Source: Oceaniferula marina (GTDB lineage Bacteria > Verrucomicrobiota > Verrucomicrobiia > Verrucomicrobiales > Akkermansiaceae). Taken from it: a DNA stretch of 32,801 bases. Positions 1-32,801 of this stretch are shown here, piece by piece. The position numbers and the translations under genes were made by a program. Position 1 is the first letter of the stretch. The number at the start of each line of letters is the position of its first letter. The notes under the pieces are model-generated. The model had not been told where the DNA came from. It made no database searches and was given only the letters and a program-made list of their open reading frames with translations. The stretch spans positions 1 to 32,801 of the forward strand of contig NZ_JACBAZ010000017.1 of the NCBI RefSeq assembly GCF_013391475.1, read 5' to 3'.

Positions 1-344
1 AGAATCAAACTCTCCGTATAAATGACCGATTATTCATCGGATCCTTTTAAACAGTTATAGGCTTTGTATCTATTCCTGTATCTCCATCACTGAAGAACAC
101 AGGACGTAATTACGTTTACCAAATTGACAAGTAGTAAAGACTGAAGCCGAAGCTCCATTCCCTCTACATATTCTGCGCACCGGTTAAAACCGACACACAG
201 CGCACAATTCAATCTTCCCCCTTCCTTCCTGTCTGAACCGTCCGGCAATCACTCCACATGCAGGCTTGGCACCATACTTGCTTCATCGCTCTCACCGCCT
301 TTCAGGCAGGACCAACATTGTAAAAGAACTCGTAACGCGGAGAT
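1..344. other. Intergenic stretch, no gene recognised
   Basis: No open frame with plausible coding character was found on either strand, and no tRNA or rRNA signature. A short palindrome (ccggttaaaaccg, near 181-193) is the only local structure noticed. The stretch may be the 5' leader of a minus-strand gene lying left of the window, because the structured element at 345-447 points that way. Confidence 0.5.
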
Positions 345-447
345 AAAAAAACCGATCGGAATCTGCTCTCTCAAGCTTGCTACTCTCGTAGTGTTCCCGA
401 TCGACTTACTGTCTCTCGCGTGCCCTCCCTTCGGAGCGGCGGGCGGA
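345..447 (-). ncRNA. Candidate structured RNA or leader ending in an intrinsic terminator
   Basis: Read on the minus strand, this segment holds several nested hairpins. A CTCC-GAAG-GGAG hairpin comes first. A long closing stem follows, CGATCGGGAA (403-394) paired with TTCCGATCG (361-353). Inside it are CTAC-GAGA-GTAG (391-380, with a GNRA-type loop) and a small GCT/AGC hairpin. The closing stem runs directly into seven U residues (351-345). This is the architecture of a small structured RNA or an attenuator with an intrinsic terminator. I could not match it to 6S RNA, SRP RNA, tmRNA, RNase P or a riboswitch class known to me. Its 5' end is a guess. Confidence 0.4.
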
Positions 448-632
448 ACCTACTCAAAATTTCATTTTCCGCAAGATCTTTCTGCATCAAATTACAACTT
501 TTTTACCACCCCCTTCACAACCCCCTGATTTACAAGGGAAAGACCAAATCATTTTTTTGATCATCCACGACCAAAAACGCACCAATCTGACCCAGCGATC
601 ATTCAAAATGCAAATTTGGCCTTTTGGAGACC

Positions 633-661
633 AAAAATCGCGCCGGAAACCCGACGCGATT
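633..661 (-). terminator. Intrinsic terminator of the symporter operon
   Basis: On the minus strand, an 11-base stem AATCGCGTCGG / CCGGCGCGATT (one G-U pair) with a short loop is followed by a run of five T. It lies 37 bases past the stop codon of the symporter large subunit, the expected place for a rho-independent terminator. Confidence 0.7.
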
Positions 662-697
662 CGAAGACTTTTTTACGACTTAATTCCAATGACTTTC

Positions 698-2536
698 TTA
701 GTGGGACACCGGAGGAGGGACATCCTCCCCACCATCCTCGGAAACGGGAACCCGGATACCATCCACCATGGCCTGAATATCCGCAGGGGGCGCCGGCGTG
801 AAGACACAAACCAATGAGGCCACAGCAAAATTGATCAACATCCCAATACAACCGATCCCCTCCGGAGAAATCCCCCAGAGGTAATGCTCCGTTTTACCTC
901 CAAGGAATTGGAAGTAGACAATATAGCTAATCGTGAAGGTAATCCCACAAATCATCCCTGCGATGGCACCCTCCCGGTTCATACGCTTGGAAAAGATCCC
1001 CATCAACAAGGTTGGGAAAAAGGATGACGCGGCGAGACCGAAGGCAAAGGCCACCGTTTTCGCAATAAAGGCTGACGGAGGGTTGATACCAAAATACGTC
1101 GCTACAGCCAGAGCGGCAAAGGATGCCATACGCGCGTATCGCACCTCGTCCTTATCACTTAAATCGGGATTTACGATGCGCTTCATCAAGTCGTGGGATA
1201 TCGATGTCGAGAGAACCAAAAGCAAACCGGCTGCGGTTGAAAGTGCGGCGGCAATACAACCAGCCATTAACAAGGCAATCACCCAAGGAGGCAATCCAGC
1301 CATGTGCGGATTTGCCATGACCATAATATCATTTCCAAACCAGAGCTCGTTCGGGTTCGACATATCCGCCTTACTGGCGAGCAGACGCTGCCCATGCGGG
1401 CCCACTTGCTGATCCTTCGGAGCATCATACTGCGGATACACCGGAGATTTCCCCTGGAACACCGCATTGCGCTGGGCCTCGGATTTGCCGGGACCAAAGT
1501 ATTGGATTTTCCCGTCACCATTTTTATCCACCCACGCCATCTGCCCGGTTTTTTCAAACTCCTTAAACCAACCTGGCGCCTCGACATACGCCGTCTGATG
1601 TAACTTCTGAATCAAATTGACCCGGGAGAACGCTCCGATCGTCGGCGCCGTCAAATAAATCACCGCAATAAACGCCAAGGTCCAACAAGCAGACTTCCTC
1701 ACGGCCACCACATTCTTCACCGTGAAAAAACGAACAATCACATGAGGCAGGCCAGCCGTGCCACACATCAAAGCCGCGGTGATACAAAACATATTCACCG
1801 TCGACATTTTCCCAGAAGTGTATTCTTGAAAACCAAGCTTCGTATTGATCTGGTTCAATTTTTCCAAAAAGGGCACATGCTCGCCCCCTACGGTATAATC
1901 ACCGATCAGCCCAAGCTGGGGAACCAGATTATTGGTCAGGGCAATCGCAATGAAAATGGCGGGGATGGTATAAGCAAATGCCATCACACAGTACTGGGCA
2001 ACCTGGGTGTAGGTAATCCCCTTCATCCCTCCCAGACCTGCGTAGAAAAAGACAATCGCCGCTCCACTCATCACCCCGGCCGGGATACCAATACCAAACA
2101 ACTGGGAAAAGACGACCCCGACGCCCCGCATCTGCCCCATGATATAAGTCATACAAATAAAAATCGCGCAAACGACGGCCACACCACGGGCCACTCTGGA
2201 ATAATAGCGGTCACCGACAAAATCAGGCACGGTAGCCTTTCCGAATTTTCGAAGAAAGGGAACCATCAGCACAGTTAACAAAACGAAGCCTCCCGTCCAC
2301 CCCATCAAAAAACGGGACGCATCGTAGCCGGTGATGGCCACAGTGCCGGCCATCGAGATAAAGGTTGCGGCAGACATCCAATCGGCAGCGGTAGCCATAC
2401 CATTGGCAAAAGGCGAAACGCCCCCTCCTGCCGTATAATACTCCTTGGTCGACGCCGCCCGGGATTTGACGGCAATACCAATATAAAGAGCAAACGAAAT
2501 TCCGATAAAGATAAAGTTCCAGTGATCTTGGGTCAT
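698..2536 (-). CDS. Sodium:solute symporter large subunit, VC_2705/ActP-like
   Basis: This 612-residue polytopic inner-membrane protein belongs to the sodium:solute symporter (SSS) family. It is closest in pattern to the VC_2705 / acetate-permease-like branch that works with a DUF4212 small subunit. The N terminus has the family core [14 protein letters not shown] (51-64), and [14 protein letters not shown] (259-272) is the SSS signature region. A soluble insertion at about 310-405 carries an EF-hand-like DKNGDGKIQ (337-345). [14 protein letters not shown] lies at 437-450. Likely substrates are small carboxylates such as acetate, but the sequence does not fix this. The ATG is preceded by AAGGAG, which lies inside the end of the small-subunit gene. 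Only one base separates the two genes, so they should be translationally coupled. Confidence 0.9.
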
Positions 2537-2537
2537 C

Positions 2538-2822
2538 TTACTTCTCCTTGTTGGTGAATCCGTATTTGGCGTCCAGCTTGTTCATCATCACGCTGTAAAC
2601 GATGAGAATCACAACAAAGCCAATAATAGAACCCTGCTGGGCCATCCAAAAACCAAAGGGCGCATGCCCCACTGGGGGAAAATGAATATCCAACCAGTCG
2701 CGCCACAAAATGCCGCAACCGAAGCTAACCGAAAACCAAATGGCCAGATTGATCCCCAACCCATACAAATTCCTCTTCCAATACTGAGATCCCGACTGGG
2801 ACGAGCTATTTTTATTCATCAT
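2538..2822 (-). CDS. DUF4212 sodium/substrate symporter small subunit
   Basis: This 94-residue protein has two predicted membrane helices, [16 protein letters not shown] (about 25-40) and [20 protein letters not shown] (about 59-78). The motif [19 protein letters not shown] is characteristic of the DUF4212 small-subunit family (TIGR03647). Such proteins are encoded directly upstream of VC_2705-type symporters, and that is the arrangement here. The role is presumably assembly or function of the transporter. The gene starts with two consecutive ATG codons, so translation may begin at 2822 or 2819. Its promoter must lie in the divergent region shared with hemH. Confidence 0.9.
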
Positions 2823-3075
2823 GATCCGCTCATCCTATACACACCCGTTCACCATGGAAATCTCGAAATCTCCATCATGACACAAAGCTCACTCGAAGGG
2901 AGGAAACAAGAACCCGCGATACTGACACGGCAGGCATCGGACAGAGTTTGATTATCCGTGGACAATTAAGCATTTCCCGTTAAAGTGCAGCGACTCCTCA
3001 CCCGAGCTCCTTTCTTTGTGTTTCACAGCACTCCAAATCCAGACTCTCAGCTATTCTTTTTCCAGACATTTTCCC

Positions 3076-4110
3076 ATGACCAAAGCCGCAGCCCTCTTAC
3101 TCAATCTCGGATCTCCTGACAGCACCAGCGTCCCGGATGTCCGCCGCTACTTGGACGAATTTCTCAGCGACGAACGCGTGCTCGACATCCCCGCGTGGAA
3201 ACGCAAGCTCATCCTCAAACTCTTCATCCTCCCAAAACGTCCGGCCGAATCCGCGGAAGCCTATTCCGAGGTCTGGACCGAGGAAGGCTCCCCTCTGATC
3301 GTCACCAGTAAAGAACAACAAAAGCTGGTATCCGAACAAGTCGACATCCCCGTGTTCCTTGGCATGCGCTATGGCAACCCCTCAACTGAGGACATTATCC
3401 GCCAAATCGTCAACGAAGGGGTGACCGACCTCTTCATCATGCCCCTCTACCCCCACTACGCAATGTCCAGCTACGAAACCGCCGTGGTCAAAGCCATGGA
3501 GGAAATCAACAGCCAGGCACCTCACATGAGAACCAAGCTGCTGCAACCGTTCTATCAGGACCCCGACTACATTGAGGCTCTGGTTGAAAGCGCCAAGCCG
3601 CACTTCGAAGACGACGACGATCTGCTGCTGTTCAGCTACCACGGCATCCCCGAGCGGCAGGTGCGGAAGTCCGACCCCTCACACGCCCACTGCCTGGTGC
3701 GGGAGGATTGCTGCGAAAACGCCCACCCCTGCCACGCCACCTGCTACAAACACCAGTGCCTGGCAACCACCAAGGCCTTTATTGAAGCTTCGGGTGTCCC
3801 TCAGGAAAAAACCGCCATCTCTTTCCAGTCCCGGCTCCTGCGCGACCCTTGGCTCGGGCCCTACACCGACTTCGAACTCAAGCGTTTCGGTCAGGAAGGC
3901 GTTAAAAAAATCAAGGTCATGTGTCCGGCCTTTGTCTCCGACTGCCTCGAAACCATCGAAGAGATCGGCATGCGCGGGGTAGAAGAATTCACCGAAGCCG
4001 GAGGGGAGTCCCTCAGCTTGATCCCCTGCATGAACGATCATCCATCCTGGATCAAGTTCCTCAGCACGCGCATCCAGCAATGGCAGCAAACGCTCGCCTC
4101 CACCAGCTAA
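3076..4110 (+). CDS. hemH: Ferrochelatase
   Basis: This is a 344-residue ferrochelatase (protoporphyrin/coproporphyrin chelatase), which inserts Fe2+ into the porphyrin in late haem synthesis. Seen in sequence: the N-terminal AALLLNLGSPDS (5-16), MPLYPHYAMSS (122-132), the catalytic-histidine motif FSYHGIP (186-192, His189), SFQSRL (249-254) and PAFVSDCLETIEEI (284-297) with the conserved glutamate. A cysteine-dense segment (Cys206, 212, 213, 219, 223, 228) ends in CYKHQC. Related motifs occur in other bacterial ferrochelatases, some of which bind an Fe-S cluster. An in-frame ATG lies at 3016, but family alignment favours 3076. The downstream acpH-like gene follows closely. Confidence 0.95.
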   Translation: MTKAAALLLNLGSPDSTSVPDVRRYLDEFLSDERVLDIPAWKRKLILKLFILPKRPAESAEAYSEVWTEEGSPLIVTSKEQQKLVSEQVDIPVFLGMRYGNPSTEDIIRQIVNEGVTDLFIMPLYPHYAMSSYETAVVKAMEEINSQAPHMRTKLLQPFYQDPDYIEALVESAKPHFEDDDDLLLFSYHGIPERQVRKSDPSHAHCLVREDCCENAHPCHATCYKHQCLATTKAFIEASGVPQEKTAISFQSRLLRDPWLGPYTDFELKRFGQEGVKKIKVMCPAFVSDCLETIEEIGMRGVEEFTEAGGESLSLIPCMNDHPSWIKFLSTRIQQWQQTLASTS

Positions 4111-4130
4111 GCGAACGACCCCCAGCCTAC

Positions 4131-4730
4131 TTGAATTTTCTCGCTCACCTCCTCCTTGCCGACGACTCGGCAGCATCCCGCATCGGCAACCTGCTGGGGG
4201 ACTTCGCTCGTGGCCCCATCGAACAACACTGCGCGAGCTTCCCCAAAGAGGTTGTCCGAGGCATTCAGATGCACCGTTTCATCGATGGCTTTACAGATTC
4301 GCACCCTGCCTTTCTCCGCTGCAGGCGTATGATTCACCCCGAGCGAAGACGCTTTGCCGGTATTATGGTGGATCTTTTTTGGGACCACTTTCTCAGTATC
4401 CATTGGAAAGACTACCATGCTTCCCCTCTCGAAACCTTTTGCCAACAGATCTATTCAGAAATGGAAGATCACCCCGAGTGGCTAGCTGGCCGGCTGGGTA
4501 AGATGTTTCCCATCATGAAAAGGGAAAACTGGCTGATGCGCTACTCCACGCTGGAGGGTATGGCATTAACTTTGGAAGAGGTTTCTCATCGAAGCCCCCG
4601 CATTCGTCCCATAGCCAAAGGCATGGAGGACCTGACCTCAAACTATGAAGCCCTGGACTCCCAGTTCCAAGTATTCATGCCGGAACTGCTCGCCTTTGTT
4701 CATCGCTGGAAAATCAACAATCCAGCCTGA
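4131..4730 (+). CDS. acpH: ACP phosphodiesterase (AcpH family)
   Basis: This protein of about 199 residues resembles AcpH, the acyl-carrier-protein phosphodiesterase that removes the 4'-phosphopantetheine group from holo-ACP. Family features seen are the N-terminal NFLAHL, GNLLGDFARG near 19-28, the IQMHRFIDGFTDSHP segment and VDLFWDHFLSIHW. Family members normally begin MNFLAHL, so I place the start at TTG 4131. An in-frame ATG at 4080 would add 17 residues and overlap hemH by 31 bases. No clear ribosome binding site supports either. The gene is probably cotranscribed with hemH. The open frame continues further upstream, but that part only shadows hemH. Confidence 0.8.
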   Translation: MNFLAHLLLADDSAASRIGNLLGDFARGPIEQHCASFPKEVVRGIQMHRFIDGFTDSHPAFLRCRRMIHPERRRFAGIMVDLFWDHFLSIHWKDYHASPLETFCQQIYSEMEDHPEWLAGRLGKMFPIMKRENWLMRYSTLEGMALTLEEVSHRSPRIRPIAKGMEDLTSNYEALDSQFQVFMPELLAFVHRWKINNPA

Positions 4731-4814
4731 GCACACGGTCGGCCCCGCTCAAAAACGGCACATCGCGAGCAAGAGATCGATTATCTCATTGTCATTCTCT
4801 GGATTTGAGAGAGA

Positions 4815-7800
4815 ATGGGGATTCGATTCTTTTACAAAATCCCTATGCTCCAGCGTATCTCCATCCGGTCCACTGTGCTTTGCAGCGCCTGCCCCCTCGC
4901 CTTGGCTTCCGCCGCAGACGCCCTGATTGATCTCAACAGTAATGGCATTTGCGACATCTGGGAGCACCGCTACCAAGCCTCTTCATTGGTCGACACTCCG
5001 GAAAACCGAGCCAGCGACAGCGATGGAGACGGCCAATCCAACCAGGACGAGTCGATGGCGGGAACCGACCCGAGAGATCCCGAGTCCGTGCACCAGATCA
5101 GCGATCTACTGCAAAGCGGCAGCAATATTCTCATTACCAGCCCGACCCAAGCAGGAAAGACCTACCAAATTTATTCCTCTACCAACCTCCTGGAGTGGAC
5201 ACCTCAAGGTTCAGCCACTCTGGCAGATGGAGAGAGGCTCGACACCATCCTCAACAATCAGGACGATGAGCACACCTTCTACCGGATGGTTGCCATTGAT
5301 ACCGACACGGATCTCGATGGCATCCCCGACTGGGCAGAGCGACAGCTGAGTGGTTTTGATCCAGAACGGGCGGATTCCTTTGCCCAAGGATCCGGCCTCA
5401 CGGACCGGGATCTTTTACTCGCCCAGCTGACTGCGATTCAGAACGGGGAAATCACCCTCAGCGCGAGCACAGACACGGCTTTTGAAAAGGAAAACACAAG
5501 CGCGGCTTTCACTCTGAACCGCAGTGGCGACACAAGCTTTCCGCTTACTCTGTTTTTCCACTGGAGTGGCCACAGCAATCCATCGAAGGGTTCCGCTTCT
5601 GCCTCCGATTTCACCGCTAAAAACAATAGCGGAGAAATCCTGACGCGTAGCATCACCATCCCGGCTGGAGCCTCCAGCACGGACCTCATCATCCATCCCA
5701 ACTCCGATTTTTTAACCGAAGTCCCCGAAACCCTGACCTGCACTCTGGGCAACACCTCCATCAATGCTTCCATCCGAATTTGTGATGCCACAAATATCCC
5801 AAGCAACGCCACGCTCTTTGTAGCCCAACTCGCTCCCACCCCGGACATCAACAGCTCGGCAAGCGGCCTGGCCACCATTCTGGTCCAGGGAGATAACGAA
5901 ATCGGATCCATCAACCTGAGCTTCAGCGGCCTCACCTCTCCGCAACCCAACGTTGATGCTGCCCATGTGCATCTGAAAAACCCGATCAACGGCCCCCACT
6001 TCGAAACCCTCGACAAAGGACAAATCGATGCCCACCCATGGAGCTTCGCCGCCCGGCACTTCCTGACATCAGATCAGGCCGTGCTGGATGCCCTGCACAA
6101 CAGCCGCTTCTATATCAACGTTCATACCGAAAACTTCCCAAGTGGTGAAATCCGGGGAGATTTCCACCGGACCAACGGCTCGTTCACGTTGCTTCCCCCA
6201 CCAACACCACCAGCCGTCACCCCACTCACAGGAGACGCACTCGACCGTGACATCGCACGCTTCCTCACTCAATCCACCTTCGGCCCCACCACCGAGCTGG
6301 TCACCGAACTCCGAAACCGGGTGATCAATGACCACGGAGGGGACCGAATCGCAGCCTTTTCCGCTTGGATCGACCAACAAATAGCGATGGAGTCCCCCTC
6401 ACTGCTCCACCTTGTCGAATCGGCAGACAAACTTCAGATCGCGATCTACACCGGTGACCCCGAAGCCGAATACTACGACCCCGATTACGAGCCCAGCGAT
6501 TCGAATCGGCGCCGAGGGTGGTGGCAACTGGCCCTTTACGCTCCCGATCAATTGCGTCAGCGCGCAGCCTTTGCCCTTTCCGAGATCTTTGTCACATCAT
6601 CCGCCGACGGCGTGGTTGATGACCGCCACCTTGGACACTCGCATTACTACGACGCACTGAAGAACCACGCCTTCGGATCCTACCAAAACCTACTCAAAGA
6701 AGTCTCCATCCATCCCATCATGGGTTACTACCTCTCACACCTGAGAAATCGAAAAGCCATCTACGACGGTGAGGGAAACATCCTCGTCGCACCGGATGAA
6801 AACTACGCACGGGAAATCATGCAGTTATTTTCCATCGGTTTGCTGGAGCTCCACCTCGACGGCTCGGCAAAACTTGACCCACACACCGGGCTTCCCATTG
6901 CAACCTACGACCAATCCGACATCAAGGAAATGGCCAGAGTCTTCACCGGTTGGAGTTTTTCCATGGCCTATGATGCGGCCACCGATAGCGAGCTGCCAAA
7001 CGACAGCATCAACCGGAGCAATGGTGGCACTGAGCACCAAACCCGCTGGCTCCACCCAATGAAAGTCATCCCCGATTACCATGATACCGGCAGTAAGTTC
7101 ATCCTAGGCCAAACGATCAACAGCAACGAGACCAACACCGGAGAGCAAGACCTGGATGCCGTTGTCAGCCTACTCAGCCAGCACCCGAACACCGCCCCCT
7201 TCATCAGCCGTCGACTCATCCAACGACTGGTGACATCCAATCCTTCCGCTGGTTACATCCACCGGGTGTCCACCGTTTGGAACAACAGCAGTGGCAACCT
7301 CGGAGCCGTCATCAAAGCCATCCTGCTCGACTACGAAGCCCGCTCGCTCCAAGCCGCAGATTCCGCTAGTTTCGGCAAGAAAAAAGAACCGCTCATCCAT
7401 GCCGTTGCTCTCGCCCGTGCCACAGAAAGCCAGACCAAACTCCCACTCAACGAGCTGGACAACCACGGCTATTCCGACACCCACCTCTTCCCTCCCGGAA
7501 CGTCCCGTCCGAGAATGAACAGCACCAACGAGACGCTCGGGCAGACCCCGCTCGAGGCCCCCAGCGTGTTCAACTGGTTCCTACCCGATTTCACCCTCAC
7601 TGGCAACCTCGCCACCAATGGTCTTGTGGCACCGGAATTTCAAATCAGCACCGAAAACATGACCATCGCCAATATCAACGTGAGCTACGATCTCACCTAT
7701 ACAGGAAATGGCATCGGCGGATCCAGACTCCCAAACCAAGCTGACAGTGAAGACCACTACCTCATCCCCGACCGCTCGTTGGAATCTCAAGCAGCCAAAG

Positions 7801-8132
7801 CCTATCTCGCTATCATGGATGAAAACCAAGACGGCAAAGTGAGCTCCGCTGACAGCAATACCTTCGACAACCCGGAAAAAATTCGTGAAGCCTGCACCGC
7901 CCTCACCGACCACCTCGACCTCCTGCTCTGCTCCGGATCACTGAAACATACGTTTGCGGGTTCCAGCGATGCCAACAACCCAAGGGACATCATCATCGAG
8001 ACCTTGGTCAATTACAGCAAATCCAAAGACGATAACGATAATGATGCCGACCAACTCTACGTGCTCGAACGCCGGATCAAAGTTGCCTCGTATCTCATCG
8101 CCACCAGCCCCCAATCGATCATCCAGAAGTAG
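4815..8132 (+). CDS. Exported DUF1800 protein with calcium-repeat, Calx-beta-like and CHRD domains
   Basis: This is a large secreted or envelope protein of 1105 residues (1095 if it starts at ATG 4845). A signal peptide ends near ALASAADA (29-36). Then follow thrombospondin-3/EF-hand-like Asp-rich repeats (DLNSNGICDIWE at 39-50, DSDGDGQSNQDE at 68-79, DTDTDLDGIPDWAE at 162-175). A Calx-beta-like segment spans about 215-325. A CHRD-like domain spans about 330-450 and ends FYINVHTENFPSGEIRGDF. The rest, from about 475, is DUF1800 (LDRDIARFLTQSTFGPT). A further Asp-rich loop, MDENQDGKVSSADS, lies near residue 998. DUF1800 function is unknown, and in Verrucomicrobiota and Planctomycetota it is typically encoded beside DUF1501, as here. 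An inverted repeat CATTCTCT/AGAGAATG (4793-4817) overlaps the first ATG, which makes 4845 a serious alternative start. Confidence 0.85.
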   Translation: MGIRFFYKIPMLQRISIRSTVLCSACPLALASAADALIDLNSNGICDIWEHRYQASSLVDTPENRASDSDGDGQSNQDESMAGTDPRDPESVHQISDLLQSGSNILITSPTQAGKTYQIYSSTNLLEWTPQGSATLADGERLDTILNNQDDEHTFYRMVAIDTDTDLDGIPDWAERQLSGFDPERADSFAQGSGLTDRDLLLAQLTAIQNGEITLSASTDTAFEKENTSAAFTLNRSGDTSFPLTLFFHWSGHSNPSKGSASASDFTAKNNSGEILTRSITIPAGASSTDLIIHPNSDFLTEVPETLTCTLGNTSINASIRICDATNIPSNATLFVAQLAPTPDINSSASGLATILVQGDNEIGSINLSFSGLTSPQPNVDAAHVHLKNPINGPHFETLDKGQIDAHPWSFAARHFLTSDQAVLDALHNSRFYINVHTENFPSGEIRGDFHRTNGSFTLLPPPTPPAVTPLTGDALDRDIARFLTQSTFGPTTELVTELRNRVINDHGGDRIAAFSAWIDQQIAMESPSLLHLVESADKLQIAIYTGDPEAEYYDPDYEPSDSNRRRGWWQLALYAPDQLRQRAAFALSEIFVTSSADGVVDDRHLGHSHYYDALKNHAFGSYQNLLKEVSIHPIMGYYLSHLRNRKAIYDGEGNILVAPDENYAREIMQLFSIGLLELHLDGSAKLDPHTGLPIATYDQSDIKEMARVFTGWSFSMAYDAATDSELPNDSINRSNGGTEHQTRWLHPMKVIPDYHDTGSKFILGQTINSNETNTGEQDLDAVVSLLSQHPNTAPFISRRLIQRLVTSNPSAGYIHRVSTVWNNSSGNLGAVIKAILLDYEARSLQAADSASFGKKKEPLIHAVALARATESQTKLPLNELDNHGYSDTHLFPPGTSRPRMNSTNETLGQTPLEAPSVFNWFLPDFTLTGNLATNGLVAPEFQISTENMTIANINVSYDLTYTGNGIGGSRLPNQADSEDHYLIPDRSLESQAAKAYLAIMDENQDGKVSSADSNTFDNPEKIREACTALTDHLDLLLCSGSLKHTFAGSSDANNPRDIIIETLVNYSKSKDDNDNDADQLYVLERRIKVASYLIATSPQSIIQK

Positions 8133-8134
8133 TC

Positions 8135-9697
8135 ATGAAAAAACATCAGAAAGAACATCTGCAATCCCGGCGCGATTTCCTGAGGCAATCTGCCTGTGCC
8201 TCGCTCGGAGTCACCGGATTGGTCAACATGCTGGCCCATATGCGCCTGATGACAGCAGCCATGGCCCAAGGGAGCTCTCCGGCGGGCGGATACAAAGCAC
8301 TGGTCTGCGTTTTTCTCAATGGTGGCAACGACTCGAACAACATGCTTTTACCCATCGGAGATCCTGCCAGCGACGAACTCCGCTCAGACTACGAAACCGC
8401 ACGTGGCGTGCTCGCTCTGGACCGAACCAACTGCCACGCCTTAAACATCCCCGCCACCACTAAGGCATTCAAAAAACATTTTGGAGCCAGCATCCCAGCC
8501 ATGGGCGTCCACCCCGAAGCCCAACCACTTGCCGAACTTTTTAATAATGGGGAGCTCGCCTTTGTCTGCAATGCCGGCACCCTTTCCTACCCCATTGCCA
8601 CCAGGGAAGAGTATCGCAACGACCTCGTGCCCGTGCCCCCGCAACTCTTCTCCCACTCCGACCAACAAGTGCAATGGCAGTCGTCAATCCCCGACAAACC
8701 ATTCACCTCCGGCTGGGGCGGCCGCATTGCCGACCTGATCCACGCCTCTTACAATACCGGATCCAAAGTCTCCATGTCCGTTTCGCTCGACGGCATGAAT
8801 TCCTTTCAAATCGGAACCAGCGGAGCCGTCACCCAGTATGCCGTCACACGCTCAGGCGCATTGAGCTTGCAAGGGTTCGGCACCAACTACGCCAGCGCTT
8901 ACCTCGACCCCACCAACCCGGCCGCCGGATACAAAACCTCGGACACGGGCCAACGCTTGAAGGCACTCGAACGGGTGATGCAGCTCACCCACGACAACCT
9001 GCTCGAAGAAGAATACGCCAAGGTCTACGCCCGAGCTCGGGGAGCCGAAAGCGTGATCACAGCCGCCACCACCGCAGCAGCCGCTACCGGGGTGGATTTT
9101 GATGCCAAATTTGCCAGCGCCGATTCACGCCTCGGAGACCAATTAAAAATGGTGGCCCAGCTCATCGCCGGACGAAGCACCCTCGGAAACAACCGCCAAA
9201 TCTTCTTTGTCCAAGTCGGCGGCTATGACACCCACCAGGTGCACCTCAACTCACATGGCAACCTGATGGCTGAGCTGGCCAACGCCCTGAAAGCCTTCCG
9301 TGACACTCTGGCAGATCCAGCCATTGCGGTCTTTGATGATGTCACCACCTTCACCGCTTCCGATTTCAGCCGGACCTTCACCCCGAATGGTGAAGATGCC
9401 GCGACCTCCGGCTCCGACCACGCCTGGGGCGGACACTGCATCACCATGGGGGGAAGCGTGAACGGCGGCGACCTCTACGGCCATTTCAATCCTTTGAAAA
9501 CAGGCAGCAACAGCGGATCTTTCGACTCCAGCAGCTCCCGAGGCCGCTGGATACCGGACACCTCCGTTGACCAATACGCCGCCGTTTTTGCCAATTGGTT
9601 GGGTGTCGGCAGCAGCGAACTGGAAACCATCTTTCCCAATCTCCCCCGCTTTGATGACCCGCTGAGCAGCTCCAATGCCAACCTCGGATTTCTCTAA
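8135..9697 (+). CDS. DUF1501 protein with Tat signal
   Basis: This 520-residue protein starts with a twin-arginine export signal. SRRDFLRQ (residues 11-18) is followed by a hydrophobic stretch ending AMAQG, so it is exported folded. The body is DUF1501, a sulfatase/alkaline-phosphatase-like fold. VCVFLNGGNDSNNMLLP near the start corresponds to the family's GGxDxxN region, and HAWGGHCITMGGSVNGG lies near the C terminus. The gene follows the DUF1800 stop codon by two bases, so the two proteins are made together and probably act together at the cell envelope. The biochemical activity of the pair is not known to me. Confidence 0.9.
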   Translation: MKKHQKEHLQSRRDFLRQSACASLGVTGLVNMLAHMRLMTAAMAQGSSPAGGYKALVCVFLNGGNDSNNMLLPIGDPASDELRSDYETARGVLALDRTNCHALNIPATTKAFKKHFGASIPAMGVHPEAQPLAELFNNGELAFVCNAGTLSYPIATREEYRNDLVPVPPQLFSHSDQQVQWQSSIPDKPFTSGWGGRIADLIHASYNTGSKVSMSVSLDGMNSFQIGTSGAVTQYAVTRSGALSLQGFGTNYASAYLDPTNPAAGYKTSDTGQRLKALERVMQLTHDNLLEEEYAKVYARARGAESVITAATTAAAATGVDFDAKFASADSRLGDQLKMVAQLIAGRSTLGNNRQIFFVQVGGYDTHQVHLNSHGNLMAELANALKAFRDTLADPAIAVFDDVTTFTASDFSRTFTPNGEDAATSGSDHAWGGHCITMGGSVNGGDLYGHFNPLKTGSNSGSFDSSSSRGRWIPDTSVDQYAAVFANWLGVGSSELETIFPNLPRFDDPLSSSNANLGFL

Positions 9698-9714
9698 CTC
9701 GAACAGGCCTCATC

Positions 9715-10227
9715 ATGCGCTCCAGCCATCGCTACCTGATCGCAGCCCTCGCTCTCACCGTGGCCATGCTCTACCTGCTGCCACGCCTGGGCCAGACTCC
9801 CGATGCCGGGGGGGGGAATACGCAAGCTCGACCGGATAAGCAGACACCGCGGCCTCAATCTCCGACGAAAAATCAATCGATCACCGAGGTCTATGACCGG
9901 GAGCTCATTGACCAACTCCACAGTTCGGACGGAGATGCGTCTTCGAAAATCAACAGCCTACATAAACTCGTCCTCCAATACCAGCAACTCCTGGGGCAAG
10001 CTCCGGTCGGAGAAAACGAGGAAATCACCAAAGCTCTATCCGGGAAAAACGTAAAAGGCATTGCCCTCCTACCAGCAAAACACCCGTCGATCAACCGAGA
10101 GGGAGAGTTAATCGACCACTGGGGAACCCCCTATTTTTTCCACGCCATCAGCCGGACGGTCATGGAAATTCGCTCAGCAGGCCCCGACCGCAAACTCCAC
10201 ACCTCAGACGACCTGATTCTCCCCTGA
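9715..10227 (+). CDS. Membrane-anchored protein with T2SS GspG-like C terminus
   Basis: This 170-residue protein has an N-terminal signal anchor (YLIAALALTVAMLYLLP) and a low-complexity Pro/Gln/Thr-rich linker (about 28-52). A helical part comes next. The C terminus reads IDHWGTPYFFHAISRTVMEI and then RSAGPDRKLHTSDDLIL. The pattern D-WG-P-Y ... I-S-GPD ... -DD is that of the C-terminal domain of type II secretion major pseudopilins (GspG), where the acidic residues bind calcium. The pseudopilin N-terminal cleavage motif is absent, so this is not a classical GspG. It lies 17 bases after the DUF1501 gene and probably belongs to the same operon. Confidence 0.7.
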   Translation: MRSSHRYLIAALALTVAMLYLLPRLGQTPDAGGGNTQARPDKQTPRPQSPTKNQSITEVYDRELIDQLHSSDGDASSKINSLHKLVLQYQQLLGQAPVGENEEITKALSGKNVKGIALLPAKHPSINREGELIDHWGTPYFFHAISRTVMEIRSAGPDRKLHTSDDLILP

Positions 10228-10313
10228 TCTCAAATCGAAAATGGGACAGCACAAATCCCCCGGGATCACACATTTCCGCTTCCATTGTGATAAAATGCGC
10301 CTAGTTTCTCCGC

Positions 10314-11825
10314 ATGATTAAGCCCATTGGCCTGTTCGGCATTTCCCTCCTATCATTGTCCGCCCTTGCCCACCTACCCCTTTCGGCCCAAGAGGTCAAC
10401 CCACTGGCTCCCTTGCCCGCCGCTCCGGCCGCCAACCAGCAAGACCACCAAATCTACGGCTCCATCGTCAGAATCGAAGCCGCCACCCAGGTCCCCAACT
10501 ACCGTGAACCATGGAAAGCCGGCCGCTTCAGCGGAGGAATCGGCACCGGGTTCCTGATCGGCCCCAATCGTTTTTTAACCAACGCCCATGTAGTATCCAA
10601 CGCCCGCCGCCTGCTGATCACCAAACATGGATCCCCACGCAAGCACCCGGCACGCATCGTCCACATCGCCCACGACTGCGATCTCGCCCTGCTTGAGGTC
10701 GACGACCCCACTGCCTTTGTCGGACTCCAAACCTTGCAAATCGGAGCCGTGCCAAAACTTGAAAGCCAAGTGCGTGTCATCGGCTATCCCGTTGGAGGCA
10801 ACCGCATATCCGTCACTCGCGGCGTTGTTTCCCGGATCGATTTTAATGCCTACAGCCACACTCGATCCGATATGCACCTCGTCGTTCAGATCGATGCTGC
10901 GATCAACCCGGGCAACTCCGGAGGGCCAGTGCTGCAAAACGGCCACGTCGTCGGTGTCGCCTTTCAAGGACTGCGCTCTGCTGACAACACCGGCTACATG
11001 ATCCCGACACCTGTCATCCGCCGCTTCCTCAAAGACATCGAAGATGGTCAATATGACCACTATGTCGATCTCGGAATCAGCGAGTTCCCACTGTTCAACC
11101 CGGCAATGCGTAAAAAATTCGGGCTCAAACAAAATGACCCCGGGGTGCTGGTCGCCCGCGTCACTCCGGAAGGCCCATGTGACGGAGTGGTCAAAGACAA
11201 CGACATCCTCACCGCCATCAATGGCAACACCGTGGATGCCGCCGGCAACATCCTCATCGACGGTGAAAAGGTAAACATGAACGAAATCGTCGAGCGGAAA
11301 TTCTCAGGCGACACCATCAAACTCGACCTGATTCGGGAGGGCAAAGTCGTCCAGACCCAGGTGACGTTGAAACCCTTCCCCCAGGCTCGTATGTACTCGG
11401 TCCAATACGGAGTCAAACCGCGCTTTACCACCTTTGCGGGTCTGGTTCTGCAACCCCTCGACCGCAACCTCTACGCAGCCCACAGCTTCAGTAACACCCG
11501 CGTGCGTAGGCTTTTTGCCCATTACATTGATGAGGCCATCTTCAAAGAGCGCAAAGACATCGTCATCCTGACCCGCATCCTTGCCGATCCCGTCAACACC
11601 CACGTCAGCGGCCACACCGGCACCGCAGTGGAATCGATCAACGGAGAGAAAATCACCTCGCTCCAACAAGCACACGAACTGTTGCATCCTGAAACTCCCC
11701 CTGAGTTTTTTGTGATCAAATGCGAAGGGCTCGAGCGCCCCATCGTCATCCCTGGCGACAAAGCGGCCGAAGCCAGCCGACGCACCCAGTCCAATTACGG
11801 CATCAACACCAGCCACAAGCTCTAA
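10314..11825 (+). CDS. HtrA/DegP-like serine protease with PDZ domain
   Basis: This 503-residue periplasmic or envelope protease (family S1C) has a signal peptide ending LPLSAQE. The trypsin-like domain spans about 45-240 with a complete triad: His92 in LTNAHVV, Asp123 in DCDLALLEV and Ser202 in NPGNSGGPV. A PDZ domain (about 255-365) contains GVLVARVTPEGPCDGVVKDN. A further PDZ-like C-terminal domain follows, as in plant Deg2-type and Deg10-type proteases. The role is probably degradation or quality control of envelope proteins. It is followed after 39 bases by a related gene lacking the triad. A GATAAAAT box about 19 bases before the start could be a -10 element. Confidence 0.9.
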   Translation: MIKPIGLFGISLLSLSALAHLPLSAQEVNPLAPLPAAPAANQQDHQIYGSIVRIEAATQVPNYREPWKAGRFSGGIGTGFLIGPNRFLTNAHVVSNARRLLITKHGSPRKHPARIVHIAHDCDLALLEVDDPTAFVGLQTLQIGAVPKLESQVRVIGYPVGGNRISVTRGVVSRIDFNAYSHTRSDMHLVVQIDAAINPGNSGGPVLQNGHVVGVAFQGLRSADNTGYMIPTPVIRRFLKDIEDGQYDHYVDLGISEFPLFNPAMRKKFGLKQNDPGVLVARVTPEGPCDGVVKDNDILTAINGNTVDAAGNILIDGEKVNMNEIVERKFSGDTIKLDLIREGKVVQTQVTLKPFPQARMYSVQYGVKPRFTTFAGLVLQPLDRNLYAAHSFSNTRVRRLFAHYIDEAIFKERKDIVILTRILADPVNTHVSGHTGTAVESINGEKITSLQQAHELLHPETPPEFFVIKCEGLERPIVIPGDKAAEASRRTQSNYGINTSHKL

Positions 11826-11864
11826 TTATCTCTCCGAACTTTCACTCTTTTGCCCGTTCTTTCC

Positions 11865-13340
11865 ATGAAATTTTTACTCACTGCCCTCACCTGCCTGACC
11901 CTCACCGGATACCTATCCGCACAAGACAATACGGACTCAGCGGTATCCAAATCCGTCATCAGGGTCAATGCCACCATCCAATCCTGGAACCCCTCCCAGC
12001 CATGGGATAAATCGGCACCAGGTAAACGGCGGGCTCTCGGAGCCCTACTCAGTGGCAACCGCGTGCTCACCACCGCCGAAATGGCTGCGGACGCCTCCTA
12101 TATCGAACTGGAAAATGCCGACAGCACCCGGACACTTCCAGCCAAAGTCGTGGCCATTGACTACGAAACCAACCTTGCCCTACTCTCGCCCGACAACGGC
12201 GACACCGAAGGGTTTTTCCAAGGACTCAGCCCACTCAGTCTGGGGACGCCGGCGAAAATTGGCGATCAGGTCGACGTCTGGCAGTTGGAAGACAATGGCA
12301 TGCCACTGGTCACCCAAGCCACCATTCAGAGCGTGGATGTGGTCTCCAGTTTTGCCGAAGGGAACTTTTTTCTAACCTATGAAGCCAAAGGCTCGATGCA
12401 AAGTGCCTCCAGTAGCTTCACCCTGCCGGTTGTCCGTGACGGCAAACTTCTCGGCCTGCTTTCCAGCTACAATTCCAAAGACCAGATCATCGACATCATG
12501 ACCCCGGAGATCATTTCGGCCTTTCTCGCTGATGCTGAAGACGGGAAATACATCGGTGTTCCCTCGTTAGGAATCGGAGTAAGCAGCACGGTGGACCCGA
12601 ATTTCCGTAATTGGCTGAAATTGCCGGACGACGTTGGGGGCCTCTACGTCACCCGCATCAGGAATAAAAGTGCAGCCGAAGCTGCAGGCTTGAAAAAAGG
12701 AGACGTGCTGGTCGCCATTAACGAACATGCCATCGGCCGCCGCGGCTACTACAGCCACCCGAACTACGGCCGGGTTTTCTGGAGCCACCTCGTCCGCGGC
12801 AGCCACGCCGTGGGAGAAACCATCCAACTCACGGTCTTGCGTGAAGGGAAAGAAAAACAGCTCACCGCCACCCTGACCCGAGCCAGCAAACGTCTCGTAC
12901 CATCGCTCACCTACGATCAAGCACCTAAATTTCTCGTCAAGGGAGGTTTCATCTTTCAGGAACTATCCGCCACTTACCTGCGCGCCTTTGGCAAAGAATG
13001 GCAGAGCTCGGCACCTCTCAACCTCCTCGATGTGCTTTCGTCCCCCGAAGATTATGAAGAAGGACGCAATACGCTGGTCTTCCTGAGCGCCACCATCCCC
13101 ACCCCCGCAACAACCGGATACGAACGTATCAGCAACCAGATCATCGGCAAAATCAATGGCCAGCCGATCGCCGATATCGCCAGCCTGATCAAAGCCTTCC
13201 AACAACCGGGGAAAGACGGCCTCCATACCATTGAATTTGATGACGGCCATCCGAAAACCATCTATCTGGATGCTGCCACATCCGATACCATCGATGCCGA
13301 GCTCCTCAAACGTGGCATCCCCAGGCTCTCTCGACAGTAA
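11865..13340 (+). CDS. Catalytically inactive HtrA paralogue (pseudoprotease) with PDZ domain
   Basis: This 491-residue exported protein (signal peptide ending GYLSAQ) has the same layout as the HtrA-like protease before it. Shared landmarks include FLADAEDGKYIGVPSLGIGV against FLKDIEDGQYDHYVDLGISE. The catalytic positions are lost: LTNAHVV becomes LTTAEMA (Glu72 in place of His), DCDLALL becomes YETNLALL (Asn103 in place of Asp), and no GNSGG is present (SASSSFTLPV lies in that region). The PDZ domain is well kept (GGLYVTRIRNKSAAEAAGLK). I infer a regulatory or scaffolding partner of the active protease that arose by tandem duplication. The ATG at 11865 is preferred over a TTG at 11850. The stop codon abuts a repeat element. 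Confidence 0.85.
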   Translation: MKFLLTALTCLTLTGYLSAQDNTDSAVSKSVIRVNATIQSWNPSQPWDKSAPGKRRALGALLSGNRVLTTAEMAADASYIELENADSTRTLPAKVVAIDYETNLALLSPDNGDTEGFFQGLSPLSLGTPAKIGDQVDVWQLEDNGMPLVTQATIQSVDVVSSFAEGNFFLTYEAKGSMQSASSSFTLPVVRDGKLLGLLSSYNSKDQIIDIMTPEIISAFLADAEDGKYIGVPSLGIGVSSTVDPNFRNWLKLPDDVGGLYVTRIRNKSAAEAAGLKKGDVLVAINEHAIGRRGYYSHPNYGRVFWSHLVRGSHAVGETIQLTVLREGKEKQLTATLTRASKRLVPSLTYDQAPKFLVKGGFIFQELSATYLRAFGKEWQSSAPLNLLDVLSSPEDYEEGRNTLVFLSATIPTPATTGYERISNQIIGKINGQPIADIASLIKAFQQPGKDGLHTIEFDDGHPKTIYLDAATSDTIDAELLKRGIPRLSRQ

Positions 13341-13545
13341 TACCATTTGATCAGTTAAATTGGCTGAATGGCACTGAAGGTTTTCGATTTTAACTAGGCG
13401 CAAGGAAGGCGCATAGCGGGCTATGCAACCGACGCGCAACAACGGTAAAATCTAAAAGATTCAGTGCCCCCTTGCCGTTCAGCTTGCTGACTGACTCATC
13501 ATCTTAAACCCAAACCATTCTGCCAATTTAACTGGGAGAATGGTA
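13340..13545. repeat. Palindromic MITE-like element 1
   Basis: This 206-base element is bounded by imperfect terminal inverted repeats of about 32 bases. The left end starts ATACCATTTGATCAGTTAAA (13340). The right end (13514-13545), reverse-complemented, starts ATACCATTCTCCCAGTTAAA. Both continue TTGGC(T/A)GAATGG. An internal 48-base core at 13397-13444 contains the palindrome GCATAGCGGGCTATGC. A neighbouring element has the same architecture with a diverged sequence. No coding frame is supported. The left end coincides with the stop codon of the HtrA paralogue. Confidence 0.7.
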
Positions 13546-13756
13546 TCATACCAAGTAGCAAAACAGACGGGACGATTGCCGAGATGAATGAGTTCTTTGG
13601 CAAGGCGCGACGAAGGAATGGTGCGGGCACCATGACTAAGGAGAAACAAAGCCAAAGGAGTCATTCATCCGGAACTCTCATGGATCACGCAGTGCTCTTC
13701 CAAATACCTCAACAATGATCAATCGTCTCGTCTGTTTTACGGAGTGGTATCATACC
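13542..13756. repeat. Palindromic MITE-like element 2
   Basis: This 215-base element overlaps the end of element 1 by a few bases. Its terminal inverted repeats are about 37 bases: GGTATCATACCAAGTAGCAA at 13542, with the complement of 13756-13720 starting GGTATGATACCACTCCGTAA, both continuing AACAGACGRGACGATTG. The internal core at 13604-13651 holds the palindrome ATGGTGCGGGCACCAT. It aligns without gaps to the 48-base core of element 1 (about 28 of 48 positions by eye, including GGCGC, GAAGG and GCGGGC). The element ends 32 bases before the stop codon of the convergent CoA-transferase gene. Confidence 0.7.
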
Positions 13757-13788
13757 CATGTTGAGTTGGTATCAGCTCCGTCTGCTGG

Positions 13789-15717
13789 TCATTTTTTACT
13801 CTGGCTTGCTTTCTTATCGAGCAGCTTGACCAGCTGGTCCACACTCATTGTGTATTCATCGCTGTCCTCGCCGAAGTAGGCCTCACGCTCCGCTCCGTAC
13901 TTGAGGAAAAGCGCAGCCATCGGCTTGTTGCGTTTGAGCACGGAAGCCCAGAATGTTTTCAACCCACGCTTCTGCGCGACCATCGCCAACTCTCCCAACA
14001 AAAACTTGGACATCCCCAGACGTCGCACCTTTTCTCCCACCATGAATGCCACCTCGGCGGACTTGCCGGAAGGGTCCTGATAGAATCGGCCAATCGCCTC
14101 GATCTCCTGCCGTTGCCCTTTTTCCTCGAACAGGGCAAAGGCCAGATCCACAGACTGATCCACCGAGCTCAACTTGTAGGCTGCTTCATCACTCATCCGG
14201 TCTTTATGATGACCATATCGCATATTCACCGTCTCCTCCGTATGCGAATAGAAAAACTGCTGTAGCGAGCGGGTGTCACTCGGATGGAGGGGTCGGAAAG
14301 TAAACTCACGACCTTTGAAACTCACTTTTCGTGATTCAATCGCTTCCGTCCGTTCGGCCACGCCCTTTGGGGTGACATTATAAAACTTCGGTATCCACCC
14401 CCACTTGTGGGCGTCTCGCAACAATTTTTCCCGCTGGTCCGGGTGAGCCACCTCCACCATGTTCAGTACCCTCTCCCGGATACTTTTGCCCCGCAGGCGG
14501 GCAATCCCGTACTCCGTCACCACGTAGTGCACATCGCCACGGCCGGTATTCACGCCACTGCCCGGTTTGAAACCGGAAACAATTCTCGAGCTCTTGCCGT
14601 CGTCAGACATCGAGGTCAACACAATCAATGGCCGCCCCCCCTTACTGCGCGCAGCCCCCCGGATGAAATCCTGAGTGCTCCCCATCCCACCATAAAACCT
14701 GTGCCCACGCGAATCCCGAACCACCTGCCCGGTCAAATCCACCTCGTAGGCACCGTGAATCGCCACCATGTGGTCGTTCTTCCCAATCCGGGCCACATCA
14801 CCGACCCAATCGGAGGGCCGCATTTCAAACATCTCATTCTGATCCGCAAAATCATACAACTTCTGACTGCCGATGAAGTGAGAACAAACCACCTTACCCG
14901 CATGGTAACGTTTGCGAGAGTTATCCACGGCACCACACTCGATAAGCTCCCGCATCGGATCGGAAAACAAACCAGTGTGAATCCCCAGATGCCGATGGTT
15001 CTTTAAGGCCGCCAATACAATCTGGGGCGTATTCCCCAAGCCTGCCTGAATCGTCGAACCGTCCTCCACCAACTGGGCCGCATACTGGGCTGCAATCAAT
15101 TGGGCCTCTCTGGGTTTCGCCCAATCCACCGTCGGGAGATCTCGTGTTTCTTCAAGCGTATAGTGGATTCGACGCATGGGGATTCGGGCATCCCCGCCAG
15201 TTCTCGGCATGGCCGGGTTGATCTGGGCTACCACCGTGCGTGCAGCCTTCACTGCCGACTTCACCACATCCACACTCACCCCCAAGGACACATAACCATC
15301 AGCGTCAGGCGGACTGACTTGAATCAGAGCCACGTCCACTGGTAACAAATGCCCGCCAAACAACGACGGAACATCCGACAACGGGCAAGGCGTGTAATCA
15401 GCTCTGCCAGCGGCCACCGCCTTCTGAATCGACGGCGTTAAAAAAAACGTATTCGTCCGCAAGGTATCGTCATATCGTTTGGCGATCCATGGCATCTCAC
15501 CGATGGTATGAATATGGGTCAACTCCACATCGTGGAACGAGGACACCGAAGCCAACATCGATTCCACCAGTGCAAAAGGAACCGCAGCGCCGGAACCAAT
15601 GAACACCCGGCTGCCCGGTTTAACAATCGTTGTCCACGCCTCTGGTGTCAGTTGTTTCACACCTGCATACTGCCACAATTCAAGATCGGATGCAAAACAC
15701 GAATCACCAATCAGCAC
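13789..15717 (-). CDS. Acetyl-CoA hydrolase/transferase fused to GNAT acetyltransferase domain
   Basis: This 642-residue cytosolic protein has two parts. Residues about 15-450 are an acetyl-CoA hydrolase / 4-hydroxybutyrate CoA-transferase-like pair of domains. Landmarks are PGSRVFIGSGAAVPFALVES near 33-52, SPPDADGYVSLGVSVD, QAGLGNTPQIVLAALKNH, HTGLFSDPMRELIECGAVD and GVNTGRGDVHYVVTEYGIA. Residues about 470-620 are a GNAT N-acetyltransferase domain (FTFRPLHPSDTRSL, then VGEKVRRLGMSKFLLGELA for acetyl-CoA binding). The fused arrangement suggests acetate/acyl-CoA interconversion combined with acylation of a protein or small molecule. The start is GTG 15717 with an AAGGA sequence upstream. It is transcribed divergently from the Bat operon. 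Confidence 0.85.
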   Translation of the reverse strand: MLIGDSCFASDLELWQYAGVKQLTPEAWTTIVKPGSRVFIGSGAAVPFALVESMLASVSSFHDVELTHIHTIGEMPWIAKRYDDTLRTNTFFLTPSIQKAVAAGRADYTPCPLSDVPSLFGGHLLPVDVALIQVSPPDADGYVSLGVSVDVVKSAVKAARTVVAQINPAMPRTGGDARIPMRRIHYTLEETRDLPTVDWAKPREAQLIAAQYAAQLVEDGSTIQAGLGNTPQIVLAALKNHRHLGIHTGLFSDPMRELIECGAVDNSRKRYHAGKVVCSHFIGSQKLYDFADQNEMFEMRPSDWVGDVARIGKNDHMVAIHGAYEVDLTGQVVRDSRGHRFYGGMGSTQDFIRGAARSKGGRPLIVLTSMSDDGKSSRIVSGFKPGSGVNTGRGDVHYVVTEYGIARLRGKSIRERVLNMVEVAHPDQREKLLRDAHKWGWIPKFYNVTPKGVAERTEAIESRKVSFKGREFTFRPLHPSDTRSLQQFFYSHTEETVNMRYGHHKDRMSDEAAYKLSSVDQSVDLAFALFEEKGQRQEIEAIGRFYQDPSGKSAEVAFMVGEKVRRLGMSKFLLGELAMVAQKRGLKTFWASVLKRNKPMAALFLKYGAEREAYFGEDSDEYTMSVDQLVKLLDKKASQSKK

Positions 15718-15883
15718 GCATTCCTTGCTAGCCTGCGTCCAAATACTCCAGCCTGTGAAAAAACTCCCTCATTCCTCTTATATTTTTCCCTTCCACAACG
15801 TTTCACCTACCAGCCTCACCGATTGACAAAGCTCGATTCCAACAGCATTCTGCTTTCGTTCACTGCCGACTATCCACACTCTC

Positions 15884-16774
15884 ATGACTCCCGACTCCAT
15901 TGATGAAATCATGCGCCGCGTCCACCGGCTCGAAATCAAGGCTCGTCGGCTCGCCAGAGAGTCCTTCAGCGGGGAGTATCACTCGTCATTCAAAGGCAGT
16001 GGCCTGGACTTTGAAGACTACCGTGAGTATCAACACGGTGATGAAACCCGCTTCATCGATTGGAACGTCACCGCCAGAAAAGACCACCCCTACATCCGAA
16101 CCTTCAGAGAGGAGCGGGAACTCGCCATGATCCTCGCCGTGGACGTTTCCGCATCCACCCTCTACGGAAGCCAACAACTCAGCAAACGGGAACTCGCGGC
16201 CGAACTTGCGGCCGTGCTCGCCTTCAGCGCCAATATCAACGGAGACAAAACCGGGCTCCTGCTCTTCGCCGACGCCCCCCTACTCTACCTGCCTCCAGCG
16301 AAAGGAAGCCGCCACATCCTTCGGATGGTCCGCGAAATCTTGGCAGCCGATCCCGAATCCCCGGGAACCGACATCCCAAAGGCTTGCGATTTTCTCCTGC
16401 ACACCGTCAAACGCCGGGCCCTTGTTTTCCTCATCTCCGATTTCTTCTGCCACGACCTTCAGCGACCACTCGGGGCCCTGGCCAGTAAACATGATACCAT
16501 CGCCCTGCGAGTCACCGACCCCATGGAGCAACGCCTGCCCAAAGTAGGCAAAGTCACTCTGACCGACCCCGAAACCGGCTGGCAAACCACCGTCAACACC
16601 AACAACGCCAACGTGCGCATGGGCTTCGATAAACTCACCCGCAGACATCAGGAGGGCATCACCAACCTGTTCCGAAAAAAAGGCATCGACCACCTCCAAC
16701 TCAGCACCCACACCGACTACCTCCCCCAACTTCATCAACTGTTCAAAAACCGGACCCGCCGGCGCAACAGCTGA
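15884..16774 (+). CDS. DUF58 protein of the Bat operon
   Basis: This 296-residue protein belongs to the DUF58 family. The diagnostic region runs FKGSGLDFEDYREYQHGDE, then RFIDWNVTARKDHPYIRTF. A VWA-like MIDAS follows, DVSAST, in the stretch AMILAVDVSASTLYGS. DUF58 genes typically sit between moxR and batA in aerotolerance (bat) operons, where the MoxR AAA+ ATPase is thought to work with VWA proteins as chaperones. Here the gene is the first of the operon. The upstream neighbour is a divergent CoA-transferase gene, so moxR is not adjacent. The start is ATG 15884. Confidence 0.9.
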   Translation: MTPDSIDEIMRRVHRLEIKARRLARESFSGEYHSSFKGSGLDFEDYREYQHGDETRFIDWNVTARKDHPYIRTFREERELAMILAVDVSASTLYGSQQLSKRELAAELAAVLAFSANINGDKTGLLLFADAPLLYLPPAKGSRHILRMVREILAADPESPGTDIPKACDFLLHTVKRRALVFLISDFFCHDLQRPLGALASKHDTIALRVTDPMEQRLPKVGKVTLTDPETGWQTTVNTNNANVRMGFDKLTRRHQEGITNLFRKKGIDHLQLSTHTDYLPQLHQLFKNRTRRRNS

Positions 16775-16800
16775 CACCCTAACCACCAGCTCAAACTTTT

Positions 16801-17343
16801 TTGGCCGATTTCCACGACATCACCGAACCGAACGACTTCTTCCCGGAGACTGAAACTCCGTGGTGGCTCATCAGCCTCGTCATCCTTGCCTGCATCATCT
16901 TCACGGGCTTACTCATCCAGTTCATTCGTCAAAGAAAACAACACAAACTCAAAGCCACGATGCTGGATCGGGCCAGGGAACAACTGGCAAAGCTCAGAGA
17001 AGAGGCTCCAAACCTCCCGCCACACGGCGTGGCCCTTCACCTATCATTGATCCTACGCCGCTATCTGGCAGCAGCCTTTCACGACCCGGCACTCTTTGAA
17101 ACCAATGAGGAGTTCTCCCTGAGGGACTCCGCACTGGAACAAGTTCACCCGGATTCACGGGAACCGGTGACCCTCTATCTCCACGAGCTCTCCCAAATCA
17201 AATACATCCCCGAAAGTCAGGCGGATATCCCCAATCTCATCGATCAAGCCGACCAACTCATCGCCAGCATTGAAATCAACGTCGGCGACCCCGACGATAA
17301 ACAACGCCAGCAAAACAAACACCGTCACCGCTCAAATCTCTAA
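16801..17343 (+). CDS. DUF4381-like membrane protein of the Bat operon
   Basis: This 180-residue protein has one N-terminal transmembrane helix (WWLISLVILACIIFTGLLIQF, about 21-41), a basic region and a helical cytoplasmic domain. That domain includes LHLSLILRRYLAAAFHDPAL and TNEEFSLRD. Size, topology and position between the DUF58 and BatA genes fit the DUF4381 family often found in these operons. The start is probably TTG 16801, since no in-frame ATG exists nearby, and no clear ribosome binding site is seen. The C terminus is very hydrophilic (KQRQQNKHRHRSNL). Confidence 0.75.
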   Translation: MADFHDITEPNDFFPETETPWWLISLVILACIIFTGLLIQFIRQRKQHKLKATMLDRAREQLAKLREEAPNLPPHGVALHLSLILRRYLAAAFHDPALFETNEEFSLRDSALEQVHPDSREPVTLYLHELSQIKYIPESQADIPNLIDQADQLIASIEINVGDPDDKQRQQNKHRHRSNL

Positions 17344-17378
17344 GCGACACAAATAGCCAATCACCAAGCATCAACACC

Positions 17379-18362
17379 TTGCCTTTCACCTTCGCCAACC
17401 CGCTGTGGCTCATCGCCCTGCTCCTGCTGATCCCTCTGCTCTTCCTGAGTAGAAGGCCCGGGTCCACATCGTCCGTCACCTACTCTACACTCTCGATCCT
17501 CATCGGACTTGGGGAAAAACCCAAACGTTTCCCCGGCTCGATCTCCTTTGCCCTGATGCTGCTCTCTCTGGCCTGCGCCGTGATCGCACTGGCCCGCCCC
17601 CAATGGAAACAGGAATTCTCCGACCGCAAAGCCAGCGGTGTGGATATTGTTCTCGCCATCGATATTTCCTATTCCATGGAAATCATCGATTTCAGACTGA
17701 ACCGCCGCTCGGTCCAACGCATCGATGCCGCCAAGGCCACCGCTGAACAATTCATCCGCCAACGCCCGAATGACCGAATCGGGATCATCGCCTTCTCTGG
17801 CCGCCCCTACGTCACCAGCCCGATCACCCTCGAACACGACTGGCTCATCGGCCAACTCCGCGAACTCCAACCCGGACTGGTCAAAGAACAAGGGACCGCC
17901 GTCGGCTCCGCCATCGCCGCCGCAAGCACCCGCCTCCAGGAGCGCCCATCCAAAAGCAAGGTCGTCGTCCTCGTCACCGATGGCTCCAATAACTCCGGAC
18001 AACTCGCTCCACTCGAAGCCGCCAAACATGCGGCCACCCTCGGAGTCAAAATCTACACCATCGCCATCGGCACCGAAGAAGGCCGACTCTACAACGGCCG
18101 CCAAGCTTACCCCCAACAAGAATTCGATACCAAAACCTTGGAAGAAATCGCAAAAATCACCAAAGCGGAATACTACCGGGTGCGCGATACCGACAAACTG
18201 CGCGAAACCTTCAAAAGCATCGACCAACTTGAAAAAACCGACATCAAACAGCACAGTATGGTCACCACCACCGAACTCTTTCCCCTCTGGACCGCGGCAG
18301 CCTTACTCCTCGCCCTGAGTTCCCTGACCATCCAATCCCTCACCCCTCCACCCGCCCCCTGA
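17379..18362 (+). CDS. batA: BatA-like VWA-domain membrane protein
   Basis: This 327-residue protein has two N-terminal membrane helices (LWLIALLLLIPLLFLSRRP and FALMLLSLACAVIALARPQW), a VWA domain and a C-terminal helix (LWTAAALLLALSSLTIQSL). The metal-ion-dependent adhesion site is complete: DISYS within VLAIDISYSMEI, the Thr in GTAVGSAIAAA, and VTDGSNNSG. The family is involved in stress or aerotolerance and in MoxR-linked chaperone functions at the inner membrane, known by homology rather than shown here. The start is taken as TTG 17379. It precedes a second VWA gene by 27 bases. Confidence 0.88.
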   Translation: MPFTFANPLWLIALLLLIPLLFLSRRPGSTSSVTYSTLSILIGLGEKPKRFPGSISFALMLLSLACAVIALARPQWKQEFSDRKASGVDIVLAIDISYSMEIIDFRLNRRSVQRIDAAKATAEQFIRQRPNDRIGIIAFSGRPYVTSPITLEHDWLIGQLRELQPGLVKEQGTAVGSAIAAASTRLQERPSKSKVVVLVTDGSNNSGQLAPLEAAKHAATLGVKIYTIAIGTEEGRLYNGRQAYPQQEFDTKTLEEIAKITKAEYYRVRDTDKLRETFKSIDQLEKTDIKQHSMVTTTELFPLWTAAALLLALSSLTIQSLTPPPAP

Positions 18363-18389
18363 GACTAACATTTTTTTAATTCCTCATTT

Positions 18390-20342
18390 ATGTCCTTCGT
18401 TCATCCAGGTTGGCTAGCCTTACTGCTGGTTCTGCCCTTCATCCTCCTCGGTGCCATTCTCACCGACCGGGGGAGAAGCAGAGCATGGCAACGATTGGTT
18501 GCCCCCCGGCTGAGAAGCCAGCTGGTCAAACAAGAGTCCTCACTCAAGCGCTGGCTTTCAATCGGACTGGCCATGTTTGGATCCGCACTGCTGATTCTGG
18601 TCATCGCCCGCCCCTACTCGGGCGAAACCATCACCACCGAAGAAATCCGAACCCGCAACATCCTTCTCGCCATTGATACCTCACGCTCCATGCTTGTGCG
18701 CGACGGCTCACCAGACCGTATGGCCACAGCCAAGGCCATCGCCCTCGAGCTCCTTGAAGAATTCCCCAACGACCGGGTGGGCGTAATCGCTTTTTCCGGG
18801 GCGTCTGTGCTGATGGCACCACTCACGATCGACCACACCGCCGTCCACGAAACCATCAGCCAACTCGATACCGATGTCATCCCGAGCGGAGGATCGAACC
18901 TGCCGGCAGCGGTCACTCTCGCGATCGAAACTTTTGAGAAAACCAACCAAAAAGCCAATGCTCTGGTCCTGATCAGTGACGGCGAAGATCACTCCGACCA
19001 AACCGACCTGGCGGCAGCCGCCATCCGGGAATCGGAAACGACCGTTTGTGCCATCGGAGTTGGCAGCAAGAACGGAGGTATCATCCCCGACTACCAACGC
19101 CCCGATCAAAAGTTCAGGGACATCAGCGGCCAAACGGTTCTCAGTCAACTCAATGATGGGGCTCTCGACACTCTGGCTCGAGCTGGCAAGGGGAGCTACT
19201 ACCCTGCATCATCCGGCGTAGGAGGAAGCATTGCCTCCACCCTCAAATCATTAAAACAAAACGAGCAACAGGGCCGAACCACAACCATTCCGAACGAAAC
19301 CTATCAATGGTTCCTCTTTCCCGGGGTTCTCCTTCTGATCCTCTCCATGCTGGTTCGCTCCCGCCTGTTTCGCGCCCCTCCCCGCATGGTAAAGAATACC
19401 GCCACACTCGCGCTGCTAAGTGTGCTCTGCCTGACATCTCAAACCTCAGTCCACGCGGCAGCTCTAGAGCGTGGAAAACAAGCGTATGAGCGGCGTGACT
19501 ACCAAGACGCCCTGAAACTCTTCCAACACGCGCTGAACGAGGTGGACGACGATGACCTTCCAGCCGTTCAGTTTGCGATCGGCAGCTCCGCCTACCGACT
19601 CAGAAAATGGGAACAATCCAACAAGGCTTTCTCAATGGCGCTGCTCTCCAACGACCCAGCCCTCCAAGAAAACAGCCACTACAATCTCGCCCAGTCGCTC
19701 TTCCGCTCCGGCCTCCAAACCTTGCGCTCCGAACTCGCCGGTGAGATGGGTTTTTTCCAAATTCTCAACAGCATCTTCGGCCAGATGTTCGATTCCGCCC
19801 AGGCAACCGACAAAGAACAAAAAACCATCAGCAAGGAAGACCTCAACAAGGTTATCACTTCGTGGGAGGATGCGATCAGCCACTATCAAGCAGCGATCGA
19901 CCTCAACCCGAAAAACATTCGGGCTAAAAGCAATCAAAAGAACGTGCAACGCCTGCTCGACCTCCTCAAACAAGGGCAGAATGGAACGGAACAAGACCAA
20001 GGCGAGGACACATCCTCTGAGCAAAGCCAGGACTCGGGAGATGACCAACAAAAATCAGACCAGCAAGGCGACGGCCAGGGAGATAACCCGGACCAAGACC
20101 CCAAAGACCCGTCGGGCAAGGGAAACCAAGACTCACCCGATGACCCCAAAAACAACGACGGCCCTGAAAACAAGAATCCCGAACAACCAGAAAATCAACC
20201 CGAGCAAAATCAACTCGAACGCAAAGAAGGTGAAAGTGATGAAGCCTACGCCGCCCGCATCCTGAAAGAAAATGCTGACGCTGAAACCAGACCGGTCCAG
20301 CGCCGACTCCTCCACCTTCGTCGTCCAGCCAAAGATTGGTAA
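18390..20342 (+). CDS. BatB-BatC fusion: VWA domain plus TPR domain
   Basis: This 650-residue protein joins two genes that are separate in many bat operons. The N-terminal half is BatB-like: membrane helices near 8-24 and 56-73, then a VWA domain with MIDAS DTSRS (96-100), SGGSNLPAA and ISDGEDHSD, closed by a helix at WFLFPGVLLLILSML. A second hydrophobic stretch (ATLALLSVLCLTSQTSVHA) resembles a former signal peptide. It is followed by BatC-like TPR repeats (ALERGKQAYERRDYQDALKL and later NPKNIRAKSNQKNVQRLLDL) facing the periplasm. From about 525 to 625 the tail is a Gln/Asp/Glu/Asn/Pro-rich low-complexity region, typical of BatC. The retained internal signal-like segment supports origin by gene fusion. 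Confidence 0.85.
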   Translation: MSFVHPGWLALLLVLPFILLGAILTDRGRSRAWQRLVAPRLRSQLVKQESSLKRWLSIGLAMFGSALLILVIARPYSGETITTEEIRTRNILLAIDTSRSMLVRDGSPDRMATAKAIALELLEEFPNDRVGVIAFSGASVLMAPLTIDHTAVHETISQLDTDVIPSGGSNLPAAVTLAIETFEKTNQKANALVLISDGEDHSDQTDLAAAAIRESETTVCAIGVGSKNGGIIPDYQRPDQKFRDISGQTVLSQLNDGALDTLARAGKGSYYPASSGVGGSIASTLKSLKQNEQQGRTTTIPNETYQWFLFPGVLLLILSMLVRSRLFRAPPRMVKNTATLALLSVLCLTSQTSVHAAALERGKQAYERRDYQDALKLFQHALNEVDDDDLPAVQFAIGSSAYRLRKWEQSNKAFSMALLSNDPALQENSHYNLAQSLFRSGLQTLRSELAGEMGFFQILNSIFGQMFDSAQATDKEQKTISKEDLNKVITSWEDAISHYQAAIDLNPKNIRAKSNQKNVQRLLDLLKQGQNGTEQDQGEDTSSEQSQDSGDDQQKSDQQGDGQGDNPDQDPKDPSGKGNQDSPDDPKNNDGPENKNPEQPENQPEQNQLERKEGESDEAYAARILKENADAETRPVQRRLLHLRRPAKDW

Positions 20343-20347
20343 ACACC

Positions 20348-22819
20348 GTGACCCACTCCTTGAAACATCTATCCAAACTCATCAGCTCCAGCCTGCTTAT
20401 CCTAATGCTGCTCGGGGTGCCGAACCTGCACGGAAAGCAGCCCACCGCGTCGTCTTTTACCCCCTACGCTGAAGCTTCCATCAACAGCCGACACCTCGTC
20501 CCAGGTGAACAAACCTACCTGAGCGTTCGCCTACATGGAGCCGAGATCGACAACCGACCACTGACGCCCGTCATCCCTGACACCGCCGTCAACTTCGTCC
20601 GCTCCGTCTCCTACATCGACAGCCAACGTCAGATTCGAACCTCCTTTCTTTTCCGCCTCACCCCCATCAAACCCGGTAAATACACCATCCCTCGGATTGC
20701 CCTGCGATCTGGAGCCGTCACCTACCAAACCCCGACACTCCCATTCACAGTCTATCCCACCGAACACCTCACCCCACTCGATTCAGGGATCGGGAAACAT
20801 CAAATCCTCGCCGGCTGGTTTGCTGGTAAAAAAACACTCTACGAAGGTGAACGCTGCCCCGTCACCCTGAAAATCTACGTCCCTCAGCAACTGCCGGTCG
20901 CGACCAACGGCTGGGGCTTACCCGACCCCGAAAAAAAGAACTGCCTGGCTTGGAGGTTCTCCCTGCCTGACACCCGGAATAACACCCAGGTCACCATCGA
21001 TGGAATCAGCTACCTAGCCTCATCCTTCGACACCACCCTCAGCGGTATCACCCCCGGAAAAGCTGACTTCGGCCCGGCCCCCATCCGTATCGTCGTCAGG
21101 CGATCCATCCTCGACCCCTTGCGAGGCTCGATTCTGGTCAACTTTCCCATCGAGCTCAGCATCCCTTCCATCGAGTTCACCATTCTCCCCCTCCCTGACG
21201 GAGCTCCCAAAAGTTTTCGAGGCGCCATCGGTCGCTTCACACTCGCATCCTACTGCTCCCAAACCGAGCTCAGCGAAGACGAGCCCACCGAAATCATCCT
21301 CCGGATTCAAGGCCGGGGAAACTTGGAAGCCGTCAAAGCCCCGGAACTGGCCCAGCCGACGTGGAAAATCATCGACAGCTCAAAAGTTACCCGAGGCGAG
21401 GAACGCCGGCTCATTCAAGGGACCCTCACCTACCGCCAACTCCTTCGTCCACGCCGCGCCGACAACGGATCACTGCCAAGCACGATCCCCCCACACACTC
21501 TCAGCTACTTTGACCCCGACCGCGCAAGCTATCACACCCTGAGAACCGCCCCCATCCCCGTCAGTATCACCCCGACGGCTGGCAACATGCTCAACCAAGC
21601 AACCAACAACAAGCGAGCAGAAAAGCTGGGAACACCTCCCGAAGAAATGCGAGGGATTCTTAGTTTTATCGATCGCCCCCGTCACCCGTCAACGGCAGCA
21701 GGACTCATGCGCCACTGGCAACTCATCCCTGCCGGACTGCTGACCATCCTCCTCTTGATCCCGGCGTGGAAGCGCATTCGAGCCCACCGGATTCAACACC
21801 CGGATACCATCACCAAACAGCAAGCACTGGCAGACCTGGCCTCCACCAACACACGCAGCGAGTTCTTCCGCCTCGCAGGCCATTTCGTTGAACGCTGGCG
21901 CCCTTCTCCTACCGAAATGACTCAGCCCAATGCAACAGCCCCCTCAGAGAAACAGATCCAACACATCCTTGAGCAGCGGGACCAACTCTGCTTTCTGCCA
22001 AGCCCATCCACAACCGATGACATCTCCCAGGAAGAAAAACACGCAGTGATCAAACACCTCAAGGCATTCAGCAAACTCAGCATCATGCTACTCTCGCTGA
22101 CAATCGCGCTGAGCTCACAACTCATCGCATCAGAATCCAAAGCCAGAGACGCATGGAAATCCGGAAAATATCAACAGGCCATCACGATCTATCAGGACCT
22201 CTATCCAGACCCGAACAACACACCAGCAGATGTGCTGTTTAATATCGGCAACTGCCATCACCGGCTCAACCACCCTGGCCAAGCTTGTCTTGCGTGGAGA
22301 AGAGCCCTGATTGCCAGCCCCCGGCACCAGGCTGCCAGACAAAACCTCCGCTATGTCGAACTCGAAAAACAATCCATCGTCCCCCAGTATCGGCCATGGC
22401 AGTTCTACCTAACGGCGATGAACCCTTCATCATACATCACCATCACCCATGCATCACTTTGGCTAGCGGCCTTGTCGCTTGCCAGCCTGTTTGCCCTACG
22501 CTCACGAATAAAGATCAAGACTCTTTGCATCACCCTACTCGTGATCACCCCCGTCAGCGCGGCTCTGGGATTTTTTGCTACCCGTGCTTACCCTGATGAC
22601 CGTCGCTTCGCCCAGCCGGAGCAACAAGCATTGGTTCTCCAAGATACCCACCTCTACCGGCAAGCCCACCGGGTGGAAACCCAACCGAGGCAACTCCCCA
22701 CTGCCTCCTTGCTGCGGGTCGAAGCCCGCCGCGGCCCCTGGCTCCATGTGAGTCTAGCCGATGGCACATCAGGCTGGGTCCAAAGCAAAGACGCTGAAGC
22801 GTTACTCCCAAAAATATGA
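20348..22819 (+). CDS. BatD-BatE fusion: oxygen-tolerance protein with TPR and SH3 domains
   Basis: This protein of about 823 residues begins with a signal peptide (KLISSSLLILMLLGVPNLHG). A BatD-like region of beta-sandwich repeats follows (PGEQTYLSVRLHGAEIDN, PIKPGKYTIPRIALRSG). A transmembrane helix (LIPAGLLTILLLIPAW) and a helical cytoplasmic stretch come next. A second hydrophobic segment (IMLLSLTIALSSQLIA) leads into BatE-like TPR repeats (KARDAWKSGKYQQAITIYQD). Two more helices follow, and the C terminus is a bacterial SH3-like domain ending GPWLHVSLADGTSGWVQ. BatD and BatE are normally separate genes. GTG 20348 is preferred. A TTG at 20336 would overlap the preceding stop codon. Confidence 0.82.
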   Translation: MTHSLKHLSKLISSSLLILMLLGVPNLHGKQPTASSFTPYAEASINSRHLVPGEQTYLSVRLHGAEIDNRPLTPVIPDTAVNFVRSVSYIDSQRQIRTSFLFRLTPIKPGKYTIPRIALRSGAVTYQTPTLPFTVYPTEHLTPLDSGIGKHQILAGWFAGKKTLYEGERCPVTLKIYVPQQLPVATNGWGLPDPEKKNCLAWRFSLPDTRNNTQVTIDGISYLASSFDTTLSGITPGKADFGPAPIRIVVRRSILDPLRGSILVNFPIELSIPSIEFTILPLPDGAPKSFRGAIGRFTLASYCSQTELSEDEPTEIILRIQGRGNLEAVKAPELAQPTWKIIDSSKVTRGEERRLIQGTLTYRQLLRPRRADNGSLPSTIPPHTLSYFDPDRASYHTLRTAPIPVSITPTAGNMLNQATNNKRAEKLGTPPEEMRGILSFIDRPRHPSTAAGLMRHWQLIPAGLLTILLLIPAWKRIRAHRIQHPDTITKQQALADLASTNTRSEFFRLAGHFVERWRPSPTEMTQPNATAPSEKQIQHILEQRDQLCFLPSPSTTDDISQEEKHAVIKHLKAFSKLSIMLLSLTIALSSQLIASESKARDAWKSGKYQQAITIYQDLYPDPNNTPADVLFNIGNCHHRLNHPGQACLAWRRALIASPRHQAARQNLRYVELEKQSIVPQYRPWQFYLTAMNPSSYITITHASLWLAALSLASLFALRSRIKIKTLCITLLVITPVSAALGFFATRAYPDDRRFAQPEQQALVLQDTHLYRQAHRVETQPRQLPTASLLRVEARRGPWLHVSLADGTSGWVQSKDAEALLPKI

Positions 22820-22884
22820 CGCATCAAAACGAATCTTCCCGGCTAATATCCCCATCATTAAGCCTGTATATTATCGACCACATT

Positions 22885-25233
22885 ATGAAACCTACGATCC
22901 TCTCACTCTCTCTCGTCCTTGGGGGACTCATTCCTCTGGAAGCAGCCCCGAACCCGCAGCCCCATACCGTACCAGCTGTCCAGAGCTGGGATGGTGCTGA
23001 AGGTTCCCTCAAACCGAACCTGTCCTCCATTTTCATCAACCCGTCCCAGCAAAAGGCATTAAAGCCGATTGCCGACCTACTTGCATCGGAACTGCCCGGC
23101 ACCCCCACAGTTCTTGCCAAAACGGACATCACACCGGGTAGCATCGTCCTGACTCTGGACAAGCAAATCAAAGGGAAGGAAAGCTATCAGATCGTCATTG
23201 GAAAATACGCCAGCATCTCAGCAGGGACTCCGGCCGGCATCTTCTATGGAACCCGCACCCTGCAGCAGTTACTCCGCAGTGGAACACTCCCCAAAGGAAC
23301 GATCAAAGACGCCCCCCAATATCCTGTCCGCTCAGTGCTGGTCGATGTCGGCCGAAAATTCATGCCGGTGCCCCAACTCAAAGACTGGATCCGCATCATG
23401 GGCTGGATGAAAATCAATGAGTTGCACCTCCACCTCAACGACAACTCATGGGGCCGCTACCCTGGGTACCGACTGGAATCCAAGAAGTTCCCTGGCCTCG
23501 CATCCGAAGACGGGCATTACACCTTCAAAGAAATCCGTGAGCTCCAAGATTTCGCCAAACTCCACGGTGTGGTCATCGTTCCGGAAATTGATTCCCCCGG
23601 CCACTCACTCGCATTCACCACCTACCGCCCGGAACTCGCGCAAAAGGAAATGAACCGCAACGGCTTCGGACTCGCCTACCTCGATTTGGCTAATCCCGAT
23701 GCCATTCGCTTCATGGAACAAATCTGGGATGAGGTCTGCCCACTCTTTGATGCCGAGCTCGTCCATATCGGCACCGACGAATACCGGATCGGACTGATCA
23801 AAGACAAAAAAGAACGGGAGGAAATGGGCGAACGTTTCCGTAAATACATCAATCACCTCAATAACTACATCACCACCAAACACGGTAAAACCGTCCGGAC
23901 CTGGTCTGGATACGAACACCTCCCCGGCAAAACCGAGCCCGACACCTCCATCATCATCGATATGTGGGAAACCTCCGATGCAAAAAACAAAGTGGCGGCC
24001 GGATACAAAGTGGTCAATTCCTCCCACTTCTATACCTACATCGTGCCCGGGGCCCCATACTACGGCGTCAACAATACCTTCATCTACGATAAGTGGACCC
24101 CGATGCAGTTCTCCGGCAAACCCGAAGGGCAACTCAGCCCGGAAGACCCCGGACTGATGGGTGGTAAACTCCACGTTTGGAACGACTACGGTCCTTCCGG
24201 ATACACCTGGAACGAAATCACCCGCCTGACCATTCCCGCGATGGCAGCCATGGGTGAAAAGCTCTGGGGAACCAAAGGTGCAGCCAATCACAAGGCATTC
24301 CAAGAATACGCCAATCCTCTGATCGAAAACATCCCACTCGTCACCCTGACCCAACGGCAAGCGGTAGCAGCCAATGACACCGTCTGGAATCTCGAAAAAG
24401 CCAAACTCCTGATTCCGAACACCAACCCGGAACTCAAACTCAAAGCCGATAACCTGGAGTGGCCATGGACAGCCAGTGTCACCCTGACACGTCACAACGA
24501 TGTCAAAGGAGACGAAATCCTGCTCTCATCCGACCTCGCGGCGTTCTATCTCGACCTGACCCACAAGAGCCACGACAAAAAACAAAAGAAGGACATTACC
24601 CGCCGCGGTGTTGCCTGCGTGCGTGCCAACCAGGCATACGGTCACGAGCCCATCACCTCCAATAACCCGGACATCCTCATCTTTGATTACCAGGTGCCAC
24701 TGGATCAAAAAGTCACACTCACCTTTGTCGGAGAACAAAAACGAACTTCACTCTACGTCGATGGAAAACTCATCCAGAGCATCGGCAAACAAATGGTCTG
24801 CCCACTCACCCGGATGGGAGACAAGCTTCCACGGGGGCCTCACGCCACCCTGCATACCATGAGCATTAAAAGCTCGGCCTTGGAAAGCGTGCAAATCGGC
24901 ACGTGGTCCTCAGGAAAAGTATCAGAACAAGCGAGCAAGGTCAGTCTTGACCTCAGCAAAGCCCTTCGATCCCCTGGCAACTATCAGGTTGTTTTCCAAT
25001 ACACTGGAGGCCTACACCGCATGGACATCGATAAAGTAGAGCTCCTTGAAAACGGCAAGGTCATCCACAGCGATGAACACCCTGGCATCACGGGCGGCAA
25101 AAGCTCAGACAACGTTTACAACCTGCCGGTCAAACAACTCAAACCCGGTGCCCGCTACAGCCTGCGCGCCACCATGCACAGTGACGGTGGCACGGACTCC
25201 AACGGAACGATCACCCTGCAGCAAATGCCCTGA
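22885..25233 (+). CDS. Secreted GH20 beta-N-acetylhexosaminidase
   Basis: This 782-residue glycoside hydrolase family 20 enzyme releases terminal GlcNAc/GalNAc from glycans such as chitin oligomers or mucin-type sugars. A signal peptide (ILSLSLVLGGLIPLEAAP) directs export. A GH20 N-terminal domain with AGIFYGTRTLQQLL is followed by the TIM barrel: PVRSVLVDVGRKFMP, NELHLHLNDNSW and VIVPEIDSPGHSLAF. The catalytic Asp-Glu pair is D298-E299 in HIGTDEY, where most family members have HxGGDE. After the barrel come beta-rich domains, one lectin/laminin-G-like (LYVDGKLIQSIGK) and one C-terminal (YSLRATMHSDGGTDSNGTI). ATG 22885 is chosen because it begins the signal peptide. An in-frame ATG at 22816 overlaps the preceding gene. 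Confidence 0.92.
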   Translation: MKPTILSLSLVLGGLIPLEAAPNPQPHTVPAVQSWDGAEGSLKPNLSSIFINPSQQKALKPIADLLASELPGTPTVLAKTDITPGSIVLTLDKQIKGKESYQIVIGKYASISAGTPAGIFYGTRTLQQLLRSGTLPKGTIKDAPQYPVRSVLVDVGRKFMPVPQLKDWIRIMGWMKINELHLHLNDNSWGRYPGYRLESKKFPGLASEDGHYTFKEIRELQDFAKLHGVVIVPEIDSPGHSLAFTTYRPELAQKEMNRNGFGLAYLDLANPDAIRFMEQIWDEVCPLFDAELVHIGTDEYRIGLIKDKKEREEMGERFRKYINHLNNYITTKHGKTVRTWSGYEHLPGKTEPDTSIIIDMWETSDAKNKVAAGYKVVNSSHFYTYIVPGAPYYGVNNTFIYDKWTPMQFSGKPEGQLSPEDPGLMGGKLHVWNDYGPSGYTWNEITRLTIPAMAAMGEKLWGTKGAANHKAFQEYANPLIENIPLVTLTQRQAVAANDTVWNLEKAKLLIPNTNPELKLKADNLEWPWTASVTLTRHNDVKGDEILLSSDLAAFYLDLTHKSHDKKQKKDITRRGVACVRANQAYGHEPITSNNPDILIFDYQVPLDQKVTLTFVGEQKRTSLYVDGKLIQSIGKQMVCPLTRMGDKLPRGPHATLHTMSIKSSALESVQIGTWSSGKVSEQASKVSLDLSKALRSPGNYQVVFQYTGGLHRMDIDKVELLENGKVIHSDEHPGITGGKSSDNVYNLPVKQLKPGARYSLRATMHSDGGTDSNGTITLQQMP

Positions 25234-25254
25234 GAACTCAAAAAACTCGTACAT

Positions 25255-25294
25255 AAAAAAGCCACGGTGGCTCATCGCTACCGTGGCTTTTTTT
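25255..25294. terminator. Bidirectional intrinsic terminator
   Basis: The stem GCCACGGT (25261-25268) pairs with ACCGTGGC (25280-25287), flanked by an A-run on the left and a run of eight T on the right. It lies between the converging GH20 gene (plus) and the selenocysteine-type TlpA gene (minus), so it can stop transcription from both sides. Confidence 0.92.
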
Positions 25295-25317
25295 GTTATG
25301 TCTCCAATCCGATCTTT

Positions 25318-26427
25318 TTACGAGCCCTTCGCGGCCTCGGCTTCGGCAACCATTTCTTTGATCGCCTTTTCCATCTCTTCACCGCGTAGCCCCTTGTGCT
25401 TGATCACACCATTGTGGTCGATCAGATACAAGGTCGGCCATCCGCGGACACCCCACTTGGTGGAAATTTTCCCGTAGGATTGTTCATTCGTAAAATTGCG
25501 CCAGGTCGTTGTTCCGTCCTTCACCAACTGCTTGAGTTTTTCCTTACTGTCGCTATTGACTCCGACAATGGCAAAAGGGCGTCCCTTCAACTCCTTCACG
25601 AGCGACCGCTCGTGAGGAAGCATGGCTTTGCACGGGCCTCACCAAATACCCCAAAAATCAAGCAACACAACTTGCCCCTTGTAATCACTGAGCTTGAACT
25701 CCTTGTCATCCTGATCCTTGCCCACGATATCCGGAGCCTTGCACCCGACAGACAAATTCTCAGCAACAAAAATTTCGCCCTTCACCTGCTCAAACAATCG
25801 TGGGTTGCTCTCAGCCAGCCCCGGTGTTTGTTGCAGTTTCTTCATCACTTCCAAACCTTCTTTTTTGGTGGCCTCCTGTCGTCCCAACTTCGAGCCGAGA
25901 TAATACATCGCGCCCTGCCTGACTTTCTCGCTGCCAGCTTTATCAGCAATCAAACGCAACTCCTTGATACCATGCTCACCCCATGAGCGGCCATAGTTCT
26001 GAGCCAACGACCCAAGCACCTTGCTGTCCTTGTAATGCGTCAGTAACAACTCCAAGATCTCTTGGCTTTGCTGGGGACGGGCACGCCGAACACTCCATGC
26101 CAAACCATCTTCCACGCCCTCAGCCTTGGGGTCTTGTTTAACCAAAGCGAGAATCTGACCCACCGAGGCCTTGGAATCCGGGCGCTCCTTAAAAAGCTCA
26201 TTCCGCTTGTCCCGGTCCTTCACCTTGCGAAGCTCCGCATAAAAGGCCTTCACCTCCTTGTCGAAGGCCGAAGTAATAGCCTCGATCTGCTTTTTTGCGC
26301 TCTCCTTGGAAGGCTCCGCCTGCGCAGCTGGAACCAATGGCGTCGCAGGCACCGACTCCTGAGCCTGCAGCAGAGCCGCAGAGCCACAAATCAATGCCAC
26401 CGTCGTAGTAATGGTAGTCAATTTCAT
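25318..26427 (-). CDS. TlpA/thioredoxin-like protein with probable selenocysteine in the active site (UGPC)
   Basis: This exported protein has 369 residues if TGA 25641-25639 is read through. The signal peptide (ALICGSAALLQAQ) is followed by an Ala/Pro linker and a helical domain of about 150 residues. The C-terminal TlpA/AhpC-TSA domain has FKLSDYKGQVVLLDFWGIW, then the TGA, then GPCKAMLPHERSL, and the cis-proline motif GWPTLYLID. The TGA occupies exactly the first Cys of the WCGPC redox motif (residue 263, with Cys266 kept), and the reading frame and family similarity are intact on both sides. A strong hairpin lies just downstream (see next feature). I therefore call a selenocysteine codon rather than a pseudogene. 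A standard caller would split the gene into 25318-25623 and 25639-26580. The start ATG 26427 is chosen for its signal peptide. The likely role is a periplasmic thiol-disulfide oxidoreductase. Confidence 0.85.
25591..25620 (-). promoter_or_regulatory. Bacterial SECIS-like hairpin
   Basis: On the minus strand, the perfect 8-base-pair stem TCACGAGC / GCTCGTGA is capped by the loop GGTC (25607-25604). It is extended below by CTTCC against GGAG with one bulged A. The loop begins 31 bases after the TGA, inside the 16-37 base window I recall for bacterial SECIS elements. GGU(C) in the apical loop is the conserved SelB-binding feature, as in E. coli fdhF. The hairpin lies within the coding sequence. 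Confidence 0.82.
25639..25641 (-). other. In-frame TGA, probable selenocysteine codon (Sec263)
   Basis: Codons around it read GGT ATT TGG TGA GGC CCG TGC AAA, that is G-I-W-U-G-P-C-K. The canonical thioredoxin motif is W-C-G-P-C. The position, frame continuity and the hairpin downstream together mark it as a recoded stop. A simple TGC-to-TGA nonsense change is the alternative. Confidence 0.83.
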
Positions 26428-26544
26428 ACAGTAAGTGTAATATTCAGTAGAAAAGCGTATTCTTAACTTATTTTTGTGCTGAATTAACCAGAGCGGTGCA
26501 AATTTAATTGTGTAATCAACGCCATCCATAACGTAGAATAAGTA

Positions 26545-27246
26545 ATGCTTGCTGCTTTTCAGCTCTACGGTCTCGACCATCTGGGAACCTTGTTCTTCCT
26601 CACCGGAGTGACTTGGCTCTTGATCCGACTCTGCCGAAAATCCCCACCTCGCCCGGGAGCCAAGCTGGGCATCTCTTTGCTCGCCTTTCTCTGCTTCGCA
26701 TCCTATCCCATCAATCAGGCAGCCGTCGCCTCCATCGGAGTCTCACGCGATCTCGGACAACTTCTCCCCCTTCACCTCTGTGACATCACCGCTTTCATCT
26801 GCGGCTTTGCACTGGTTACCCGCCGTCCACTACTCTGCGAACTCGCTTACTTCTGGGGTCTGGCCGGCACCCTCCAGGGAGTGCTCACCCCTGACCTTTC
26901 CCACGAGTTTCCCAACCCGGCCTACATCTCGTTTTTCCTCCAACACGGAGCCATCGTCATCACAGCCATTCTCCTGCCCCTGGGACTGGGATGGAGCCCC
27001 CGCAAACACGCTGCCCGCAACACCTACCTCTGGCTGCTCGCCTACGCTGCCGCCATTTATCCGATCAACCTGCTACTCCATACCAATTTCGGATTTGTCA
27101 TTGCAAAACCCAGCGGAGCCAGCCTACTCGACGTCTTGGGAGACTGGCCATGGTATATCCTCTGGACCTTACTGATTGCCTCCGGAATTTTCTACCTACT
27201 CGAACTCCCCTTCAAACTCCGGCGCCATCAAGGAGGACACAATTAA
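26545..27246 (+). CDS. YwaF/TIGR02206-type integral membrane protein
   Basis: This 233-residue protein has about six membrane helices. The conserved region of the TIGR02206 (YwaF) family is visible: LLPLHLCDITAFICGFAL followed by ELAYFWGLAGTLQGVLTPDL, then FPNPAYISFFLQHGAIVI. Family function is unknown. It is divergent from the selenoprotein-type gene and 118 bases from its start, so the two probably have back-to-back promoters in the AT-rich region 26428-26544. The C terminus is short and basic. Confidence 0.87.
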   Translation: MLAAFQLYGLDHLGTLFFLTGVTWLLIRLCRKSPPRPGAKLGISLLAFLCFASYPINQAAVASIGVSRDLGQLLPLHLCDITAFICGFALVTRRPLLCELAYFWGLAGTLQGVLTPDLSHEFPNPAYISFFLQHGAIVITAILLPLGLGWSPRKHAARNTYLWLLAYAAAIYPINLLLHTNFGFVIAKPSGASLLDVLGDWPWYILWTLLIASGIFYLLELPFKLRRHQGGHN

Positions 27247-27372
27247 GGCGTGCTATCCGCCTCGGGAACCGTTTAGAATTTGCGCAGTTGACGCCCAACC
27301 GATCCTGGGCGAAATCTCCAGCGCAAAGCTTTCTACCTTTCTCCATAACCCTACGCCCACCTTTTCCATACC

Positions 27373-28608
27373 ATGAGCGATTCTTCGTCAAAACCATCCA
27401 CGCCCAAAAAACGTAAACGCGTCAACGTCCGCCGCCCCGACGTCATGACCTTGGTGCAAAATGAAGTAGAACAACACTACCGCTCATCCATCGTCGAAAA
27501 AATCCTTGGCCAAGGCGGAGAACTCACCATCGGAAATACCACCATCCGACTCGCTAAAAAATTCGGGTTCTGCTACGGCGTCGAACGCGCCATCGACCTC
27601 GCCTATGCCACCCGCAAGGTCTTCCCTGATCAACGCATCTTTCTCATCGGAGAAATCATCCACAACCCGGAAGTCAACAAACAACTCCGCGACATGGGGA
27701 TCGTCTCTCTTCCCTGGAAACGCATGGGTGAAGAATACAACGACCTCAATGAAGAAGATGTCGTCATCGTCCCCGCATTCGGAGCCCCAACATCCTTCAT
27801 GGACCGACTGGCCGAAATCGGATGCCACGTCATCGACACAACCTGCGGGGACGTCATGAAAGTCTGGCGCCGCGTCCGCGACTACGCAAAAAAACAAGTC
27901 ACCTCCATCATCCACGGCAAAGCAGACCACGAGGAAACCAGAGCAACAGCCTCACGCGCGCTCGGATCCGATAACAACGGCCATTACCTCATCATCCTCA
28001 CCACCAAAGACGCAGACGAAGTCTGCGACTACATCCGGGGAAATGGCGACCGTCAGGCATTTCTCGACAAATTCGCCGACGCCTACTCGCCAGGATTCGA
28101 CCCGGATATCCACTTAAGTCAGGTCGGGGTCGCCAACCAAACCACCATGCTGCAAAGCGAAACCGAAGACCTACAGCAACGCATTCGACAAGCCGTCATC
28201 GACCGCGACGGGCACCAAGAAAACTACCACGTTTTCGACACCATCTGCGGGGCTACTCAGGAACGTCAAAATGCCCTCTTCGGCATGCTCGATAGCAAGG
28301 ACAAGCCCCCGATGGACCTCCTCCTCGTCGTCGGTGGATACAACAGCTCCAACACCACACACCTCGCAGAAATAGGGCAGGAAAACCTACCCACATTTTT
28401 CATCCGCAACGCCAAGTGCATGGAATCATTGGAGCACATCCTTCACTACGACCTAGAACACAAAGCCGAGGTCAAAAGCGATTACCCCGACTTCCTACTC
28501 AAAGACAAACCCGTTATTATCGGAGTCACCGCCGGAGCATCCTGCCCGAACAACCTGATCGAGTCCACCATCGTCAGGACACTCGAAATGCGAGGCGTCA
28601 AACTCTAG
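27373..28608 (+). CDS. ispH: 4-hydroxy-3-methylbut-2-enyl diphosphate reductase
   Basis: This 411-residue IspH (LytB) is the last enzyme of the MEP isoprenoid pathway, an iron-sulfur protein that makes IPP and DMAPP. The three cluster cysteines are visible: Cys67 in KKFGFCYGVERA, Cys158 in DTTCGDVMKVW and Cys292 in FDTICGATQERQ. Other landmarks are IGEIIHNPEV, VGGYNSSNTTHLAEI and the C-terminal GVTAGASCPNNLIE. It is about 90 residues longer than the E. coli enzyme, with a basic N-terminal extension (about 1-60) and an insertion in the middle, as in the longer bacterial and plant-type forms. It is the last ordinary chromosomal gene before the integron array. Confidence 0.93.
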   Translation: MSDSSSKPSTPKKRKRVNVRRPDVMTLVQNEVEQHYRSSIVEKILGQGGELTIGNTTIRLAKKFGFCYGVERAIDLAYATRKVFPDQRIFLIGEIIHNPEVNKQLRDMGIVSLPWKRMGEEYNDLNEEDVVIVPAFGAPTSFMDRLAEIGCHVIDTTCGDVMKVWRRVRDYAKKQVTSIIHGKADHEETRATASRALGSDNNGHYLIILTTKDADEVCDYIRGNGDRQAFLDKFADAYSPGFDPDIHLSQVGVANQTTMLQSETEDLQQRIRQAVIDRDGHQENYHVFDTICGATQERQNALFGMLDSKDKPPMDLLLVVGGYNSSNTTHLAEIGQENLPTFFIRNAKCMESLEHILHYDLEHKAEVKSDYPDFLLKDKPVIIGVTAGASCPNNLIESTIVRTLEMRGVKL

Positions 28609-28697
28609 ACGACTCAACACTGAGCCGGGTAGAAAAACTCAACAGGGGCCTATCTACGCGTGTAATCTGAGGAGGTTCTGCAAAACTCTCATTTTTT
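28609..28697 (-). other. Junction between ispH and the array; possible cassette remnant
   Basis: Immediately beyond the outermost attC, the minus strand reads GTTCGCTAAAAAATGAGAG, the same A-rich ATG context found at the start of other cassettes here. The frame stops after 12 codons, and the sequence then runs into the end of ispH. This looks like the truncated beginning of a further cassette that has lost its rest. Confidence 0.35.
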
Positions 28698-28907
28698 AGC
28701 GAACGTCAAACTCCTCGGCAGCGATAAGAACGAAAAATCAACAAATTAAAAATACAAACGCCAGAGACCACAAGCTGTCGCAAAGTTGATGATACTTAAA
28801 ATGCTGATGTGTCGCTTCACGGTGAAATGAATAGATTTCCTTTTGATAAACAGAAACAAAAGCTGGCCGGTCAGCTGTTGGGGATCGGGTGTAGCGATTC
28901 GTTTTAC
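28698..28907 (-). repeat. attC site A, degenerate, with an internal insertion
   Basis: The left half (AGCGAACGTC ... CGGCAGCGATAAG) matches the left ends of the other sites. The right half (GCTGGCCGGTCAGCTG ... ATCGGGTGTAGCGATTC) matches the right part of site F. Between them lie roughly 85 extra bases, giving about 210 in total. The right core GTTTTAC is diverged. Only 44 bases separate it from site B, so no gene goes with it. Confidence 0.6.
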
Positions 28908-28951
28908 CTTTTTTTTATTCTAAGCCTTTAAGACGAAGAAGCTCTCTGACA

Positions 28952-29022
28952 TCACAACGTAAACAATCTAAACCACGCCGCCATCAACCCGATAAAATAA
29001 GTCATACTGCGACTTGTTCGAA
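28952..29022 (-). repeat. attC site B, short form
   Basis: This is a 71-base site with left core TCACAAC followed by GTAAAC, and right end CTGCGACTTGTTCGAA. It lies 26 bases past the stop codon of the MoaF-like cassette gene. Its right core GTTCGAA pairs with ATCGAAC at the start of the same cassette (6 of 7). Confidence 0.7.
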
Positions 29023-29048
29023 GCTCTTCAATTGAGTCTGGCTATAGC

Positions 29049-29516
29049 CTATTCCGACGGACGCTTGACGTTCTTTACACTGGCCTCTTTAAAGTGGATC
29101 ATCTCAGCACTTGTTCCATAACGAAGGATTGCGGTCGAATACAGAGCTTTGTTTTTTAGGTCGATGATGAGGCTGGTGAAATCGGGCTTTTTCGGTTCAT
29201 GCCAGTTCACCATATACAAGTCATCTCCGATGCTCCTTGATTGATACGGTATGCCTTCTCCCTTATTCCCTTTTCGTGGACCAACGACCCATTCGTATCT
29301 CACTTTGCCTTCGTTGAAAGCGATTTCGAGACCGCTCCCATCTTCGTAGAAGTATTGAAAACTGATACCATCCATTAGGTGTTCTGAGTCGAGATACTGC
29401 TGCACATGGTTCGGCACGGCTTTCTTTTTAGGCGTATCTTCACCCGATAGCGGCTGGGCAACTGCACCGAATATCGCAAAAATGACTACGGTAGGGATTC
29501 TGATTTTTAGTTTCAT
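29049..29516 (-). CDS. Cassette gene: exported MoaF / phenolic-acid-decarboxylase-like protein
   Basis: This 155-residue protein has a signal peptide (VVIFAIFGAVAQPLSGE) and one small beta-rich domain. The pattern FQYFYEDGSGLEIAFNEG, then KVRYEWVVGPRKG, then DDLYMVNWHEP and TSLIIDLKNKALYST, is that of the lipocalin-like MoaF / phenolic acid decarboxylase fold. Those proteins have a Y/W-rich strand, a G-x-x-G turn and VNW-E before the closing strands. Catalysis is not implied, since the substrate residues cannot be judged by eye. The gene lies between attC sites B and C in cassette orientation. Upstream is only a weak AGAAAG, so expression may depend on read-through from the array. Confidence 0.7.
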   Translation of the reverse strand: MKLKIRIPTVVIFAIFGAVAQPLSGEDTPKKKAVPNHVQQYLDSEHLMDGISFQYFYEDGSGLEIAFNEGKVRYEWVVGPRKGNKGEGIPYQSRSIGDDLYMVNWHEPKKPDFTSLIIDLKNKALYSTAILRYGTSAEMIHFKEASVKNVKRPSE

Positions 29517-29537
29517 GTGGTTTCTTTCTGGTTATTT

Positions 29538-29656
29538 ATCGAACGTAAAGCTCAACCGCCCCCGAGTCAACGGTCATAGGCTGAGCAAGATTGTTTCGTG
29601 TAAACCCGAACTGGTGTCGAGCGAGGTTAGCGGTCGGATGCAGCGACTTGTGATGC
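29538..29656 (-). repeat. attC site C
   Basis: Left core ATCGAAC, followed by GTAAAGCTCAACCG. Right end CAGCGACTTGTGATGCCCAA, in which the expected GTTAGCC core is disturbed by a small change. The middle of the site differs from the D/G/H class. It lies 51 bases past the end of the DUF2200 cassette gene. Confidence 0.65.
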
Positions 29657-29707
29657 CCAATTTTTAATCGTGTTGGGATATCCTCTCAACATGAATGTGT
29701 AACCATA

Positions 29708-30057
29708 TCACGAACGAAGTATCTTCTCGATCGTCTTACCCTGAGCCAGCTCATCGACGAGCTTATCCAAATATCGAATCTTACGCATTAGAGGATCCTC
29801 TACATCTTCAATCCTCACTCCACATACTACACCCTGAATAAGATTACAATTCGGGTTCATGCATGGTGCTTCAGAAAAAAGGTCGCAAAGTCACTCAGCT
29901 GTTCAATGCGCTCTTCTAAACCATCTTGGTCATAGCCAGTGAGCCATAAAATACATTGATCGACCTCGTCTTTCGATCGACCTTTTTTCTCCGCCTTCTT
30001 GACATACATTGGGTATACTTTAGCAAACGGCATTGAAAATATTGGATGTGTCGACAT
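29708..30057 (-). pseudogene. Cassette gene: DUF2200 protein, interrupted by a -1 frameshift in a T6 run
   Basis: The first frame (30057-29857) gives 66 residues that match the start of DUF2200 proteins: FAKVYPMYVKKAEKKGRSKD, then EVDQCILWLTGYDQDGLEER. It leaves the family after FATFF. One base back, the other frame continues exactly as the family does: [20 protein letters not shown], then [35 protein letters not shown] and a stop at 29708. The break is at six T (minus strand; A run 29875-29880), and seven would restore about 116 residues, the usual family length. It could be a true frameshift mutation, a sequencing error in the homopolymer, or slippage-dependent expression. Unlike its neighbours, this cassette has a good ribosome binding site (AGGAG, 8 bases before ATG). 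The function of DUF2200 is unknown. Confidence 0.85.
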
Positions 30058-30109
30058 GATTCTTCTCCTATAGGGGTGCTATATTGTTTCGATCTACAAA
30101 TTTTTTATT

Positions 30110-30234
30110 GGCTAACGTAAAGCACACCGGCAGTGATCAGGCGCCAACATACGAATTAAAGATACAATGTCGTAACCGGGTTACCGTCGCAAACTCGACA
30201 GCTACTAGCTGTCGGGGGCTGTGACTTGTTCGGT
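30110..30234 (-). repeat. attC site D
   Basis: This 125-base site has left core GGCTAAC and right core GTTCGGT. The right core is the exact reverse complement of ACCGAAC, the first bases of its own cassette at 30538-30544. The middle contains CGACAGCTACTAGCTGTCG, shared with sites G and H. The neighbouring gene's last codons extend into the right end of the site. Confidence 0.88.
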
Positions 30235-30528
30235 CTGATTTTTTATTGTCATTGGCTTTGGAAAAACCACTAAAATTAAAATCAAAAAAGCTAAGAAACC
30301 AGCAGGATAAACGAATATTCCAGGATGCCACTTTTCAATGCTATCGATTCGTTCATTTAGAATCCCAACTACTCCGTCACACAATTCGAATAATGCGATA
30401 GCAGAAGTAATCGCAGTAATTAAAAGGACAATATTCTCACTGCTCTTTGAATAGTGAATACCTCTAGTTGACCTATAATACATCAAACGTGATATAAAGA
30501 TGAACAATATTGCGATGCCGTATATCAT
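30205..30528 (-). CDS. Cassette gene: small three-helix membrane protein
   Basis: This 107-residue protein has three hydrophobic segments: MIYGIAILFIFISRLMYY at the N terminus, ENIVLLITAITSAIALFELC in the middle and YPAGFLAFLILILVVFP near the end. I recognise no family. The start at ATG 30528 is preferred. A longer frame from 30612 exists, but its first 28 codons are simply attC site E read as protein. The start context is GGTAATAAAAAAATG, with no Shine-Dalgarno sequence. The stop codon lies inside attC D, so the gene and recombination site overlap by about 30 bases. Confidence 0.72.
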   Translation of the reverse strand: MIYGIAILFIFISRLMYYRSTRGIHYSKSSENIVLLITAITSAIALFELCDGVVGILNERIDSIEKWHPGIFVYPAGFLAFLILILVVFPKPMTIKNQTEQVTAPDS

Positions 30529-30537
30529 TTTTTTATT

Positions 30538-30654
30538 ACCGAACGTCTTAGTGGAGGTAGCCGCGGACTCAAGCCTTGATCGACCAGAAGCTCGACCGGA
30601 GGGAGCGAACAAGGATCAGCTATGGCCGCGCTTACCTCCCACGACTTGTTCTGC
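30538..30654 (-). repeat. attC site E
   Basis: This 117-base site has left core ACCGAAC and right core GTTCTGC. Its arms form an unusually strong imperfect palindrome: GTGGAGGTAGCCGCGG near the left end against CCGCGCTTACCTCCCAC near the right. The middle sequence is unrelated to the other sites here, which suggests the cassette came from another integron. Confidence 0.8.
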
Positions 30655-30656
30655 AT

Positions 30657-31166
30657 TTAGTTACTTTCGGAATCAGCTTCGATTGGCGATCCTCGCTTTG
30701 CATATCTCGCCCGCTCTAGCTCCATAGCATGAAACAGAGCGGGATTGGTGGCCTTGATTCGTATCCGCTCGGCTTGGGAAAGGTCTCGGTAGCGAAACCG
30801 CAAATTGAGGCTGAAGGGTAAATGTTCCAGCTCCTCTTTATGAAGCTTCGAAATGATCTCGGCCAGTCGCTCGTCTGGCATTAGGTTTGCCAGCTTCGCT
30901 CCGACAACCCAGGATTCCTCACCAGCAGCACCATCAAAATTGCCGTTCGCATAGAACCATATGAGGAGTTTCCAGGACTTCACTTGCCGGGACTTATTGT
31001 GTTCGTCTAAGCAGTTCTTCATGACTTTAGTGAAATCAATCCCAAGCGGCTTTGCGGCCGAGACAATGTCACCATCCTCAACTGCTCGCAGAAAATCAGC
31101 CTTTTGATCTGCTTGCAGAGATGAAATCATGAGGGTGACGATTAATACGGTTGTGAGTGAATTCAT
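30657..31166 (-). CDS. Cassette gene: exported protein of unknown function
   Basis: This 169-residue protein starts with a signal peptide (LTTVLIVTLMISSLQAD) and is otherwise soluble and largely helical. The middle reads KKADFLRAVEDGD-like and then WKLLIWFYANGNFDGAAGEE and LANLMPDERLAEIISKLHKE. The C terminus is charged (FHAMELERARYAKRGSP). I recognise no family. The gene begins 5 bases after the attC F core (GTCTGCAAAATATG), without a ribosome binding site. Its stop codon is immediately past the right core of attC E, so there is almost no spare sequence in the cassette. Confidence 0.75.
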   Translation of the reverse strand: MNSLTTVLIVTLMISSLQADQKADFLRAVEDGDIVSAAKPLGIDFTKVMKNCLDEHNKSRQVKSWKLLIWFYANGNFDGAAGEESWVVGAKLANLMPDERLAEIISKLHKEELEHLPFSLNLRFRYRDLSQAERIRIKATNPALFHAMELERARYAKRGSPIEADSESN

Positions 31167-31170
31167 ATTT

Positions 31171-31296
31171 TGCAGACGTAAAGCACACCGGCCATGATGT
31201 AATGGTCGATAGCCTGATTAAAGTTTCAATGTTCTATAGTAGTAGTAAAACCTGGCTGGTCAGCTACTAATGGTCGGGAGCTACGACTTGTCAGCT
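31171..31296 (-). repeat. attC site F
   Basis: This 126-base site has left core TGCAGAC, which looks like GCAGAAC with one base lost, and right core GTCAGCT (GTTAGCT with one change). Its middle (GATTAAAGTTTCAAT, then GTCAGCTACTAATGGTCGG) is shared with site I and with the right half of site A. Confidence 0.8.
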
Positions 31297-31583
31297 CAAT
31301 TTTTGATTCCTTGTGAATCAGTGCCTTCATCGGAAGCAATACGGTTCTCGAGGGAATCGTAGCCTGCTATCCAATTCAAGATGGACTGAATTGGTCGAAC
31401 CGAAAACCAAGAACATGTCAACGCATATAGGAAAAATAGACTTAAAAATAATGAAAATACAGCAATATTCTCCTGATTAAAAATCAAACTCAATATAAAA
31501 CCAAGAATGCTGAAACCGCTTAACAGGCTGCTTGCAATGATTTTGGCCCCAGCTTTCACTTCCTCCAATGATGTAGTGCTCAT
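31296..31583 (-). CDS. Cassette gene: small two-helix membrane protein
   Basis: This 95-residue protein has two long hydrophobic helices (IIASSLLSGFSILGFILSLI and AVFSLFLSLFFLYALTCSWF), a short acidic N terminus (TTSLEEVKAGAK) and a hydrophilic tail. I recognise no family. The start at ATG 31583 is preferred over an in-frame ATG at 31622, which lies in attC G. The context is GCTTAAAAAATATG, again A-rich with no Shine-Dalgarno sequence. The stop codon overlaps the right core of attC F by one base. Confidence 0.72.
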   Translation of the reverse strand: MSTTSLEEVKAGAKIIASSLLSGFSILGFILSLIFNQENIAVFSLFLSLFFLYALTCSWFSVRPIQSILNWIAGYDSLENRIASDEGTDSQGIKN

Positions 31584-31591
31584 ATTTTTTA

Positions 31592-31717
31592 AGCTAACGT
31601 AAAGTTCACCGGCAGCGAGCATGCGCCGATATACGAATTATAGATACAATGCCGTAAAAGGGTTACCTGTCGCAAACTCGACAGCTACTAGCTGTCGGGT
31701 GCTGCGACTTGTTCTGC
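31592..31717 (-). repeat. attC site G
   Basis: This 126-base site has left core AGCTAAC and right core GTTCTGC. The right core is the exact reverse complement of GCAGAAC, the first bases of its own cassette (31921-31927). It is close in sequence to sites D and H over its whole length. Confidence 0.88.
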
Positions 31718-31920
31718 CGATTAGTTCCCCCCGCTTTTCTGGTTGCTTTCAAGAGCGACTCGGAATCAACCTTTCTTGCTCTCAATTTATGAAGCGTGAC
31801 ACCCGAATTCGTGTGCCTTCCAAGGAAAGCCGATAAATAACCTGAGCAATCAAACTTATGGTTTCAACCTTCGAGCCGATTCGGAATTATCAACCTTTCT
31901 GGAAGTGCTGAGTTTTTTTT
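31718..31920 (-). other. Cassette without a recognisable gene, containing a direct repeat
   Basis: This is the roughly 200-base payload between attC G and attC H. The minus strand contains no ATG at all. The only long open frame there (64 codons, running into attC G) has no ATG to start it. Two related copies of a 24-28 base segment lie in direct orientation, at 31753-31776 and 31873-31900, sharing GAGC-GA-TCGGAAT and then TCAACCTTTCT. The cassette may encode an RNA, carry a promoter, or be the eroded remains of a gene. Confidence 0.6.
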
Positions 31921-32045
31921 GCAGAACGTAAAGTTCACCGGCAGCGATCAGGCGTCGATATGCGAATTAAAGATACAATGTCGTAATAAGGTTACCGTCG
32001 CAAACTCGACAGCTACTAGCTGTCGGGTGCTGCGACTTGTTAGCC
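31921..32045 (-). repeat. attC site H
   Basis: This 125-base site has left core GCAGAAC and right core GTTAGCC. The right core is the exact reverse complement of GGCTAAC, the first bases of its own cassette (32658-32664). The body is nearly the same as in sites D and G, including CGACAGCTACTAGCTGTCGG. Confidence 0.9.
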
Positions 32046-32052
32046 CAATTTT

Positions 32053-32652
32053 TTAGTTCTCTTGGGGAATCCAGCCTTCCTTATGGTAGTAGAGAAAATC
32101 ATGCTCGTCAGGGCAACGCCCCCAAAAATAATTACGGTCTGGATGACTAGTAGTCCCACCCCAAAAGGCTGGATTCAACTCCTTTTTACAGGTGGGGCAA
32201 TTCAAATCAAGTGGAGCGACGGTATCTTGAGCTTCCCAATATGAACGGTAATACTGAATCTTCTTAGCAAGCTCAACAGGTTCACCACGGAGTCTTCGAT
32301 TCACAGCATACAAAACGATACTCGATAAATCATCTCGATGGTAAATCCCCTGTCGTATTAAATACAACCTAACCTCAGAATCAGTGCGATTAAGGTCACC
32401 ATTACGAAGGCTCAGTCCCATACCGAAGTGGTCAATCATATCATCCCCATTATCAGACTCTTTGATTATCTTCTTCGTCTCATCGGGCATTTGATCAATT
32501 ATCACAGAAATTAGCTCTTCAAATTCTTGAGGCAGTAAATCCCCTTGTTTGAGGGTAGACGGTTGAACTAAATCCTGAATTGATCCTTCCTGATTCGTGC
32601 GGTCTTTGCAGGACAAAAGACAGCAGATGGCGATCAGATATGCGATTCTCAT
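32053..32652 (-). CDS. Cassette gene: lipoprotein with DUF6794-like domain and C-terminal Cys pairs
   Basis: This 199-residue protein has a lipoprotein signal (AYLIAICCLLSC, lipobox LLSC with Cys15). The central part, MIDHFGMGLSLRNGDLNR, then YLIRQGIYHRDDLSSIVLYA and RRLRGEPVEL, matches the pattern HFG-G--IRN ... GI-HPDD-S-II ... R-L-G that I associate with DUF6794 proteins, of unknown function. The C terminus contains CPTCKKELNPAFWGG and, later, GRCPDEHDFLYYHKEGW, resembling a small zinc-binding knuckle. The ATG is only 6 bases from the attC I core (GTTAGCCAAAAAATG), with no ribosome binding site. The stop is 8 bases from attC H. Confidence 0.72.
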   Translation of the reverse strand: MRIAYLIAICCLLSCKDRTNQEGSIQDLVQPSTLKQGDLLPQEFEELISVIIDQMPDETKKIIKESDNGDDMIDHFGMGLSLRNGDLNRTDSEVRLYLIRQGIYHRDDLSSIVLYAVNRRLRGEPVELAKKIQYYRSYWEAQDTVAPLDLNCPTCKKELNPAFWGGTTSHPDRNYFWGRCPDEHDFLYYHKEGWIPQEN

Positions 32653-32657
32653 TTTTT

Positions 32658-32783
32658 GGCTAACGTAAAGTTCACCCGTGGCGATGAAACCGTGGATGAA
32701 AAGATTAAAGTTTCAATTTTGATTAACAGTCACAAAACCTGACACCGTAGCTACTAGCCATCGGGTGCAACGTCTTGTTAGGC
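32658..32783 (-). repeat. attC site I
   Basis: This 126-base site has left core GGCTAAC and right core GTTAGGC. It belongs to a cassette whose gene lies beyond the right edge of the window. The middle resembles site F (GATTAAAGTTTCAAT, GTAGCTACTAGCCATCGG). Confidence 0.88.
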
Positions 32784-32801
32784 CTGTTTATTTCTAGAAC
32801 G

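Follow-up and report, generated by a model that had tools for sequence, protein, structure and literature searches.

The window analyzed here, a stretch of 32,801 nucleotides from Oceaniferula marina, carries on its minus strand a probable Sec-containing TlpA/ResA-like gene (25318..26427).

A TlpA/ResA-like gene split by an in-frame TGA

The gene starts with an ATG at position 26427 and ends with a TAA at 25320-25318, giving 369 codons plus the stop when the UGA at codon 263 is taken as selenocysteine (Sec). This codon (25639..25641, minus strand) is the sole TGA inside the frame and lies in the context FWGIW-U-GPCKAML. According to the frame and the homologue alignment, it replaces the first catalytic Cys, the Cys of W-C-G-P-C at which the original prediction had placed it. 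Under the standard code, the locus is read as two open reading frames (ORFs), one of 313 aa (25639..26580) and one of 101 aa (25318..25623). The apparent replacement of a catalytic Cys by Sec thus causes ordinary gene finding to split the gene in two, as had been foreseen. The PF00578 match of the translated protein spans the TGA (residues 227-344), bearing out the claim that similarity continues unbroken on both sides.

Residues 1-22 (MKLTTITTTVALICGSAALLQA; 26362..26427, minus strand) were recognized by eye as a probable signal peptide, and hydrophobic leaders also open the proteins of the relatives. An all-helical N-terminal domain follows (residues 38-226; 25750..26316, minus strand), and then a TlpA/ResA-type thioredoxin domain containing W-U-G-P-C (residues 227-368; 25324..25749, minus strand), assigned by Pfam, AlphaFold2, and fold match. 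In the latter domain, W-P-T at 330-332 is presumably the cis-Pro site of thioredoxins. The Pfam families AhpC-TSA (77.3 bits), Redoxin (66.1), and Thioredoxin_8 (50.3) scored over their cut-offs; all matches were confined to residues 227-353, with none in the N-terminal domain. In the 17 members of set A1, the Pfam families were likewise thioredoxin-type, except for a weak Cytochrom_B562 match in one.

The AlphaFold2 model of the full protein (mean pLDDT 82.1, pTM 0.66) had a TlpA/ResA-type domain preceded by helices at 41-224, in agreement with the long helical N-terminal domain that had been predicted. The C-terminal domain superimposed on ResA (2h1b_C) with a Z of 19.0 and 1.9 Å over 133 residues. 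When modelled alone (two sequences), the N-terminal domain reached a pLDDT of 91.3 and resembled helical repeats. Foldseek returned nothing for it at E ≤ 0.001, and in VIA it scored best, with a Z of 10.9, against helical repeats of designed and TPR type, a similarity that may reflect merely a common arrangement. In the fold search with the whole model, the thioredoxin domain filled the matches.

The same TGA among relatives

Within the bacterial family of the window genome, 28 of 260 genomes had matches, with 41 genes at E ≤ 1e-30. A TGA was present inside 40 of these genes, in every case at the catalytic codon; the exception was L027, from genome G173. In a profile search of the order, 100 of 386 genomes matched at E ≤ 1e-40, from which 48 loci (L109-L156) were read, the remaining rows being mostly without TGA. 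The alignment of 89 rows consisted of the 41 family genes, the host's paralogue L017, and 47 sequences from the loci read in the profile search. Of these loci, 46 were used; L110 and L112 were dropped as second copies of genes already included, and L126 contributed two sequences. The original prediction had proposed to ask whether close homologues hold Cys or TGA at this column. Codon 263 was TGA in 48 sequences, Cys in 24, and another residue in 17.

The 48 Sec genes comprised 45 with UxxC (counting the UGPS of L023) and 3 with UxxU. They came from 32 genomes, 27 in the family of the window genome and 5 in another, f2 (G398, G331, G365, G292, and G352). Compared with the window protein, 46 further Sec proteins of the tree showed 27 to 71% identity. 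There were 38 distinct 57-mers among the 48 genes, and because the genes are related in this way, the conservation counts given below are not independent of one another. In a sample of the phylum, 5 of 387 genomes matched at E ≤ 1e-55, all from one class, and the sole TGA was that of the window's own genome. None of the other known Sec-form genomes was among these matches, so the sample evidently does not contain them and a wider spread is possible. Two Flavobacterial proteins were set aside, as their alignment over the N-terminal part was poor, with 18% identity there. No common neighbouring ORF was found by eye at 15 loci, and a few close pairs seemed to share one. Several genomes of genus g13 (for example, G219, G220, G222, G229, and G237) carried two Sec paralogues on different contigs, with lengths of about 350 and 325 aa.

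The TGA might instead have arisen in an ordinary Cys-type TlpA gene, either by nonsense mutation or through an error in sequencing. This explanation could draw on the copy in Rubritalea profundi (Verrucomicrobiota, Verrucomicrobiales), which looks decayed and has frame changes. Against it, 48 genes from 32 genomes have a TGA at this very codon, which makes a sequencing error implausible, and the codons of the hairpin described below are nearly frozen. We therefore consider this explanation highly improbable, in line with the earlier argument that a chance nonsense mutation would not be expected here. The R. profundi copy (L049 3001-4082) is the same gene as L023 in G207, a genome of the window genome's family. 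Its frame changes twice in the N-terminal part and its second active-site Cys is a Ser (UGPS); the TGA and the hairpin are intact. Sequencing error is an alternative to decay in this copy; as it looks decayed, the protein may be dispensable there.

The downstream hairpin and the selenocysteine machinery

Downstream of the TGA lies a bacterial SECIS hairpin (25596..25615, minus strand), assigned from folding, conservation, and controls, with an 8-bp stem, of which the inner 6 bp are conserved, and a GGUC loop. Its sequence is UCACGAGC-GGUC-GCUCGUGA, and the loop (25607-25604) is 31 nt past the TGA, exactly as the original prediction had stated. The hairpin folded alone had an energy of −12.4 kcal/mol; the 61-nt stretch around it gave −25 (z −2.88), with 3 of 200 shuffles equally good. 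The bSECIS model, as described in the accessible part of PMC13188914, has a loop of 3-9 nt with a G in the first two positions, a stem of 4-16 bp, a spacing of 16-37 nt, and a minimum free energy of at most −7.5. The 4-nt loop, the stem, the spacing, and the folding energy of the hairpin all fall within this model. Rfam gave no match over the window at the gathering score.

In all 48 Sec genes, the hairpin core, GCGGTCGC, started exactly 32 nt downstream of the T of the TGA; TGA homologues devoid of a conserved hairpin, which would have spoken against the prediction, did not occur among those read. Over the same 60 nt, the core was present in none of the 24 Cys and none of the 17 no-Cys homologues, and elsewhere in the aligned genes it occurred once in a total of 85,572 nt. 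The codons of the hairpin encode E-R-S-L. Among 38 conserved columns, defined as those in which at least 90% of the Sec genes have one amino acid with more than one codon, these four were the least synonymously variable, with GAG in 45/45, CGG in 48/48, TCG in 48/48, and CTC in 45/48. Away from the hairpin, all six codons of both Arg and Ser were used in the same Sec genes.

Pairing was examined in 24 sequences, including the window, picked from the 48 for diversity. The inner six pairs were intact in 142 of 144 cells, and the outer two in merely 9/24 and 12/24 sequences. The perfect 8-bp stem that had been predicted therefore holds in the window but not across these relatives, which keep the inner six pairs. 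Only two double changes were found in the inner helix, C-G to U-A and G-C to A-U. Covariation was no better than in shuffles (score as high in 220 of 500; percentage paired in 417 of 500). As the helix is almost invariant, this test was not decisive; it was dropped as proof of the hairpin, and the synonymous-codon test was used instead.

The host genome (5.07 Mb, 88 contigs, 97% complete) encodes a tRNA-Sec (51.7 bits against the Rfam cut-off of 47; also named tRNA-SeC by ARAGORN), SelB (306.6 bits, cut-off 242.25), SelA (514.6 bits, cut-off 267.9), and SelD (375.3 bits, cut-off 125). All four genes for which the original prediction had advised searching, selA, selB, selC, and selD, are thus present. 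SelA was found in 70 of the 260 family genomes at E ≤ 1e-60 (69 above the cut-off) and in 25 of the 27 same-family genomes with the Sec form; the two without a SelA match, G183 and G240, are 83 and 86% complete. Of the 70 genomes with SelA, 44 lacked a match to the window protein at E ≤ 1e-30; the gene is thus frequent among Sec users without being universal. The host SelD is itself a selenoprotein as judged from an in-frame TGA (L013 1528-1530, contig C1); the hairpin after this TGA is weak, with shuffled versions of the stretch folding about as well (z −0.54). Selenophosphate synthetase is among the verified Sec families in Table 1 of PMC13188914, in the part of that paper available. A search of the host genome for TGA codons followed by this hairpin core gave 7 places, and the control gave 5. 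Leaving aside the window gene, which has 367 + 106 open codons, the best of the six remaining places had 39 + 65, and with frames this short no further selenoprotein was found by this search.

An alternative reading is that the UGA specifies Trp or Cys, either because the code has changed or by plain readthrough, with the hairpin coincidental to the protein sequence; the open frame on either side of the codon is compatible with it. We regard this possibility as very remote, as tRNA-Sec, SelA, SelB, and SelD are all in the genome, the frame holds a single TGA, the hairpin is frozen at its synonymous sites, and none of the 41 homologues with Cys or without it has the core. On the basis of the machinery, the conservation, and the natural controls described below, we take the UGA at codon 263 to be decoded as selenocysteine and not to be a nonsense mutation. 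This reading of the sequences supports the selenocysteine interpretation originally put forward.

The tree contained 88 rows, the fragment L086 being left out, and was drawn at the midpoint, with weak root branches. Three Cys genes retained traces of the hairpin. L027 (Cys, TGT) sits on a long branch among the Sec genes with moderate support (94/53) and keeps the inner six pairs, with a GCAA loop instead of GGUC. L122 (G369) and L129 (G381), both with Cys encoded by TGC, keep GGTC, but the inner stem is disrupted at two pairs in L122 and at four in L129; they fall within the UxxU group, which has a support of 100/100, and their fork with L119 has 100/99. We read L027 and L122/L129 as probable changes from Sec to Cys with SECIS remnants. 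G173 has SelA too, so the Cys of L027 does not result from SelA loss. The WCHxC genes of family f4 that were read have no E-R-S-L peptide, which fits the RNA dictating E-R-S-L in the Sec genes.

Two further groups of relatives were observed. On the UxxU side branch (L117, L118, and L119 from G398, G331, and G365 of f2), the genes have two in-frame TGAs, giving UPTU, ULAU, and ULTU, and a single hairpin located 31 nt from the first UGA and 22 nt from the second. A paralogous clade (100/100) with the same two domains is made up of L017 in the host's own genome (C6:218999-220075) and 16 other loci of the same family (L121, L130-L132, and L137-L148). All 17 lack the first catalytic Cys, having D, E, M, I, or A instead, and 16 of them also lack the second; this no-Cys paralogue is perhaps a binding protein.

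Proposed function and relation to known selenoproteins

Taken as a whole, the explanation we favor, with a probability of roughly 0.85, is that the gene encodes an exported selenoprotein, its UGA read via the GGUC hairpin, that acts as a TlpA/ResA-type thiol-disulfide reductase in the periplasm. SelB with Sec-tRNA would read UGA 263 through the GGUC-loop hairpin 31 nt downstream, and the product would be secreted to the periplasm. There, the selenolate of W-U-G-P-C would attack a disulfide or another oxidised thiol of a client, and Cys266 would resolve the mixed selenyl-sulfide. A DsbD-like membrane protein might then recharge the enzyme. The host genome encodes a DsbD-like protein of 761 aa (63.4 bits to DsbD_TM, cut-off 27.1), a plausible electron donor. 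The helical N-terminal domain would most likely bind the client or a partner. The steps from export onward are proposed from knowledge of the family, and the leader recognized by eye, the ResA-like fold, the Pfam domain, and the DsbD-like protein make a periplasmic seleno-thiol reductase the most likely assignment.

Alternatively, Sec may be decoded while the enzyme is a peroxidase, a methionine-sulfoxide or selenite reducer, or a selenium-dependent switch between a short and a full product. The domain scores with the AhpC-TSA and Redoxin models as well, peroxiredoxins are among the fold matches, and stopping at the UGA would yield an exported helical domain. However, both C-x-x-C positions are retained with G-P between them, as in reducing thioredoxins, and proteins of the TlpA/ResA/DsbE type are its best matches in both sequence and fold. 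We consider these possibilities unlikely, though less so than the two alternatives to Sec decoding discussed above, and retain the thiol-disulfide reductase as the preferred assignment.

ResA, TlpA, and DsbE (CcmG) are exported reductases with the same fold and a W-C-x-x-C site, in which Cys stands where the window protein has Sec. Among the matches listed, their solved chains cover the window protein only from about residue 212 on. The window protein reached no NCBIfam cut-off; its best score was to ResA NF002854 (76.9 bits, cut-off 170). All 17 members of set A1 matched each of the generic ResA, TlpA, DsbE, and thioredoxin NCBIfam models at E ≤ 0.001. The ResA-like selenoprotein model NF041054 (WAxxUGC_long) shares a ResA-like domain with Sec, but its motif is UGC, whereas that of the window protein is UGPC, and the latter scored 45.8 bits, below the cut-off of 300.

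In the accessible part of PMC13188914, Table 1 lists UxxC selenoproteins of cd02966 (thiol-disulfide isomerase-like), PF00578 (also UxxU), and PF08534 (redoxin), together with a UGC TlpA-type selenoprotein to which the identifier cd02966 is also given; PMC9312934, as far as its available text goes, has a similar list. Four sequences of the cd02966 UxxC selenoprotein were reported from Sargasso Sea data (PMC1088965, available portion). It likewise has a thioredoxin-like domain with Sec first in UxxC; in the descriptions in PMC1088965 and PMC13188914, by which alone it is compared here, neither a helical N-terminal domain nor a Verrucomicrobial host is mentioned. The Prx-like PF00578 selenoproteins, compared from the same partial description (PMC13188914), have the same AhpC-TSA-type domain with UxxC, and UxxU as in our side branch, and again a helical N-terminal domain is unmentioned. 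PMC4807772, in the part available, deals with selenoproteins of Planctomycetes, not of Verrucomicrobia. The string "Verrucomicro" does not occur in the main texts of PMC13188914, PMC12013277, PMC9312934, and PMC2398784, nor "Verrucomicrob" in that of PMC5029168, and no paper on the family was among the matches listed in the literature on Verrucomicrobia/Verrucomicrobiota and on TlpA. We therefore place the protein in a new subfamily within the known UxxC TlpA-fold selenoproteins, unless it is identical with the listed cd02966 UxxC family, which is known to us by description.

A broader proposal is that these genes form a selenoprotein family of Verrucomicrobiales not described before, with Sec ancestral in the UGPC/UxxU group and Cys derived (L027 and L122/L129), with E-R-S-L dictated by the SECIS RNA and not by the protein, and with one SECIS, 31 and 22 nt away, serving both UGAs of the UxxU genes; we hold the chances for and against this combination to be evenly balanced.

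These results add a well-supported, probably exported selenoprotein family to the Verrucomicrobiota, on whose selenoproteins no paper was among the literature matches listed, and illustrate how selenoprotein genes are split under the standard code. The Sec, double-Sec, Cys, and no-Cys relatives, together with the SECIS remnants, constitute a natural experiment on the retention and loss of Sec at a thioredoxin site, and the same set of relatives bears on how an RNA signal can fix protein sequence.
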